A stretch of DNA of 64,000 bases from Rhodococcus jostii NBRC 16295 (lineage in GTDB: Bacteria; Actinomycetota; Actinomycetes; Mycobacteriales; Mycobacteriaceae), in assembly GCF_001894825.1 (NCBI RefSeq), contig NZ_BCWY01000007.1:1-64000 (forward strand), read 5' to 3'. Within the stretch, counting starts at the first letter, position 1, and every line of letters starts with the position of its first letter. Under the pieces are notes generated by a model. It searched no databases and was not told where the DNA came from. It saw nothing but the letters and a program-made list of their open reading frames with translations. Below, in pieces: positions 1 through 64,000 of this stretch. Position numbers and translations under genes: made by a program.

Positions 1-142
1 TGAGCGTCGTCGATCCCCTCGGCGGCCGGATGCCGACTCGCCGCGCACGACAGCGAGGGAGCAACGAAACATGCTGCTGCCAAGAAATACTGACTGCTTC
101 GACTCGTGCCGGTTCGGCGAAGGCGAGATAGGCGGCAACCGG

Positions 143-1126
143 TCACTCCGCCACGAGTCGAGCCCCGACGGTGTGCACCACCTGCACGTCCGGATTCCAC
201 GGGACCAGCGCATCGACGGATTTCTCGAGCTCGTCGACCGGCGGAAGCGTCTCGGGACCGAGTACCGCGACGGTCGCAGTGCCGCCCTGCCAGGTGACGT
301 CGGTGACCTCGGCGCCGGGAGTGCCGGCGAGCCAATTCTCCGCTGCGGTGGAGATCTGCCGCGCCCACAGCGAGGACAGCGAGTTGACCACCATGGGGAT
401 CACGACCGCGACCAGGACCAGTGCCAGGACGGTATACGCGCGTCGCCGGTGCGCGCCGGTGGCGCTCCCGACCTCCCGGGCGTATCCCGCGGCGACGAGC
501 ACGGCCGTCGCGGTGATGACCATCGCCACGACATTGGACGCGAACAGCACGAACGCTCCCACAGCCAGCGACGGTGCCCCCGAGCCCAGGCACACCCCCA
601 CCACCGCGAGGGGCGGGACCAGGGAGATGGCGATGGCGACGCCGGGAAGTACGTCACCGACGTCTTTCCTCGCGACGGCGACGGCCCCGACCAGGCCCGT
701 GGCCAGCGCGGCGGCCAGGTCCATCAGTGTCGGCGAGGTACGGCCGGTTACTTGCGAATTGGTCAGCACGTTCGTCGGATTCGGCAACACCTGCGCAAAC
801 ACCATCCCCAACACGACGACGAGGGCGATGCCGGCGAGGACATAGAACAGGCTGTGCCCGATCAGGCGCCCGTTGCCGGCGGTGATGCCCAACCCCACCC
901 CGAGAATGGGCGTCGACAGCGGCGCGACGATCATCGCACCGATCACGGTGGCGGTGGAATCACCCACCACACCCGCCACCGCGATCACGGCCGACAGCGT
1001 CAACATCACCCAGAAGGCGGAACGCTTGGCGTCCCGGTCGCCGACCGAGAGGTCGAGGCGTTCGCCGAGCTCGGTCAGCGTGCGACGGTGCCTGTCGGGA
1101 ATGATCCCCAGGCGACTGGTCACCAC
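143..1126 (-). CDS. DUF389 family integral membrane protein
   Basis: A 327-residue membrane protein of the DUF389 (TIGR00341-like) family, whose role is unknown. The typical block is present: a short N-terminal segment with LGIIPDRHRR, then hydrophobic helices including DSTATVIGAMIVAPLSTPIL and later LVPPLAVVGVCLGSG. A soluble C-terminal tail of about 70 residues follows. I chose GTG at 1126 (GTG at 1123 is equally possible) because family similarity begins there. The frame stays open far upstream, but that part is arginine/serine-rich with no family likeness and runs into the divergent alkylsulfatase. A 36-codon ORF with a strong Shine-Dalgarno ends across this start, so translation may be coupled. 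Confidence 0.8.
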   Translation of the reverse strand: MVTSRLGIIPDRHRRTLTELGERLDLSVGDRDAKRSAFWVMLTLSAVIAVAGVVGDSTATVIGAMIVAPLSTPILGVGLGITAGNGRLIGHSLFYVLAGIALVVVLGMVFAQVLPNPTNVLTNSQVTGRTSPTLMDLAAALATGLVGAVAVARKDVGDVLPGVAIAISLVPPLAVVGVCLGSGAPSLAVGAFVLFASNVVAMVITATAVLVAAGYAREVGSATGAHRRRAYTVLALVLVAVVIPMVVNSLSSLWARQISTAAENWLAGTPGAEVTDVTWQGGTATVAVLGPETLPPVDELEKSVDALVPWNPDVQVVHTVGARLVAE

Positions 1127-1230
1127 TTTTCCAGCCGAGTCTGCGCCGATCCCGCGGCGGCACCTCCGGCCCACAGCCGTTTCGCGTCGACGGTGGGAGT
1201 GGCTGGTCTTCCCGGCTGGATCTGATTCAT
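1120..1230 (-). CDS. 36-residue ORF overlapping the DUF389 start
   Basis: ATG at 1230 is preceded by a strong ribosome site (GGAAGGAG). The ORF ends in TGA across the two possible GTG starts of the DUF389 gene. Its text includes VDAKRLWAGGAAA, which resembles from memory the N-terminus of small actinobacterial membrane proteins (DUF6069-like) that would continue into hydrophobic helices. Here it runs instead into SAQTRLEKW and stops. It may be a leader ORF for coupled translation or the scar of a deletion that joined two membrane-protein genes. Confidence 0.45.
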   Translation of the reverse strand: MNQIQPGRPATPTVDAKRLWAGGAAAGSAQTRLEKW

Positions 1231-1517
1231 CGGATGGCTCCTTCCGAATGTCGGGCAGAGAGGGTTTCCAGACACGGTAGGTCGTTCGGATGGCTGAATT
1301 GTCATCCTCCGCGGGTGAAAGCGGATGGGCGGTTTGCGTGGTTTCACCCCTCTCGGGTGAGGTCACGTCGTAACCGGGGTGACACTGTGCAGGGTAAGTC
1401 CGGGTGCTGCGTTGGAGGAAGATCGCCGGCCGCGCGCCATGTGAAATGACCACGAGGTCGACGCCCGCGGACAGTTGCGGCCGGCGGAGGCCTGCGCGGC
1501 GCGGTGGAAGGGGTTCC

Positions 1518-3413
1518 ATGTCCAGCCAGACAGATGCCACGGCGAGCGTGCACGGCGCGAACGGGGACGCGTTGCAGCAGCTCCCGTTCGGAGACGAACA
1601 GGATCTCGCCGATGTCGAGCGGGGGTTCGTCGCGGCTCTCGAGCCCGGTGTCGTGACAGGGACCGACGGAAAGGTGGTGTGGGACAGCGACGCGTACTCG
1701 TTCCTCGAGCAGGATTGCCCGCCCACGGTGCATCCGAGTTTGTGGCGGCAGTCGCGGCTGTGTGCGCGGCAAGGCCTGTTCGAGGTCACCGACGGTATCT
1801 ACCAGATCCGTGGCCTCGATCTGTCGAACATGACCCTGGTCGAAGGCGACACCGGCGTCATCGTCATCGATCCGCTGATCTCCGCGGAGACCGCGGCCGC
1901 GGGGCTGTCGCTGTATCGGGCTCAGCGCGGTGACCGTCCGGTGACCGGGGTGATCTTCTCGCATTCGCACATCGATCACTTCGGCGGCGTCAAGGGGGTC
2001 ACCACCGAAGACGACGTCGCGGCAGGGCATTGCCCGATTCTGGCACCGGCGGGTTTCGTCGAACACTCCGTCGCGGAGAACGTGTATGCCGGCGCCGCGA
2101 TGGCACGACGGTCCGCATACATGTACGGGGCTGCGCTGCCTCGTGGGCCGCAAGGCGCCGTGGGGGCCGGGCTCGGCCCCACCACCTCGACGGGAACTCC
2201 CACCCTCATTACGCCCACCGTCGACATCGATCACACCGGCCAGACCGAGACCGTGGACGGAGTTCGGATCGAGTTCCAGCTCACCCCGGGCACCGAGGCG
2301 CCGTCGGAGATGAACTTCTATTTCCCCGACCGGCGAGCGCTCTGCATGGCCGAGAATGCCACCCATACGCTGCACAACCTGCTGACGTTGCGCGGCGCCC
2401 TGGTTCGCGATCCCCATGTATGGGCGAAGTACTTGACCGAGTCGATCAACCGGTACGCCGCCCGCACCGACGTGCTCTTCGCCTCCCATCATTGGCCGAC
2501 GTGGGGAACCGACCGGCTCACCGAGTTCCTGTCCGTCCAGCGTGACCTGTACGGGTATCTCCACGATCAGACTCTGAGAGCGCTCAACAAGGGCGCCACC
2601 GGAATCGAGATCGCCGAGGCGATCGAATTGCCGCCGGCTGTGGCACAGGCGTGGCACACGCACGGCTACTACGGTTCGGTCAGTCACAACGTCAAGGCGA
2701 TCTACCAGCGCTACATGGGCTGGTTCGACGGCAATCCCGCGAAGCTGTGGGAGCACACGCCCGTCGAATCCGCCAAGCGGCACGTCGAATTCATGGGCGG
2801 TGTGGACGAGACGCTCCGCAAGGCCCGCGAATCCTATGCCGCGGGCGACTTCCGCTGGGTCGCGCAGGTGCTGAATTACGTGATCTTCGCCGACCCCGGC
2901 AACGCCGAGGCGAAGGCATTGCAGGCCGACACCCTCGAACAGCTCGGGTACGGATCCGAGAACGGCACCTGGCGGAACTTCTTCCTCATGGGCGCCTACG
3001 AACTCCGCAACGGGTCTGTCGGTACGCCCATCGTCACTGCCTCCCCGGATATTTCGGCGGCACTGACGGTGGAGCAGGCCTTCGACGCGATCGCGCTGCG
3101 GGTCGACGGGCCCCGAGCCTGGTCTGCCGACCTCACCATCGACTGGAACATCAAAGATGAGGGTGTCGCACACCGAACTCAGCTACACAACGGGGTACTG
3201 GTGCACTTCGACGTCGACGGGGAGATGCCCGCACCCGATGCGGCGTTCACCCTGACCCGGCCGGACCTACTCGCGGCGTTGCTCGGCGGCAAGGACCTGG
3301 GCGAGATGATCTCGGGCGGCAGCGTCGAAGTGGACGGCGACGCCACCACGTTGACGGAGTTGGTCGGCTACCTCGACGCTCCCGACCCGGACTTTGCGAT
3401 CGTCACACCGTAG
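1518..3413 (+). CDS. SdsA-like alkyl sulfatase (MBL fold), full length
   Basis: A 631-residue secondary/primary alkylsulfatase of the SdsA1/BDS1 group, which hydrolyses alkyl sulfate esters. The MBL zinc motif HSHIDH lies at residues 149-154. The AENATHTLHN segment, the middle alkylsulfatase dimerisation domain (around YMGWFDGNPAKLW) and a C-terminal SCP-2-like domain ending DPDFAIVTP follow in the expected order. Length matches the family. Start ATG at 1518 has GGAAGGGG upstream; the frame is open before it but resembles nothing. No signal peptide is evident, unlike secreted Pseudomonas SdsA1. It is transcribed divergently from DUF389 and ends at a strong bidirectional hairpin. It is paralogous to the gene at 40338-42236. 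Confidence 0.9.
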   Translation: MSSQTDATASVHGANGDALQQLPFGDEQDLADVERGFVAALEPGVVTGTDGKVVWDSDAYSFLEQDCPPTVHPSLWRQSRLCARQGLFEVTDGIYQIRGLDLSNMTLVEGDTGVIVIDPLISAETAAAGLSLYRAQRGDRPVTGVIFSHSHIDHFGGVKGVTTEDDVAAGHCPILAPAGFVEHSVAENVYAGAAMARRSAYMYGAALPRGPQGAVGAGLGPTTSTGTPTLITPTVDIDHTGQTETVDGVRIEFQLTPGTEAPSEMNFYFPDRRALCMAENATHTLHNLLTLRGALVRDPHVWAKYLTESINRYAARTDVLFASHHWPTWGTDRLTEFLSVQRDLYGYLHDQTLRALNKGATGIEIAEAIELPPAVAQAWHTHGYYGSVSHNVKAIYQRYMGWFDGNPAKLWEHTPVESAKRHVEFMGGVDETLRKARESYAAGDFRWVAQVLNYVIFADPGNAEAKALQADTLEQLGYGSENGTWRNFFLMGAYELRNGSVGTPIVTASPDISAALTVEQAFDAIALRVDGPRAWSADLTIDWNIKDEGVAHRTQLHNGVLVHFDVDGEMPAPDAAFTLTRPDLLAALLGGKDLGEMISGGSVEVDGDATTLTELVGYLDAPDPDFAIVTP

Positions 3414-3421
3414 TGCCGCCG

Positions 3422-3459
3422 AACCCCGCGACCACCTGAGCAGGTCTGGTCGCGGGGTT
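3422..3459. terminator. Bidirectional hairpin terminator
   Basis: Perfect 13-bp inverted repeat: AACCCCGCGACCA at 3422-3434 and its complement at 3447-3459, with a 12-nt loop. It lies between convergent genes and covers the stop codon of the minus-strand metalloprotease. No long U-tract follows, as is common in actinobacteria. Confidence 0.75.
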
Positions 3460-4726
3460 ATTCGGAGGCGCCACCGAGGTCCAATTCGAGTCGGTCCTCC
3501 TCGAGCCGGACCACTCGAACGGTGCGCGGTTCCCCTGCCGCGGTGGTCACCTCGAGCCTGCCGTCGTCCGCGGACACCCACGTGCCCTCCCGTGCTTCGT
3601 TGGCGTCACCCCGGCCTATCACCCAATCGACGAACGAGCCGTCCGGCCGGAATTCGATACCGCCGCGCCCCCGCGCCCGCGGGAAGTCGTATCCGGCGGG
3701 CCGGTACACGCGGAGGCCGTCGTGGTCTTCCTCGAACGAATGCCCCCAGCGGCCGGCGGCGTCTCTGGCGAGGACGGCGGACGAGGCCGGACTCGCGGCC
3801 CGCCCGGTCCACAACTGCTTCCGGACCGTATCGAGGCAGGCACCCATCCGGGCGCCCTGCCCCTTGGTGAACATCACCATCCCGACGTCGTCGGTGTAGT
3901 CCATGTAGTCCATGAACAGGTCGCCGTGCGGGCCGTTTCCGCAGCTGACGTGGGGGAAACGCGGCATCCCGACGTTCTGTCCGCCCTGGTTGGGGGTGTC
4001 GGCGACCTCGTCGGAGCCGCGGCACCCGGTGCCGTCGTCACCCCAGATATGGAAGAGGTTGAAGTAGTGGCCGACCTCGTGGGTCGCGGTGCGCCCGAGG
4101 TTGAACGGGGCCCGAGCGGTGCCCGTCGTCCCGAACGCGGTGTAGGTGATCACGACGCCATCGGTGGCGACCGGGCCGCCCGGGAACTGCGCGTACCCGA
4201 GCAGTCCGCCGCCGAGCGCGCAGACCCAGATGTTCAGATATCTCGGTGTCGGCCACGGATCGGCGCCGCCGCTGGCTGCGGACTTGACGCCGTCGCCCTG
4301 GTCGAACGCCGTCACTTCGGTTGCGGTGCGGGTAATTCCGTTCGTGGGACGTCCGGACGGGTCGGTGTCGGCGAGGAAGAACTCGATGCCCGCGTCGCCG
4401 ACCAGATGCTCGAAGACGGACGGGACGGTGTCCACGTCGTCGTTGGCGGCCCGGAAATCCTTGTTGAGCACCGCGATCTGGCTCTCGATCTGCGCGTCCG
4501 AAATGTTCTGCGCGACAGTGTTCGACACGACGTGCACCACCACCGGAATCCGCGCGACACCGCGGGCGGAGATCGACTGCAACGATTCCAGTTCGAGGGT
4601 CCGGTTCTCGATCTCAGACCGGGCGATCCGGTACGACTCCGATTCGGTCAACAGCCGGCGATGCACGTCCATCGCCCCGCACGTGCGGCGCGTGGGCGGA
4701 TCGACGGGTGTTTCGTTGCTGCTCAT
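3458..4726 (-). CDS. M43 (pappalysin-like) zinc metalloprotease, apparently cytosolic
   Basis: A 422-residue metzincin. [11 protein letters not shown] at residues 216-226 gives the HExxHxxGxxH-type zinc site (H216, H220, H226; E217 general base). The Met-turn is probably FMDYMDY near residue 275. [20 protein letters not shown] is typical of M43 cytophagalysin/pappalysin proteases. A beta-rich C-terminal segment of about 90 residues, unrecognised, follows. Most M43 enzymes are secreted, but the N-terminus here ([14 protein letters not shown]) has no signal peptide. ATG at 4726 is chosen because anything longer overlaps the upstream gene; AAAGGA precedes it. It is the last gene of the four-gene hydrolase block, 23 nt after the trypsin-nuclease gene. 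Confidence 0.85.
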
Positions 4727-4749
4727 GATGACGTGGGTCCTTTCCGGCG

Positions 4750-6687
4750 TCAGAGAACGAGGTCCTGGGGGCGAATGAGTTCGCGAGGCAGGGCGCTCGC
4801 CTCGATCCGCTCGAGCGGGTCTGCCGCGATGTACGGGTCCAGGCCCAGCCCGGTCAACTGGGCGATCCGCCGGACGGGAACCTGGAAGGTGCGGTACGCG
4901 CCGTAGGAGAACGCCTCCTCCCCTTCCGCGAACTCGTCGAGCAGCGCGGCCTGGCTGAGCAGATATCCCGTGACCGACAGCGCGCCGTCCTGCTTCACCA
5001 TAGCCACCGTCTTCCAGAATTGGCGCGGCAACGACACCCCGCGATACTCGGGGTCGTCCGGCGCCAGAACGGGTCCGGTGACGACGCTGACGGCGAGATC
5101 GGCGGTCTCCGCGTTCTTCAGGACGTAGTCTTCGAGGCCCAGCCACAGTGTCTGGCCGGCGTTGAAACTGTGGTGCTGCGGGGCGCAATTGGTGAAGTGG
5201 AATGTGTCGTCGTTCGCGGCCTTGGCGAGGGGACCCCACGCCGGGTCGAGACGCCGCACGAGATGCCCGCGGTCGAGCGGGTTGTCGCGATACACCTCCT
5301 CCCCGGTCTGCTGTTCGGCCGGAAGTCGGGGGTCGAGGATCCATCGGTCGCTGTCGCGTCTCGGGCTCTGCGATTGTGTGCCGTCGATGTTCACGGCGGT
5401 GAACAGTGCGAGTGCCCGCTCGCGGTGCATCACGACGCTGAAGTGGTGATACTTCAACTCCGGTGACGCGACCGACGGCGTCCCGGGCTCCGGAAGCGGC
5501 AGGAGAACGCGGAGGAAGTTCGGGTCGTACCCGACGCGGGTGCTGTAGTTCGGGTCGATCGAGATCGCCTCGGGCGCAGCGTTTCGCCCGGCTGCCGGCG
5601 ACTCGACAGATCCGAGGCGGACGATGATCTCGAGCGGCACCCGGACGGTCACTTCCTGTTCGTGTTCGACAGCCGCGGGGACCGTCGGTGCCGTCCGCTC
5701 CGCGCGGACGATGTCGTCGACGAGGCCGCGCGAGTGTGGTGGCAGGTTCTGGGCCCGCACGAATTCGAGGATCCGGCTGATCCGCACCCCCTCGTTGAGG
5801 AACCCGCCGAACTCGATGTGCTGCGGCGCCCGCACACTGGCGTGATGCAATGCGACCACCTCCCACTGATCATTAAAGACCGGTGAGCCCGAGGATCCGG
5901 GTTCCGTGTCCGCCGAGTAGTGCAGGAACCGTTCGGGAATGTCGACGATGCGGTTCTCCCGCAGGGCGATCTGCTTCTTGTCGCCGCGGGGGTGCTGCAC
6001 AATGGTCACGAATTCACCGATGATGGCCTTGCCCTCCGCCTGGATCAGGGGGTTGAACCCGAACTGGGCGAGCGCGCCGGGCTCTGCACCGACGGCGACG
6101 AGGGCGAAGTCGCGTTCGCGGTCGGCGAGAAAGAACCGGGCCGGGTCGAGGGGGAACATCTGCACGGGGCGTGGCTTCCCGTCGACACCGTCCTGGTAGT
6201 CGAACTCGATCACGCTGCAGCGGGCGGTGTCCGCGTCCGGCAGCACGTGATGGTTGGTCAGCAGCAGGGTCGGCGAGACGAGGAAGCCGGTGCCGTAGCC
6301 CTGCAGAGCGCCTCGTGCGTCGCGGATGTTCACGCGCCCGATCGACCGTGCCGCGGCGACACCGGCTTCGAGGTACCGGGCGCCGACGAAATCAGCGGTA
6401 TTGATGATCTTCTCGAGAACCTGATCGGGGATCGTGTCGGACTCCCACTCACCGGCCGCGTAGTAACGGCCGAGTCGGTCCACGCGTTTGGCGATCCGTT
6501 CGGGAGTGTCCGCCGCCGCGACGCCGCCGGGACCGTTGAGTGCGTCGACGTGTTCGCCTCGCTGCGGCGCCCGTTCGCGGGCACGCAGTTCGGCCGCGTC
6601 GTGTTGCCGTTGCCGTTCCGACGCGAACGTTCCGGTGGGCATCTCGCGCTGCGACTGCCCGTCTCCGATGCTGTCGACGATGGTCAT
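4750..6687 (-). CDS. Trypsin-like protease fused to DNA/RNA non-specific endonuclease
   Basis: A 645-residue two-enzyme fusion. Residues about 110-310 form a trypsin-fold protease: [18 protein letters not shown] with His147, DFALVAV with Asp193, and GSSGSPVF with the likely nucleophile Ser266. Residues about 400-645 form a NUC1-type ββα-metal nuclease: DRGH at 472-475 (catalytic His475) and [20 protein letters not shown] with a likely metal-binding Asn near 509. The first 100 residues are polar and may be regulatory. There is no signal peptide. This fits an intracellular effector in which the protease part may control the nuclease. It lies 83 nt after the CHAT gene on the same strand. Start ATG 6687 has GAGGA upstream. 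Confidence 0.88.
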
Positions 6688-6770
6688 GACGCTGTCCTCA
6701 CGTAGGTCGGCCGCTCTGTGTTGTGAGGACGAGCCTCCTCGCCGCGTCCGCCCCGGTCATGCGTAGTCGG

Positions 6771-9734
6771 CTACTCGTTTCTGGGGCCGGCATCGTCGTC
6801 GGCGCGTTCGTACTGCTCGACGCCGTTCCGGACGACCCGTCGTATGCGGGTGCCGTCCGCGACGAGGCCGTCGAGCAGCGGGACCGCCAGTTCCGGACGG
6901 AGGGGGGTCTCCGCGAGGAGTTGCCCGAGTTCGAGTGCGTCGGACCCGATCGCGCCGACGAGGACATTGCGTCGCGAGGAGTTCAGTGCCGCCTCCACGT
7001 CGAGTCTTTTCGCGGTGCCGCCGCGCTCCGTCGGTATCGGTGCCGCCGTCTTCACCAGCAGCGCCCGGACCTCCTGCGCGGACAGGTCGCGGTCGGTCGC
7101 CCACACCAGCATTGCCGCGACGGCCACGTACAGCGCGGCGAACGTCGTGCCCTCCATCTCCGGCCGATCGACGAGGTGCTCGCAGGCCGTGTCGGTGATC
7201 GTCCGCGGCGCGTAGACGTCCGGTTTGCCGACATCGGGGTAGTACGGGGTTTCGTGGGTGAGTGTGCCGTCGTCCTCGATGGCGCCGACCGCGAAGGCGT
7301 CCGCGGTCCAGGCGGGATAGGCCGGCTCGTCCGAGTGGTCACCCGAGACGATCACGAGTCTTCCGTCGCTTCCCAGGCGGGCGATCACGGCGTTCTGCGC
7401 GTCCGAGGGCACCGCGTTGCCGTAGTCGAACACCAGGATGTCGGCGTCGGCCGCGGCTGCATCGGCCATCCACCGGCAGACGTCGCGCTCCGAGGGGACT
7501 CCGTCCGCGAAGGCCAGCTCCTGCGGAAGCAGTTCGGCCAGAGCCGATTCGCCCTCCCCCGTTTCTCCGGCGACCACCCGCCCCGGCACCCCGTGCTTGA
7601 TGGCGCACTGGGTGACCGCGACGGCGATCTCCTCGCGTCGGCCCACGGTGAACGGGCCCGCCACCGCCAACCGCAGCGCGCGCCGCACCGGTGCCGCGGT
7701 CGCCGCGGCTACCTCCGGCACCGCGGTCTCGGCCCCGAAGAAGTCGGATCCGCTCGGTTCCGGTTCCGGGGTTTTCGCGGTACCGACGCCGAGTTGCCGG
7801 ACGAGGTTCGGCAGCTCCTGCGGTTCGAAAGTCCCGTTCTGGGCGGCGAGATCCGCCAACTGCTCCCACAATTCGAGGTGCCGGACGTCGGTGTAGAGGC
7901 GGGAGAGGTCCTTCTCCGGGTAGCGGGTCAGTGCCGGCAGGTTGCGCCGGATCCATTGCCACACTTCCGGCCAGGACAGGGCGTCCAGGCGGATCGTGCG
8001 CACTTCCGAGGGTCGGAGCGGCCGCGTCAGTTCGGCGAGGTCCCCGGTGGTCGCCACCGCCAACCGCGCACACCCGCGCCGTTCGGTCAGGAGCATCAGC
8101 GCGCTGAGCAGATCGGCGGCGCCGGGTGTGTCGCCGAGGAGCAGATCGCCGTCGTCGATCACGATCGCGGCCGGGACTTCGGTGAGGTCGCCGAGCAGTC
8201 GCTCCCACCAGTCACCGGCACTGAATCTGCCTTCCCGCACGGTGCGCGCCCCGGCGTCCCGCATCAGTTCGGCGACGAGACGGGCGAGTTCACGCACCGG
8301 GTCCGGTTCCGCGAGAAGACGTTTCGCGCTGATGAACAGGAGCGCGATTCCCGGGTCGAGTTCTTCGAGAATCCGGTCCAGGAGGGCCGTCTTTCCCGTG
8401 GACGGCATTCCGACGACGTGGAGCAGGCGCGCGGACGTCTGCCCGGACAGCACATCCACCCCCTCACGCAGTTCCGCGAGCCGGGAGATGAACCGGAGTT
8501 CGCCCTGGCGGATGCCGAGTCGCAGTCCGATCCGTCGTGGGGCGGGCTCCGGCCGCGCCTTCGCCTCGGGGTCGATGATCGCGCCGGGTTCACTGCCGCC
8601 GACGAACAGGCACGGCACCGCCCAGTCGAGAAGCGGTTCGCCGCTGTTCTCGTCGCCGTTGATCGCGAGCCGGGCCAGCCGCAACGCCTCCGCCACGGGT
8701 TGCCCGGCGGTCAACGCCTGGTAGAAGAACCGCGTCAGCAATCGCTCCGTCCGGAAGGGCAGCACCGCCTGCATCCCGATCACCATCGGGCACGCGTCCC
8801 GCACGCAGATGTCCGCCGACGACAGCGGCCCCGGCCACGGGTCGTCGTCGACGACGCCGTCCGGCGCGCGTGCCGTCTCACAGCCCGCGAACACCGCCAG
8901 CCGAAGGTCCGGCAGTTGCTGCAGCAGCAACGCGAATTCCTGGCTGGGCAGCAGCATCCCGCGGCCGTTGCGACGCTCCAGCTTGAGCCCGTCCGGATTG
9001 GCGTGGCCGAGGTAGTGGAAGAGGTGAAAACCGCGTCTCTGCATGCCCATTCGACTGCGGAGCCGTTCGACCGACGGGCGGTCCTCGACCACCACGCGGA
9101 GCAGGCCACGGTCGATCAGCGGCTGCAGTTCCGACAGCAGGCTGCGTTTCTCGGCATACAGGTCGAACGGGGCCTCGGCATCCTCCGGACCCACCCGCAG
9201 GGGGCTCGACATCACCAGCAGGAGATTGAGCGGCGGCTCGATCGGGGTCTGCCGAATCGGGTAGGTGCGGGACCGCCCGGATCGCACGACGTGGACGTCG
9301 CGGGCCATGGCGAGGAACTGGTCGGGTCGCTGCGGATCGAGCAGCAGCTCCCACGGCCAGGCGCACACTTCCTGCGGCGCGGCGAGGACACGCACGAGGA
9401 GCTGAGTCCCCGACGTACCCGCGATTCCCCGGCTCTGTTGCAGCAGCGTGACGATGTCGGGGACCCCGAACACGAGGTCCGTCAACACCTTCCCGACGTC
9501 GAGTGCGTGGGAGGCCGCGTCGGTGCGCGCATGCCGGACGGTGTCGGTGAGCCAGTCGGACGGCGCGTCGACCGTCTTGCCGGTGACGTCGTTCGGCAGT
9601 TTCCATTCCGGGACGGATCGCCGCACCGCGAACACCGAGCCCATCCGCGACTGCGCCGAGAGCCAGACGTGGTCGCCCGCCCGCAGCACGCTGATCTCCA
9701 GTTCCTCGAATCCGGGTGCGGTCTGCGGTCTCAT
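6771..9734 (-). CDS. CHAT caspase-like protease + P-loop NTPase + degenerate subtilase protein
   Basis: A 987-residue multidomain protein. Residues about 100-380 are a CHAT domain (caspase-HetF associated with TPR, clan CD): FHLFHYLGHANPDG gives catalytic His244 and LAVFAGCETA gives Cys285. Residues about 400-640 are a P-loop NTPase: Walker A GMPSTGKT at 442-449 and Walker B AIVIDDGD ending at 530. Residues about 685-915 look like a subtilase (S8) fold: YPAWTADAFAVGAIEDDG and EGTTFAALYVAVAAML. The catalytic Ser of the GTSxA motif is Thr864 and no HGT motif is visible, so this part is probably inactive. The last 70 residues may be winged-helix. ATG 9734 follows GGAG. Such a sensor-switch-protease layout is typical of conflict or programmed-death regulators. 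The real target is unknown. Confidence 0.85.
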   Translation of the reverse strand: MRPQTAPGFEELEISVLRAGDHVWLSAQSRMGSVFAVRRSVPEWKLPNDVTGKTVDAPSDWLTDTVRHARTDAASHALDVGKVLTDLVFGVPDIVTLLQQSRGIAGTSGTQLLVRVLAAPQEVCAWPWELLLDPQRPDQFLAMARDVHVVRSGRSRTYPIRQTPIEPPLNLLLVMSSPLRVGPEDAEAPFDLYAEKRSLLSELQPLIDRGLLRVVVEDRPSVERLRSRMGMQRRGFHLFHYLGHANPDGLKLERRNGRGMLLPSQEFALLLQQLPDLRLAVFAGCETARAPDGVVDDDPWPGPLSSADICVRDACPMVIGMQAVLPFRTERLLTRFFYQALTAGQPVAEALRLARLAINGDENSGEPLLDWAVPCLFVGGSEPGAIIDPEAKARPEPAPRRIGLRLGIRQGELRFISRLAELREGVDVLSGQTSARLLHVVGMPSTGKTALLDRILEELDPGIALLFISAKRLLAEPDPVRELARLVAELMRDAGARTVREGRFSAGDWWERLLGDLTEVPAAIVIDDGDLLLGDTPGAADLLSALMLLTERRGCARLAVATTGDLAELTRPLRPSEVRTIRLDALSWPEVWQWIRRNLPALTRYPEKDLSRLYTDVRHLELWEQLADLAAQNGTFEPQELPNLVRQLGVGTAKTPEPEPSGSDFFGAETAVPEVAAATAAPVRRALRLAVAGPFTVGRREEIAVAVTQCAIKHGVPGRVVAGETGEGESALAELLPQELAFADGVPSERDVCRWMADAAAADADILVFDYGNAVPSDAQNAVIARLGSDGRLVIVSGDHSDEPAYPAWTADAFAVGAIEDDGTLTHETPYYPDVGKPDVYAPRTITDTACEHLVDRPEMEGTTFAALYVAVAAMLVWATDRDLSAQEVRALLVKTAAPIPTERGGTAKRLDVEAALNSSRRNVLVGAIGSDALELGQLLAETPLRPELAVPLLDGLVADGTRIRRVVRNGVEQYERADDDAGPRNE

Positions 9735-9748
9735 GTCTCCGCGCTCCT

Positions 9749-11149
9749 CTAGACGTCGACCGACCGGGCGATCTCGTCGAGGTCGACCACACTCGCGACG
9801 TCGGTCACCGGATGCACCCCGGGGGCGTGCACGGTGATCCGGTAGTCCTGGGCGGTGAGCCCGTCGAGGCTGGTCCGCTGCCAGCCGTCGACGGTCGTCG
9901 ACAAGGGGTGCTGCCGGCTCGGACCGCCCGCGACGGGCTCGACCGTCGCGACGAGCCGCGCGGCCTCGGCACCGGTTCGCGCTCGGATCACCAGCGGCTC
10001 GGCGGTGGTGACGTCGTCGACGAGCAGTGCAACGGATTCGTTGACCGCCGGAAACACGTTCGGGGGCGCCAGAACTGCGGTTGTCAGGATGCCGCCGACG
10101 TGGTCGAGCACCGGGTCGTCGTTCTGCAGGGATCCGTGTTTCTGGCTGAAGAAGGCCGCGTTCTTCCATCCCGTCATGAGTTCGTGCGGGATCGACGACA
10201 GTTTCGGCACGGTGCCGTCGCCGCCGCTCTCCCCCGGTCCGCGCACGGTGAGCGTCTCGACCTTGTCCCCGGCGAGCCGGGCGGCCCACTTGGTGGGCTG
10301 GAAGTCGCCGATCACCGGACGGATGTCGTAGCCGTCGTGTCCCGGCTTCAGCCGCTCGTCGACGGCGTCGCGCAGGTCCCGGTGCAGGCGCACCGCCGCA
10401 GCCATCCGGTCGGCGTCGAGACCGGTCCCCGACCAGTCGAGCTTCTCGTGGTCGAGCGCGAGCCACGACCCGTCGTCGCCCGCCATGCACCGATACGACG
10501 GCAGCAACTGGTAGGCGGAGGTGAACGAGCGGATCAGCGCACTGAGGTCGACGGTGAACGGACCCCAGCCCTTGCGGAACCCGTTGACCAGGAATTCGAG
10601 CGCGTTGACCGAGCCAGAGTACGGGGTGCCGAACGTGACGAGGGTGCGGGTGTCACGCCAGCCGTCCAGCAGTTCGAGGAAGAGGCGCGCGACGATTCCG
10701 CCCATCGAATGGCACACCAGGACGAGCTTCGCGTCGGCATTGCCCGACGTCTCGCGCCACCGCGACAGCCACTCGTGGGATCGCCGGGCCAGGGCGCGGG
10801 CCGCCACCCGGTTGTCGCGCCGCCAGTCGTAGGGGAACTCGAAATAGTTGTCGCCGGGGACCACCCCGAACCGGCGGACGACGTCGTTCCGGAACTTCGT
10901 GTAACCGTCGATCTTCCAGTCCAGCCCGGGAACGAAATGGAAGTCCGGGACCAGCCGGGTGGCGACGACGCCGTCACCGAGGTCGTCGAGGTCCGGATCG
11001 TCCCCGTCGAGTTGCAGGCGTTTGATGTTCCCGCCCAGCGACAGCACACCCGCCAGCGCGGCTCCCGGTGTCGGCGCCCACACGTTCTTGCCGTCGCGGG
11101 CGAGGACCGACCCGCCGATGCCGGGCAACAACACGACTACGTCTTGCAT
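9749..11149 (-). CDS. LCAT/PGAP1-like alpha/beta-hydrolase (lipase/esterase)
   Basis: A 466-residue alpha/beta-hydrolase. Its N-terminal LLPGIGGSVL oxyanion segment and overall text resemble lecithin:cholesterol acyltransferase-like lipases. The triad can be read as Ser148 (CHSMGG), Asp311 (GGDGTVP) and His338 (SQKHGS). The last 100 residues form a separate beta-rich domain. The N-terminus begins directly with MQDVVVLLPG and has no signal peptide. ATG 11149 has a good site (GGAGG). It is the first gene of the hydrolase block, ending 14 nt before the CHAT gene start, which argues for co-transcription. A membrane-damaging effector is possible, but the substrate is not known. Confidence 0.82.
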   Translation of the reverse strand: MQDVVVLLPGIGGSVLARDGKNVWAPTPGAALAGVLSLGGNIKRLQLDGDDPDLDDLGDGVVATRLVPDFHFVPGLDWKIDGYTKFRNDVVRRFGVVPGDNYFEFPYDWRRDNRVAARALARRSHEWLSRWRETSGNADAKLVLVCHSMGGIVARLFLELLDGWRDTRTLVTFGTPYSGSVNALEFLVNGFRKGWGPFTVDLSALIRSFTSAYQLLPSYRCMAGDDGSWLALDHEKLDWSGTGLDADRMAAAVRLHRDLRDAVDERLKPGHDGYDIRPVIGDFQPTKWAARLAGDKVETLTVRGPGESGGDGTVPKLSSIPHELMTGWKNAAFFSQKHGSLQNDDPVLDHVGGILTTAVLAPPNVFPAVNESVALLVDDVTTAEPLVIRARTGAEAARLVATVEPVAGGPSRQHPLSTTVDGWQRTSLDGLTAQDYRITVHAPGVHPVTDVASVVDLDEIARSVDV

Positions 11150-11272
11150 GGCGGCCTCCGGGATCGAACGCCCAGGAGAGGGCGGCTTCGAATCCCAGTC
11201 TTCTCTCACCCGCCGCAATACACACGAGTAGCGGACCACTCGGTTTGCAGTTTTTTCGCCGGGTCGCGGGGC

Positions 11273-11842
11273 TCAGCGCTGCGCGAAGTTGAGGTAGGCC
11301 TTCGACGGCGTCGGCCCGCGCTGGCCCTGGTACTTGGAGCCGACGGCGGAGCTGCCGTACGGGTGCTCCGCCGCGCTCGACAGCCGCAGCAGACACAGCT
11401 GGCCGATCTTCATCCCCGGCCAGAGGGTGATGGGCAGGTTCGCGACGTTGGAGAGTTCGAGGGTGATGTGCCCGTTGAAACCGGGGTCGATGAACCCGGC
11501 CGTGGAGTGCGTCAGCAGTCCGAGACGGCCGAGCGAGGACTTGCCCTCCAGGCGTCCGGCCAGGTCGTCGGGCAGCGAACACACCTCCAGCGTGGATCCG
11601 AGAACGAACTCCCCGGGGTGCAGGACGAACGGCTCGCCCTCGGCCGGCTCGACCAGCGTCGTCAGCTCGTCCTGCCGCTGAGCTGGGTCGATGTGCGTGT
11701 AGCGGGTGTTGTTGAACACCCGGAACAGGCTGTCGAGGCGGACATCCACGCTCGAGGGCTGGACCATCGAATCGTCGAACGGGTCGATGCCCAGACGTCC
11801 AGCGGAAATTTCGGCACGGAGATCGCGATCGGAGAGGAGCAC
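11273..11842 (-). CDS. dcd: dCTP deaminase (probably bifunctional dCTP deaminase/dUTPase)
   Basis: A 189-residue protein of the Dcd family, which makes dUTP (or dUMP when bifunctional) from dCTP for thymidylate synthesis. Family landmarks include [12 protein letters not shown] at the start, [24 protein letters not shown], the catalytic-region [16 protein letters not shown] and the C-terminal [12 protein letters not shown]. Length is typical. In Mycobacterium tuberculosis this enzyme carries both activities; that is an inference here. It is a core gene, 123 nt upstream of the hydrolase block on the same strand. Confidence 0.97.
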
Positions 11843-11851
11843 ACGTAGAGG

Positions 11852-12520
11852 TTAACGGGTGTGGATGGCCATCGAGAGCAGCAGTTCGGTGCAGGTGTCC
11901 ACGAGCTCGTCCTCGGGGAGGGTCACGGTGCCGTTCAACCATGCCGTCAGGGTCTGGGCCAGGCCGCCGACCATGAAGTGCGCGGCGAGGTCGAGGCGAG
12001 GGCTCTCGGCCACCTCGTAGTACCCCACCGTCTGCTTCGTGACCAGGCCGGCGAAGAGTCGCGAGCTGTCGAGGCGACGCTGCGCCAGCACCGCGCTCGA
12101 CTGCGCCACCGAGAACATGAGCCGGCCGTGCCGCGGATCCTCTCCGACCTCCCGCACGATGTTGCGGACCCCGGCGCGCACGATGTCGCGTTCGCCCGGC
12201 CCGGCGTTCGACACGGCGTCCAGCGTGCTGGTGGCGATGCGGTCCACCACGTGGTCGTAGACGGCGACGGTGAGCGCATCGCGGTCGGGGAAGCTCTCGT
12301 AGAAGTAGCGGGTGGCGAGCCCGGCCGTCTTGCAGACCCCCCGCACCGTGAGGGCGTGGTCGCCGTCCGCGCTGCCGAGCAGGTCGAGTCCGGCCTCGAT
12401 GAGCTGGCCGCGGCGTTCCGACCGACGCTGATCGATCTCCTGGCCGCCGTAGACGCGCCCGCCGTCGCTCGTCGAGTTTCCGCCCTTCGCGTTCACCGGT
12501 GCGGTAGCCATGCGGACCAT
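11852..12520 (-). CDS. TetR-family regulator, divergent from the MpaB-like gene
   Basis: A 222-residue TetR protein. The N-terminal helix-turn-helix reads ALTVRGVCKTAGLATRYFYE (about residues 57-76) and is followed by an all-helical ligand domain. ATG 12520 is chosen because GGAG lies seven bases upstream; an in-frame ATG three codons later is less well placed. It shares an 85-bp divergent promoter region with the MpaB-like oxygenase, and a 26-bp near-perfect palindrome sits in that gap. It most likely represses itself and the oxygenase gene. Confidence 0.9.
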   Translation of the reverse strand: MVRMATAPVNAKGGNSTSDGGRVYGGQEIDQRRSERRGQLIEAGLDLLGSADGDHALTVRGVCKTAGLATRYFYESFPDRDALTVAVYDHVVDRIATSTLDAVSNAGPGERDIVRAGVRNIVREVGEDPRHGRLMFSVAQSSAVLAQRRLDSSRLFAGLVTKQTVGYYEVAESPRLDLAAHFMVGGLAQTLTAWLNGTVTLPEDELVDTCTELLLSMAIHTR

Positions 12521-12550
12521 CTTTCCACTCCCCTCTGGACGGCGAACATA

Positions 12551-12576
12551 TATGTGAGTACGGTCGTATTCAGATA
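12551..12576. promoter_or_regulatory. Probable TetR operator between TetR and mpaB-like genes
   Basis: Two 12-bp arms around a GT centre: TATGTGAGTACG on the left, and a right arm whose complement reads TATCTGAATACG, matching at 10 of 12 positions. It is the only strong dyad in the 85-bp divergent gap, so it is the likely target of the adjacent TetR regulator. Confidence 0.6.
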
Positions 12577-12605
12577 GCGAATCCGTGGAGGGAGAAGGAG
12601 CGAGA

Positions 12606-13430
12606 ATGTCGACGTCACTCGAGGTACCGGACCGTCTGGACCAGGTCATGGACGGCGCCGGACTGCTGGCAGGCGCCGCGAACATCATCATGCAGCTCGC
12701 CCATCCCGGCGTCGGGTACGGCGTGTACGAGAGCAAGGTCGAGAGCGGCCAGCTGTTCAAGCATCCGATCAAACGGTCACGCACCACGCTGACCTACCTC
12801 GTGGTGGCGGCCCGCGGCACCGACGAGGAAAAGGCGGCCTTCCGCAAGGGCGTCAACCGCGCCCACGCCAAGGTGCGCTCCACCCCCGACAGCCCCGTGC
12901 AATACAACGCGTTCGACCCCGAACTGCAGTTGTGGGTGGCCGCCTGCATCTACCGCGGATTCGAAGACGTCAACCGCGCCCTGCACGGCGACCTCTCCCC
13001 CGCAGCCTCCGCGTTCTTCTACAAGGAAGGCGCCACCTTCGGCACCACCCTCCAGGTGCCACCGGAAATGTGGCCCGAAGACCGCGCCGCATTCGAGGAG
13101 TACTGGAACAAGGCCCTCGACAAGGTGTCGATCGACGACACCATCCGCGCACACGTCCTCTCCATCGCACGCCTCGAATTCCTGCCCGCCATCGTGTCCC
13201 GCCTCTTCGGCCGGCTCAATATGTTCTTCACCAACGGCTTCCTGCCCCAGCAGTTCCGCGACGAAATGCACCTGACGTGGACCGCCGACGACCAGAAGCG
13301 CTTCGACCGCACCCTGCGCACCATCGGCGCCGTCAGCCGGCGCATCCCCGTCCGCATCCGAGAGTTCCCGTACAACGTGCTCATGTTCGATCTGCGACGC
13401 AGAATCAAGGCCGGCAAACCTCTCGTATGA
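12606..13430 (+). CDS. Oxygenase MpaB family protein (DUF2236)
   Basis: A 274-residue protein of the DUF2236/MpaB family, heme-dependent or related oxygenases that include latex-clearing protein relatives. Recognisable text is LLAGAANIIMQLAHPGVGYG at the start, then RGTDEEKAAFRKGVNRAHAKV and YNAFDPELQLWVAACIYRG; the histidines in these blocks are the usual cofactor candidates. The substrate is unknown. ATG 12606 has GGAGAAGGAG directly upstream. It is divergent from a TetR regulator with a palindromic operator between them, so it is probably induced by a small hydrophobic ligand. Confidence 0.88.
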   Translation: MSTSLEVPDRLDQVMDGAGLLAGAANIIMQLAHPGVGYGVYESKVESGQLFKHPIKRSRTTLTYLVVAARGTDEEKAAFRKGVNRAHAKVRSTPDSPVQYNAFDPELQLWVAACIYRGFEDVNRALHGDLSPAASAFFYKEGATFGTTLQVPPEMWPEDRAAFEEYWNKALDKVSIDDTIRAHVLSIARLEFLPAIVSRLFGRLNMFFTNGFLPQQFRDEMHLTWTADDQKRFDRTLRTIGAVSRRIPVRIREFPYNVLMFDLRRRIKAGKPLV

Positions 13431-13526
13431 CCTTCGGCGTGTGGCGTCGGGTAGTCCGGATCACCATCTGATAATGTTTCCGCCGCAGGGTGTTGGGCCT
13501 GCCTACGGGCGCCCAATATCGTGCGC

Positions 13527-13597
13527 GCCGATGTAGTTCAATGGCAGAACATCAGCTTCCCAAGCTGAATACGCGGGTTCGATTCCCGTCATCGGCT
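13527..13597 (+). tRNA. tRNA-Gly (anticodon CCC)
   Basis: A 71-nt cloverleaf. The 7-bp acceptor stem GCCGATG pairs with CATCGGC. The anticodon stem TCAGC/GCTGA encloses loop TTCCCAA with anticodon CCC. The T arm is CGGGTTCGATTCCCG. CCA is not encoded. The 7 kb beyond it are rich in transposase remnants, so this tRNA may have been an integration target. Confidence 0.96.
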
Positions 13598-13807
13598 CAC
13601 CACCCACCTATTAGGCCCGGGATCGGATTCGGACCCCTATTTCTGCGCATTCGACGCTGTGACGCCCGCTTCTTCGGTCGGTGTGCGAGACGTTCGACGC
13701 TGTGGGGCGGTGAATCTGGCGAACCCGTGCCTGATAATGGGTCATTTTCGACGGGTGGTCGAGGTCAGCTACCGGGATCCGTGGATTCCGGCGGCGGGGC
13801 GGGGTAG

Positions 13808-14440
13808 CTATCTGCCCGGTCCCGTGGCAGCCAGAGATGCTGCGTGGCGCGTGGCGGAGTGGGTGCGGCGACGACGCCGTCGGGGTCGGCGTTCGGGTTC
13901 CGGTTCGCCCAGGAACCGCCCCCAGGAATCGAGAACTTCCCGCCTGGTGGCCCAGTCGTGCAGATTGAGGATGTTCAGGGCGGCGAGGGTGAAGCCGGCG
14001 AGCAGGGTCTAACGGCGGATCCCGAAGCCCCGGAAGTAGCCGCGGTGCACGCCGAGCCGGTTCTTCTTCAGGTCGGCGAACAGGCTCTCGATCCCGACCC
14101 TGCGGTGATAGGGCGCCTCCCAGGCCAGGGTTCCGTGCTGGAACGGCATCCGCATGTCCGGGTCATCGGCGTCGTCGAGCGTGATGGTGCGCCCGCAGCC
14201 GCAGGGGGTACCCGGTTTGCGGGACGTCGTCGGCACGCTCTGCGGCGCGCGCATCGAGACGGGACTGCTCGGGCAACGAACCCGGACAGAAGGAACAGCA
14301 GGCCCGCGATACCGCCGGGACCCGCCAGGACGGCGGGCGCCATGCGGGGCGAAAGCGTTTACCTGGCGTGCCTGGTGGCGCCGTTCGAGCCGCGCACGCA
14401 CGTCGACGTCCATCTTGGCGTCGATCTCGGGTGCGGTCAC
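13808..14440 (-). pseudogene. Transposase remnant (C-terminal part, in-frame amber)
   Basis: Minus-strand reading gives RVGIESLFADLKKNRLGVHRG, then an in-frame TAG at 14009-14011, then LLAGFTLAALNILNLHDWA and an arginine-rich end stopping at 13808. This is the C-terminal half of a DDE transposase of the type ending in DLK...RGYFR...ALNLLNLHDW. The N-terminal half is absent or frameshifted: text upstream of about 14260 is not transposase-like. It is dead DNA beside tRNA-Gly. Confidence 0.7.
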
Positions 14441-14481
14441 GCGTGGTCGTTGTCATTGCAGTCTCTTCCCAGTCGGTTGCT

Positions 14482-15057
14482 TCATTTTTCGAGTAGGCGA
14501 AACGCGTTCACGAGCCCGGACGCGAGAATTTCGTTGGAAAGCGCAGAATCCGACACCGCCCGCGACAACTGCAGGGTCCCGATCAGGCTTGACATCAGGC
14601 CGATCGCTATCGTTTGCGCCGCGGCTGTGTCGTCGATGTGGGTACGACTGGCGACGATGGTGATCATGGCCGCGATGCCATCCGTGAACGATTGCTGCAC
14701 AATCGGTTTCGACCGACTGATTTCGCTGAGCAGGGCGGCGGACGGACATCCGTTCTCACGCTGGTCACGATGACTCGCCGACAGATAGCCCTCGATGTAG
14801 GACTGCAACGAGTGGCCGTCGTCGGGTAGCGCCCGCAGAGTATCCAGCTGCTTCGTCAGCTGATCGGCCAAGACCACCGCGACGAGTTCGTCCTTCGACG
14901 CGAAGTGCGCGTAGAAGGCGCCGTTGGTCAGCCCGGCGTCGGACATCAACGCACTGACGCCTGCCCCGTCGATCCCATCCTTCTTCAGACGTCGACCCGC
15001 CGCCTCCACCACCCGAGCGCGCGTCTGCGCCTTGTGCTCGCTGCCGTATCTCGCCAT
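14482..15057 (-). CDS. TetR-family regulator of the downstream divergent operon
   Basis: A 191-residue TetR protein with helix-turn-helix GVSALMSDAGLTNGAFYAHF at about residues 33-52 and a ligand domain containing NGCPSAALLSEI, as in TetR subfamilies that respond to electrophiles or acyl compounds. It is divergent from the hydrolase/MDR/hydrolase/SDR operon starting at 15192. A near-perfect 26-bp palindrome in the gap is its likely operator. Confidence 0.9.
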   Translation of the reverse strand: MARYGSEHKAQTRARVVEAAGRRLKKDGIDGAGVSALMSDAGLTNGAFYAHFASKDELVAVVLADQLTKQLDTLRALPDDGHSLQSYIEGYLSASHRDQRENGCPSAALLSEISRSKPIVQQSFTDGIAAMITIVASRTHIDDTAAAQTIAIGLMSSLIGTLQLSRAVSDSALSNEILASGLVNAFRLLEK

Positions 15058-15113
15058 GTCGATGATCCTCCGTACTGCCGCGTCCTTGCCCTACCGAAGT
15101 CTATCCGATAACC

Positions 15114-15139
15114 TTACGATCATAATAGTATGAGCGTAA
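15114..15139. promoter_or_regulatory. Probable TetR operator upstream of the hydrolase/MDR operon
   Basis: Left arm TTACGATCATA and right arm TATGAGCGTAA, separated by ATAG, match at 10 of 11 positions. The dyad sits in the 134-bp divergent gap, 57 bp from the TetR start and 53 bp from the hydrolase start. Confidence 0.65.
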
Positions 15140-15191
15140 TTCAATCGGGCTTTCACGGGCCAGGCTCACTTCCTTCGGATAGAGGACAGAC

Positions 15192-16100
15192 ATGGCAACC
15201 AACCACGGCGCTCCAGCCGGCACCTGGATCACGGTCCCGACCAAATCCGTCCTCGCCGGCGGCGCGAACTTCGCTTACCGCGAGCTCGGCCCCACGGGAG
15301 GCGTGCCCGTGGTGTTCCTGCATCACTTCGCCGCCGTTCTGGACGACTGGGACCCCCGCATCATCGACGGCATCGCCGCGCATCACCACGTCGTCACATT
15401 CGACAACCGCGGCGTCGGTGCGACCGACTCGAAGGTCCCCGCCGATCTCGAGCAGATGGGACGCGATGCGGCTACGTTCATTCGAGCGCTCGGTCACGAC
15501 AGCGTCGACCTTCTCGGGTTTTCTATGGGCGGGGGGGTAGCCCAGATGGTCGCCCTGCAGAATCCGACACTGGTTCGGCGAATGGTGTTGGCAGGCACCG
15601 GCCCACGCGGCGGCGGAGGTATCGACCACATGCGCAGGATCGTCGGACTTGCCTACCTCAAAGCCGCCCTTGCCCGCAAAGATGCCCGACACTTCCTGTT
15701 CTTCCCACGCACGACCGAGGGCAAACGCTCCGCCGACGCCTATTTCGCCCGGCTCGCCGAACGTGCCGTCGACCGGGACACACGCATTTCGATGCAGGCG
15801 CGCCTCGCACAATTGAAAGCAATCATGGGCGGCGGGAAAGCAGCACCCGACGACCTGTCACAGATCACCGCGCCAGTGTTCGTCGCGAACGGCGACAACG
15901 ACCTCATGGTCGCCAGTGAGCACTCCGCCGACCTCGCACGGCGCCTTCCCAATTCGCAGCTGACCATCTACCCGAGCTCAGGACACGGCGGCATATTCCA
16001 ATACCACCGCGAATTCGTCCCGGAAGTGCTCGCATTCCTCGGCGAGGAGCCGCACACCGCCGCCGCCTCCTCCGCGACCCACACTGGCGATCAGTCGTGA
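15192..16100 (+). CDS. Alpha/beta-fold hydrolase
   Basis: A 302-residue hydrolase of the haloperoxidase/esterase-like group. The nucleophile elbow GFSMGG lies near residue 113, the acid is probably in NGDNDLMV, and the histidine in SSGHGGIFQYH. FDNRGVGATDSKVP is the typical strand following the oxyanion loop. ATG 15192 follows AGGACAGAC. It ends in a 4-nt GTGA overlap with the next gene. It is closely related to the hydrolase at 17127-17978 (shared text YRELGP, WDPRI, VVTFDN, TGTGPRGG, SGHGG), so the operon contains a duplicated hydrolase around a reductase. The substrate is not evident. Confidence 0.88.
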   Translation: MATNHGAPAGTWITVPTKSVLAGGANFAYRELGPTGGVPVVFLHHFAAVLDDWDPRIIDGIAAHHHVVTFDNRGVGATDSKVPADLEQMGRDAATFIRALGHDSVDLLGFSMGGGVAQMVALQNPTLVRRMVLAGTGPRGGGGIDHMRRIVGLAYLKAALARKDARHFLFFPRTTEGKRSADAYFARLAERAVDRDTRISMQARLAQLKAIMGGGKAAPDDLSQITAPVFVANGDNDLMVASEHSADLARRLPNSQLTIYPSSGHGGIFQYHREFVPEVLAFLGEEPHTAAASSATHTGDQS

Positions 16101-17098
16101 AAGCCTTCGCCTTCGCTGCGTACAAGCGGCCGCTGCAGGAGACGACCGTGCGCGAGCCGATCGTCGGCGACCACGACGTACTCGTCAAAATTCAGGCAGC
16201 CGGCCTCAACCAGCTCGACGAGAAAATCCGCACCGGCGAATTCAAACAACTGCTCCACTATCCGACGCCGTTGACTCTCGGACACGACCTGGCCGGCACC
16301 GTCATCGGAGTCGGCGCCCGCGTTGGACACTTCACCGTCGGCGACGAGGTCTACGCCCGCCCCCGCGACGGCCGAATCGGCACCTTCGCCGAACGCATCG
16401 CCGTCCACGAGGACGACCTCGCGCTACGACCGACATCGATCAGCATGGTCGAAGCCGCCTCACTCCCCCTCGTCGCGCTCACCGCCTGGCAGGCACTCGT
16501 CGACAGAGCGAATGTGCAACCCGGGCAGAAAGTTCTGATCCACGCCGGTGCGGGCGGAGTCGGGTCGATCGCGATCCAACTCGCCAAGCATCTCGGCGCG
16601 AGCGTCGCCACCACCGCCAGCGGCCGAAACGCCGACTTCGTCCGAGAACTCGGCGCCGACGTCGTCATCGACTACCGCACCGAAGATTTTGCAGACGTTC
16701 TCGACGGCTACGACGTGGTCGTCGACAGCCTGGGTGGGGACAACCTCGAAAAGTCACTGCGCGTGCTCCGGCCGGGCGGCAAGGCAATCGGTATCGCCGG
16801 CCCACCCGACCCCACGTTCGCCCGCACCGCCGGCGTCAATCCGATCGTTCGTCTCGCGATCACCGCCCTGAGCCGCAAAATACGCAGACAAGCCGCGAAA
16901 GCGGGCGTGAGCTACGAATTCCTTTTCATGCGTGCCAGCGGTGAGCAACTACGCCGCATTGCGGAACTCGTCGACCACGGCGCGATCCGTCCGATCGTCG
17001 GAAGAACGTACCCCTTCCACGAGACACCGGACGCCCTCACGGCCCTCGCCTCGGGTGGCATCCGCGGCAAAGCCGTCATCACCCTGCCCACCGCCTGA
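16097..17098 (+). CDS. MDR-superfamily NAD(P)-dependent oxidoreductase (quinone-reductase type)
   Basis: A 333-residue zinc-independent medium-chain dehydrogenase/reductase. The GroES-like N-terminus contains GHDLAGTVIGVGARVG; the Rossmann motif HAGAGGVGSIAIQLAKHLGA follows. The zinc cysteine cluster of true alcohol dehydrogenases is absent, placing it with quinone or enone reductases. GTG 16097 overlaps the stop of the preceding hydrolase by four bases, so translation is coupled. It belongs to the TetR-controlled operon and probably reduces an alpha,beta-unsaturated or quinoid compound. Confidence 0.88.
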   Translation: MKAFAFAAYKRPLQETTVREPIVGDHDVLVKIQAAGLNQLDEKIRTGEFKQLLHYPTPLTLGHDLAGTVIGVGARVGHFTVGDEVYARPRDGRIGTFAERIAVHEDDLALRPTSISMVEAASLPLVALTAWQALVDRANVQPGQKVLIHAGAGGVGSIAIQLAKHLGASVATTASGRNADFVRELGADVVIDYRTEDFADVLDGYDVVVDSLGGDNLEKSLRVLRPGGKAIGIAGPPDPTFARTAGVNPIVRLAITALSRKIRRQAAKAGVSYEFLFMRASGEQLRRIAELVDHGAIRPIVGRTYPFHETPDALTALASGGIRGKAVITLPTA

Positions 17099-17126
17099 AC
17101 CCACCGAATCGCCGGACAACACCCCC

Positions 17127-17978
17127 ATGAGCACCCAGAGCAATCACGCCGCCTACGCATCAGCCCGGACAAAGACCATCACCGCAGGCGGGAATACTTA
17201 CGCTTACCGCGAATTGGGACCGAAAGGCGGTATCCCCGTCGTCTTTTTTGTCCACCTGTCCGCCAACCTCGACAACTGGGACCCCCGAATCGTCGACGCG
17301 ATCGCACGGAACCGTCACGTCGTCACCTTCGACAACGTCGGTGTCGGCGCGTCCACAGGGAAGGTGCCGGACACGATCGAGGCGATGGCCGCCGACGCCT
17401 ACACCTTCATCACCGCGCTCGGCTTCGACACAGTCGACCTGTTCACCTTCTCGATGGGCGGTTTCATCGCCCAAGATCTGATCCTCGAGCACCCGCACCT
17501 GGTCCGCAAGCTCATCCTCACCGGAACAGGACCACGCGGAGGCAAGGACATCGACAAGGTCTCCCGAACGACCTACTTCGACATTCTGCGCGCAACGCTC
17601 GTGCGGGCCGACCCCAAAGAGTTCTTGTTCTTCAACCGCAACCCAGCCGGCAAGACCGCCGCCAAGGCATTCATCGGGCGACTCCACGAACGCAGCACCG
17701 ACCGCGACACAGCCGTCGGAATATCTGTTCTGCGAACACAACTCGCCGCCATCGAAAAGTACGGGCGCTCCGCCCCGTCGGATCTATCCCGCATCACCGC
17801 CGACACCCTCATCGCCAACGGCGACCACGACCGCATGGTCCCCACCCCACTGTCCGAAGATCTACGACGCCGCATCCCCGGCTCCGAACTGATCATCTAC
17901 CCCGACTCCGGCCACGGCGGAGTCTTCCAATACCACGACAAGTTCGCTCCCGTCGCCGTCGAGTTCCTCGGTCTCTGA
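17127..17978 (+). CDS. Alpha/beta-fold hydrolase, paralogue of the one at 15192
   Basis: A 283-residue hydrolase with nucleophile motif FTFSMGG, acid-region NGDHDRMV and histidine in DSGHGGVFQYH. I placed the start at ATG 17127, where alignment with its paralogue begins; the frame is open further upstream but overlaps the MDR gene. There is no strong Shine-Dalgarno, only 28 nt from the previous stop, suggesting operon translation. Two similar hydrolases in one operon may handle related esters, or one may be a duplicated spare. Confidence 0.87.
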   Translation: MSTQSNHAAYASARTKTITAGGNTYAYRELGPKGGIPVVFFVHLSANLDNWDPRIVDAIARNRHVVTFDNVGVGASTGKVPDTIEAMAADAYTFITALGFDTVDLFTFSMGGFIAQDLILEHPHLVRKLILTGTGPRGGKDIDKVSRTTYFDILRATLVRADPKEFLFFNRNPAGKTAAKAFIGRLHERSTDRDTAVGISVLRTQLAAIEKYGRSAPSDLSRITADTLIANGDHDRMVPTPLSEDLRRRIPGSELIIYPDSGHGGVFQYHDKFAPVAVEFLGL

Positions 17979-18021
17979 ACACCTCTCGGTACACACGCCC
18001 TTTTGGATCGGAGAAAAACGC

Positions 18022-18840
18022 ATGCCTTCAGTACTCGTCACAGGAGCCGGCCGAGGCATCGGTCTGGCCATCACCCACCGCATGAGCGAAGCCGGGTGGA
18101 CCGTCTACGCAACCGCCCGGTCGGAGTCGGCACTCGCCCGCCTCGACCAGCTGCATCGCGTCCACGCGGTCCCGCTCGACATCACCGATCGAACGGCGAT
18201 CGCGGCACTACCACGACACCTTCCAGCACGGCTGGACGCAGTGGTCAACAATGCAGGCATCATCGTCAGCGGACCGGTCGAAGGCCTCTCGATCGAGGAC
18301 CTCTCGCGTCAACTCGACGTCAACGTAGTCTCGCAGATCGCCGTCTCCCAAGCCGTCCTGCCGGCGATCCGAGCAGCACACGGCCGTATCGTGTTCATGT
18401 CCTCGGTCAGCGGCCTGATCACCACCCCCGGCACCGGCGCGTACAGCGCATCGAAGTACGCGATCGAATCCCTCGGTGCCGCACTGAGAATCGAACTGCG
18501 TCCATGGAAGATTCCCGTCTCCCTGATCGAACCCGGACCCATCCGTACCGACATGTGGGAGGGAATGCTCGACGACTACGACGCCATGACCGCACAGCTG
18601 AGCCAAGAAAACAGAGAACTCTATGCAGCGCACCTCGCCGGCAGCCGCACCCTGTTGGGTCGAATGCAAAAGATCGCAGCTCCTCCGAAACGCGTCACCA
18701 CGGCCGTCCACCACGCTCTGACCTCGCCGCGCCCCAAACGGCGCTACATCCTCGACACCGCCAGCCGCGTCCAACAGCTCGCCGTAGCAGTAACGCCCAC
18801 AGCGATCACCGACAAACTCCTCGCCGCAGTGACCACGTGA
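18022..18840 (+). CDS. Short-chain dehydrogenase/reductase
   Basis: A 272-residue classical SDR. The nucleotide motif TGAGRGIG is at residues 7-14, NNAG near 76 and the catalytic set Ser/Tyr/Lys appears as MSSVSG followed by YSASK. The adenine-binding loop reads ATARSES, which favours NADPH. It is 43 nt after the hydrolase and preceded by GGAGAAAAACGC, so it is the last gene of the TetR-controlled operon. Substrate unknown. Confidence 0.9.
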   Translation: MPSVLVTGAGRGIGLAITHRMSEAGWTVYATARSESALARLDQLHRVHAVPLDITDRTAIAALPRHLPARLDAVVNNAGIIVSGPVEGLSIEDLSRQLDVNVVSQIAVSQAVLPAIRAAHGRIVFMSSVSGLITTPGTGAYSASKYAIESLGAALRIELRPWKIPVSLIEPGPIRTDMWEGMLDDYDAMTAQLSQENRELYAAHLAGSRTLLGRMQKIAAPPKRVTTAVHHALTSPRPKRRYILDTASRVQQLAVAVTPTAITDKLLAAVTT

Positions 18841-18929
18841 CCTCACCTCGGATCATTCGGGACTGTCGGGATAACGGTTGAACTGGATCTGGTCGACACG
18901 CCGAGTTCTCTTGGCGAGAAGGCAAGACA

Positions 18930-19385
18930 ATGACCGAAACACTCGATCCCATGGATCAGTCGAAGATCGACCACCAGAAACTGGCCCAACAACTGTTGGC
19001 CCAGGCAAAAGCCGAGGGTGTCGAGCTGGTCGGCCCGAACGGACTACTCAAGCGGATGAAGCCCGGATCGGTGCTCGCCGACATCGCCATCGACCAGGGC
19101 GGCTGCTTCGAGGACTCGCGGCCCACCACCCACGCCGAACCCACCTACCAGGTCCACGACTCGGTGTTCTACTGCGTCGCGAACATGCCCGGCGCCGTTC
19201 CCCGCACCTCCACCTACGCGCTCACCAACGCCACCCTCCCCTACGTCGTCGCCCTCGCCGACAAGGGCTGGAAGGACGCCACCGCGACCGTCCCCGGACT
19301 CGCCGAGGGACTGTCCACGCACGACGGAGAGCTGCTGTCCGCGGAAGTTGCTGCCGCACACGGCTACACCCCCACCAGTTCGTAA
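18930..19385 (+). pseudogene. Chimera: IS256-type transposase N-terminus joined to alanine dehydrogenase C-terminus
   Basis: The 151-codon ORF is two unrelated fragments in frame. Residues 1 to about 40 (with [20 protein letters not shown] and VGPNGLL) are the N-terminus of an IS256-family transposase. From about residue 42 ([20 protein letters not shown]) to the end it is the last 110 residues of alanine dehydrogenase, including [26 protein letters not shown] and GLSTHDG. The join is near nucleotide 19050. The Ald substrate and most NAD-binding residues are missing, so no activity is expected. It probably arose from IS-mediated deletion. Confidence 0.8.
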
Positions 19386-19988
19386 CCCACGAATCGCCGG
19401 GTCACTGAACCGACGTGCTGGACATGCTGAACGGAATCCGTGAATGGTTGCACGGATCCGGCAGATTGGACAGATCGACGGTGATCCAGGAGTACATGGA
19501 GTTCGCGTTGCGCCTACTCGGCGCGAGCAATACGGATCCCGCCCCCACACGAACACTGGACACGCAGTCGCCGAGATCGACGGCAGTCAAACGGTAGTAC
19601 TGCACGCACAGTTCGGCCGACCTCCCAGTACGCGGTGGCCGGGCTCGCGGTCATCATTGCCGCTCCGCGAGCGCCCTGGTGGGCTCTCCCTACGGGTCCG
19701 CGCCGCGGTCCTCCCCACTCGACGAGCGACACGTAGCCGACTGACATTCGTGACCAGCTCGGGCCATCGCTGCACGTGACCTCGGTTTTTCAGATCATCA
19801 CCGGGTCCACGGACGGCGCCTCGATCACGGAAAGGTGGACCGAACCCCGGTTGCTGCATCCCTGACAGGACCGTGTGGACTGCTGTTCCGATCAGTATCA
19901 GTGTCCGCACAAGGTCAACTTCGCGATCTCCTGCTGTGTTGTTACCGCGGCGCGCGCCGGAGTGCCGCTTGGGCGCCTCGGCACGGCA
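19386..19988. other. No gene recognised
   Basis: About 600 bases with only short ORFs lacking ribosome sites and family resemblance. It lies between two insertion-sequence remnants and is probably decayed DNA. Confidence 0.6.
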
Positions 19989-20425
19989 TCATCCACCGGA
20001 GTCGGTCCGCACCAGCACCGGACCCCGCCCTGCCGCGGGCAGTTGGTCCAGCGCACGGTCGAGTGCGGCGATGTGATCGTCCTTGCTCCACGGTGAGGCC
20101 TTGCCGGGCCGCAGGTGAAGGATCAGCGGTTCCCCGGTGCCGTGCTCACCGTGGTCGACGATCACCTGGCCACCTCCGGCGACTGCCCGGGATACCGGCC
20201 AGTGGCCGACGGCGTGCCCACACCGCTTCCCGTGCCCGTGCCCGAGCGCGGGCAGCCGGATTGTGGATCGATCGCGGTGGCCGCCACGGTTCCCACGCTG
20301 CTGACAGGGCTCGGTCCAATTCCCGCGACCCGGACGGACTCGCGCAGCAGCAGCGCTCCCGACGACGAGATCAGCGACTCGCGGCCGCGGTTGAGAACCA
20401 GACTCGGATAGAGGTTAGTCTTCAC
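19989..20425 (-). pseudogene. IS1380-family transposase remnant
   Basis: Minus strand from 20425 reads VKTNLYPSLVLNRGRESLIS and SSGALLLRESVRVAG, the start of an IS1380-type transposase. After a large deletion a second block at 20159-19989 reads VDHGEHGTGEPLILHLRPGK and RGPVLVRTDSGG, the central catalytic region, then TGA. Hundreds of residues between and after these blocks are missing. Confidence 0.75.
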
Positions 20426-20551
20426 CTGCGGGGTGCCTCTCTGAGTAGCGGACCTTGACCTTCGACAAGCCAAGAATCCACTACCAGGCAGGCACTTCCG
20501 TGCTTTACACGCCGCCCTCACCCCGAGGAAGACGAAATCCCGAGGCTAGCC

Positions 20552-21757
20552 TCAGGTCGAGGCGCGATAGAAGCTACGCGAGACGTAGCTGGGTGCGTCT
20601 TTAGCCAGAAGCGCACTCAGTTCGAACTTAAGTGTGCGGGCGTGGTGGGCCTCTGGAAAGTCTGCGGTCGCGAGTGCCAGCAGATCGACGACGTGTAGCG
20701 CCTCCTGAACCCGTCCGGCGTCACGTAGTCGGTGCGCCTGGTCGAGCACGGCCTGTTTGTCGGTGATCGCTGCCGCGCGCGCGTTGGCGGCGATGTCGGG
20801 CCGGGCGGGGTGTAGGTGGGTGGGGTTGCCGTCCCACCACCCGGTTTCCGAGCGGACGATGTCCCGCACGATGAAGTCCCGATGCCCGTAGGCTTGTCGC
20901 ATCCACGGCACGTCGAACAGTTCGGTCGGGTAGTCGATATCGTGCACGATGTCGTCGACACCCATTCCCTTGTTGAGGCGTTCCACGACGGCTCTGCGCA
21001 GCCAGCGAAGTGCCGCCGAGGTGGCGGCCAGCTGCTCGGCGCCGACGTCGTGGATGACTGATCCGAACTCGGGGATCAGGACGGCGGGGTTGAGGGCCGC
21101 AAGACTGTCGAGGGTGTTCGCCCACCGCCCGGCGTCCCGCATGGTGCGCATGGGGGTGCCGATGTTCGGGATGCTGTCGATGACTGCGGCGCTCCCGTAG
21201 AGGATCCGTTCCTGTGGCAACCACACGGCGGTGACATCGTCTGTCTCCGAAGGCGCCCACAATAGCCGGACCTGCCTGGTTGGGCCGCCGAGTGTCATTG
21301 CATCCCGGTAGGTTTGGTCGGGGAACGTGACGGTCGGCACTGGCGCGAACTCTTCGATCGGCCGACGGAACTGGCGGGAGTTGATGTGGTTTTGGAGTCC
21401 GGCGGTCTCGATGTAGCGACGGTAGCGGCGAACGACATTCTCGTGGGCGATGATTGTCGGGCGTGGTTCCCCGCGCCTTTCGGCTTCTACCAGGAACCCG
21501 GGCACACCGTAGTTGTAGCCGAGATGGCCGTGGCTGTAGACGATCCAGCGGACTGCCTGGTCGGTGTGTTCGCGGAGTTGTGCGAGCGCCTGAGGAACCA
21601 CGGATGGACTCGGTCCGGAGTCAACGACGAGCAATCCCTCATCAGTTTCTACGGCCAAGCTGTTTCCCTGTAGGCCCATCGTGAAAATTCCTGGCGCAAC
21701 AACGGTGATTTCGGTGCCGCCGAACAGCGGGTTGTTCTCGATTTCCGCTACGGGCAT
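20552..21757 (-). CDS. Alkylsulfatase-type MBL protein with altered metal motif
   Basis: A 401-residue protein with an MBL domain and the alkylsulfatase dimerisation segment (SETGWWDGNPTHLHP), but no C-terminal SCP-2 domain. The metal motif is degenerate: residues 76-81 read HGHLGY where HxHxDH is expected, so the Asp and second His of the Zn2 site are Gly80 and Tyr81. The later block reads APSETDDVTAVW where its neighbour has GETDDAAIAW. It may be mononuclear, inactive or regulatory. ATG 21757 has GGAAGGAG upstream. It lies downstream of the intact relative at 22470-23789, with two DUF202 genes between. Confidence 0.85.
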   Translation of the reverse strand: MPVAEIENNPLFGGTEITVVAPGIFTMGLQGNSLAVETDEGLLVVDSGPSPSVVPQALAQLREHTDQAVRWIVYSHGHLGYNYGVPGFLVEAERRGEPRPTIIAHENVVRRYRRYIETAGLQNHINSRQFRRPIEEFAPVPTVTFPDQTYRDAMTLGGPTRQVRLLWAPSETDDVTAVWLPQERILYGSAAVIDSIPNIGTPMRTMRDAGRWANTLDSLAALNPAVLIPEFGSVIHDVGAEQLAATSAALRWLRRAVVERLNKGMGVDDIVHDIDYPTELFDVPWMRQAYGHRDFIVRDIVRSETGWWDGNPTHLHPARPDIAANARAAAITDKQAVLDQAHRLRDAGRVQEALHVVDLLALATADFPEAHHARTLKFELSALLAKDAPSYVSRSFYRAST

Positions 21758-21780
21758 CGGAGTCTCCTTCCAGTGTGTGC

Positions 21781-21810
21781 TTCGAGTTGTAGTTCGAGTT
21801 GTAGTTCGAG
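21781..21810. repeat. 12-bp tandem repeat, 2.5 copies
   Basis: TTCGAGTTGTAG occurs twice in tandem (21781-21804), followed by TTCGAG (21805-21810). It sits between the stop of a DUF202 gene and the start of the MBL gene reading the same way. Confidence 0.85.
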
Positions 21811-21817
21811 AGTGTGG

Positions 21818-22135
21818 CTATCGGGCGAAGGCGGCGGTCGCGGCAGCTGCGACGGCGGTGGCCGTGACGAGTAGAGCTATCAGCCCGGCATGGTGTCCGG
21901 TCATTCCCTGAGTCCCCCGCCGCAGCGAACGGCCTCGTCGGTGGCTGACGTGCGTGATCACGAGCAGCAGAACCGCCATCGGTACCAAGGTGAGCGAAGC
22001 AGCGCGGTCACCATGGGCGGTGGGAAGGTGGAGGAGCGCCACCGTCGTCGCGGCGGCGGAGAGTGTGGTTCTCCGCCAGGCCAGCGCCGTGCGGTCTGGT
22101 TGTAGTCCCGGATCCCGGTCAAGGGACCCGATCAC
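21818..22135 (-). CDS. Small DUF202-like membrane protein (second of pair)
   Basis: About 105 residues with three predicted transmembrane segments (ATTVALLHLP, LVPMAVLLLVITHVS, LIALLVTATAVAAAA). The DUF202-type motif LQPDRTALAWRRTTLS precedes the first helix. GTG 22135 overlaps the stop of the upstream DUF202 gene by four bases (GTGA), so the two are translationally coupled. YidG/YidH-like pairs commonly occur together; their function is unknown. Confidence 0.82.
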   Translation of the reverse strand: MIGSLDRDPGLQPDRTALAWRRTTLSAAATTVALLHLPTAHGDRAASLTLVPMAVLLLVITHVSHRRGRSLRRGTQGMTGHHAGLIALLVTATAVAAAATAAFAR

Positions 22136-22482
22136 GACGACAATGCCGCTCCGGCGGCGAGGAGGGTGAGGATCCCCAGACCGAGAGCGAGAGCGGGCAC
22201 GAGGACGGAGCCCGGAAGTGGCAGGTTCCGCCTGATGGCCGACTGCGCGGCCCTCCAGCGCAGATATGCGCCGGAGGCGAGGACAGTGGATAGCCCGAAA
22301 CACACCATCGTGATCGTCATCTGCAGTGCCCCGGAGGGCAACGCAAGTAACTGATGGGCAGCCACGCCTGCCGCCAGGAGCGCCATAGCGGTGCGGATCC
22401 ATGCCAGGTAGGTGCGTTCGTTCGCCAGCGTGTACCGGTAGTCCGGTTCCTCATCCACCGAATCTGAGGTCAGAATGCCCAT
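22132..22482 (-). CDS. DUF202 (YidH-like) membrane protein (first of pair)
   Basis: About 116 residues. YTLANERTYLAWIRTAMALL is the DUF202 signature, followed by three membrane segments. ATG 22482 lies inside the end of the MBL gene, overlapping it by 13 bases, so it is in the same transcript. The start could be a little further upstream, but the signature is intact with this choice. Function unknown. Confidence 0.85.
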   Translation of the reverse strand: MGILTSDSVDEEPDYRYTLANERTYLAWIRTAMALLAAGVAAHQLLALPSGALQMTITMVCFGLSTVLASGAYLRWRAAQSAIRRNLPLPGSVLVPALALGLGILTLLAAGAALSS

Positions 22483-23789
22483 CGCGCGCGGCCGGCCGTT
22501 TTGGCTTTCAGTTCGGTCGCGTGGTCGCTGCCGTCGAGGAAGGCCCGCGATTCGGCCACTGCCCAGCCGTAGACGCCTTTCGCCATGGTGGAAGTGGCAC
22601 CTTGTTCCAGCTGGCCGAAGATGTCGACGCGGGCCTGATGCGAGTCGCGGCTCTGCGGATCGGCGTCGGTGGCCATCTGGGCGAAGTGTCCCGCCAGCCG
22701 GTGTTCGCCTCGTGCCAGTAGGGCGCGGGCCCGCTCGGCCAGTTGGGCGGCGCCGCCGCCGAGGTCCGCGACCTCGCGGGCGAGGTCGGCGCGGGCGGCG
22801 GACTTGAGGTTGGCGGGGTTGCCGTCGTACCAGCCGCCGTAGAGGCGCCAGACGTTGCGAATGACGAATTCCGGTTCGTCGTAGGAGGGGGCGAGGTAGG
22901 GCTTGCGGAGCAGTTCGGCGGGGGCGGTGACGGTGTGCACGACCTCGTCGAGGGTCGCTCCCGCGTTCATCATCTCGATTGTGCGGCCATGCAGGATTTC
23001 CAGGAGTTCGGCGGCGTCGGTGAGGGTGGTGCGGATTCGGTCGGCGCCGAGGATCGGGAGCCCGTGTCCGGGGAGGAGGATTTCGGCGCCCAGGTCGGCC
23101 ATCCACCGCAGGGTTTGGGCCCATTCGTGTGCGAAGCGTTGCACCTTCTGTGGGTTTCCGGCGTTGGGGCTGGCCCAGATGAAGAAGTCACCACAGCACA
23201 GGATCTTGCGGTCGGGGATCCAGGCGATCGCGGCGTCATCGGTCTCGCCGCGGGCGTGATGGAGTTGCACCTGCAGGTCGTCGATGGCGAGGGTGGTCTG
23301 GTCGGTGAAGGTGACGTCGGGGTATCGGTATTCGTCCGGCCACGTCAGGTTCGGCGCCTGGAATTGGCGTTGGTTGATGATGCCGTTGTAGCCGCGGGTT
23401 GTCTTGTAGCGGTCGAACCGGCTGATGACGTTTTCGTGTGCGAGGACCGTGGGTCGGGTCCAGCCGCGCTCGCGCGCTTCGGTGTCGAACGGTTCCATGC
23501 CGAAGACGTGGTCGACGTGTCCGTGCGAGTAGACGGCCGTGTGCACCGGTTGCTCGGAGATTCGCCGGGTGGCTGCGAACAGGTCTTCGGCGGTGCGGCG
23601 GTCGCCGGTGTCGTACACGAAAAGCCCCGCGTTAGTGGGAAATACGTAGACGTTGCCGAACGCCGGCCACATGTATGCGCCTTCCGCGATGTAGTGCATT
23701 CCCTCCTTCCGGAGGTCTCCGTGGTGGTAGGCGTTCTGGTTGGCTTCGCCCTTCCAGACCTTGTCGGCGTAGTCGATGATGTCCGTCAT
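22470..23789 (-). CDS. Alkylsulfatase-type MBL hydrolase (catalytic plus dimerisation domains)
   Basis: A 439-residue MBL hydrolase. The metal motif HGHVDH is intact at residues 89-94; HARGETDDAAIAW and GDFFIW supply further conserved residues. The alkylsulfatase dimerisation segment YGGWYDGNPANLK follows, but the SCP-2 domain of full alkylsulfatases is absent. ATG 23789 has GAGGAGAG upstream. It heads a minus-strand transcript with two DUF202 genes and the degenerate MBL paralogue. A perfect inverted repeat lies 114 bp upstream, next to the PucR regulator gene. The natural substrate could be a sulfate ester or another ester. Confidence 0.88.
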   Translation of the reverse strand: MTDIIDYADKVWKGEANQNAYHHGDLRKEGMHYIAEGAYMWPAFGNVYVFPTNAGLFVYDTGDRRTAEDLFAATRRISEQPVHTAVYSHGHVDHVFGMEPFDTEARERGWTRPTVLAHENVISRFDRYKTTRGYNGIINQRQFQAPNLTWPDEYRYPDVTFTDQTTLAIDDLQVQLHHARGETDDAAIAWIPDRKILCCGDFFIWASPNAGNPQKVQRFAHEWAQTLRWMADLGAEILLPGHGLPILGADRIRTTLTDAAELLEILHGRTIEMMNAGATLDEVVHTVTAPAELLRKPYLAPSYDEPEFVIRNVWRLYGGWYDGNPANLKSAARADLAREVADLGGGAAQLAERARALLARGEHRLAGHFAQMATDADPQSRDSHQARVDIFGQLEQGATSTMAKGVYGWAVAESRAFLDGSDHATELKAKTAGRARWAF

Positions 23790-23902
23790 GTGGCGCTCTC
23801 CTCGGCGTGGCTGTCGGACCGCGACACTGCGATCCGTGCGCCTCATTCTGTGCACCGAACATCAGCCGAACAATCGTCTGCGCGCACACCCCTGCCGGCC
23901 CC

Positions 23903-23924
23903 AATCTGTGACCGATCACAGATT
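23903..23924. promoter_or_regulatory. Perfect inverted repeat upstream of the MBL operon
   Basis: Arms AATCTGTGA and TCACAGATT around CCGA. The core TGTGA-N4-TCACA recurs at 25169-25182 on the other side of the PucR-type gene. It is probably an operator for the MBL operon; a terminator role for PucR is possible but there is no U-tract. Confidence 0.55.
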
Positions 23925-25153
23925 CACTGCAGGTGGGCAGCCTCCGCGTCGGGGTGAACGGTGGCGGCGCTGACCGCGACCGCAAGAGTGAGGAGCTCCG
24001 TGGTGATGTGTACGTCGAGGCCGGTCAGCTCGCGGACGCGGTTGAGCCGGTTGTCGACGGTGTTGGGATGGACCACCAGGGTGTCCGCGGTGGCGCGCCG
24101 GTCCAGGTTGCTGGCCAGATAGACCCGGAGGGTGTGCACCAGGTCCGGTCGCGATTGCAACGGGGCGCAGCGCTCCAGCAGCACCGGCAGCGACGCACTG
24201 GTGTGGGCGAAATGGTGCGCAAGTGCGACATCGCTCATTCGGCTGACCGTGCCGGTGCGGCCGGACCGGATCGCGATGTCGAGTACCTCGGCGGCCGTGG
24301 TGCCCGCCCGCGGAAGATCGGTGATCGAGGTGGCGTTCTCGATCGCGATCGTCACTGGTGCGCCGCTGACCCGTGCAAGGTCCACGGCCAGCGGGTCGAG
24401 AGCCCCGATCGGTGGATGCATCACGATCCGAGCGTGCCGAGGCCGGACATCGATGAGCCACAGGCCGGCGACCGCCCTGGCGAGGTGGGCACGGATCGCG
24501 CGGACCTTCCGCGTGGCCGCCAGTGATCGGGCGTTCCGGTCGCCGGATCCCTCGGCGGGGGTGTCACCGATGTGCAGCAACATGATGCTCGGTTCGGCAG
24601 GGACGGAGTCGGGGTCGTCGAACACCCACCCGTCGCCACGCAGGAGGGCATCGATGGTGGGGGCATGGTTTCGGTCTTGCGCCGCAATGAGGTCGTGGGC
24701 GTGGATCTCGTACGCGGAGACGACCTCTCGTAGCATGCTGTCGAAGGTGATACGGGCGCGGCGGAATGCGAACCAGAACAGTCCGTGGTCGGTGCCGAGT
24801 TCGCGTTCCAGCTCTTCGGAGAGTACGTCGAATCCGATCTGCCAGCAGCGCATGTACTCCCGTAGCGGCAACCCTTCCGCGACGCGTTCGGTACCGCGTT
24901 CGATGTTCTCGCGCATCGTGTCGGCGACGTCGATGGACTCGTCGGTGACCGACTGCAGGCACACCTCGAGCATCGATCGAACCGTGTGGGCGCTTTCCCG
25001 GTGCAAATGTTCGGGCACCGCGGTCTGCGTGTAGAGCGGCGAGGCGGCGATGTAGCGGTCGATCGTTGCCCGTGCCATTCGCGGCACCGACCGGCGAATA
25101 CGGCCGATCGTGCCCTGCAGATCGTCTGTGGTTGCCTCGGGCGCGGTGCGCAT
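23924..25153 (-). CDS. PucR/CdaR-family transcriptional regulator
   Basis: A 409-residue regulator. The C-terminal PucR helix-turn-helix reads YLASNLDRRATADTLVVHPN followed by TVDNRLNRV (about residues 345-375). The N-terminal 170 residues are a helical RsbRD-like/GGDEF-less sensory region seen in actinobacterial CdaR proteins. It lies between an MBL operon on the same strand and a divergent CoA-transferase/MFS/hydratase/dehydrogenase operon. TGTGA-N4-TCACA dyads occur at both ends of the gene, consistent with control of both operons. Confidence 0.88.
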   Translation of the reverse strand: MRTAPEATTDDLQGTIGRIRRSVPRMARATIDRYIAASPLYTQTAVPEHLHRESAHTVRSMLEVCLQSVTDESIDVADTMRENIERGTERVAEGLPLREYMRCWQIGFDVLSEELERELGTDHGLFWFAFRRARITFDSMLREVVSAYEIHAHDLIAAQDRNHAPTIDALLRGDGWVFDDPDSVPAEPSIMLLHIGDTPAEGSGDRNARSLAATRKVRAIRAHLARAVAGLWLIDVRPRHARIVMHPPIGALDPLAVDLARVSGAPVTIAIENATSITDLPRAGTTAAEVLDIAIRSGRTGTVSRMSDVALAHHFAHTSASLPVLLERCAPLQSRPDLVHTLRVYLASNLDRRATADTLVVHPNTVDNRLNRVRELTGLDVHITTELLTLAVAVSAATVHPDAEAAHLQ

Positions 25154-25168
25154 CGAACGCCTCCTAGA

Positions 25169-25182
25169 TGTGACGGGTCACA
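25169..25182. promoter_or_regulatory. TGTGA-N4-TCACA dyad in the PucR/CoA-transferase promoter gap
   Basis: TGTGACGGGTCACA is a 14-bp dyad (arms TGTGAC/GTCACA) 16 bp upstream of the PucR start and in the divergent gap to the CoA-transferase operon. Extra half-sites TGTGAC follow at about 25187 and 25201. The spacing is four bases, not the six of E. coli CRP sites. Confidence 0.5.
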
Positions 25183-25303
25183 CACCTGTGACGTGAAGAG
25201 TGTGACAGCCGCCGATGGTACGACAGCAACCCCTTCGGCCACTCTGGGGACCCAGAACGGCTCCACCAGCCCTGAAGTCCACCTCGGCACAGAATGAGGA
25301 ACC

Positions 25304-26482
25304 ATGCCAGACTCTGAGTTCGCTCCCGATGACCTGCCCCTGGCCGGGATCACGGTCGTCGATTTCGGTCAGTACATCGCGGCGCCCGGCGCCGCGCAGA
25401 CCCTGGCAGACCTCGGCGCCGACGTCCTCAAGATCGAAGGCCCCGGCGGCGACCAGGCACGCGGTATCGGCGTATACGGCGAGGCCATCATGCGCGCTTA
25501 CAACCGGCGCAAGAAGTCGATCGTCCTCGACCTCAAAGCCGAGGACGATCTCCGCCGTGCCCGGGCCCTCATCTCCCGAGCCGACGTCGTGATCCACAAC
25601 CTGCGACCAGGGGTGATGGAAAAGCTAGGCTTGTCGGCCGACGAAATACGTGAACTGAATCCCACCGTGATCCTCGCTGCGGTGTCCGGCTTCGGCACCG
25701 ACGGACCCTCCCGCCGCCGGCCGGGCCTCGACATCGCCGCCCAGGCGGAAACCGGCATGATGTCGGTGACCGGAGAGGCTGACGGAGACCCGCAACGCGT
25801 CGGTTTCCCAATCGTCGACCATGCCACCTCCTACGTGGTCACCCAGGCGGTGCTGGCGGCCCTGTTCCGACGAGAACGCACCGGCCTCGGGGACGACATC
25901 GATGTGTCACTGCTCGACGTGGCGATCGACCTGCAATGCGTGAACTGGGGCGAATACTCCATCACCGGCGTCGCGCCCCGTCGGCGCGGCAACGGGCAAC
26001 CCACCGCGGCACCTGCCGCCGACATCTTCCCCACCGCTGACGGCTCGATCGTCATCTCCGCCTACACCGAGCAACGATTCGCCCAGCTTTGCGCCCTCGC
26101 GGGCCAACCCGACCTGTCGAAGGATCCTCGCTTCGTCGACAACCCGGCAAGGGTCGCCCACCGCGGCGAACTCCTCGCCGCGCTCACACCGTTCTTCGCC
26201 GGCCTCGACACCGAAGCCGCCCTTGCGGCGCTGACATCCGTCGGCATCGTCGCCGGCGCCGTACGCACCTACGACCAGGTCCCCAGTGCCCCCGACGTGA
26301 TTGCCAGCGGCATCTTCACCACCGGCAACACCGGCGACGGACACACATACTCCATCCCAGGACTCCCGTACCGCTCCCGCAGCACCCCCCGCACCGCGGA
26401 CGCCGGGAGGGTCCCCGAACTCGGAGAACACAGCCACGAGATCGTCGCCCACTACCGGCTGGGCGAGTACTCCCTGACGTGA
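25304..26482 (+). CDS. CaiB/BaiF (family III) CoA-transferase
   Basis: A 392-residue family III CoA-transferase, which moves CoA between carboxylic acids. GADVLKIEGPGGD, NRRKKSIVLDLK and HNLRPGVMEKLGL are hallmark segments. The catalytic aspartate is most likely Asp143 in GLDIAAQAETGMMSVTG. ATG 25304 has GAGGA upstream. It is the first gene of the operon divergent from the PucR regulator and followed by an MFS importer, an enoyl-CoA hydratase and a double acyl-CoA dehydrogenase. It therefore probably activates an imported acid for beta-oxidation without an ATP-dependent ligase. Confidence 0.92.
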   Translation: MPDSEFAPDDLPLAGITVVDFGQYIAAPGAAQTLADLGADVLKIEGPGGDQARGIGVYGEAIMRAYNRRKKSIVLDLKAEDDLRRARALISRADVVIHNLRPGVMEKLGLSADEIRELNPTVILAAVSGFGTDGPSRRRPGLDIAAQAETGMMSVTGEADGDPQRVGFPIVDHATSYVVTQAVLAALFRRERTGLGDDIDVSLLDVAIDLQCVNWGEYSITGVAPRRRGNGQPTAAPAADIFPTADGSIVISAYTEQRFAQLCALAGQPDLSKDPRFVDNPARVAHRGELLAALTPFFAGLDTEAALAALTSVGIVAGAVRTYDQVPSAPDVIASGIFTTGNTGDGHTYSIPGLPYRSRSTPRTADAGRVPELGEHSHEIVAHYRLGEYSLT

Positions 26483-26530
26483 CCTGACCCGCCACCTACC
26501 CCTCACCGCTCACGACCCCCAGGAGCCCTC

Positions 26531-27868
26531 GTGTCCCTGCAGAATCCGCAAACCCGCGCCGAGGAGGGCGACCTCGTCGGCGACCCTGAACTCGACAGCC
26601 CTCGCGTTCGCCGGCGTGGCTGGACCATCACCCTGATGCTGATGGCCTTCATGCTGATCAACTTCGCCGACAAGGTCGTCGTCAGCCTCGCCGGCGTCGA
26701 GATCAAAACCGACCTCGGGTTGAGTAATCAGCAGTTCGGCACCGCGCAGAGCGCGTTCTTTTGGCTCTTCGCCGTCGGCGCGGTCGCCCTCGGATCCCTC
26801 GGCGGCCGCATCTCCGCGCGATGGCTCCTCGCCGGTCTGGTCGGACTATGGGTGCTCAGCCTGGCCCCGATGACCACGACGGTCGGATTCGGGGTCTTCC
26901 TCGCCTGCCGAATGCTGCTCGGATTCGCCGAAGGCCCCGCCGGGGCGTTGTCCCAGCAGATCGCCCACACCTGGTTCTCTCCCAAGCGTCGTTCACTACC
27001 GGCCTCGGTAGTCATCATGGGAGCCTCTCTCGGCCCGCTGATCGCTGCCCCGGTCCTGACCTGGATCATCCAGAGCTACAGCTGGCACGCAGCGTTTCTC
27101 GTGCTCATGGCCGCCGGAGTGGTTTGGCTGGTGGCCTGGCTGTTCATCGGCGGTGAAGGACCCGCCGGCAATGCGGGGGCGGGCACCGGCAATCAGGCGG
27201 TGAGGCTTCCCGACACCGTGCCCGTCCGGCTCCTGTGGACTCGTCCCACGGTGATCGGTGTCGCGATCTTCTCGTTCTGCTCCTATTGGGCGACCGCGTT
27301 GAAGGTGAGTTGGTTGCCGCTGTACCTGCGCGAAGGCCTGCACTACAGCGCCAATGCCACCGGGTTGCTGATCACATTGCCCTTCGCCGCGGCCGTCATC
27401 CTGACCTTCCTCGCCGGTCTGATCTCCACGCGCCTCTCGCTGGCCGGACGATCGTCCCGCACCGCCCGCGCCCTGTTCGCGGCCGGCCTACTCGCTGCGG
27501 GTGGTGTGTGCATGATCGGATTCACCGCGTTGCCCGTCGGACCCGCTCAGATGGTGCTGATCGCGCTCGCGTTCTCCCTCAACACCGCAGCATGGGGACT
27601 GGCGTTCTCCCTGCTCTCCGACGTGGTACCCGCCAAGCAACGCGGATCCGTCATGTCTATCACCGTCGCGATCTACAGCCTCGGCGGTGTGGCGGCGCCG
27701 CTTCTCATCGGCTCCCTCGTCTCCGGGGCCGCCGACACCGCCGCTGGATACGGCCGAGGCTTCGTCATCGTGGGAGTCATCATGCTGGTTGGCGCACTCG
27801 CCGCCGCCGTCCTGGTCAACCCCGAACGTGATGCAACCACGATCGCCGCACACGACCCGAACAAGTAG
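26531..27868 (+). CDS. MFS transporter (anion:cation symporter type)
   Basis: A 445-residue 12-helix major facilitator. LINFADKVVVSLAGVEIKTD and GFAEGPAGALSQQIAHTWFS resemble the ACS subfamily of organic-anion symporters. GTG 26531 follows AGGAG. It sits 48 nt after the CoA-transferase gene, so it probably imports the acid handled by that operon. It is paralogous to the MFS gene at 49681-51024. Confidence 0.9.
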   Translation: MSLQNPQTRAEEGDLVGDPELDSPRVRRRGWTITLMLMAFMLINFADKVVVSLAGVEIKTDLGLSNQQFGTAQSAFFWLFAVGAVALGSLGGRISARWLLAGLVGLWVLSLAPMTTTVGFGVFLACRMLLGFAEGPAGALSQQIAHTWFSPKRRSLPASVVIMGASLGPLIAAPVLTWIIQSYSWHAAFLVLMAAGVVWLVAWLFIGGEGPAGNAGAGTGNQAVRLPDTVPVRLLWTRPTVIGVAIFSFCSYWATALKVSWLPLYLREGLHYSANATGLLITLPFAAAVILTFLAGLISTRLSLAGRSSRTARALFAAGLLAAGGVCMIGFTALPVGPAQMVLIALAFSLNTAAWGLAFSLLSDVVPAKQRGSVMSITVAIYSLGGVAAPLLIGSLVSGAADTAAGYGRGFVIVGVIMLVGALAAAVLVNPERDATTIAAHDPNK

Positions 27869-27953
27869 GCCGAACCGGAACGTCGACGGCACCGCTGTCC
27901 ATGCGCCTGGCCTGAGTGCACGAGCCTGCCGTTGGCGTTTCTGGAAGGAAGCG

Positions 27954-28070
27954 ATGAACACCTCAATGTCGTTGGGAGGCAACGTGCGCCTGATAGGTGG
28001 CGAATACGCCGCGGGGCGGCCGGCTGCTCCCGCCGGGCAGTTCGACGGACTCGTGAGGAGCATGGTGTGA
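27954..28070 (+). CDS. 38-residue ORF translationally coupled to enoyl-CoA hydratase
   Basis: ATG 27954 follows GGAAGGAAG, an excellent ribosome site. The ORF ends in a GTGA overlap with the hydratase start. I recognise no family in MNTSMSLGGNVRLIGGEYAA. It may be a leader peptide supporting coupled translation or the remnant of a gene truncated before the hydratase. A similar 36-codon ORF precedes the hydratase at 47131. Confidence 0.5.
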   Translation: MNTSMSLGGNVRLIGGEYAAGRPAAPAGQFDGLVRSMV

Positions 28071-28729
28071 GTTATTCGGAGCGCGATGTCGTGGTCGTTC
28101 GGCACCATCAGAATGGACGGCTGGACATCGAATTGAATCGTCCCGAACGGAAAAATGCTTTGACGGTCCCGATGGTCACCCAGCTTGCCAGAACGTTCGC
28201 TGACGCTCAGGGCGACGACACAGTCACCGCGGTGTTGCTGTACGGCGCGGGCGGGTGCTTCAGTTCCGGTTTGGATCTGGCCGAGGTACGCCCGGGTGAG
28301 CCGGCAATTACCGCGGCGATCGCCGACCTGCACACCACCCTGTCCGGGTTCGAGAAGCCGCTGATCGGGGCGCTGGAGCGGGCCGCTGTCAACGGTGCGG
28401 CGGCGATCGCGCTGGCCTGTGACCTTCTTGTGGTGGGAGAGACGTCGTTCCTCATGGTCGGCGAGGCGGAGATGGGGGTAGCGGCGCCGAACAATCTGCG
28501 GTGGTTGCTCGCGAAATTCGACGTGAACCAGGCACTGCAGCTCACGCTGGCCTGTGAACGTCAGTACGGTCCCGACCTGTTGCGCCGCAGCTTCGCCTAC
28601 GCGATGGTGCCGGACGAGCAGGTTCTGGGCCGGGCAACCGAGCTCACCGACAAGATTGCGGCCTACCCCAAGGGCGGGGGAATCGCCATGAAGCAAGCGA
28701 TTCTGACGCGCAGAACACTGCTCGTGTGA
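28067..28729 (+). CDS. Enoyl-CoA hydratase/isomerase family protein (short)
   Basis: A 220-residue crotonase-fold protein. LNRPERKNALTVPMVTQLA, GGCFSSGLDL (oxyanion hole) and ALERAAVNGAAAIALACDLL are characteristic. It is about 40 residues shorter than typical crotonases, and the usual C-terminal trimerisation helices are reduced. GTG 28067 overlaps the 38-codon ORF. It belongs to the operon of CoA-transferase, MFS and double dehydrogenase and probably hydrates the enoyl-CoA formed there. Confidence 0.88.
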   Translation: MSYSERDVVVVRHHQNGRLDIELNRPERKNALTVPMVTQLARTFADAQGDDTVTAVLLYGAGGCFSSGLDLAEVRPGEPAITAAIADLHTTLSGFEKPLIGALERAAVNGAAAIALACDLLVVGETSFLMVGEAEMGVAAPNNLRWLLAKFDVNQALQLTLACERQYGPDLLRRSFAYAMVPDEQVLGRATELTDKIAAYPKGGGIAMKQAILTRRTLLV

Positions 28730-28879
28730 GTGCGTGCGCACGGCGGCACCTGCGGTCGAGGAGCCACAAGACAACACAATGCACAGCGGGGCGGACAGGT
28801 CGCAGGACGCCCGGTCATCCCAGGTCTGGGGATCCCGACCGACGTGGTGCTACACGGGACACTCGAAGGAGACAATCGA

Positions 28880-31186
28880 ATGGGTATGACAACAACCGCT
28901 GAACACCGCGCCCTTCGCGAAACGGTTCGCGAGTTTCTCACCGCAACCAGTGGACCGGCCGAAGTATTGGCCGTCCAGGACACGGAACTCGGATACCGAC
29001 CCGAGATGTGGGCGACGATGGCCGAACAACTCGAACTGCAAGGACTGCTCGTCGACGAGAAATACGGCGGATCAGGCGCGGGTATCGGTGACCTCGTGGT
29101 GGTCGCCGAGGAATTCGGGCGCTCCGCAGCGTGCAGCCCCTTCTTCGCGAGTTCCGTGCTGACCACGCTCGCCATCGCGAATTGCGCCCGGGAGCGGTGG
29201 CTCAGTGAGCTGCTGCCAGGTCTCGCCGCGGGCACTCGACTCGGGTGTCTGGCATTTGCCGACGCCGACGGGTGGTGGCAGGCCGGCTCGGAGACGGTGC
29301 GTGCACACCCGGACGGCGACGGCTGGCGGGTCGACGGACGGGCCGATCACGTGATCTTCGGACACTGCGCCGACACGATCGTCGTCGCCGCCCGAACGGA
29401 AGACGGGACCGGCCTGTTTCTGGTGGAACCATCGGACGCGAGCATTCTGCGGGTCCGGCAACCCGCGCTGGACCTGACCCGCCCGCTGACGACCATCACC
29501 TTCGACAGCGCAGCAGCGCAACGGATCAGCGGCACCGCAGACATTTCGGAGGCGCTGTCCCGAGCGCTCGACATGGCGCTTGTCGTGCAGGCGGCGGAGA
29601 GGGTCGGCGGCGCTCGCCGGTGCCTGCACCTGACAACTGAGTATGCGAAGACCCGCAACCAGTTCGGTCATCCGATCGGAACCAACCAGGCAGTCAAACA
29701 CGGACTGGCCGACCTGATCCGTGCGCTTGAACCGGTCGCCGCCGCGCTCGACGTTGCCGCGGACGCCGCAGATAACGGTGCGCCGGAATTGCCGGCACTG
29801 GTGAGCCTGCTGTGCGTCGCGGGCGCCGAAAGGTACCTGCAGATCGCCGGCGAAACAATTCAACTGCACGGCGCGATCGGCTTCACCTGGGAGCACGAGG
29901 CTCACGTTCATCTCAAGCGGGCGAAGACCGATCAGCTGATGTTCGGGTCGTCGGCGTGGCACGGCGAGCGTCTGCTCGCCGGAGTCCTCGCCGCCGGCTC
30001 CGCGTTCGAGGCGCCGGCGCGGGCCGACGAACCCGCTCCGCTGGCGGACCTGCGGACCGAGGTCCGCGCCTGGCTGGCCGAGCACCGCGCCGAGGGAACG
30101 AGGCTCGAATACGCTCATGAGCCGTTCAGGTACCAAGTCACCGACGCGGAGAAGCACTGGATCGATCTGTTGCGGAAGGGGCGTTGGCTGTGCCTGTCGT
30201 GGCCGGAGGAACACGGTGGCCGAGGACTGGGACCAATCGAAACTCTGGTAGTCGAGGAGGAGTTTGCGCGCGCGGGACTTCGACGTCCCCAACTCGGAAT
30301 GGGCGAGACCCTGCTTGCGCCCGCCCTGTTGGCGCACGGGAGCGAGGACCAGAAGCGCCGGTTCCTGCCCCGCATTCTGTCGGGCGAAGACATCTGGTGC
30401 CAGGGCTTCTCCGAACCCGAGACCGGATCCGACCTCGCCTCGCTGCGGACCAGCGGAACCGTTGACGGCGACGAGTTGCGGATAAACGGTGACAAGATCT
30501 GGACCAGCCACGGCGACCAGGCCAACATGATGTTCCTGTTGTGCCGCACCGACCGTGATGCGCCGAGACACCGCGGCATCTCGTTTGTCCTTGTCCCCAT
30601 GACTGACAACGGCATCGATGTCGATCCTATCCGGATGGCGTCGGGCGACAGGGGATTTGCGCAGGAACGGATAACCGATGCCTGCGCCCCCATGAGCAAT
30701 GTGGTGGGTGGGCTCGGCAACGGTTGGGCGGTCGCGATGACCACACTCGGTGCCGAGCGGGCAGGCAAGGCGGCGACGCAGTACGTCGGCTATCGCCACG
30801 AACTAGACGTGCTGGTGGAGCGGCTGGACAAGAACGGTCGCCTCGGCGACGTGATCGTCCGCCAGAGGTTGGCGGACCTCGTCGTCGAGGTCGAGTTGAT
30901 GCGTGCCGTTGGTTCCGTGATCAGTGCCCGTGTTGCAGACGGACAGGCCGTGGACGAGTTGCTGGCGATCGACAAGATCAACTGGTCGGAGTATCACTGC
31001 GTTTTCGGGTCGACGGCGCTGGAGCTTCTCGGAGCGTCGGCTCTGACCCGCCCCGAGTCGGGCGGATATCAACTCGACTCCCTGCAACGCGTGTTCCTCG
31101 AGAGCCGGGGACGCCGTATCGCACGCGGGTCGAATCAAATTCAGCGCAACATCATCGGCGAACGGATTCTGGGTTTGCCGAAGTAG
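28880..31186 (+). CDS. Double acyl-CoA dehydrogenase (two FadE units fused)
   Basis: A 768-residue natural fusion. Residues 1 to about 380 form one acyl-CoA dehydrogenase unit with IQLHGAIGFTWEHEAHVHLK. Residues about 390-768 form a second with WCQGFSEPETGSDLASLRTS and the FAD-binding C-terminus RGSNQIQRNIIGERILGLPK. Separate genes of the same two types occur as pairs at 55442/56536 and 59560/60627, so the fusion mirrors the heteromeric arrangement known for mycobacterial steroid side-chain dehydrogenases. ATG 28880 is chosen because AAGGAG lies nine bases upstream; earlier in-frame text has no family likeness. It ends the operon. Confidence 0.92.
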   Translation: MGMTTTAEHRALRETVREFLTATSGPAEVLAVQDTELGYRPEMWATMAEQLELQGLLVDEKYGGSGAGIGDLVVVAEEFGRSAACSPFFASSVLTTLAIANCARERWLSELLPGLAAGTRLGCLAFADADGWWQAGSETVRAHPDGDGWRVDGRADHVIFGHCADTIVVAARTEDGTGLFLVEPSDASILRVRQPALDLTRPLTTITFDSAAAQRISGTADISEALSRALDMALVVQAAERVGGARRCLHLTTEYAKTRNQFGHPIGTNQAVKHGLADLIRALEPVAAALDVAADAADNGAPELPALVSLLCVAGAERYLQIAGETIQLHGAIGFTWEHEAHVHLKRAKTDQLMFGSSAWHGERLLAGVLAAGSAFEAPARADEPAPLADLRTEVRAWLAEHRAEGTRLEYAHEPFRYQVTDAEKHWIDLLRKGRWLCLSWPEEHGGRGLGPIETLVVEEEFARAGLRRPQLGMGETLLAPALLAHGSEDQKRRFLPRILSGEDIWCQGFSEPETGSDLASLRTSGTVDGDELRINGDKIWTSHGDQANMMFLLCRTDRDAPRHRGISFVLVPMTDNGIDVDPIRMASGDRGFAQERITDACAPMSNVVGGLGNGWAVAMTTLGAERAGKAATQYVGYRHELDVLVERLDKNGRLGDVIVRQRLADLVVEVELMRAVGSVISARVADGQAVDELLAIDKINWSEYHCVFGSTALELLGASALTRPESGGYQLDSLQRVFLESRGRRIARGSNQIQRNIIGERILGLPK

Positions 31187-31288
31187 ACGAGCGAGCAGTC
31201 ACTCCCGCCGGTCGATTCGCCGGCTGTGACAGGCTTCCCCCGTCGACTGGTTTGCTTTGTGCTTCGTTCAGCAGCATGTACGACGGCA

Positions 31289-33355
31289 TCAGACATGCGT
31301 CAATGCTTCCCCCATCGTGCGGTTGAGGGTGCTGAGCGAGCGGACGGCACTGCGAACCGGCCCAGGCGTGGTGGTCGACTGCAGCATGACGTCGGGTGCC
31401 GAGGTTTCGGTGAGTTTCTCCGGCGGCTCTACGTGCTCACCGGCGAGTGCGCGTTTGACGTCGGCGATGGTTGCCTTGGTGACGTCGGCTGCGTGGCGCA
31501 ATGCCCTCCTCGTCTCCTGCGACGGTCCGCTGTCCGGTTCGCCGCGAGAGGCGCTCACCCCTGCTCGGGCGAGTGCATGAGACGACCGATTGCTGACCGT
31601 CATGATCCGCAACAACCGTTTCGCTCCGCGACGAGTCCGCGTCGTCGGTCCCATTTCCAAGGGTTTGCCCGCCGTGACAAGGTCCTTCAGGGCGTTGTCC
31701 AGCTTCCGGATGTCGGCGACGAGGTCAGTCTCGTGGCCTGGTTGGACGACGGCTCCGATACCGGTGTCGATGATGGCAGTCATCTGATCGAGGTAGTCGT
31801 CGATCTTCGAGATCAGCGTCGATCTCGTTCCGGTGGAGAAGATGAAGTATGCCGCCGCTATTCCGACGAGTCCCCCGGCGGCCGTTTCGTAGATGCGCAG
31901 CTCGAGTACCTCGATGCTGAATGTGCCGAGCAGTCCGTACAGCATCGCGAGCATGACGGTGACGAAGAAGGAGAGCAATGCGTAGGCAACCGTGACGAGG
32001 TAGAACGCGAAGAATACGCAGACGACGAGCAGGAGCAGCTGCAACGGCTGGTTGTTTCCGACCAAGGCGGACAGCAATACTCCTGCAAGAACTCCCGCGA
32101 TGGTGCCGACGACACGGTGGCCTGCGCGCGAGAGAATCTCACCGCGGGTAGACGCACCGGTGAAAACGAGGAAGGCCGTCAGAACCGCCCAGTACCAACG
32201 GTCGGGCGAGATGAGCTCCCCGAGAATCGTTGCAGCGCTGGTCGCGACGGCCACCTGGATCGCGGCTTTGGTGCTCGAATTCCATCCGGTGTCCGTTTCT
32301 TCGACCTCGTCCGGCTTCTTTTTCGGCTCGGATTCGGTTCGCAGGGCATTGCTGGTGATGTGATGGATCGCGATGTGCGCCTGCACTGCTCGCATCGCGC
32401 CGGCGGTCGCGATACCCGCCTGCGTCGATGGATCGGACTTGTCTGCGGCCGCGGCGGCGAGGCGTCGGGCGGCGCGGAGTTGGTCGTCCGACGGATTGTT
32501 CTGCAGGCACGATCCCAGTGCAGTGGTCGCCTGCCCCAGCGAATTCGGCCACGACTTGTTCGGGTCGAGCGCCCACAGCGCGCTGACGAGTTGTTCGGTG
32601 GCGATTTGCGCGTCGAAGATACGAACGGACAGATCATCGTTCGTGACGCTCAGCAGCTGAGCTGCATCGTGGCGGTCGAGCCAGTCGTCGATCATCAGTG
32701 CGGTGCTTCCGAGCCGGTCGAGTTTCTTGCGGAGTAGATCGAGATTCCGTTCACCTCTGTTCGACGCCACCTCCAGCACGTCGATCGACGCGGCCCGCAG
32801 CGCCCGAACCAACCGTTTGAGTTCGAGCCCCGGCCGGTCCGGCAGGATCACTGTACGGACGAGGAGCGAGATACCGACGCCGGCGACGATGGACACGGCG
32901 AGGATGGGAATCTGCCCAGGCTGGGCCCGAAGGAAGAGTGCGAAGAAGTAGCAGATGAACGCGACCATCCCGAGAGCTGTACCTCGCGGGCCGTAGCGCC
33001 GCACCCAGACTGCCACGAAGAGCACCACGATGAAGCCCACATCGGCGACCTTCCCGAACTGTGACAGCATCGCGGACATCGACACCGCTGCGATTGCAGG
33101 GAACACGAGCAGCAGTGTCGTGATCACCCTGCTGTGCTGATCCTTGTCCTTGACCGCCGCCGAGGACTGCATCGCGACGACCGTCCCGAGCAGCGCGACG
33201 GTGAGTGGCTGGCCGATCACGGTGGAACCCGGTAGCAGCACCCCCATCGCGAGAACGACGGTGATCGTCGTGGCGGTTGCGGCACGTAGCCGCAGCCTGC
33301 CGGGATCGGAGACCGCGAGAAAACGGACTGTCTCCTGTACGAACCGAAAAGCCAT
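31289..33355 (-). CDS. FUSC-family membrane transporter (aromatic acid exporter-like)
   Basis: A 688-residue protein with two blocks of five to six membrane helices (about residues 20-165 and 365-500), each followed by a soluble helical region. This is the FUSC/YccS/AaeB layout. The first block includes GSTVIGQPLTVALLGTVVAM and the second DRWYWAVLTAFLVFTGASTR. Family members export aromatic acids or affect the cell envelope; the substrate here is unknown. It is convergent with the preceding operon. Confidence 0.85.
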   Translation of the reverse strand: MAFRFVQETVRFLAVSDPGRLRLRAATATTITVVLAMGVLLPGSTVIGQPLTVALLGTVVAMQSSAAVKDKDQHSRVITTLLLVFPAIAAVSMSAMLSQFGKVADVGFIVVLFVAVWVRRYGPRGTALGMVAFICYFFALFLRAQPGQIPILAVSIVAGVGISLLVRTVILPDRPGLELKRLVRALRAASIDVLEVASNRGERNLDLLRKKLDRLGSTALMIDDWLDRHDAAQLLSVTNDDLSVRIFDAQIATEQLVSALWALDPNKSWPNSLGQATTALGSCLQNNPSDDQLRAARRLAAAAADKSDPSTQAGIATAGAMRAVQAHIAIHHITSNALRTESEPKKKPDEVEETDTGWNSSTKAAIQVAVATSAATILGELISPDRWYWAVLTAFLVFTGASTRGEILSRAGHRVVGTIAGVLAGVLLSALVGNNQPLQLLLLVVCVFFAFYLVTVAYALLSFFVTVMLAMLYGLLGTFSIEVLELRIYETAAGGLVGIAAAYFIFSTGTRSTLISKIDDYLDQMTAIIDTGIGAVVQPGHETDLVADIRKLDNALKDLVTAGKPLEMGPTTRTRRGAKRLLRIMTVSNRSSHALARAGVSASRGEPDSGPSQETRRALRHAADVTKATIADVKRALAGEHVEPPEKLTETSAPDVMLQSTTTPGPVRSAVRSLSTLNRTMGEALTHV

Positions 33356-33519
33356 TCACCGATTGTGCGCCTCCGGCACCCGTCAGTCTCGGACGACGTC
33401 GCCACCGATCTCTTCGAGATCAACCGCGATCTTCTTCTTGCCTTCCACGTCGTTCAGTTCCACCAGATCGAAAACCCTCCAGCGCCGCCTTCGATCACTA
33501 CGGTTAGGCCGCTGCATGG

Positions 33520-34863
33520 TCACTGGGTTGCGATCTCAATCTCGTTGAGAACCTCTACCGGCGGCGCTGTCGCCTCCGGACCCGCGATGATGTCCACGCC
33601 GACCCAGTCGATCGCTCCCCGGAACACTCCGCGTTCTGTCTCGTATGTCGGAGCCACACCGCTACCGATATCGCATCCGACGTCGGTGGTTCCCGAATAC
33701 AGGAATGGCACAGTGCGATCGATCTTTCCTGCACCAATGACTTCACCGTCCACCGTGAGCTGGACGAGACCACCACGTCCGAAGCCCGGCCCCGAGTCGA
33801 CCTCGAAATCAAAGCTCACGACGTGTCGCCCGCTGGGTAAGGGAGCGTCAGAGGTGACCTCGTACACGGAGGCCGCGAGGTAGTTGTGGGTGTAGGTCAG
33901 GTAGCCGTCGACGATATGCAGTACCCACCCGGAGAATCTGCAGCCCTGTGCGATGACCACGCCTGCGGCGCCCTCCTCGGGTACCTCGATCGCTGCCTCC
34001 ACCCGGTGCGACTTGTTCTTGATGTTGGGCACCGAACTGGTGCCGAGTCTGGTCATGCCGGGGAACAGTCGCATCGATGTGCGTCCGCGTAGCACATCCG
34101 GTCGGCCGGCAATGCCTGGGTCGAACCGTTCCGATCGTCGGTCATCCAGCGGGAGCACGTAATTGCGTTCTGCCTCTGCGAGGAACAGTGCCTGAAGCTC
34201 GGCCAGCTTCTCCGGAAATTCGGATGCGATGTCGTGTGACTGACTCCAATCCTCCGGACCGTATAACTCCCACACGTCGTCAGTGAGGTCAGGGAGGCCG
34301 TCCCGGATCCAGGGTGTGCAGTGTTTGGTGCACGCGGACCACCCGTCGTGGTAAATGCCGCGGTTTCCGAACATCTCGAAATATTGGGTGACCGCGCGGT
34401 GCGGCGTGGCCGGGTCGGCGAAGGTCTCCGCGAAGCTGGTGCCGTCGATCCTCTGCTGCGGCACTCCGTTGACCGAGGTGGGGATCGGTAGTCCCGCCAC
34501 GTCGAGAATGGTTGGGTACACGTCGATCACGTGCTGCCAGTGATCCCGCACCGTGCCGGCATCGTTGATGCCGCGCGGCCAATGGGCGACCATTCCCACC
34601 CGAGTGCCGCCCCAATGCGAGGCCACCTGCTTCGTCCACTGATAGGGGGTGTCCATCGCATGCGCCCACCCTGCTGGGTAGTGGTTGTACGCCTGCTGGC
34701 CGCCGATCTCGTCGAGCCTGCGGAGGATGTTCTCAGTGGTGTCGTGAACACCGTTCAGCGCGGCAATATCGTTGAAATTGCCATGAATGCCGCCCTCGGC
34801 CGAGGCGCCGTTGTCGCCCAGGATGTACAGGACGAGGGTATTGTCCAGCGCTCCGAGTTCCAC
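33520..34863 (-). pseudogene. Arylsulfatase remnant lacking its N-terminal catalytic half
   Basis: The 447 codons match the C-terminal part of large arylsulfatases: LDNTLVLYILGDNGASAEGG, then SHWGGTRVGMVAHWPRGI (metal/sulfate-site region), HVIDVYPTILD and a beta-rich tail. The N-terminal 300 or so residues, including the formylglycine motif C/S-x-P-x-R, are absent. A TAG sits directly before the GTG at 34863. On the other side of this point a LysR gene is also cut, so a deletion or recombination joined two broken genes. It should be inactive. Confidence 0.85.
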
Positions 34864-34864
34864 C

Positions 34865-35364
34865 TACGCATCCGGGCAGCAGTCAGGACCGCACGTGAGG
34901 GAACCGTCGATGCGGTCGTACTGCCGGCCTCTCGCGTGCCACCCTCGGATCCGTCCGTACGTTTGGGCGCCGTCCAGTGGACCGGACTGGCAACGCCCGA
35001 AAACGAGGCGGTCGCTCAACCGCTCAGCGTGAAGGAGTTCTGCGCACTACAACACGTCATTGTCGAACGCGCGCTGGTCCACGAATTAATCGATGACATG
35101 CTTGCGAAACGCGGATACACGCGCTCCATCGCCGTCCGAATTACCAACTCCGAACTGATACCAGTGATCCTGGACGGCACGGAATTGGTCACCATCGGGT
35201 GGGCCGGCGGCCCCACCACCCACGGCTTCACCAGCTTCGACGTGCCTCTGGAGCTAGCACCAACCGAGTACCACCTCACATGGTCGGACCGCCTCACCAA
35301 CGACGCTGCCAGCATCTGGCTGCGCCAGCAGCTCGTCGAGGTCGCCGCGCACCACCTGACCTGA
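34865..35364 (+). pseudogene. LysR-type regulator remnant (C-terminal effector domain only)
   Basis: Reading LRIRAAVRTAREGTVDAVVL, then VRLGAVQWTGLATPENE and LTNDAASIWLRQQLVEVA, it resembles the substrate-binding domain and end of a LysR regulator. The DNA-binding N-terminus is missing. It starts exactly where the opposite-strand sulfatase remnant ends. The family call rests on the text of about 165 residues and is less certain than the truncation itself. Confidence 0.6.
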
Positions 35365-35933
35365 TTAGCTGGCCGGACGCGGGCTAAAGGTCGGTTCGTC
35401 GTTGATGAGGATGACCGACTCCTGGTCAGCGCATCGTGGCGATCCCAAAAGTGTTGGCGCACCATTGCTTTTACCCTTCAGGTGACGTATCATCCCTCTT
35501 CCGTATATTGCCGACCGCCGCTTGGCTGATCTGACGTCGAACGCCGCCGCTCAGTTCGGGGTGACTGCCGGGGACCCCTCCCCCACTCCCACACCTGCGG
35601 TCGAACAGCTGGTCCTGATCGGTGTGACGCAGCCGATCCGCGTCGCCGAGGCGCTCGTGGCTCGACGATCCCACCGTCCTCGCCCGGTTCGAAGCAAAAC
35701 GCCTCCGAAGGAATCAAACGCTGTGCGCTCCTTGGCTTGGCGGAGTGTCGCCGACGGGCCACGGGTCATAACGAGCGGAATTGCATCTGGTGCGATATTC
35801 GAGTATCGAAACTAACGCCAGGTCACCCGCACCTGTTGGTCACCGTGCGCGGTCTGGGGCGTCGATCAGCGTCGAATACCCTGCGCATAGCTGTTGCTAA
35901 AACTTCATCAATGTTGAATTGTATGAATCATGA
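35365..35933. other. No gene recognised
   Basis: About 570 bases between the LysR remnant and the helicase region. Short ORFs occur on both strands, but none has a convincing start or family likeness. Confidence 0.55.
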
Positions 35934-36179
35934 CGCAGGAGGCAGGCCCTTCCCGGTGCCGCGCAACCTCCACGCCCGCCCAGCACCGCCGCGTCGAGAG
36001 CAGTGGAACCGTCCGCCGAACCTGAGGCTGTGGAGACCATCGACGTAGATAATCGCCCTGCATCGGGCCCCGCGCCCTATGCGGCAGCACGCGATTCCTC
36101 GGCGCCAGCCGCCGCGGCGGTCGCAGCCGCACCCGCCGCAGTCGACGTCGTTGACCTCGACGATTCGCCTTGGGAATAG
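35934..36179 (+). pseudogene. C-terminal tail of a lost gene, ending in an acidic tip
   Basis: The frame is open from 35934 (after TGA) to TAG at 36177. It encodes a Pro/Ala-rich linker and then VDVVDLDDSPWE at the C-terminus. An acidic, aromatic-ended tip after a disordered linker is the form of single-strand DNA-binding proteins and other helicase-recruiting proteins. There is no clear start (GTG 36003 is possible). The helicase ATG lies nine bases after this stop, which suggests the two were once one operon. The identification is tentative. Confidence 0.35.
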
Positions 36180-36188
36180 CCTGCACTC

Positions 36189-37895
36189 ATGGCCGCACGG
36201 AAGACCACCCAGCGACGCTCCAGTCCCAGACGAGCCAGCGTCGCGCCGCTGATACCCACCCCGGGGCACGGGGAGCAGATCTGGATCCTCGACGTCCCTT
36301 ACCGGGCGCCCGCGCCCGGTGCCAAGTACTACAAGGCACTCAAAGCATATGCCTACATCGGCGCTCAATTGCCTGACGAACTCGTCGTCTACGCGTCGAA
36401 GCCGTACTCGTACAGCCGCTGGGTCGAAGAGGACCTCAACGGCGTGCGGCAACCGGGCGCTACCGGCTTCCACAAGACACCGCGCCCCGAACAGGTGGAC
36501 GCCGCGAAGGCGATCGCGACGGCCTTTGACCACGGTAAGCGTGGATTCCTGCTGGCCGACGAGCCGGGTGTAGGCAAGACCGGCAGTGCGATCATCGGCG
36601 CGAAGGCTGCGCTGAAATTGGGGGGCGGCGACACCGTACTCATCACCGTTGACCGGCCGGCCCAGATCACCATCGCCGCGTGGCGCGACGCCCTCGCTGC
36701 GTTCGGAGACGGAGGGTATCGGTGGCTGATCATCTCCCCGGACCAGCTGAAGAAGTTGCTCGGGCGCAACGGCCAACCGAAGTACTCCTTTTCCCTCATC
36801 ATCAATGACGAAGCACAGCAATTCAGGCACCTCACGGCCCAGCGCACCCAGTACCAGCGGCGCGTCAACCGCCTCTCCGCATCACCAGAGAAGGCGCCGT
36901 TCGTGATCACCGTGACGGCGACGCCGGGTCATCACCCCGGCGAATACACCTACCTGTCTGCGCTTTTCGCGCAACTGCACGATGACCCGCCGGGTGAGTG
37001 GGCCGATCTCGGTAAGAAGCTGGTCGAGCATGGCCTTCCCCTGGCTCCCGGGTGGGACAAGGGCAAATGGGATTGGAACGACCAAGCAAAAGGTTCCCAG
37101 CGGTTGCAGAATCAGGCCGTCACCCACGTCCGGAAGTGGATGACCGACTGCGACCCGCCCGTCATGGTGCATCGCGACGCGCCGTGGGGGGCGGCACCTA
37201 TCGACGGCCTGCCGCTCGACTTCACCGCCACACAATGGGCTGCGTACCACCAGGACTGGAGTGAGTTCCGGAGCGCAATGAAGATCGCCCGCCAGGGTAA
37301 CGACACCGCCCGAGGCCGTGCCGCTCTGATGCGATTCCGGCAGAAGGCGGGCATGCTGAGAGCCCCGCAGACCGCCGAGTTGGTAGCCGCACACGTCGAA
37401 CGCGGCTACCAGGTGCTCGTTGCCGTCGAATTGGTCACCACGGCCGCCGACCCGGTTGCGAGCCTCTTGGAGGAGCACGGCATTGGCGTCTCGCGCATCT
37501 TCGGCGGGGGCGATCTCGAGGCGGAGCGCATCAGATTTCAGCGCGGCCACAACCCGGTTGTGGTGTTCAACACCGCATCTGCGATCAATCTGCAGGCGTC
37601 CGAGTTGATGGTCGACGGCTCCCGCGCCTCATCGGCACGTCGCATCGGGTTCTTCCACCAGCCTCGCTATTCCGGGATTGCGGCACGCCAAACGATGGGT
37701 CGTGCGCATCGCGACGGGCAGGTTTGCTCATGGTCACTCCTGTTCGCCGCCGGAACGGTGGAAGAGCAGGCGGCTCGGATCATGATCAATCGGTTGATGG
37801 TGACCTCGGCCAGCGTCGATGGTGATCTCGCGGCGTTCGGGAAGCTCGCGCGGTTGTTCGACGCAGACTGGCTACCCGAAAGCATGTTCATGTAA
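36189..37895 (+). CDS. Phage-like SF2 (DEAD/SNF2-type) helicase
   Basis: A 568-residue superfamily 2 helicase. Motif I ADEPGVGKTGSA has Lys130-Thr131. Motif II is DEAQ at 207-210, motif III VTATPG, and motif VI QTMGRAHRDGQ at 501-511. The order and the GRAHRDGQ form are SNF2-like, as in helicases of actinobacteriophages. No nuclease or methylase partner adjoins it. It stands alone between a LysR remnant and an acidic protein gene, so it may be left from a prophage or mobile element. ATG 36189 has a weak GGGAATAG upstream. Confidence 0.85.
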   Translation: MAARKTTQRRSSPRRASVAPLIPTPGHGEQIWILDVPYRAPAPGAKYYKALKAYAYIGAQLPDELVVYASKPYSYSRWVEEDLNGVRQPGATGFHKTPRPEQVDAAKAIATAFDHGKRGFLLADEPGVGKTGSAIIGAKAALKLGGGDTVLITVDRPAQITIAAWRDALAAFGDGGYRWLIISPDQLKKLLGRNGQPKYSFSLIINDEAQQFRHLTAQRTQYQRRVNRLSASPEKAPFVITVTATPGHHPGEYTYLSALFAQLHDDPPGEWADLGKKLVEHGLPLAPGWDKGKWDWNDQAKGSQRLQNQAVTHVRKWMTDCDPPVMVHRDAPWGAAPIDGLPLDFTATQWAAYHQDWSEFRSAMKIARQGNDTARGRAALMRFRQKAGMLRAPQTAELVAAHVERGYQVLVAVELVTTAADPVASLLEEHGIGVSRIFGGGDLEAERIRFQRGHNPVVVFNTASAINLQASELMVDGSRASSARRIGFFHQPRYSGIAARQTMGRAHRDGQVCSWSLLFAAGTVEEQAARIMINRLMVTSASVDGDLAAFGKLARLFDADWLPESMFM

Positions 37896-38195
37896 ATCCC
37901 AGCATCTGTTGTGAAAGGGGCGGGTTGGCAGGTGCCGTCTCCCGTTCTCGATTCCAGACTCTGACCAGATCGGATCGCTTGCGGATCAACCACGACAACA
38001 CTCGGACCAACATGCGACTTGCAGCGTGCTTATTCGCCATCGGGGAGATCGACCGGGCCGGTACCCCGACCCGGGATCGGCGGCCGGATGCGCGACCCAC
38101 CCCACATCCTCCCTACCCCGGGAACCCGAATGGTTTTGTGGCACATCACCGACCCCTTCTGCGACAGTCCCAGAAGACGCAGACCCCTGGGGCTG
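37896..38195. other. No gene recognised
   Basis: About 300 bases between convergent genes. I see no coding frame with family likeness and no strong hairpin. Confidence 0.55.
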
Positions 38196-38645
38196 TCACT
38201 TCTTGTCCTCGGCCTTGCCGACGCCTCCCTGATGAGCGGGTCCCACGCCGGAATCGCTGCCCTCGGTCTCGGCGGCACGTGCTGCGGGCTCCTCCTCCGC
38301 CGGCGACGCCACCGCGCCGCGAGGGGTCCCCTCGGGTTCCGGTGACTGCATTCCGCCGGCGTCCACGTGGTCGTCGTGCTCCGGGCGCCCCTCCTTCGCG
38401 CTCGTCGTCCGGCCGTCGTACGGCGGTATCGCCGACTCGGCGTCGCCGGGAGGCAGCGAGCCGGCGGCGGGCACGGGATTCTTGCCCGGTTCCGCGGTAG
38501 AGGTGACCTCCTCCTGATCCAGAGACCCCGGCGTGCGGTCCGTCTGACCTGTTCCAGCCTCGTCCGGGCCCGCGTCTCGCGAGCCCTTGGGGCCACGCTC
38601 GGACTGAGGCTCCTCATGCAACTGCCTACCCGGTTCGGTACCCAT
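38196..38645 (-). CDS. Acidic, disordered hypothetical protein
   Basis: About 149 residues, almost entirely Gly, Pro, Glu, Asp, Ser and Thr, with no hydrophobic core, membrane segment or signal peptide. It should be intrinsically disordered, like stress-related hydrophilin-type proteins, though that is only an analogy. ATG 38645 follows AGGAG; GTG 38651 is an alternative. I do not recognise a family. Confidence 0.55.
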   Translation of the reverse strand: MGTEPGRQLHEEPQSERGPKGSRDAGPDEAGTGQTDRTPGSLDQEEVTSTAEPGKNPVPAAGSLPPGDAESAIPPYDGRTTSAKEGRPEHDDHVDAGGMQSPEPEGTPRGAVASPAEEEPAARAAETEGSDSGVGPAHQGGVGKAEDKK

Positions 38646-39119
38646 GATCACTCCTCACCGACGCACCAGAACGCCGGATTCTCTGCTTCGTCCTGCGGTT
38701 GACATCTCCTGTAGCTATGCCCTGCGAAGCAGATGCGAAACCGCTCCTTCGATTGGGGCGGGGTTTGCTGTGCCCATCGCGGATCGCGACGCAACGGTCA
38801 CCGCGACGCATCTGTCCTGCCCGCGGGGCGTGACAACCTCGTGTCCCTAGTGATGAACTCACCCGCAGCCATCCCCGCCCAGAACGTGTGAAAGAACTCC
38901 GGAGCCATCCGATGAGAATATTTCGCCATCGCAGCAACCCTTTGATCAGTGGTGTTGCGATCACCGCACGAACCTCAGAATCCTTGGCTGGGACGTTCGC
39001 AGCCTGCTGACTCACGCCCTCACGGCATGGCGGAGGAAGAGCACGACGAGCACGGTTTACCTTCCTCCCCCGTCGGGCACCCGAAAATCGACATCGATCG
39101 ACGAGAGGTGTGGTTCCCA
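38646..39119. other. Intergenic region, no gene recognised
   Basis: Divergent promoter region between the acidic protein and the alcohol dehydrogenase. Short ORFs on both strands lack ribosome sites. An in-frame ATG at 39027 could extend the dehydrogenase by 31 residues. Confidence 0.5.
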
Positions 39120-40301
39120 GTGCGAGCAGTCACGTGGCAAGGCAAACGAAAGGTCAGCGTCGACACCGTCGCCGATCCCAAGATCGAACACCCGACCGAC
39201 GCCATCATCAAGGTCACGACGACGAATATCTGCGGTTCCGATCTGCACCTGTACGAAACTCTCGGTCCGTTCATGGGTGAGGGGGACATTCTCGGCCACG
39301 AGCCGATGGGGATCGTCGAAGAAGTCGGGGCGGAGGCCGGCGATCTGAAGGTCGGCGACCGCGTCGTGATCCCGTTCCAGATCTCGTGCGGCGACTGCTT
39401 CATGTGCAACATGCAGCTGTATACGCAGTGCGAGACGACGCAGGTTCGTGAGCAGGGCATGGGAGCGGCGTTGTTCGGGTTCTCCAAGCTCTACGGCGAG
39501 GTGCCGGGAGGACAAGCCGAATACCTGCGCGTCCCCCAAGCCCAGTTCACCCACATGAAAGTTCCGGAGGGACCGCCGGATTCCCGATTCGTCTACCTGT
39601 CCGATGTGCTGCCGACGGCGTGGCAGTCCGTCGAATACGCCGCGATCCCCGAGGGCGGGTCGGTCACCGTGCTCGGCCTCGGACCGATCGGAGACATGGC
39701 AGCACGCATCGCCCACCACAAGGGCGCACGGGTCATCGCGGTCGACAACGTCCCCGAACGCCTTGCCCGCGCCAGGGCTCGGGGCATCGAAACTCTGGAT
39801 CTGGACGAGCACGGCGGCGATCTCGCCGACGTGATCCGCGATGCGACCGACGGTCGAGGCACGGACTCGGTCATCGACGCGGTCGGCATGGAGGCGCACG
39901 GTTCACCGATCGGCAAACTCGCCCAGCAGATCGTCGGGTATCTCCCCGATGCGGTTGCGGCGCCGCTCATGCAGAAGGCCGGAGTCGACCGACTCGGCGC
40001 GCTGTATTCGGCGATCGACATCGTCCGCCGCGGAGGCACCATCTCCATCATCGGCGTCTACGGCGGCATGGCCGACCCGATTCCCATGCTCACCTTGTTC
40101 GACAAGCAGATCCAGCTGCGCATGGGCCAGGCCAACATCAAGAAATGGGTGGACGACATCATGCCGCTCCTCGGCGACGACGACCCACTCGGCGTCGACA
40201 CCTTCGCCACCCACGAACTCCCCCTCGAACAGGCTCCGCATGCCTACGAGATCTTCCAGAAGAAGCAGGACGGGGCGGTCAAGATCCAGCTCAAACCCTG
40301 A
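39120..40301 (+). CDS. Zinc-dependent alcohol/formaldehyde dehydrogenase family protein
   Basis: A 393-residue zinc MDR enzyme of the glutathione-independent formaldehyde dehydrogenase-like group. The catalytic zinc segment is NICGSDLHLY with GHEPMGIVEEVG, and the structural zinc site is CGDCFMCNMQLYTQC. The Rossmann motif is LGLGPIGDMAA. I chose GTG 39120 because the family begins with RAVTWQGKRKVSVD; upstream in-frame text is acidic and unlike the family. It converges with the alkylsulfatase gene. It could oxidise the alcohol released by that enzyme, an inference from location only. Confidence 0.9.
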   Translation: MRAVTWQGKRKVSVDTVADPKIEHPTDAIIKVTTTNICGSDLHLYETLGPFMGEGDILGHEPMGIVEEVGAEAGDLKVGDRVVIPFQISCGDCFMCNMQLYTQCETTQVREQGMGAALFGFSKLYGEVPGGQAEYLRVPQAQFTHMKVPEGPPDSRFVYLSDVLPTAWQSVEYAAIPEGGSVTVLGLGPIGDMAARIAHHKGARVIAVDNVPERLARARARGIETLDLDEHGGDLADVIRDATDGRGTDSVIDAVGMEAHGSPIGKLAQQIVGYLPDAVAAPLMQKAGVDRLGALYSAIDIVRRGGTISIIGVYGGMADPIPMLTLFDKQIQLRMGQANIKKWVDDIMPLLGDDDPLGVDTFATHELPLEQAPHAYEIFQKKQDGAVKIQLKP

Positions 40302-40337
40302 ACAACGCACTCGCTCAGCAGGATCGGCGCAACCGTG

Positions 40338-42236
40338 TCAGGGGGTCACGATCGGAAAGGTGGGTTCGAAGTGGTCCAGGATCGCGGTCAGCTCCGCTAG
40401 CGCGGTGCGGTCTCCTGTGAGTTGGACGGTGCCATCCCCTGCCAACTTTTCGGCGGTGGCGGGATTGAGGAGTACACCGGTCAATGCCTGTTTGGGGCCG
40501 GTGACGGTGAGCCGGGCATCGGCGTCACGGCCGCGGCGGGCGTTGAGGACGCCGCGGCGGATCCACATCGTCCACTGTTCGCCGATGTCGGCGAAGTCCA
40601 GGTCGATGGTGATGTCTACATCGGCGGCACGGTCGCCGGCAATCTGTACGGCGAGGAAGTCGAAGAGGATATCGATCGGCATCGCCAGAATGGTGTCGCG
40701 GCTCGCGGTGACATAGGGCGGCGGTTGCACACCGAGGCGCAGTTCCTTTGCCGCGCTGAGGAATATTCCCCGCCATTGCGGACCTTCGGCCTGATAACCC
40801 ATCTGCTCGTAGGCATCTGCCTGTAGTTCACGAGCGGTGGTGTTGGCAGGGTCGGCGAACACGAGTTGGTGCAGGATCTGCGCGGCCCAGCGGTAGTCGC
40901 CGGCCTCGAACGCGCGGCGCCCTTCGGCGAGAATCGCGTCGGCACCGGCGAATTCGACATATCGCTTCGCCGTTTCCACCGGTGGGTGCGGATGCAGCGA
41001 GACCGGGTCTCCGTCCCACATGCCCAGTTCCTTGGTGAACACCGCGCGCACATCGTGGTGCAGGGTGCCGTGATAACCGCGGCTGGCCCAGTTGCGGCGC
41101 AACTCCTCGGGAAGCTCGAGCAGCTCGGCCGCTTCCAGGGGCGTGTAGCCCTTGTTGGCCAACCGCAGGGATTGGTCGTGAATGTATTTGTAGGTGTCGC
41201 GCTGGGATTCGAGGAATGCAGTCACCTGCTCGTTTCCCCACACCGGCCAGGTGTGCGGGCCGTAGTGCACCTCGGCGACCTCACCCCACCGTTCGAGGGT
41301 CTCATCGAGGTAGCGGGCGAAATTGCGGGCATCACGAGTCCGCGCGCCACGCAAGGTCTGGATGTTGTGCAGCGAGTGGTTGGCGTTCTCCGCGCAGGTC
41401 AGCGCCTTCAACTGCGGTATCCAGATATGCATCTCCTCAGGCGCTTCGGTGTCGGGAGCGTAGAGGAATTCGAATTCGATGCCCGCGATCTCGCGTTTGG
41501 CACCGGTTTCGGTGATCAGGTCGGTCGGAGGGATGTAGGACACGGTCAGTCCTTTGAGGCTGCCGATGCCCATGCCGCCGGTGACATACCCACAAGAGTT
41601 CAGATCCAGGAATCCGCCGAAAGCGTAGAAACTGCGCCTTGCCATGGCATTTCCGGCGATGACGTTCTCCCCGAGGGCGTACCTGTCGAACTGATGCCCC
41701 GGCGCGATGATCGGCACCTTGCCCGAAGCCACGTCGTCGGCATCGACGATGCCTTTCACGCCCGCGTAGTGGTCGAGGTGGGTGTGGGTATAGATCACCG
41801 CGGCAACCGGTTTGTCGCTGACATGCTCGCGAATCAGGCCCATGGCTTGACGTGCGGATTCCACACCGTTCAAACAGTCGATCACTATCAGTCCGTCCGT
41901 GCCCTCCACCACGGTCAGGTTGGTGATGTCGTTGCCTCTCACCTGGTAGAGGCCATCGGCCAGCTGGAACAGACCGCCGTGGCGGATGATCTGGCTTTGC
42001 CGCCACAGACTCGGGTTCACCGATTCCGGGGCGGGATCATCGTCCCCGATCCAGTCGAATGCGTGCGGGTCGAATGCCACCGAACCATCGTCCGCGAGCA
42101 CATTTCCCGGCAGCTCGGCGATCAGCCCGCGACGGGCGTCGGCGAAGTCACGCCGATCGGCCAGGTCATACAGTTCGACCGCGTCCCGATTGATCCGCGC
42201 GGTCTCCGATGTGGCCGGTTTCGGCTGGTAGCACAT
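40338..42236 (-). CDS. SdsA-like alkyl sulfatase (MBL fold), full length
   Basis: A 632-residue alkylsulfatase with metal motif HTHLDH at residues 151-156, CAENANHSLHNIQTLRGART, dimerisation-domain text LGMWDGDPVSLHPHPP and a C-terminal SCP-2-like domain ending EPTFPIVTP. Length and domain order match the gene at 1518-3413, of which it is a diverged paralogue. No signal peptide is seen. ATG 42236 follows GGAG. It is convergent with a zinc alcohol dehydrogenase and downstream of a tandem TetR gene. Confidence 0.92.
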   Translation of the reverse strand: MCYQPKPATSETARINRDAVELYDLADRRDFADARRGLIAELPGNVLADDGSVAFDPHAFDWIGDDDPAPESVNPSLWRQSQIIRHGGLFQLADGLYQVRGNDITNLTVVEGTDGLIVIDCLNGVESARQAMGLIREHVSDKPVAAVIYTHTHLDHYAGVKGIVDADDVASGKVPIIAPGHQFDRYALGENVIAGNAMARRSFYAFGGFLDLNSCGYVTGGMGIGSLKGLTVSYIPPTDLITETGAKREIAGIEFEFLYAPDTEAPEEMHIWIPQLKALTCAENANHSLHNIQTLRGARTRDARNFARYLDETLERWGEVAEVHYGPHTWPVWGNEQVTAFLESQRDTYKYIHDQSLRLANKGYTPLEAAELLELPEELRRNWASRGYHGTLHHDVRAVFTKELGMWDGDPVSLHPHPPVETAKRYVEFAGADAILAEGRRAFEAGDYRWAAQILHQLVFADPANTTARELQADAYEQMGYQAEGPQWRGIFLSAAKELRLGVQPPPYVTASRDTILAMPIDILFDFLAVQIAGDRAADVDITIDLDFADIGEQWTMWIRRGVLNARRGRDADARLTVTGPKQALTGVLLNPATAEKLAGDGTVQLTGDRTALAELTAILDHFEPTFPIVTP

Positions 42237-42483
42237 GGTCGCTCCGTTCGAAAGAATGGACGTCCTCGCTCGATCAACCAACACTTACCAAGCCATAGGC
42301 GTAGCAGCCTCACCCAGCGCGGATGAGTTCCCACGCGACATCGCACCGTGGAGGTCAACGAAAGAATGACGCAGGCAGGACCACCTCCCGGCAAGTGACG
42401 CACTATTAACACGAGACCCCAAGCTCAGCGTGGATGAATTGAGTGACTCGAGCTTCCGACATGTGCCGCACAATTCACTTCTG

Positions 42484-43653
42484 TCATGCCTGCAGGATCG
42501 CCATCGCGATCTCTGCGAGGCGTTCTCCGAGGTCGACGCGCCGCGGCTGGGGCCCCCACCGGACCGAGAAGAAGATCATCACCCGGGCCATGTGGATCTT
42601 TCTCACGCCCTCGGCGGTGTCGGTGTCGGGCAACGCTTGGACGAGGGCCTGGGGCCAGACGTCGTCGTAGTCGCTCACCAGCCGGTCGAACCGCCGTCTC
42701 TCGAGGTCGGGCAGCTCGCCCTGGTCGTAGGCCATGATCCCCAACAGGTGCGGGTTCTCGAGCGCGAACTCCACGTGGCCGCCGACGATGCGCTCGAGTG
42801 CTTCGTGCGGCTCCTCGGCCATCGCGAGGGCCGCTGTGGCCGAGTGCCACATCCGGTCGGCGGCCGTCGTCGTGGCGGCGACGAGCAACTCGGTCTTGTT
42901 GTCGAAGTACCGGTAAGCACCGGAGCGCACGATTCCGGCAGCGTCGGCGATGTCGCCCAGACCGACGGACTGGAAGCCACGCTCATCGAAGAGCCGAATC
43001 GCCGCGTTGAGCAGCAGGTCGCGACGAGGCATCCGCACGCCGGCGACCGCGTGCGAGTCGTCGGGTCCCAGATCGGGCAGCAATGCGACCGGTCCCGACG
43101 AGCCGAGCTCGCATCTGGCACTCGCCCACGCTGCGCGGTAGAGGAGGTGTTCGGGCCGGGATCGAGAGAGGGGCTGGCGCGCCGTCGTCGGCATCGCGAA
43201 TACGCCGATGATCGCGACCGACAGCAGCACGCAGTCGGACTCCGGCAGATCCGGGCGTTCGGTGCGCAGGTGGGACCGGAACGTCTCCATCAGCGTGAAG
43301 GAGCGCTGGGCGACCGCTGCGCGCTGCTCGTCGTCGAGGTTGCGGGACTCACGCAGCCAGATCGCGGCCAGGCCGCGCTGCTGCACAGTGAGGGTCGCCA
43401 TCCGGCGCAACAGGTCGTCGAGCCCGTCCGCCCCGGCCAGGACCTCCTCGATGGAGTCGACCACGGAGTGCACCGTGTCCGCCAGGAGGTCCTGCTTGTT
43501 GTGGTAGTGACGGTAGAGGGCCGGAGCGGTCATCCCCACGGCCTCGGCTACGTCTGCCATGGAGACGTTGTGGTAGCCGCGGTCGCGAAAGAGCTCGGCT
43601 GCCGCCACTCGGATCAAGGCCTTGCGGTTGCGCGGCCGGGTACCCGTCGCCAT
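42484..43653 (-). CDS. Tandem TetR-family regulator (two TetR units in one chain)
   Basis: A 389-residue protein with two TetR helix-turn-helix units: VSMADVAEAVGMTAPALYRH at about 30-49 and VGLGDIADAAGIVRSGAYRY at about 230-249. Each is followed by a helical ligand domain. One chain can therefore supply both halves of a TetR dimer. It is divergent from the acyl-CoA synthetase operon at 43899, with a small dyad in the gap, and probably controls it in response to an acyl-CoA. Confidence 0.9.
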   Translation of the reverse strand: MATGTRPRNRKALIRVAAAELFRDRGYHNVSMADVAEAVGMTAPALYRHYHNKQDLLADTVHSVVDSIEEVLAGADGLDDLLRRMATLTVQQRGLAAIWLRESRNLDDEQRAAVAQRSFTLMETFRSHLRTERPDLPESDCVLLSVAIIGVFAMPTTARQPLSRSRPEHLLYRAAWASARCELGSSGPVALLPDLGPDDSHAVAGVRMPRRDLLLNAAIRLFDERGFQSVGLGDIADAAGIVRSGAYRYFDNKTELLVAATTTAADRMWHSATAALAMAEEPHEALERIVGGHVEFALENPHLLGIMAYDQGELPDLERRRFDRLVSDYDDVWPQALVQALPDTDTAEGVRKIHMARVMIFFSVRWGPQPRRVDLGERLAEIAMAILQA

Positions 43654-43780
43654 TCACCTCACGACCTTTCGTATGCGCCTGGGCAGCCTACCGATCCGCT
43701 CGGGTGAACTGCGGGCCTTCCCGCCGTCGACGGTGGGCGCACGAGTGACGTCGCAGGCTTGGGACGACTTTTCGTGACGC

Positions 43781-43793
43781 TCGATTCTATCGA
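43781..43793. promoter_or_regulatory. Candidate operator of the tandem TetR regulator
   Basis: TCGAT-TCT-ATCGA is a perfect 5-bp dyad in the 245-bp divergent gap. Extending the arms to 11 bp keeps 8 matching positions. Confidence 0.4.
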
Positions 43794-43898
43794 ACACCAC
43801 TCGGAGCAATGGATCGGTCACCATCTCTCAGCAGTTCATTGCCAGCTTGCGTGACGTGTGATTCACTTATTCAGCGAACCTTCTCTACAGGAGCCCCC

Positions 43899-45737
43899 AT
43901 GAGCAACCCCCCGACCTTCTGTCATGTCTTCCAGGAGACCGCCGCGGCCAACCCGGACAGAGTCGCGCTGCGCACACCGGGCGGCGCGGTGTCGATCACG
44001 TGGAGCGAGTACGCCGACCGGGTTCGGACGATCGCGGCCGGGCTTGCACGGCTGGGCGTTCGATCGGGTGACACGGTGGCACTGATGCTCACCAACCGGC
44101 CCGAGTTCCACCTGGTCGACACGGCGGCGCTCCATCTCGGCGCAGCGCCGTTCTCGGTGTACAACACCAACCCCGTGGAGACGATCCGCTACCTGTTCGA
44201 CAATGCCGACAACCGGGTGGTGGTCTGCGAGGAGGCGTTCGTCCCGGTGCTGCTCGAGGCGCAGGCGGAGGGCAGCAGCGTCGAGCACATCGTCTGCGTC
44301 GACGGTGCGCCTCACGGCACCATCAGCCTCGCGGAGGTCGAGTCCGCGCCCGCACCGGAATTCGACTTCGACGCGACCTGGCGGGCAGTCCAGCCGGACG
44401 ACCTGCTGACCATCGTGTACACCTCGGGCACCACCGGCACACCCAAGGGCGTCGAGCTCACACACGCCGGCACGCTGGTGAGCGCCCGGGCCACCATCAG
44501 GGCCGACCTCGGACCGCGAGTCTACGAGCGTGTGCTGTCCTACCTCCCCGACGCGCACGTGGCCAACCGGCTGCTCGCCCACTACGTGGCGATGGTTCAA
44601 GCGGCCGAGGTGACGGACATCGCGAATCCGAGGGACGTGCTCGCTGGTCTGGTCGAGGTCCGCCCGCACGTCTTCTTCGGTGTCCCGCAGACCTGGTACA
44701 AGCTCAGGACCGGAATCGAACTGGCCGTGGCCGCCGAGACCGATCAGGCCATTCGGGAATCCGCCGCGTGGGCGTTCGAGATCGGGATGCGCAAGGTCCG
44801 TGCCGAGCAGACAGGTGAGGATCCCGACAGCGAGCTCCTGACGCAGCACGCCGAGGCCGACCGGCTCGTCCTCGCTCCGCTCCGGGCGCGTGTGGGCCTC
44901 GACGAGCTCCGGGTTGCCGCCTCAGGCGCCGCCCCGGTGACCCCGGAGGCCCACGAGTTCATGATGATGCTCGGCATCCCTGTCCGCGAGGTCTACGGCA
45001 TGACGGAGAGCTCCGCGATCGCGACGACGCACCCCCCTGACGACATTCGGGTCGGCACGGTCGGCACGCCCTACCCCGAGGTCGAAGTGAGCCTGGCCGA
45101 CGACGGTGAGCTGCTGATCCGCGGTCCGGTTGTGATGCGGGGCTATCGCAAGGAAGCCGAGAAGACGGCCGAGGCCGTCGACGCCGAAGGGTGGCTTCAC
45201 ACCGGTGACATCGCCACCATCCAAGACGGCCACGTTGCGATCGTGGACCGAAAGAAGGACCTCATCATCAACGCCTCCGGGAAGAACATGTCCCCGTCCC
45301 ACATCGAGAGCACGGTCCGCGACGCATGTCCGCTGGCCGGCCTGGTCGTCGCGATCGCGGACCACAGACCGTTCGTCTCCCTCCTGGTGGTGCTCGACCC
45401 CGATGCCGCGGCCGTGTTCGCCGCGCAGCACGGCCTTCCGCCCGACATCGCCGCCCTCGCCTCTCATTCCTGCCTGCAGGACGCCATGCAACAAGGGATC
45501 GATGTCGCCAACTCGAAGTTGTCACGCGCCGAACAGGTGCGCGCGTTCACTGTGGTGCCGGAGTACTGGCAGCCCGGCAGCAACGTACTCACCCCCACCA
45601 TGAAGGTGCGCCGCAAGTCCGTCAACGATCGTTACGCCGCGCAGATCGCCTCGATGTACACGATGGATCCGCCGGTACCGACGGGCGTGTGTGGCGGTTC
45701 TTCACGGTTGGATGTCGACCTGGAGGCGAAGCGATGA
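43899..45737 (+). CDS. Long-chain acyl-CoA synthetase (FadD15-like)
   Basis: A 612-residue AMP-forming ligase that activates fatty or other acids with ATP and CoA. The P-loop YTSGTTGTPKG starts at residue 174, and YLPDAHVANRLLAHY and the VYGMTESSAIATTH acid-binding segment follow. Near the end, GWLHTGD, DRKKDLIINASGKNMSP and LTPTMKVRRK supply the hinge and C-terminal lysine. ATG 43899 has CAGGAG upstream. It is the first gene of the operon divergent from the tandem TetR and overlaps the next gene by ATGA. Confidence 0.93.
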   Translation: MSNPPTFCHVFQETAAANPDRVALRTPGGAVSITWSEYADRVRTIAAGLARLGVRSGDTVALMLTNRPEFHLVDTAALHLGAAPFSVYNTNPVETIRYLFDNADNRVVVCEEAFVPVLLEAQAEGSSVEHIVCVDGAPHGTISLAEVESAPAPEFDFDATWRAVQPDDLLTIVYTSGTTGTPKGVELTHAGTLVSARATIRADLGPRVYERVLSYLPDAHVANRLLAHYVAMVQAAEVTDIANPRDVLAGLVEVRPHVFFGVPQTWYKLRTGIELAVAAETDQAIRESAAWAFEIGMRKVRAEQTGEDPDSELLTQHAEADRLVLAPLRARVGLDELRVAASGAAPVTPEAHEFMMMLGIPVREVYGMTESSAIATTHPPDDIRVGTVGTPYPEVEVSLADDGELLIRGPVVMRGYRKEAEKTAEAVDAEGWLHTGDIATIQDGHVAIVDRKKDLIINASGKNMSPSHIESTVRDACPLAGLVVAIADHRPFVSLLVVLDPDAAAVFAAQHGLPPDIAALASHSCLQDAMQQGIDVANSKLSRAEQVRAFTVVPEYWQPGSNVLTPTMKVRRKSVNDRYAAQIASMYTMDPPVPTGVCGGSSRLDVDLEAKR

Positions 45738-46915
45738 GGGTGGCTGCGAAAGAGAACCATTCGCGGCGCGGAGGCGGGTACGTCTCCTCCTGGCGTGATG
45801 ACGAGGTCCGAGCGGTCGGGTCGCTGGCGGAGAAGTTCTTCACCGACCTACTCGCCCATCGGGAGCGGTGGGAGGCCCAGCACCAGGTCGACCCCGAGAT
45901 CTGGGCGAAGGCCGGAGAATTGGGCCTGCTGTGTTGCTCGATCCCCGAGGAGTACGGCGGCGGTGGTGGGACCTTCGCGCACGACCTCGCGGTTCTGGAG
46001 GCACAGTCGCTCGTGGGAGAGCTGTCCTTCGGCAACGCCGTGCACAGCGGCGTCGTCGCGCACTACCTTCTCGCCTACGGCACCGAGGAACAGCGATACC
46101 GGTGGCTTCCGGGCATGGCCTCCGGCGAACTGATCGCGGCAGTCGCGATGAGCGAGCCCAGCGGCGGTTCGGACCTGAAGAACCTCAAGACCAAGGCCGT
46201 GCGAGAAGGCGACAGCTACGTCGTGAACGGGGCGAAGACCTTCATCTCCAACGGCGCGACCGCCGACCTCGTCCTGCTCGCGGTCAAGACCGACACTTCT
46301 GCAGGGGCACGGGGCATCTCGTTGCTCCTGGTGGAGACCGCCGACTGCCCAGGTTTCACCCGAGGACGCGTCCTCGACAAGGTCGGCCTCCCCGGTCAGG
46401 ACACCGCGGAGCTGTTCTTCGAAGACGTTCGCGTTCCGACCGAGCACCTGCTCGGCGAGGTCGAAGGCCAGGGCTTCGCCCAATTGATGTCGTTGCTGCC
46501 GCAAGAGCGCCTCTACATCGGGCTCCAAGCCGTCGCAGGCATGGAGACCGCGCTGGCGGAGACGATCACCTATGTGAAGAGCCGACAGGCGTTCGACCAG
46601 ACGATCTTCGACTTCCAGAACACCAAGTTCGTGCTGGCCGAATGCGCGACCGTGACGCACGCGTCCCGCGTGTTCATCGACTCCTGCATCCAGAGACACC
46701 TCGACGGCGGCCTCGACTCCGCCACCGCCGCCATGGCCAAGTGGTGGCTCACCGAGCAGCAAGGCGAAGTCATCGACAAGTGCGTCCAGCTCTTCGGCGG
46801 CTACGGCTACATGCGGGAGTACAAGATCGCGCGAATGTACGCCGACGCACGCGTGCAGCGGATCTACGGGGGCTCGAACGAGACCATGAAAGACATCGTC
46901 GCCCGCTCCCTCTGA
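45734..46915 (+). CDS. Acyl-CoA dehydrogenase (LCAD/IVD type)
   Basis: A 393-residue FAD-dependent dehydrogenase. AVAMSEPSGGSDLKNLKTKA and VNGAKTFISNG form the beta domain. The base is probably the Glu of LLPQERLYIG, as in long-chain and isovaleryl-CoA dehydrogenases, because the C-terminal site reads IYGGSNETMKDI rather than YEG. ATG 45734 overlaps the synthetase stop by four bases and has GGAGG upstream. It is the second step of this beta-oxidation operon. Confidence 0.92.
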   Translation: MRVAAKENHSRRGGGYVSSWRDDEVRAVGSLAEKFFTDLLAHRERWEAQHQVDPEIWAKAGELGLLCCSIPEEYGGGGGTFAHDLAVLEAQSLVGELSFGNAVHSGVVAHYLLAYGTEEQRYRWLPGMASGELIAAVAMSEPSGGSDLKNLKTKAVREGDSYVVNGAKTFISNGATADLVLLAVKTDTSAGARGISLLLVETADCPGFTRGRVLDKVGLPGQDTAELFFEDVRVPTEHLLGEVEGQGFAQLMSLLPQERLYIGLQAVAGMETALAETITYVKSRQAFDQTIFDFQNTKFVLAECATVTHASRVFIDSCIQRHLDGGLDSATAAMAKWWLTEQQGEVIDKCVQLFGGYGYMREYKIARMYADARVQRIYGGSNETMKDIVARSL

Positions 46916-47023
46916 CCCCGTGCGAACACATCGTGCGAGCCCACCCCGCCGCTCGACAGCGACACAACGGCGAACGATCCCCTTGGGACGGGATTACCAC
47001 TGAACCGACAGGAGCAACGTCCA

Positions 47024-47134
47024 ATGAGCACCCAGACCGCTTCCGAGCGCCTCGCCACGAGGCCGCTGAGGGTCGACGCGACCGCGTCCGGCGAGCCCAG
47101 ACCGCATGCCGTGGTGGGAGGTGGGCCGCGATGA
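47024..47134 (+). CDS. 36-residue ORF coupled to enoyl-CoA hydratase
   Basis: ATG 47024 has AGGAG nine bases upstream, and the ORF ends in an ATGA overlap with the hydratase. The product (beginning MSTQTASERLATRPL) resembles no family I know. It parallels the 38-codon ORF before the hydratase at 28067. It may be a leader for coupled translation or a truncated gene start. Confidence 0.5.
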   Translation: MSTQTASERLATRPLRVDATASGEPRPHAVVGGGPR

Positions 47135-47877
47135 CCGACCAGCTCGTCCGGTGCGAGACTCACGACCGGACCGCCGTCCTCACACTCGACCGGCCCGAGT
47201 CGCGCAACGCCCTCAACGGCCCGGTGCTCCAGCAGCTGACTACCGCGATGGCGGCGGCCGACCAGGACGACGCCGTCGACGCGATCGTGCTCACCGGCGC
47301 CGACCCCGCGTTCTGCGCCGGCATCGACCTCAAGGCAGTCGCCGCCCAGGACCCCCACCTGTTGAGACTCGTGGGAGCAGCCTCGCACGCGCCGTGGCCG
47401 GCGACCGCCAAACCGGTCATCGGCGCCATCAACGGCTCCGCGGTCACGGGCGGGCTCGAGGTCGCATTGCACTGCGACTTCCTGATCGCCTCCGAGCGCG
47501 CCACCTTCGCCGACACCCACGCCCGGGTCGGGGTGCTGCCCTGCTGGGGTCTGACCGTCCTGCTGCCGGCCGCAGTCGGCCGCCGCACCGCGATGAGGAT
47601 GAGCATGACCGGCGAACCCCTCGATGCGGCAGCCGCCCACGCCGCCGGACTCGTCACCCAGGTCGTCGCCCACGACGACCTCATCCCCGCCGCGCTTTCC
47701 GCCGGTGCCCAGATCTCACGCAGCCACGCCCTGGCCGCACGAACCCTGCTGGCGTCCTACCGACGAGCCGACCGGGCCATCCGCGACGCCGGCTACGACG
47801 TCGAGAGCCATACAGCGCAGAACTGGAACACGATCGCCCACGCCGGCGCGACGCGACGACCCGCCACGCCGGGCTGA
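47131..47877 (+). CDS. Enoyl-CoA hydratase
   Basis: A 248-residue crotonase. LDRPESRNALNGPVLQQL, FCAGIDLKAV (oxyanion hole), GAINGSAVTGGLEVALHCDF and FADTHARVGVLPCWGLTVLL are typical, although the second catalytic glutamate position (GVLPCWG) is not obvious. It lies in the synthetase/dehydrogenase operon and should hydrate the enoyl-CoA product. The 3' neighbour is a cupin protein. Confidence 0.92.
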   Translation: MTDQLVRCETHDRTAVLTLDRPESRNALNGPVLQQLTTAMAAADQDDAVDAIVLTGADPAFCAGIDLKAVAAQDPHLLRLVGAASHAPWPATAKPVIGAINGSAVTGGLEVALHCDFLIASERATFADTHARVGVLPCWGLTVLLPAAVGRRTAMRMSMTGEPLDAAAAHAAGLVTQVVAHDDLIPAALSAGAQISRSHALAARTLLASYRRADRAIRDAGYDVESHTAQNWNTIAHAGATRRPATPG

Positions 47878-47959
47878 ACTGCCGATCAACTCGTTCAGCT
47901 CACGCACCGCCTCATCCCATCACCTCACCAACAGCACCTACGTCAAGGAGAGACACATC

Positions 47960-48481
47960 ATGAGCAGTTCGGACGAGCTCGTCGGCCGTTGCGTCGTCAC
48001 CGGGATCGAGGACGGTCGCTCCACCATCATCAGCGACGGCCCGGGCGCGACCCGGTTCGTGACCCCGATGTTCGGCGCGGTCGACCTGTGGCAGGTCGAC
48101 GCCCTCCCGGCGGCAGTCGGCTCGGAAAGCACCCTGGGCGAGACGATCGTGCTCGACCCACCGGCAGGCGGGCTCGTGGTGCGGATGCTCCGGTTCCCTC
48201 CGGACGCCGAATGGCAAGGCACCGACGCCTTCGCCGACGCGATGGGCGAGGTCGGCGCCGGCGACGCCCACGTCGACAGCGACGTCCCCGGGATGCACGT
48301 CACCGACACGGTCGACGTCCTGACCGTCGTGGAGGGCGAGATCTACGTCGTCCTGGAGGAAACAGAGACCCTGCTCCGGGTCGGCGACTCCGTGGTGCAG
48401 CGAGGCACCAAGCACGCGTGGAGCAACCGGTCCGAGCGGCCCGCTGTGCTCGTCGCGACCATGATGTCCACCACCCGCTGA
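47960..48481 (+). CDS. Cupin-domain protein
   Basis: A 173-residue protein with a C-terminal single cupin barrel: DTVDVLTVVEGEIYVVLEE, then LRVGDSVVQRGTKHAWSNRS with the usual His. The N-terminal 80 residues precede the barrel. ATG 47960 has AAGGAG upstream. It is the last gene of the operon controlled by the tandem TetR. Small cupins of this kind are often found in aromatic or steroid catabolic operons without a known reaction. Confidence 0.85.
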   Translation: MSSSDELVGRCVVTGIEDGRSTIISDGPGATRFVTPMFGAVDLWQVDALPAAVGSESTLGETIVLDPPAGGLVVRMLRFPPDAEWQGTDAFADAMGEVGAGDAHVDSDVPGMHVTDTVDVLTVVEGEIYVVLEETETLLRVGDSVVQRGTKHAWSNRSERPAVLVATMMSTTR

Positions 48482-49272
48482 GGAGCAGACCTTCGCGGAC
48501 CGAACGTCACGCGCTCCGCCGGTGGGTACACCTCGCGCTGTCTTTCGCTCGGAGACCGACGTCGGCTCGGTCCGGTAAGCCTTCTCGGGTTCCTCCGTGG
48601 CAGCGGGCTCTTGTTGGGCGTCGTGGTGCCGGAACACCATGCGGGCATTCGTGGCATTGAGCGCGCACAGCATGTTCGCCGCGCGCAGCCGTTCCCACCC
48701 GATGCGGTCTCCCCGGGACGAGCCCGCCGACCTCGATATCGGACGCTTCCGGTCTTTCGCTACCGGCGAGGACAGCGTGGCCTACGAGGACCGGTTCGTG
48801 TCGATCCTCGACATCTCGGAGGGGTGCGGGTGCCGACACTGGCGGAGTCGACGGCGCCTGTGCCGCGCCGGCCGGAAGCAGCTTTCGTCCACAGGTCAGG
48901 GAAGAATTCGTGATCGTATGATCCCGAGGACGGGCGCCCTTTTGCCCCCTCGAGCCCTTCACGGTCGCGCACCCGGACCCTGCTCCGCAGTGCGCCTCAT
49001 TGATGATGCCAAGCGAATCCAGACTGACGACAAGCGAATCCAGGCTGAGGTACTCCGTCACTTCGCGAGACGCTGCGAGGGGCCGAGCCCAGTTCACGAT
49101 GTCCCCTGCATGGTCCGGCTGAGAAGATCCGAAGTGATGGTCCATCCGGTGGCGGCGAGCCATCGTTGCACCGCACGGTCAGCTCGCCGTTCTCGGCCCG
49201 CTTGGCGAGTGACCCGGTGAGGATGGGGCAGTCGCCGCAGATGCCGCAGGCGATGTCGAAGGTTTAGCCAGA
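48482..49272. other. Decayed region, no intact gene
   Basis: About 800 bases with only broken frames. On the minus strand one stretch near 48640 reads MLCALNATNARMVFRHHDAQ, which looks coding but which I cannot place. No promoter, RNA gene or complete ORF is convincing. Confidence 0.5.
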
Positions 49273-49595
49273 TCACCGCGAGGACAGCGCTCTGGTGGGC
49301 TGCCTCGGCGCCCGTAGCACTTTCAGCATGCCCGCGATCAGCACGACGGTGTGATCGTCTGCGTCGTACAGGCGTTGCGCGAGTTCGATCTGGTCCGTGC
49401 CGAGCTTCGACGGCCGCCCGGACCGACAGCCACCAACCGCGCGCCGAATGTCACCTCCACCAGAAACCGGCCCGCATCCCCGGGATCCGCACCCTCACGG
49501 AAGTCGCCTTCGGTAATCGCGCGGTCCGCCAAGGCCCGGTACGTCGCGGTCCACCGGCCGACGACCGCACGGGCTGTCCCGTCGACGCCGCCCAC
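49273..49595 (-). pseudogene. Joined remnants: possible TetR C-terminus and resolvase HTH
   Basis: From about 49595 to 49420 the minus strand reads TARAVVGRWTATYRALADRA and GRFLVEVTFGARLVA, like the end of a TetR regulator. In a neighbouring frame from about 49420 to the stop at 49273 it reads GRPSKLGTDQIELAQRLYDA then DDHTVVLIAGMLKV, the C-terminal helix-turn-helix of a serine resolvase/invertase with a corrupted last helix. Both are fragments. A dyad TTCACATGTGTGAA lies just upstream (49622-49635). Confidence 0.5.
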
Positions 49596-49680
49596 CTCTT
49601 GGCCGAGGCGGGAACCGGCGCTTCACATGTGTGAACCACCCGCCGGACACCGAGAGTATCGACGAGTGGTTGTGCACAGA

Positions 49681-51024
49681 CTATGCCTTGGTGCGGATGA
49701 GCTCTCGGTCCCGCTCTGGGTTCGCGAACACCAGCACCAGGATTGCGGCGAGGGCACCGAGGATCCCGATGCCTTGGAACGTCAAGGCATACCCGTCGCC
49801 GGCGGTGGCGGCATTATCGACGATGACACCGGTCGCGTACGGGGCGACCAGCCCGCCGATGGCGGCGAGTGCCATGAACACACCCATTGTGCCGGCGGTC
49901 TGCTGCGGCGGGCACAGCTCGGAGATCGCGGCGCTTACGAGCGGAAGGGCGATCATTCCACACCCGTACCCGATCGAGAGCACCACGACAGCGAGCACTG
50001 GGATCTCTATCAGGGGTAACGCGGCCAGAACTGCACCACAGAGAAGGACACCGGTGCACGGCACGATGACGCGGACGAGCCGCGAGGTGGCGCCTCGCTG
50101 GATCAGCTGGTCGGTGACCGAGCCGGAGGTGACCATCAGGAACAGTGCCACGATGGAGGGTGCGGCGAACATCGATCCGGCTTGCAATCTCGTATAGCCA
50201 AGGCCCTGCTCGAAGTAGGACGGCAGCCAGGTCAGTACGACCGTCGTCAGCGCATACATGACCATCGCCAGAACTGCGATGCTCACGAACGTGCGCGACA
50301 GGAAGATGCGACGCCAGGGAACAGACAGCTCGGTGTGCGCGAGAGCACTGACACCGTCCGAACTTGTTGCGACAGCGACGGTCTCCACCGCCTTGCCGGT
50401 GAACGGACCGTCTTTCCAGCCGATCAGCCAGCACACGACCCACACCATCCCGAGACCGGACAGCGCCACGATCGCTGCCCGCCAACCGAATTGGATGGTC
50501 ACGAAAGTGAGGATCGGCGCGAGGGCGATCTTCGCGATGGATGCGGAGCCCAGGAGCAGCGCGCTTGGCAGACCACGCTTGGCCGGCGGGTGCCAGGAGT
50601 ACGTGGCGGTGTGCATGAGCGCGGAGCCCGGCCCCTCGGCCAGTCCGAGCAGCATCCTGCTGACGATGAGCACTGTCAGGCTCGCGGCGATCACGAGCGG
50701 CAGCATGACCAGCGACCATGCCGCAGCGAGTGCAAGCAGTGCCCAGCGCAGCGTGAGGTACCTGGCCAACGGGCCGGCAAGGAACCCGCCGACGGTAAAC
50801 GTAACGAAGAACAGCGAGCCGACGAGCCCGATCTGGGCGTGATCGAGCCCGAGGTCGTGCGCGAGCGGCTGAGCGACGATGCCGAGGACGGCCTTGTCCG
50901 CATAGTTGACGACGTAGAGGAAGAGGACGAGGCCCGTCATCCCCCACGCACGTGTGGTGGTCGTCGGAGAGTCCTGCGCGGCGCCCGCGTCCGCGCGGTC
51001 GACGGAAAAGTTGGCTGTGGCCAT
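49681..51024 (-). CDS. MFS transporter of the TCGACA-regulon
   Basis: A 447-residue 12-helix major facilitator. YVVNYADKAVLGIVAQPLAH and GLAEGPGSALMHTATYSWHP are ACS-type signatures and make it a paralogue of the transporter at 26531. ATG 51024 follows GAAGGA. A 28-bp perfect palindrome lies about 100 bp upstream and contains the core motif also found in front of the TetR gene and the large beta-oxidation operon. It probably imports that pathway's substrate. Confidence 0.92.
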   Translation of the reverse strand: MATANFSVDRADAGAAQDSPTTTTRAWGMTGLVLFLYVVNYADKAVLGIVAQPLAHDLGLDHAQIGLVGSLFFVTFTVGGFLAGPLARYLTLRWALLALAAAWSLVMLPLVIAASLTVLIVSRMLLGLAEGPGSALMHTATYSWHPPAKRGLPSALLLGSASIAKIALAPILTFVTIQFGWRAAIVALSGLGMVWVVCWLIGWKDGPFTGKAVETVAVATSSDGVSALAHTELSVPWRRIFLSRTFVSIAVLAMVMYALTTVVLTWLPSYFEQGLGYTRLQAGSMFAAPSIVALFLMVTSGSVTDQLIQRGATSRLVRVIVPCTGVLLCGAVLAALPLIEIPVLAVVVLSIGYGCGMIALPLVSAAISELCPPQQTAGTMGVFMALAAIGGLVAPYATGVIVDNAATAGDGYALTFQGIGILGALAAILVLVFANPERDRELIRTKA

Positions 51025-51121
51025 GAGAATCCTTCATGAGGTTCGGGTCGGAATCAGTAGTCGAGTGAGGCCTTACGCATTTCCTGCAGAAATGGCGGTG
51101 CTCAGTCGGGGTCGGCCATCT

Positions 51122-51149
51122 TCTATTTCGACATCACTGTCGAAATAGA
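51122..51149. promoter_or_regulatory. TetR operator upstream of the MFS gene
   Basis: Perfect 12-bp arms (left TCTATTTCGACA) around TCAC. The core TCGACA-N4-TGTCGA recurs perfectly at 61889 and 61979 and with one mismatch at 52422. Confidence 0.75.
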
Positions 51150-51593
51150 GATTAAAGTGATCGCGGTCACTCGTCAACCCCCGGTGCGGCCACGGGTCGG
51201 CGGCAGAGGTGACGTCGAAAACCGTTCGCATTCAGGACATTGCACCGATCGGTCCCCGTCGCCATTCCCGATGTCCTGGAGGATGTTCCACCGCCGGGGA
51301 GCCCGCGAGGAGGGTCGCCTCGAGATCAGCCGAACTCGACGACGAGGCCAGGCATGACAAGCGGAAGCATCCACGAACGCCGCGTGCGGCGGCATGCCCC
51401 ACTGGCCAGAACAGCCAGGGATATTCAACCAATCGCCCAGTCCAGCCGTCCTATTCACGGCTCACTGTGCATAATTGGTTGCCGACCCCGGGCGGCCGGA
51501 CGAGTTTCCACGATCCGCACCGTCGAATGTCATCGGATGCCGACTTGAAAAAGAAGCCGCCGGGCCAGCGCGCAGCCGCCCCGAGTGGACAGG
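51150..51593. other. No gene recognised
   Basis: About 440 bases between the MFS operator and the end of the TetR gene, with no convincing ORF, RNA or hairpin. Confidence 0.55.
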
Positions 51594-52373
51594 TTACGCG
51601 GATTCCATCCACTCACCACATGGTTCGTCGCGCAGGTCGAGCACCCGCACCCAAATATCGGTAAGCACTTCGTCATCGCGATCGGGGTGGCTGCTCTTTT
51701 CACCGCCGACGAACCACCAGTAGCACTGGCTGCTCGTCATCGATACCAGGGCGGCAGCCGTACTGGTCGGGTGTATCGCCGGATCCGCGTAGCCCTGCTT
51801 CTGCCACGCCCGTATTCGCCGGGCGACCCGGTCTATGTGGCGCCTGCGGCCGACCTGCCGGAAACTCCCGGTCTCCGCGTCTATGGTCGATACCTGCTCC
51901 ACCAACCCGTAGAACGCCGCGTTCTTCCGATAAACCTCGATGTACCGACGATTGGCTTCACGTAAGTCATCAACCGGGCTCACATGCGCAGGGTCCGCCC
52001 GATACGTGACCGCTTGGTCGATCTGATCGCCCATCTCGGACGTCAAGGCCTGGAACGCATCCAATTTCGACGGGAAGTAGGTGTAGAAGCTTCCCCTCGA
52101 AACATCCGCCTCTCTCACGATGTCTTCGACGTTGACGTCGATGTATCCATCCCGCTCGAAGACCCGACGAGCCGCATCGAGGATTTCTTGACGCCGTCGC
52201 TGACCGCGCGCAGTTCCCTGCCGAGAATGGGTCTCGCGGCGCTTCGCCGCGGTCCCCGCGGGCGTCCATCCCCCACGAGTCCGCGGGCCCTTACCGTTTC
52301 GGTCCCGTGCTGTCGACGGATTTCCCGTTTCCCCTGCATCATTCGAGCTGGGGACACCCTTAGACGACGGCAT
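51594..52373 (-). CDS. TetR-family regulator, probable controller of the side-chain degradation cluster
   Basis: A 259-residue TetR protein with an unusual 55-residue basic, disordered N-terminal extension. The helix-turn-helix is VNVEDIVREADVSRGSFYTY at about residues 80-99. ATG 52373 follows GAAAGGATG. A motif matching the perfect TCGACA-N4-TGTCGA operators with one mismatch lies about 50 bp upstream, so it probably represses itself, the MFS gene and both divergent operons around 62 kb. The ligand is likely an acyl-CoA of the pathway (inference from other FadE-cluster TetRs). Confidence 0.88.
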   Translation of the reverse strand: MPSSKGVPSSNDAGETGNPSTARDRNGKGPRTRGGWTPAGTAAKRRETHSRQGTARGQRRRQEILDAARRVFERDGYIDVNVEDIVREADVSRGSFYTYFPSKLDAFQALTSEMGDQIDQAVTYRADPAHVSPVDDLREANRRYIEVYRKNAAFYGLVEQVSTIDAETGSFRQVGRRRHIDRVARRIRAWQKQGYADPAIHPTSTAAALVSMTSSQCYWWFVGGEKSSHPDRDDEVLTDIWVRVLDLRDEPCGEWMESA

Positions 52374-52418
52374 TGAACATCCTTTCTCCGCCGACCACCG
52401 GCACATCGCACGGGACAT

Positions 52419-52440
52419 AATTCGACATAGTTATCGACTA
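52419..52440. promoter_or_regulatory. TetR operator upstream of its own gene (one mismatch)
   Basis: TCGACA at 52422-52427, four bases, then TATCGA at 52432-52437. It matches the operator at 51122 and the two near 61.9 kb except for one base. Confidence 0.55.
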
Positions 52441-52624
52441 TACCGGGAGGCGGCCCGCAGCAGAACCAGAACACGTTCAGCCTGCAGATGCGGCGCGAAC
52501 CCCTGCGATCCTCCGACAGTTGTCGGACGACGCCGATGGGGACCGCGAACGCGCAGTGCACCGTCGCCTCGGATCAGCATGTGGGGCTCATCTTCAGCGG
52601 CCGAATCGCTCTCGATCTCGGCGA

Positions 52625-53758
52625 TCAGAGCAACTCGAGGATCGTGGCGTTGGCCATTCCCCCGGCCTCGCACATCGACTGCAACCCGTATCGGATCTCG
52701 TTGTCCCGCATGTGATGAACGAGCCGAGTCATCAGGACGGCACCGGACCCACCGAGCGGATGGCCGACGGCGATTGCGCCACCGAGCGGATTCAGCCGAT
52801 CCATGGTCGCACCGGTTTCCTTCTGCCACGCGAGCGGCACGGGTGCGAACGCCTCGTTGATCTCGAACGCGCCGATGTCGTCAACGGTCAGGCCTGCCCG
52901 GCTCAACGCCTTGGCGGTGGCCGCGATCGGCGCCGTGAGCATGATCAGCGGGTCGTCGCCCAGGGCGACCGCTGTATGCACCCGGACAATCGGCTTCCAG
53001 CCCTGCTTGGCCGCGTACTCGCTGGTGGTGATGAGCAGCGCTCCTGAACCGTCCGAGATCTGCGACGAGTTGCCGGCATGGATGACACCGTCCTCTCTGA
53101 AAACCGGTTTCAGGTTGGCCAACGTCTCCAGCGACCCGTTGCGGCGGATGCCCTCGTCCTGGGAAAGCGTGTCGGTGGGGACCATCTGCCGGTCGAACGC
53201 TCCCGAGTCTGCTGCGGCCGCGGCCAGCGCATGGGAGCGGAGGGCGTACTCGTCGAGCTCGGTCCGCGACAGCGACCATTTCTCCGCCACCATCTCGGCA
53301 CCGACGCCTTGGCTGAACTGGTCGACGCCGTAGCGGTGGGTGACCTCGGTCGGGTAGGACTGGCCCAGAATGGTGCCGGCCGATCCCATCGGCACGCGGG
53401 ACATCGCCTCCACTCCACCGGCGACGACAACGTCGTTCTGGCCGGAGATGACGGTGGCCGCGGCGAACGACACTGCCTGCTGGCTGGACCCGCAGGCGCG
53501 GGTCACCGTGGTGCCGGGAACGGTCTCGGGCCACCGCGCCGCGAGCGCCGCGATGCGGGCGATGTTGCCCGACTGCTCCCCGACTTGGCTGACACAGCCC
53601 CAGATCACGTCGTCGACGGTCAGCGGATCCAGGCCGTTGCGCTCCGCGAGGGCGGACAGAGCGTGCGCGGAAAGACGTGCGGGGTGGAACCCGGACAATG
53701 CGCCGTTGCGCCGCCCGATCGGGGTGCGGACGGCATCGACGATAACGGCATCGCGCAT
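52625..53758 (-). CDS. Acetyl-CoA acyltransferase (thiolase)
   Basis: A 377-residue thiolase for the last step of beta-oxidation. The nucleophile Cys89 is in TRACGSSQQA, INEAFAPV is the first histidine-region motif, GHPLGGSGA holds His333, and MCEAGGMANA holds Cys363. Length is at the lower end for the family. It is the most downstream gene of the minus-strand operon that starts at 61760; 44 nt separate it from the CoA ligase. Confidence 0.95.
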   Translation of the reverse strand: MRDAVIVDAVRTPIGRRNGALSGFHPARLSAHALSALAERNGLDPLTVDDVIWGCVSQVGEQSGNIARIAALAARWPETVPGTTVTRACGSSQQAVSFAAATVISGQNDVVVAGGVEAMSRVPMGSAGTILGQSYPTEVTHRYGVDQFSQGVGAEMVAEKWSLSRTELDEYALRSHALAAAAADSGAFDRQMVPTDTLSQDEGIRRNGSLETLANLKPVFREDGVIHAGNSSQISDGSGALLITTSEYAAKQGWKPIVRVHTAVALGDDPLIMLTAPIAATAKALSRAGLTVDDIGAFEINEAFAPVPLAWQKETGATMDRLNPLGGAIAVGHPLGGSGAVLMTRLVHHMRDNEIRYGLQSMCEAGGMANATILELL

Positions 53759-53802
53759 GGAGTTCTCCTCAGTGACAGGGGTGGATGGGAAGGACAGGCC
53801 GG

Positions 53803-55422
53803 TCAGCGGCTGCTGTCGCCCGAGCTGGATTGGTTGGGCGGTCGTGTCGAATCACCGACGATTGATGCTCGCAGCTCGGCTCTACTCAATTTGCCGGTCG
53901 GCGTTCTCGGTAGGACGCGAAACTCCAGGGTGCGAGGGCATTTGAACCTTGCGAGAGTGGACTTGCAATGTTCGAGCAACTCAGATGCCAGAGCATCACT
54001 GGCATCGCAGCCGGCGGCCGGTTCGACGACTGCGTGTACGGTGGCTCCCCATTCTCGGTCGGGCACACCGATCACGCCGGCGTCCATGACGGCCGGATGA
54101 GTCAGCAGTACCGCCTCGACTTCCGCCGGATAGATGTTGACCCCGCCGGAAATGATCAGATCCGAGCGGCGGTCGGAAAGATACAGCCAGCCGTCCTCGT
54201 CGAAATAGCCGACATCACCGGCGGTGAAGAAGTCGCCCTCCCGCGCCTCTGCGGTCTTGGTCGGATCCTTGTAGTACTCGAAGGACGTGCTGTTGCGGAT
54301 ATAGATTCCGCCGATCTCGCCCGCGGGCAGTTCCCGTCCGTCCGCGTCGAGGATCTTGAGCTCGGCGCCCGGCCACACGCGGCCCACAGTGCCGGGATGT
54401 TCGACCCATTCCTGTGCGGTCACTGATGTACCGCCGCCCTCGGTCGCGGAGTAGTACTCGAACAGGATCGGCCCCCACCACTCGAGCATCGCCCACTTCT
54501 CGTGGACCGGGCACGGGGCAGCGGCGTGGACCACCGCCTCGAGCGAGGTTACGTCGTAGCGGGTGCGCACCTCGGCGGGCAGTGCCAGCAGTCGGTGGAA
54601 CATGGTCGGCACCATGTGGGTGTCGGTCACCCGGTACTTCTCGACGACCTCGAGGAACTCCTCCGGATTCCACTTGTCGAAGAGGATCAGTGGGCGGCCC
54701 ATGTGCAGGGCGCTGATCGCGAACCCGTTCGGTGCAGCATGGTAGAGCGGTGCGACGACGGCGTGCACGCCCGGACCGGGTTTGATGCCGTGCCGTCGTT
54801 CCCGACCGGGAATTGATTCTGCAACGGCGGCTTCCGGTGTCGTCTTCGGATTCTCTTTTCGTACGCCCTTGGGTCGCCCGGTGGTCCCCGAGGTGTAGAG
54901 CATGGACATCCCATGCTGTCGTGCTGCAGGATCAACGTCTCTCTCAGGAAGGCTCGAGGCATCGCGGAAGCCCGGAACCGCTGAACTGGCGAATCGACAG
55001 TGCGCCGCGAGTCCGGCGGCATCTGCAGCCGCTGTTGCGGTGCCGGCGAGGTCCGCCTCGGAGCCGGTGAACAGCGCGCGTGCGTCGCTGTCTCGGACGA
55101 TATAGGTGACCTCGTCGACAGACAGATGCCAGTTGATCGCGGTCAGGTAGAGCCCGATCTGAGACGTCGCCAACTGCACTGCGACGAAAAGGGGTTCGTT
55201 CCGCATCAAGACGGCTACCGATTCGCCCGGTTGGAAACCCAGGTCCAGTAGTTCGCATGCGATCGCGTCCGCCCGACCGAGGAGATCCCCGAATGTGGTC
55301 TGCGCGCCGGCCGGGTCGACGACAGCGATTCGGTAGGGCTGTGCTCGTGCGATCTCCCAGAACCCCAGGGCCCCATCGACACGAGCAGCTGACAACTCGT
55401 CCTGGCTTTGTGTGGTGTTCAC
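53803..55422 (-). CDS. Acyl-CoA synthetase (AMP-forming ligase)
   Basis: A 539-residue ANL-family ligase: MLYTSGTTGRPKGVRKENPK is the ATP loop, LFEYYSATEGGG the acid-binding turn, LSDRRSDLIISGGVNIYP the hinge and RTPTGKLSRAELR the catalytic Lys. It resembles FadD13/FadD17/FadD19-type ligases of steroid and branched-acid catabolism. GTG 55422 follows TTGGAGG; longer readings overlap the upstream gene. It should activate the free acid imported by the pathway. Confidence 0.93.
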   Translation of the reverse strand: MNTTQSQDELSAARVDGALGFWEIARAQPYRIAVVDPAGAQTTFGDLLGRADAIACELLDLGFQPGESVAVLMRNEPLFVAVQLATSQIGLYLTAINWHLSVDEVTYIVRDSDARALFTGSEADLAGTATAAADAAGLAAHCRFASSAVPGFRDASSLPERDVDPAARQHGMSMLYTSGTTGRPKGVRKENPKTTPEAAVAESIPGRERRHGIKPGPGVHAVVAPLYHAAPNGFAISALHMGRPLILFDKWNPEEFLEVVEKYRVTDTHMVPTMFHRLLALPAEVRTRYDVTSLEAVVHAAAPCPVHEKWAMLEWWGPILFEYYSATEGGGTSVTAQEWVEHPGTVGRVWPGAELKILDADGRELPAGEIGGIYIRNSTSFEYYKDPTKTAEAREGDFFTAGDVGYFDEDGWLYLSDRRSDLIISGGVNIYPAEVEAVLLTHPAVMDAGVIGVPDREWGATVHAVVEPAAGCDASDALASELLEHCKSTLARFKCPRTLEFRVLPRTPTGKLSRAELRASIVGDSTRPPNQSSSGDSSR

Positions 55423-55441
55423 TGTGTCCTCCAACCGGTAC

Positions 55442-56539
55442 TCAAAATCCGAGAAGTGTTGCGACGACGTTCTCGTGAGGTTCCGGGCCTCCGAGCATCT
55501 GGCCGCTCGCATGTGCGCGTTTGTAGTAGAAATGGGCATCATGCTCCCACGTGTACGCGATGCCACCGTGTAGTTGGATCATCTCGCGAGCCAGCCGGGG
55601 GTATTGCCGACTGCAGTATGCGAAGGCCGACCGGGCTGCCAGCGCAAACGCTGCGGGATCCTCGTCACCGGCCCGGCCCGCATCACGAACGAGACCCGTG
55701 GCGAGCTCAACCACCGAATACATCTCCGCGAGTCGATGTTTGACCGCCTGGAAGGAACCGATGGACCGGCCGAACTGCACGCGCACCTTCGCATACTCCA
55801 CGGTCAGCTCCACACATCGGATGATCCCGCCGAGCTGCTCCGCCGCAAGTGCATGCGCAGCATGATCGATGATCCGGCTACGAGTGGATTCAGGCTCGAT
55901 CGACCTCAACTGTCGCGACGGTGTGCCGTCGAAGTCGAGGCGGGCGACCGACCGTGTCGGATCGGCGCTGACGAGTTCCGTCCGGGTGAGTCCCGGCGCG
56001 GTGGTCGAGACGAGATGGAACCCGAGTTCACCGCCGGCATCGACGGTCTCGACGACGATATGGTCTGCCGTCATGCCGTCGAGGGCGAAGGGAACCGTTC
56101 CGGTCAGGCCCGCGGGACCACTACGCACACCCCTCTTCGAGGTGGAATCGTGATCGGACCAGGCGTACGTCATCCGAACGGTGCCGTCCGCGATCGAGGG
56201 CAGGAAGTCCTGACGCGCCGACTCGTCGTCGAGGGCGAGCAATGCCTGCCCGCCCAGCACGATCGAGGACAGGAAGGGGGCCACCGCAAGGCCTCGCCCG
56301 AGTTCTTCCGTCACCACGGCCGCTTCGCGTATCCCCGAGCCGGTACCGCCGTACTTGTCGGGGATGGCGATGCCGGCAAGTCCCATTTGATGTGCCATTG
56401 CCGTCCACAGGCCCTGAGGTTGGTCCACTCCGCCGCTGGCGACGAACGAGCGTACCTGCTCAATGGAACATTTGGCGGCGATTACCTTACGTACCGACGA
56501 GCGTAGTTCTTCCTGCTCATCCGTCAGAACTAGAGTCAC
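55442..56539 (-). CDS. Acyl-CoA dehydrogenase, small-subunit type of a heteromeric pair
   Basis: A 365-residue FadE. IQLHGGIAYTWEHDAHFYYK near the C-terminus is the signature also found in the N-terminal half of the double dehydrogenase at 28880. VQFGRSIGSFQAVKHRLAEM is present. ATG 56539 overlaps the stop of the partner gene by four bases. Such pairs form alpha2beta2 enzymes in mycobacterial steroid side-chain oxidation (ChsE type); one subunit usually holds the base and the other completes the FAD site. Confidence 0.92.
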   Translation of the reverse strand: MTLVLTDEQEELRSSVRKVIAAKCSIEQVRSFVASGGVDQPQGLWTAMAHQMGLAGIAIPDKYGGTGSGIREAAVVTEELGRGLAVAPFLSSIVLGGQALLALDDESARQDFLPSIADGTVRMTYAWSDHDSTSKRGVRSGPAGLTGTVPFALDGMTADHIVVETVDAGGELGFHLVSTTAPGLTRTELVSADPTRSVARLDFDGTPSRQLRSIEPESTRSRIIDHAAHALAAEQLGGIIRCVELTVEYAKVRVQFGRSIGSFQAVKHRLAEMYSVVELATGLVRDAGRAGDEDPAAFALAARSAFAYCSRQYPRLAREMIQLHGGIAYTWEHDAHFYYKRAHASGQMLGGPEPHENVVATLLGF

Positions 56540-57759
56540 GATCCCTCCCCTGCCTGGAAAGCACTTTCGGACCGGCCACGGTGTGTGCCGCTTCTGAGTT
56601 CCCGAAAGGCGATGTCACGGTCGACCGTCGGTTCCCTGGGCAGTCCGAGCACCCGTTCACCGATGATGTTGCGTTGGATTTCGTTGGTGCCGCCCGCGAT
56701 CGCCGCGGACGGTGCGGCATTGATCGACCGGGCGATCTCGGCGGCGGTGTCGTCGCCTGTATCCCACCCGACCGCGGCGGATCCGCTCAGTCGGACCGCG
56801 AGCCCTGCTGCCCGCCGGGTGAGTTCAGCGCCGACGAGCTTGGCGATCGAACCACGTGCGCCGATGTCGACGCCCTTCTTCCGCTGCTCGTCGAGGCGAA
56901 CTCCCAAGAGCTTTGCCGCACGCTCGTCGATCGACAGCCGCACCAACTCACTCCGTAGGAGCGGATGGGCGGTCTTACCGTGCTGACGCGCGAGCTTCAC
57001 CAGATTGGATGCCGACAACGTATTCGACTGCTTGCGCGGTGCAGTCCCGATCGCAATCCGCTCGAATTTCAGCATCGCGACGGCCGCGTTCCATCCGTCG
57101 TCGACGGTACCGACGACCGCGTCGAGGGGCAGTCGGACGGAGTCGAAGTACACTTCGTTGAAGTACGCGCCACCCGACATGTCCTTCAACGGGCGTACGT
57201 CGACCCCGACCGCGTGCATGTCGACGACGAACATCGTGATGCCCTGGTGTTTGGGAACATCGACATTCGTCCGTGCCAGCAGTATTCCACGATCGGCGTA
57301 GTGGGCGCGGGAGGTCCACACCTTCTGCCCCGTGACCACCCAACCGGCGTCGTCCCGAGTGGCGCGGGTCTGCAGACTTGCGACGTCCGACCCCGCGCCG
57401 GGTTCCGAGAACAGCTGGCACCAGATGTCGTCACCACGAAGAATCTTCCGCAGGTTCAGCTCGCGCTGGGACGCGGTGCCGAGTTCTCTCAGGATGGGTG
57501 CGCACATCCCGATGCCAATCCCGAAGGGTTCGGCGGGCAGCCTGTAGTGTTCGGCTTCCTCGAGGTAAGCCCGTTCGTGCTCGGGGGATAGTTCCTGACC
57601 GCCGTGTTCCCTCGGCCAGGTGATCGCGACGAACCCCGCATCGTACTGCGCGGCTTGGAATACTCTTGCCGCCGCGAGATCGTGCGTGATGTCCGTTCGC
57701 GGGGCATGTGCGTGGAGCCACGCGCGTGCGCGTGCTCGAAACTCGTCGATGTTTTCCAT
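56536..57759 (-). CDS. Acyl-CoA dehydrogenase, large-subunit type of a heteromeric pair
   Basis: A 407-residue FadE. WCQLFSEPGAGSDVASLQTR, VTGQKVWTSRAHYADRG and the FAD-binding end GGTNEIQRNIIGERVLGLP match the C-terminal half of the double dehydrogenase at 28880. ATG 57759 follows AGGAAGT; upstream in-frame text overlaps the MaoC gene region and lacks homology. It is coupled to the partner at 55442-56539 by an ATGA overlap. Confidence 0.92.
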   Translation of the reverse strand: MENIDEFRARARAWLHAHAPRTDITHDLAAARVFQAAQYDAGFVAITWPREHGGQELSPEHERAYLEEAEHYRLPAEPFGIGIGMCAPILRELGTASQRELNLRKILRGDDIWCQLFSEPGAGSDVASLQTRATRDDAGWVVTGQKVWTSRAHYADRGILLARTNVDVPKHQGITMFVVDMHAVGVDVRPLKDMSGGAYFNEVYFDSVRLPLDAVVGTVDDGWNAAVAMLKFERIAIGTAPRKQSNTLSASNLVKLARQHGKTAHPLLRSELVRLSIDERAAKLLGVRLDEQRKKGVDIGARGSIAKLVGAELTRRAAGLAVRLSGSAAVGWDTGDDTAAEIARSINAAPSAAIAGGTNEIQRNIIGERVLGLPREPTVDRDIAFRELRSGTHRGRSESAFQAGEGS

Positions 57760-57773
57760 GGCGTCGTTACTTC

Positions 57774-58622
57774 CTAACGGGTGGTCAGCACACCACGGTC
57801 GAGAACGGTTTCCCCGCTCGAATTGGTGGTTCGGAACAGGTGCGTCTTGCCGTCGCTCCACACCGACACGGTGAGGCGCTCGCCGGGCAGGACCGGCTTG
57901 CTGAATCTGCCGTCGATCGACGCCAGCTGGTCTGCAGCTACGCCGATCGCACGGAGCACCACTCGGGCGCTGACCCCGAAGGTACAGAGGCCGTGCAGAA
58001 TCGGTGCGGTGAAACCACCTCGGGCGGCGAATGCAGGATCCGAGTGCAGCGGATTGCGGTCGCCCGACAAGCGGTAGAGGAGCGCCTGGTCGCTCCGTGT
58101 GGCCGCCGAGACGACCTGATCCGGCTCCCCTTCCGGCACCGACCAGCCGGCCGCTGGATCCTGCGGGCCTCCGAAACCGCCGGCACCGCGGATGAAGATC
58201 GCGCCCTCCGTGGTGAAGATCTTCTCGCCCGTCTCCAAGTCGACCGCCTCGGCGCTCGTCCTCACGAGGGCTCCCGAGCCCTTGTCGTAGATTCCCGTCA
58301 CCGTATTGGTCAGGCTCGCCTTCCCCTCGACGGGAAGCGGCCGGTGCATGATGAGCCCCTGTCCGGCATGGACGACCTTGGTGCGATCGACGTCGCCGAT
58401 ATCGACTTTCAGACCGGGCGCCCGCTGCGCGAGCACGATTGCGTAGGTAGGCAGAACCTGCTGCGGTACGCCCTCGGTGTTCTCCGTGGTGAATTCGAGC
58501 TCTTGTGCCGAGTCATCCTGTCCGGCTCCGACTCCGAGCGCATACAGCAACGCGTCGAAGGATGTCCAGCTCACGGTGTCGGGGCCGGCGCTGCGGCCGA
58601 CTGCCTGCAGATCCAGAGTCAC
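57774..58622 (-). CDS. MaoC-like 2-enoyl-CoA hydratase (hydratase 2 of MFE-2 type)
   Basis: A 282-residue double-hotdog hydratase. SGDRNPLHSDP gives the hydratase-2 motif with Asp188, Asn190 and His193. The N-terminal half (ALLYALGVGAGQ, VVHAGQGLIMHRPLP) is the degenerate first hotdog. It should hydrate trans-2-enoyl-CoA to the (3R)-hydroxy product. GTG 58622 overlaps the stop of the SDR gene (GTGA). MaoC plus SDR here reproduces, as separate coupled genes, the two enzymes of eukaryotic multifunctional enzyme type 2. Confidence 0.93.
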   Translation of the reverse strand: MTLDLQAVGRSAGPDTVSWTSFDALLYALGVGAGQDDSAQELEFTTENTEGVPQQVLPTYAIVLAQRAPGLKVDIGDVDRTKVVHAGQGLIMHRPLPVEGKASLTNTVTGIYDKGSGALVRTSAEAVDLETGEKIFTTEGAIFIRGAGGFGGPQDPAAGWSVPEGEPDQVVSAATRSDQALLYRLSGDRNPLHSDPAFAARGGFTAPILHGLCTFGVSARVVLRAIGVAADQLASIDGRFSKPVLPGERLTVSVWSDGKTHLFRTTNSSGETVLDRGVLTTR

Positions 58623-59560
58623 GACGCCGCCACCGCATGCTTGGGCCGACCATCCGTACCGGCGTTCGGGCGAGCCTGGGAGACCAGGTCGGGGATGATG
58701 GCGTCGAGCTCTTCGACACGCCAGCGACGGTCCACCTCGACCGTCGGGCCGCTGACCCATCCCTCGGCGACCGTGATCTTCCCTCCGCGCAGACCGAACA
58801 CGCGGCCGGTGATGTCCCGCGCTGCCGGGCCGGCGAGCCAGACCACCGCCGGGGCGATATTGTCGGGATCGAAAGCGTCGAAGTCGCTTTCGATCGTGTC
58901 GAACTTCGCCTTGATCTTGCTGAACACGTCCTCGGTCAGACGGCTGAGGGCGGTCGGGTAGATCGCATTGACCGTCACTCCGTAGCGGGCGACCTCCTGG
59001 GCGGTGATCACGGTGAATGCGGCGATTCCCGCCTTGGCCGCGCCGTAGTTGGCTTGGCCCGGGTTGCAGTACAGCCCCGAGGAGGAGGACGTGTTGATCA
59101 CGCGTGCATCGACGGGATTGCCTGCCTTGTGCTGCTCGCGCCAGTACTGCACCGCGTAGTGCGTAGGGCCGAAGGTTCCTCGAAGGTGTACGCGAATGAC
59201 CGAATCCCACTCCTGGAAAGACATGTTGGCGACGGTGCGGTCGCGCAGGATGCCGGCGTTGTTGACGAGAACGTCGAGCCCGCCGAAGGTGGTGATCGCG
59301 GTATCGATGAGGTTGCGCGCGCCCTGTTCGTCGGCGACGTCATCGGTGTTGGCGACCGCTTCACCCCCTGCCGCGACGATCTCGGCGACGACGTCGTCGG
59401 CCGGTCCGCCGCTGCCCGAACCCGAACCGTCCGCGGGACCTCCGAGGTCGTTCACCACGACCTTGGCTCCGTGTCGCGCGAATTCGAGCGCATAACCCCG
59501 CCCGATTCCTCGGCCGGCGCCCGTGATGACGACGACTTTGCCGTCCAAAATTCCGTTCAT
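58619..59560 (-). CDS. SDR 3-hydroxyacyl-CoA dehydrogenase (MFE-2 type)
   Basis: A 313-residue SDR. VVVITGAGRGIGRGYALEFA, VVVNDLGG, NNAGILRD and INTSSSSGLYCNPGQANYGA with YGAAK are close to the dehydrogenase domain of HSD17B4/MFE-2. NDLGG suggests NAD. It should oxidise the (3R)-hydroxyacyl-CoA made by the MaoC partner. ATG 59560 shares one base with the stop of the preceding dehydrogenase gene. The frame is open upstream but overlaps that gene. Confidence 0.93.
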   Translation of the reverse strand: MNGILDGKVVVITGAGRGIGRGYALEFARHGAKVVVNDLGGPADGSGSGSGGPADDVVAEIVAAGGEAVANTDDVADEQGARNLIDTAITTFGGLDVLVNNAGILRDRTVANMSFQEWDSVIRVHLRGTFGPTHYAVQYWREQHKAGNPVDARVINTSSSSGLYCNPGQANYGAAKAGIAAFTVITAQEVARYGVTVNAIYPTALSRLTEDVFSKIKAKFDTIESDFDAFDPDNIAPAVVWLAGPAARDITGRVFGLRGGKITVAEGWVSGPTVEVDRRWRVEELDAIIPDLVSQARPNAGTDGRPKHAVAAS

Positions 59561-60630
59561 CAGTCTTGTCCTTCGATCGTAGTTGCGGTGATCAGGTTCC
59601 ACAGGCCATCGGAGCCCCGATGGGAGATGTTCGTTCCGAGACGCCGGGCCCATGCGGTCTCGGCGCCGAACTCGTCGCGCCACGACCACAGGCGGCGGGT
59701 GAACCAGTGCAGGTGGCATTCCCGCGTGGTGCCCATTGCACCGTGTATCTGGTGCGCGTTCGCCGCGCCCTGAGTGGCGGCTTCGCCGGCGATGATCTTC
59801 GCGATCATCGCGTCTTCGAGCCGATGGGAGACCACTGCGACCTCGGCGGCCATGCGCGCCTGTGCCACAGATTCACCGAGGAGAGTGATCAACTGTCCGA
59901 CTGCTTGAAACCGGGCGATAGGCCGGCCGAACTGGTGGCGCTCTTTCGCGTGCCGGACCGTGAGTTCGAGGGTCCTCTCGAGTGCCCCGGCGATCTGCAG
60001 GGCGCGGACCGCTGCTCCACGGGCACGCCACGTCTCGGCGTCGAGGCTGATCCGGGATGCCAGGATCGCGGTGCCGACCCGCACGTCGCGCATGATCACG
60101 GTGTCGCGTGGCTCGCCGGCCAGGTTGCGTCCGGCCGCGATCTCGACCTCTGCGGTGGGGACCGCCGCAAGGACCGGCCCGTCAGCGCTCTCGGCGAGAA
60201 CGACGATCTGCGCCGAAATCCGCGCCCACGCCACCGCGGTCGCCCGCCCGTTGAGCGTCCACTCGGCCGACGCCCTTTCGGCATGAATTTCCCCGGGCTC
60301 CGGAGCCACCGAGACGGGACCCTCCGGCAGCGGCAACCCCGCCGACGCCAGGACGGGACCGGCGATGAGCAGCGCCTCGGCCAGGGGTACCGGGGCAGCC
60401 GAATAGGCTGCGAGCCGCACGAGTTCGGCAGCCTCGATCACCGACCCGCCGCTCCCGCCGCCCGATTCGTCGACGCCGACCCTCGTGAGCCCGCTGTCGG
60501 ACAAAGTGGTCCACAGAGCCTCCGACCAGCCCGCCTTCTCGGCTTCACCCAGTTTTTCAGGGCTGCAGTGCTCCGCGAAAATGCGGAGCGCAGTCTCGGT
60601 CAGGATCGGGTCGATCGTTGCGGCGATCAT
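59560..60630 (-). CDS. Acyl-CoA dehydrogenase, small-subunit type (second pair)
   Basis: A 356-residue FadE. HAKERHQFGRPIARFQAVGQ and HQIHGAMGTTRECHLHWFTR resemble the partner subunits of heteromeric dehydrogenases, here diverged (TTRECHLH where the other pair has YTWEHDAH). ATG 60630 overlaps the partner stop by four bases. The SDR follows immediately. Confidence 0.9.
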   Translation of the reverse strand: MIAATIDPILTETALRIFAEHCSPEKLGEAEKAGWSEALWTTLSDSGLTRVGVDESGGGSGGSVIEAAELVRLAAYSAAPVPLAEALLIAGPVLASAGLPLPEGPVSVAPEPGEIHAERASAEWTLNGRATAVAWARISAQIVVLAESADGPVLAAVPTAEVEIAAGRNLAGEPRDTVIMRDVRVGTAILASRISLDAETWRARGAAVRALQIAGALERTLELTVRHAKERHQFGRPIARFQAVGQLITLLGESVAQARMAAEVAVVSHRLEDAMIAKIIAGEAATQGAANAHQIHGAMGTTRECHLHWFTRRLWSWRDEFGAETAWARRLGTNISHRGSDGLWNLITATTIEGQD

Positions 60631-61760
60631 CGGATGAGCTCCTTGGCGGCGGCACCGCGGAGGATCTCCGTGGTCCCACCTCGAATGGTCAGGGCGGGTA
60701 GCGAAAAGATCGCGTCGGCGAGGATTCCCGCTTCGGTCTCCGGTGCATCGATATCGGGCGAGATTCCCGCCAGGTCGCGTACGGTTTCGGCGACCTGCTT
60801 CTCGAAAACGGTGCCGAGGTCTTTGACGAGCGCCGCCTCCGCAGCGGGGGCCCCGCCCTCATCGATCATCCGAGCAACGGAGAGCGAGAGATTGTGCAGA
60901 GTCCGGTATCGTGCCGCGATGCGGCCCACCGCGTTGGTCACTGCGTCCGAGGTCGTGTCGGCATTGCTGCCGAGGAAGGCGCGGAACAACCCATAGGTGG
61001 ACAGCCATCGGTCAGGGCCGGAACGTTCGTACGCAAGTTCGGAGTTGACCTGACGCCACCCTTGACCCTCCTCGCCGAGGAGCAGATCGTCGGGGACGAA
61101 GACCTGGTCGAATACCACCTCGTTGAAGTGGTGCGCTCCGTTCATGCTGATGATCGGGTTGACGGCGACACCGGGACTGGTGAGGTCGACGATCAGCTGG
61201 CTCATGCCCTCGTGTCGGTTCTCGCCGAGCGGCGACGTCCGGCACAGCACGAGGACGAAGTCCGCCTCGTGTGCGCCCGAGGTCCACACCTTCGTGCCGG
61301 TGAGCAGCCATCCCCCGTCGGTGCGGGTGGCGGCGGTCCTGATCGAGGCGAGATCGGATCCCGAGTCCGGCTCGCTCATCCCGATGCAGAAAGTACACTC
61401 CGCCTTGGCGATCCGGGGAAGAAAGCATCGCTTCTGCGCGTCGGTACCGAACTTCAGGATGCTGGGCGCGGTCTGCCGGTCGGCGATCCAATGCGCCGAC
61501 ACCGGGGCACCCGCTGCAAGCAGTTCGGTCACCACGACGAAACGATCCACTGCGGTCCGGCCGTGCCCGCCGAACTCAGTGGGGATCGACATCCCGACCC
61601 ATCCCCGGTCGGCCAGTCTGCGACTGAACTCCCGATCCGAGCCGCCGCCGAAGTTCGTGCTTCCGCTCCCGATGCGGCTCCGCTCGTCGTGCAGGAACTC
61701 GCGCACGCTCGCTCGTAGAGATCGCTCGTCCGGGGTGAGGACGGTGGGTGGGAAATGCAT
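60627..61760 (-). CDS. Acyl-CoA dehydrogenase, large-subunit type (second pair); first gene of operon
   Basis: A 377-residue FadE. CIGMSEPDSGSDLASIRTAA, LTGTKVWTSGAHEADF and the end IRGGTTEILRGAAAKELI are typical. It is the promoter-proximal gene of the minus-strand operon that runs to 52625. Two copies of TCGACA-N4-TGTCGA lie in the 476-bp gap upstream, the nearer one 129 bp away. Confidence 0.92.
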   Translation of the reverse strand: MHFPPTVLTPDERSLRASVREFLHDERSRIGSGSTNFGGGSDREFSRRLADRGWVGMSIPTEFGGHGRTAVDRFVVVTELLAAGAPVSAHWIADRQTAPSILKFGTDAQKRCFLPRIAKAECTFCIGMSEPDSGSDLASIRTAATRTDGGWLLTGTKVWTSGAHEADFVLVLCRTSPLGENRHEGMSQLIVDLTSPGVAVNPIISMNGAHHFNEVVFDQVFVPDDLLLGEEGQGWRQVNSELAYERSGPDRWLSTYGLFRAFLGSNADTTSDAVTNAVGRIAARYRTLHNLSLSVARMIDEGGAPAAEAALVKDLGTVFEKQVAETVRDLAGISPDIDAPETEAGILADAIFSLPALTIRGGTTEILRGAAAKELIR

Positions 61761-61888
61761 CAGTTCTCCAGTTCTTCAGTACTCGAGATGCCGAGTCGGA
61801 TGAATGCAGCACCACTGCCTTCATGCCGGATCTGCCTTCATGCCGGATCGAGGTCGCCAGGGTGGTGTCAGTCGCCGCAACCCGTAAG

Positions 61889-61904
61889 TCGACATCCTTG
61901 TCGA
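61889..61904. promoter_or_regulatory. TetR operator in front of the beta-oxidation operon
   Basis: TCGACATCCTTGTCGA: perfect TCGACA/TGTCGA arms with four bases between, 129 bp before the minus-strand dehydrogenase start. Confidence 0.7.
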
Positions 61905-61978
61905 ATGCCTGGACAGTACATCCGGCCCGACGGTTGGGCAAGACTCACTCGCGCATCCGCGCCACCGAATTTTCGGTA

Positions 61979-61994
61979 TCGACATTAATGTCGA
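61979..61994. promoter_or_regulatory. TetR operator in front of the hydratase/racemase operon
   Basis: TCGACATTAATGTCGA is a perfect 16-bp palindrome 243 bp before the plus-strand hydratase start. It has the same core and spacing as the sites at 51122 and 61889. Confidence 0.7.
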
Positions 61995-62236
61995 GTTAAG
62001 GTAGGGTGGCGCCTGACGCTGCCACGAGACACTTCAGTTTCGCCGCCCTTCGAGCACGTAGGTGGGCCACTCGGCGACGCAGCCGTCTGACGAGCACGCG
62101 GCTGCACCGGCCGGCGCCGAACACGCCTTGTCGACGTCGGCCCCGGTTCCGATGCGAGCGACACTGCCGGCGGATCGGAGCGCGGCAGTCTCGATCACGT
62201 TCACGAAGTCATCTACCCCCAGAAGGAGCCACAATC

Positions 62237-63016
62237 GTGGTCCACCCAATACCTGACCTGGTCGATGTGTCGGTCGAGGTCGGCGACGACCACGTCGCCG
62301 TCGTCGAGTTCGACCGTCCACCCAGCAACTTCTTCGACCTGTCCTTACTGACTCGCCTGGCCGAGGCGTGCGAGGGCCTGGCCGACGACGGCGACACTCG
62401 AGCGATCGTGCTGTGCAGCAAAGGCCGAACCTTCTGCGCGGGAGCTGATTTCACCAGTTCGCCCGACGACCGTGACCCGGGCGCGGTATACGAGCAGGCG
62501 CTCAGACTGTTCCGGCAGCCCCTCCCCATGGTCGCCGCGGTACAGGGCGCCGCCATCGGAGGCGGACTGGGACTGGTCCTGGCCGCAGACTTTCGGATTG
62601 CGTCACCGGAGGCCCGCTTCGCAGCGAACTTCGCCCAAATCGGCATCCACCACGGCTTCGGGCTGTCCGTGACATTGCCCCGAGTGGTCGGGCAGCAGGT
62701 CGCCATGGACCTGCTCTTCACAGGACGCAGGATCAATGCCGCGGAGGCCCACTCCGCCGGGTTGGTCGACACCGTGATCGACCCGGACGGCAACCTCCGC
62801 GACGAGGCGCGCGCGTTCGCGGCTCGGATAGCGACGTCCGCACCGCTCGCGGTCCGAGCTATCCGGCAGACACTTCGCGGAGACCTCGCGGAGCAGTTCG
62901 CCGCCGCGACGGCGCACGAGCAGGAGGAACAGCAAAAACTGTTCCACACCGACGATTTTCGTGAGGGCGTCGCCGCAGTAGCGGCGCGCCGGCCCGGGAG
63001 GTTCACCGGACGATGA
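62237..63016 (+). CDS. Enoyl-CoA hydratase
   Basis: A 259-residue crotonase: FDRPPSNFFDLSLLTRLAEA, FCAGADF (oxyanion hole), GAAIGGGLGLVLAADFRIAS and IGIHHGFGLSVTLPRVVG. One of the usual catalytic glutamates is not obvious, as in several hydratase/isomerase relatives. GTG 62237 follows GAAGGAG. It overlaps the racemase gene by ATGA and is divergent from the large dehydrogenase operon. Confidence 0.92.
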   Translation: MVHPIPDLVDVSVEVGDDHVAVVEFDRPPSNFFDLSLLTRLAEACEGLADDGDTRAIVLCSKGRTFCAGADFTSSPDDRDPGAVYEQALRLFRQPLPMVAAVQGAAIGGGLGLVLAADFRIASPEARFAANFAQIGIHHGFGLSVTLPRVVGQQVAMDLLFTGRRINAAEAHSAGLVDTVIDPDGNLRDEARAFAARIATSAPLAVRAIRQTLRGDLAEQFAAATAHEQEEQQKLFHTDDFREGVAAVAARRPGRFTGR

Positions 63017-64000
63017 CCAACAACTTCTCACGCCCGACTGGTCCTCTCGCATCCTCCGGACCACTAGCAGGTGTCCGGATCCTGGAGATCGCGGGAGTCG
63101 GACCTGTACCGCATGCCGCGATGCTGCTCGCCGACATGGGCGCCGACGTCGTACAGATCGGGCGGCACGGCAGCACTGCAGAACTTCACGGTGGTTACAA
63201 ACAACACGTCGCGCGCGGACGCACCATCATCGAGACAGACCTGAAGGACCCCACCGAGGTTGCGCACGTACTCACACTGGTGGAGAAGGCAGATGTCCTG
63301 ATCGAAGGATTCCGGCCGGGCGTCGCCGAACGCTTGGGGCTCGGCCCCGACGAGTGCGCCACCAGGAACCCCGGCCTGATCTACGCACGCATGACGGGAT
63401 GGGGTCAGGCCGGACCCGCCGCCAAGCGTGGCGGGCACGACATCAACTACCTTGCCATGACCGGCCATTTGCATGCGATGGCCCGCAACGGCGAGCGCCC
63501 ACAGGCACCGCTCAACCTGGTCGGGGACTTCGGTGGCGGATCCATGTTTCTCGTCGTCGGAATTCTTGCAGCGCTGTTCGAACGCGTCCATTCCGCCACA
63601 GGGCAGACCATCGACGCCGCAATGGTCGACGGGGCAAGCGTCCTGGGCCACATGATCTGGGCCCTACGCGGCGCCGGACAGTGGAACGACACACCGGGCA
63701 CCAACATGCTGGACGGCGGCTACCCGTTCTACGACACCTACGAAACCTCGGACGGCCGATACATGGCCGTGGGAGCGCTGGAGCCACAGTTCTTCGCCGA
63801 ACTCGTACAGGGTCTCGGGCTCGACCCGACTGTCGTCCCGGGTCGGTTCGAGACGGAGCGTTGGGATGAAATGCGCGAGATCTTCACGACGACATTCATG
63901 ACCAGAACACGTGACGAGTGGGCTCGCATCTTCGAACCCCTCGATGCATGTGTGTCTCCCGTCCTCGACTACGACGAAGCCACTGACGACCAGCACCTCA
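63013..64000 (+). CDS. Alpha-methylacyl-CoA racemase (3' end beyond window)
   Basis: At least 329 residues of a family III CoA-transferase fold acting as racemase. GHDINYLA has His142-Asp143, VGDFGGGS has Asp172 and VGALEPQFF has Glu257. The spacings (30 and 85 residues) equal those of His126, Asp156 and Glu241 in M. tuberculosis MCR. The enzyme epimerises 2-methylacyl-CoA esters so that they can be dehydrogenated. ATG 63013 is coupled to the hydratase by ATGA. The stop lies outside the window. Confidence 0.93.
   Translation, partial: MTNNFSRPTGPLASSGPLAGVRILEIAGVGPVPHAAMLLADMGADVVQIGRHGSTAELHGGYKQHVARGRTIIETDLKDPTEVAHVLTLVEKADVLIEGFRPGVAERLGLGPDECATRNPGLIYARMTGWGQAGPAAKRGGHDINYLAMTGHLHAMARNGERPQAPLNLVGDFGGGSMFLVVGILAALFERVHSATGQTIDAAMVDGASVLGHMIWALRGAGQWNDTPGTNMLDGGYPFYDTYETSDGRYMAVGALEPQFFAELVQGLGLDPTVVPGRFETERWDEMREIFTTTFMTRTRDEWARIFEPLDACVSPVLDYDEATDDQHL

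Follow-up and report, generated by a model that had tools for sequence, protein, structure and literature searches.

A block of four genes in the soil bacterium Rhodococcus jostii NBRC 16295 probably represents, judging from the predicted domains of its products, a conflict system, and we lean towards reading it as an intracellular, NTPase-gated executioner set or protease cascade for regulated cell death, most likely directed against an invader. It lies in the window, i.e. the whole 64,000-nucleotide stretch of DNA analysed here, entirely on the minus strand and with intergenic gaps of 14, 83 and 23 nt according to the ORF coordinates (Table 1). An earlier note had proposed this block from the letters of the DNA; ORFs and Pfam matches confirmed its position, strand and spacing, as well as all the families it named (LCAT, CHAT with an NTPase and a subtilase, trypsin-nuclease and M43). 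The block is more than chance, because it recurs in other species and because pairwise dN/dS values are 0.10-0.21 across the four genes, which places all of them under purifying selection.

Table 1. Genes of the block and the neighbouring landmark gene, with positions in the window
Gene product	Position	Strand	Remarks
LCAT-family lipase	9749..11149	-	466 aa; alpha/beta-hydrolase, PLA2G15-like
CHAT + P-loop NTPase + degenerate subtilase protein	6771..9734	-	987 aa
Trypsin-nuclease (Trypsin_2 + Endonuclease_NS fusion)	4750..6687	-	645 aa
M43 metalloprotease (M43B, pro-ulilysin-like)	3458..4726	-	422 aa
dcd (dCTP deaminase)	11273..11842	-	TIGR02274 3.6e-64; landmark in front of the block, outside the proposed parts

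The CHAT protein, our proposed switch and initiator protease, combines a CHAT protease (residues ~80-373), a STAND-like P-loop NTPase (~414-590), a degenerate subtilase domain (~730-905) and a C-terminal tail. Pfam matched CHAT (1.3e-16) and Peptidase_S8 (1.6e-6), with AAA_16 (9e-7) falling under Pfam's own cut-off. H240, H244, C285 and K448 are unchanged in 8/8 aligned sequences, window copy included, and the two residues singled out for mutation in the earlier note, Cys285 and Lys448, are thus invariant. The subtilase domain had been described as degenerate, and alignment of the Rhodococcus and Nocardia sequences indicates that it is dead: the serine of its GTS motif is replaced by threonine in 5/6 Rhodococcus sequences and by methionine in the remaining one, while two Nocardia CHAT proteins lack the stretch around the motif and have no Peptidase_S8 match either, which rules out a catalytic subtilase. 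The best 60 of the 70 solved relatives of the CHAT protein are all subtilases, matched over this degenerate domain. WD40 or TPR repeats were not found by Pfam in the window protein, which carries the dead subtilase and the tail instead.

The three other products are a lipase, a protease-nuclease fusion and a metalloprotease, each with conserved active-site or inhibitory residues. The lipase, a likely membrane-lipid-cutting enzyme by prediction, matches Pfam LCAT (1.2e-13), and its best solved relative is group XV phospholipase A2 (E 1.5e-4); S148, D311 and H338, which we take from family knowledge to be its catalytic triad, are unchanged in 15/15 aligned sequences. The trypsin-nuclease carries Trypsin_2 (5.4e-29) and Endonuclease_NS (1.7e-48) within one protein, the latter being a NucA/EndoG-like domain predicted to cut DNA or RNA, its solved relatives including Spl/V8-type proteases, mitochondrial endonuclease G and Nuclease A, and H147, D193, S266 and the DRGH motif (D472-R473-G474-H475) are unchanged in 7/7 aligned sequences. 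Finally, the M43 protein (Peptidase_M43, 4.5e-12) matches solved proulilysin 8cd8 over residues 6-304, prosegment included (E 1e-114), and shows all the features of an M43B ulilysin-type zymogen, namely a cysteine-switch prosegment (C16 in RRTCGAM, kept in 5/5), an extended zinc motif (HEVGH...H) and a Met-turn, followed by an additional C-terminal stretch. It is, as predicted from these features, a self-inhibited protease (zymogen). Pappalysins with a cysteine switch have been described, as has activation of cytophagalysin by trypsin (PMC11674741).

No clear signal peptide was found in the lipase, whose catalytic fold starts at residue 1, the trypsin-nuclease or the M43 protein by a simple hydropathy scan of homologue N-termini, nor in the CHAT protein by eye, in agreement with the absence of visible signal peptides claimed beforehand.

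Association of the block genes in other genomes had been set in advance as a test that could refute the proposal. Lipase, CHAT and trypsin-nuclease genes were found side by side in the same 10/28 Rhodococcus genomes; M43 is present in 8 of these 10 genomes, and the outcome favours the claimed association. In the R. tibetensis-type block, M43 is replaced by a 1061-residue peptidoglycan hydrolase. Even without a role in defence, this exchange points to a variable effector position. Reading frames are broken in 2/10 Rhodococcus copies (trypsin-nuclease in G581, M43 in G575). The block stands behind dcd in 9/10 block genomes, the tenth (G581, incomplete) having no dcd match, and two Nocardia have a nuclease-lipase-CHAT set. 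Together with the lipase statistics given below, this co-occurrence rules out chance linkage. Around the block, the 16 other window genes scanned comprise 11 metabolic enzymes, 3 regulators, 1 DUF389 and 1 ResIII-like gene, and no defence island was seen among them. A scan of the region found no promoter, and between dcd and the lipase gene 6 terminator-like stems were found vs 3.4 expected in the region.

Mobile origins were rejected. Viral-contig scans covering the CHAT protein, trypsin-nuclease and lipase returned no close relatives, while PHROGs matched the trypsin-nuclease alone, twice and weakly; a phage or viral origin was rejected on these grounds. A plasmid origin was set aside as well: the CHAT protein matches plasmids only twice, distantly and in cyanobacteria, whereas the trypsin-nuclease matches 125 plasmid records. 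PADLOC yielded no strong match for the block proteins and weak domain matches only, the best (6e-8) to the trypsin part, which weakly matches the defence proteases RT-Protease_XI and LmuA. In other genomes, the trypsin-nuclease core is at times found close to a CHAT gene or to unrelated lipase or metalloprotease genes, and in 6/13 trypsin-nuclease neighbourhoods genes for lipases, metalloproteases, CHAT proteins and secretion are all missing. The R. leguminosarum trypsin-nuclease has a mildly hydrophobic start, and the gene that precedes the trypsin-nuclease in Paenibacillus appears agmatine-deiminase-like by eye.

The lipase revealed a second, broader association. Its family occurs in 17/397 genomes of the host's order, 15 of them outside Rhodococcus; 12 of the latter have a caspase-STAND gene adjacent to the lipase or in the same cluster, and the three without one are G013 and G171, where the contigs are short, and G267, where the contig is not. 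The caspase-STAND query matches 16/397 order genomes, 12 in common with the lipase and four without a lipase match (Fisher p 3e-17, a statistic that ignores kinship). Because these genomes pair the two genes so regularly, the lipase is taken to be the constant part, with caspase-superfamily NTPases as its partners. The partners carry varied repeats (WD40, TPR), and their caspase residues H82 and C134 and the Walker lysine are unchanged in 10/10 aligned partners, the dyad of the two other partners (G114 and G186) being read by eye. Pfam caspase families are absent from the matches listed for them; when solved structures were searched with the profile of their caspase part, the matches included the paracaspase MALT1 (E 6e-4) as well as metacaspase-4 (E 0.0015). 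An hhalign comparison matches the NTPase of the window CHAT protein to the caspase-STAND family (probability 93.5, E 2.3e-7), and by this profile alignment the NTPases of the CHAT protein and of the caspase-STAND partners are homologous. The CHAT and caspase parts gave no profile alignment (probability 0.1), so common ancestry of these parts is not supported by profile; in PMC12881547, caspase and CHAT proteases are placed in a common clade. With the group that we propose, caspase-superfamily STAND proteins paired with an LCAT lipase, the window protein shares a His-Cys dyad in a caspase-like or CHAT protease and a homologous STAND NTPase. That many related lipase genes in other genomes neighbour genes for caspase-like, NLR-like switches is suggestive of an internal kill switch, and no LCAT-CHAT or LCAT-caspase-STAND system was found among the top-ranked matches in the open-access PubMed Central literature.

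The cascade that we infer, with its order, cleavage events, trigger, lethal outcome and role in defence, would run as follows. The CHAT-NTPase protein would be NLR-like, its STAND-type NTPase sensing a trigger; the dead subtilase or the C-terminal tail might serve here as the sensor, a part played by WD40/TPR repeats in its counterparts. Once triggered, the NTPase would oligomerise and switch on the caspase-family CHAT protease, which would in turn license the latent hydrolases encoded by the same operon. The lipase would damage the membrane, the released trypsin-nuclease would cut nucleic acid, and the ulilysin zymogen, freed of its cysteine-switch prosegment by the trypsin domain or by autocleavage, would degrade protein. 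The cell would die or cease to grow, and the likeliest stimulus would be an invader such as a phage. Structural calcium is present in mature ulilysin-type enzymes, one relative of which is secreted (PMC11674741); this is unusual for the cytosol and counts against an intracellular reading.

Alternatively, the same cascade could be fired by starvation, envelope damage or development, and not be aimed at invaders. Such regulated self-lysis or stress-triggered death seems unlikely to us. Regulators near two blocks that each come with a peptidoglycan hydrolase speak for it, namely LuxR-type LAL regulators on both sides in the R. tibetensis type and a SARP-type gene behind the block of R. tukisamuensis, as do the position behind a housekeeping gene and the largely metabolic surroundings in the window. 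However, the patchy spread among Rhodococcus genomes and the way in which caspase-STAND proteins with diverse repeats have recruited the lipase look like invader sensing, and one lipase/caspase-STAND pair (G244) has a cytosine methylase and a Vsr endonuclease nearby.

We regard as distinctly unlikely that the products are digestive enzymes, secreted or released by lysis for feeding on other cells, with the CHAT-NTPase protein as regulator or maturation protease. Lipase, protease and nuclease, together with the cell-wall hydrolases and the DUF346 repeat (presumably lectin-like) of relatives' blocks, would indeed digest a whole cell. The earlier note had named evidence for secreted digestive enzymes as a possible refutation; the hydropathy scans gave none, and yet two Cupriavidus trypsin-nucleases sit within type II secretion gene clusters, themselves with no clear signal peptide. 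Moreover, STAND proteins act as switches in the cytosol. Common antibacterial effectors include NucA-type nucleases and lipases, and the block could act against neighbouring bacteria after export by a route needing no signal peptide, which we consider very improbable given that no separate immunity gene lies between the four genes and no export-signal domain is among the Pfam matches. A contractile injection system as exporter was rejected, Phage_sheath_1 having no match in the window's genome and matching 3/14 control genomes, and this absence weighs against the digestive explanation as well.

If regulated death by a protease cascade is the right reading, it would add a lipase arm to caspase-type bacterial cell death and would join NLR-like STAND switches, protease-activated nucleases and cysteine-switch metalloproteases in one operon, small enough to be moved between laboratory strains. 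In addition, the lipase and caspase-STAND pairing would offer a simple sequence handle for finding more members, and the cascade could readily be followed biochemically through the ulilysin zymogen. A wider interpretation, tentative and in our view doubtful, is that LCAT-type lipases are the membrane executioners of a class of NLR-like death systems, widespread in bacteria and so far undescribed. STAND proteins of the caspase superfamily (caspase-WD40, caspase-TPR, CHAT-pseudosubtilase) would there license a lipase, in contrast to the pore of gasdermin systems. In Rhodococcus, this arm would have merged with a NucA-trypsin core and pro-ulilysin into a multi-target cascade, and the dead subtilase would act as a built-in decoy, luring a protease or a protease inhibitor of a phage.

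The earlier note had presented the system as undescribed, which does not hold for the trypsin-NucA core, already predicted as the NucA-trypsin conflict systems (System 3) of Kaur et al. 2020 (PMC7159879 section 32); for the pairing of an LCAT lipase with CHAT or caspase-STAND proteins, we found no earlier account among the top-ranked open-access papers. The trypsin-nuclease of the block has the defining features of System 3, a NucA domain (Endonuclease_NS) and a trypsin-like peptidase in the same protein, and System 3 also includes extra peptidases and, in some members, a STAND NTPase or peptidoglycan-attacking effectors. By contrast, System 3 is mostly alphaproteobacterial, and some members have EAD1, bDLD2 or TM parts. 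Pfam holds an EAD1 model, and no such effector-associated domain, typical of a System 3 subset, was found in the four proteins up to E 1. The STAND-trypsin-Death-like fusion of another subset is likewise absent, the block NTPase being fused to CHAT and a dead subtilase. The CHAT-NTPase protein, LCAT lipase and pro-ulilysin of the block are not mentioned in PMC7159879 section 32, and 'CHAT', 'lipase' and 'LCAT' are absent as word beginnings from its main text.

The M43 protein resembles ulilysin and LysargiNase (M43B pappalysins; PDB 8cd8, 2cki) in its cysteine-switch prosegment and catalytic domain, and differs from them by lacking a clear signal peptide, by its extra C-terminal stretch and by its operon with CHAT and lipase genes. 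In fungi, NLRs with CHAT or S8 protease domains cluster with gasdermin genes, according to PMC12881547; these clusters and their bacterial counterparts share with the block an NTPase receptor that bears a CHAT or subtilase protease beside a membrane attacker, but in the block, which has no gasdermin among its four genes, this attack would come from an LCAT-type lipase. Furthermore, pro-nucleases that are switched on by proteases, caspases included, take part in phage defence (Tuck et al. 2025, PMC12799240). In Canu and the HamM/Avs nuclease-protease pairs, a latent nuclease is activated by a caspase-family or trypsin protease. Their nuclease is an MBL-fold protein encoded by a separate gene, a domain not found by Pfam in the four block proteins, and their caspase carries an Ig-like part, whereas the block fuses Endonuclease_NS to its own trypsin and adds a lipase and a metalloprotease.

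The block of four minus-strand genes described in the earlier note was recovered by ORF reading and Pfam searches, with a coding-type third-position G+C for three of the four genes, the M43 frame, listed with too long a 5′ end, not passing this test. Intergenic gaps were 14, 83 and 23 nt in transcription order. The CHAT-NTPase protein shared 98% identity with that of one Rhodococcus assembly and 88–89% with those of R. koreensis and R. wratislaviensis. Compared with the latter two species, and with R. tibetensis except for M43, dN/dS was 0.095–0.208 across the four genes, versus 0.02–0.04 for dcd, the dCTP deaminase gene in front of the block. Alkylsulfatase-like genes and a protein with a ResIII match also occur in the window, and a second CHAT match in the same genome (see table).

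Coordinates of the features discussed (window positions, or fetched locus (L) or contig of the own genome (G000) where named)
Feature	Location	Strand	Remark
LCAT-family alpha/beta-hydrolase, 466 aa	11149-9749	minus	first in transcription order
CHAT + P-loop NTPase + subtilase-like protein, 987 aa	9734-6771	minus	second
Trypsin_2-Endonuclease_NS fusion, 645 aa	6687-4750	minus	third
M43 metalloprotease, 422 aa	4726-3458	minus	fourth
Three alkylsulfatase-like genes	1404-3413, 20552-21757, 22470-23855		
568-aa protein	36189-37895		ResIII the sole match
CHAT match	G000:C18:29890-30363		weak
SPFH/Band_7 gene	L074:4411-5193		Pfam
SPFH/Band_7 gene	L080:4072-5007		Pfam
SPFH/Band_7 gene	L075:14715-15512		by eye
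Lipase/caspase-STAND pairs	L078:9157-14734, L088:8482-13689		third-codon G+C ~0.45-0.65
C-5 cytosine methylase, Vsr endonuclease	L092:3494-5370		adjoining the G244 pair
R. leguminosarum plasmid row	L121:4122-12447	one strand	phospholipase D-like, S1/P1 nuclease, trypsin-nuclease, unknown, CHAT with weak TPR matches
Stanieria plasmid row	L122:5554-10182	single strand	DUF1350 protein, trypsin-nuclease, matrixin metalloprotease
R. johnstonii plasmid region	L128:5687-13350		trypsin-nuclease 42 nt behind GDSL lipase; SIR2-family and ATP-binding genes beyond

The association noted in this one genome recurs in others. Lipase, CHAT protein and trypsin-nuclease each matched the same 10 of 28 genus genomes, where they were mutually adjacent (Fisher p 8e-8 over the 28 genomes, treated as independent of kinship), and M43 matched eight of these 10 and none of the 18 others. 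The two M43-less genomes (G574 and G589, R. tibetensis type) encoded in its place a 1061-aa protein with Peptidase_M23, Rv2525c-like, Amidase_2 and DUF4185 domains, their blocks being flanked on both sides by LuxR-type LAL regulators. The dcd gene was found in 27 of the 28 genomes, with the block directly behind it in seven, behind an inserted regulator in two and absent there in 18. The one remaining genome, G581, carries a block but is 74% complete and gave no dcd match. Among seven loci fetched for CHAT relatives, four (L039, L040, L041 and L043) look, from coordinates and contig size, like records of four of the ten block genomes and thus bring no extra cases, leaving R. tukisamuensis and two Nocardia. 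R. tukisamuensis retained all four genes, its M43 frame ending in a DUF346 repeat and the region that matches the C-terminal stretch of M43 in the window following later, in another frame; beyond came a SARP-type gene and an inverted peptidoglycan hydrolase, and dcd was not found in the fetched flank. The two Nocardia carried three consecutive genes, for nuclease, lipase and CHAT protein (the last two at 68% and 44% identity), with no M43 match within 10 kb.

C285 and the Walker lysine K448, the residues singled out in the earlier note, were invariant in all eight aligned CHAT proteins, as were CHAT H244 and H240, at identities down to 44%. The presumed lipase triad (S148, D311, H338) was likewise invariant in 15/15 sequences, eight of them from outside the genus. 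Trypsin H147, D193 and S266 and the nuclease DRGH formed invariant columns in 7/7 trypsin-nucleases; the two Nocardia proteins carry a different, NAL1-like trypsin fold before the nuclease (weak Pfam NAL1_N match, motifs read by eye), so that their protease columns are aligned less certainly. Alignment also upheld the degenerate subtilase domain, with the nucleophile replaced by Thr in five Rhodococcus proteins and Met in one, and the stretch absent from Nocardia; this part of the CHAT protein is judged to be dead. For the M43 protein, the closest solved structure was pro-ulilysin (8cd8), with E 1e-114 and an alignment that starts at residue 6 and takes in the prosegment, and the RR[TK]CGAM motif with its switch cysteine was retained in 5/5 sequences, identifying the metalloprotease as a predicted zymogen. 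According to PMC11674741, a prosegment cysteine blocks the zinc in this family, and the prosegment of cytophagalysin, a relative, is removed by trypsin. That a latent protease gene follows the trypsin-nuclease gene after only 23 nt fits a cascade, in which one of these two proteins would cut the other.

Outside the genus, CHAT-protein searches (298 order and 296 class genomes) matched parts only, namely CHAT, subtilase or NTPase. The lipase matched 17 of 397 order genomes, 15 of them outside the genus, and its neighbours there included long proteins that combine a caspase-like His-Cys part at the start with a STAND-type NTPase and often WD40 or TPR repeats (hereafter caspase-STAND). A caspase-STAND query matched 16 of the 397 genomes, including by construction its source, G076. 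Both occurred together in 12 genomes, spread over five families, against 0.6 expected (Fisher p 3e-17 over 397 genomes, kinship ignored), and were neighbouring or within one cluster in 12/12. Eight pairs overlapped or abutted on the same strand, two were divergent (G090, G214) and one convergent (G118), while G186 displayed a same-strand row of caspase-STAND, TPR, TPR and lipase. Two observations count against the pairing. Caspase-STAND was not seen in three lipase genomes, of which G013 and G171 offer short contigs and G267 does not. Four STAND-match genomes had no lipase match (G168, G242, G614, G683), and their alignments start at query residues 243–263, past the caspase part. In the lipase tree, the seven CHAT-linked lipases formed one clade (100/100), with long branches elsewhere.

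In two genomes an SPFH/Band_7 (stomatin-like) gene immediately precedes the caspase-STAND-lipase pair, and a third genome has one close to a CHAT-TPR gene. Two pairs (L078, L088) have a third-codon G+C below most listed neighbouring ORFs, as in recently acquired islands, and the G244 pair adjoins DNA methylase and endonuclease genes.

The putative caspase assignment of these partners rests on motifs, no caspase family being among the Pfam matches listed for them (up to 25 matches for some partners). H82, C134 and the Walker lysine were invariant in 10/10 aligned partners, and inspection by eye showed the dyad in G186 and in G114, the latter on a contig that stops near the NTPase. The best solved structures for a profile of their first 250–350 residues were MALT1 paracaspase (E 5.7e-4) and metacaspase-4 (E 0.0015). 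Pfam detected WD40 repeats in six partners (G090, G118, G214, G142, G076, G244) and TPR in G638, G215 and, weakly, G621, with those of G186 in separate genes; these counts leave out G653, and the G114 contig ends before the repeat region. Profile alignment joined the window's NTPase to those of the partners (probability 93.5, E 2.3e-7) and failed between the CHAT and caspase parts (probability 0.1); a clade common to CHAT and caspases comes from the literature (PMC12881547).

The trypsin-nuclease matched 125 plasmid records, and 13 neighbourhoods, hand-picked among the best 40 matches, were read over 7–12 kb flanks by Pfam scan or record annotation (Nonomuraea, unannotated, from ORFs only). 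A lipase-type gene was near in 5/13: GDSL (Nostoc, R. johnstonii), phospholipase D (R. leguminosarum) and DUF1350, which we take to be an alpha/beta-hydrolase (Stanieria), on the same strand, and phospholipase D with patatin on the opposite strand in Mesorhizobium. A metalloprotease was near in two (Nostoc, Stanieria) and a CHAT gene in one (R. leguminosarum), whose plasmid row is a second assembly of similar activities. Different families can thus take on equivalent roles next to this fusion, though not always: six of the 13, Nonomuraea among them, held no lipase-type, metalloprotease, CHAT or type II secretion gene. Type II secretion genes near two, both Cupriavidus, are a real counter-sign; neither Cupriavidus protein has a hydrophobic N-terminus.

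Given the anatomy of the block, its strict linkage, the zymogen and the repeated pairing of the lipase with caspase-STAND proteins, we favour an NTPase-gated, intracellular hydrolase cascade; a defence role, like the trigger and the order of events, is something we infer. In the open-access literature, judged from listings, we found no description of a pairing between an LCAT lipase and either caspase-STAND or CHAT-NTPase proteins. Related designs are described in several papers: metacaspase-NACHT-WD40 proteins with varied operons (PMC3501461), alpha/beta-hydrolases among effector domains linked to bacterial conflict-system adaptor domains (PMC8195603), and fungal gasdermin genes controlled by NLRs bearing CHAT or S8 protease domains (PMC12881547). 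Tuck et al. (2025, PMC12799240) showed that latent MBL nucleases are activated by trypsin-like or caspase proteases in phage defence. Kaur et al. (2020, PMC7159879) predicted a NucA-trypsin conflict system driven by a proteolytic cascade, with STAND NTPases or peptidoglycan-attacking effectors in some of these systems.
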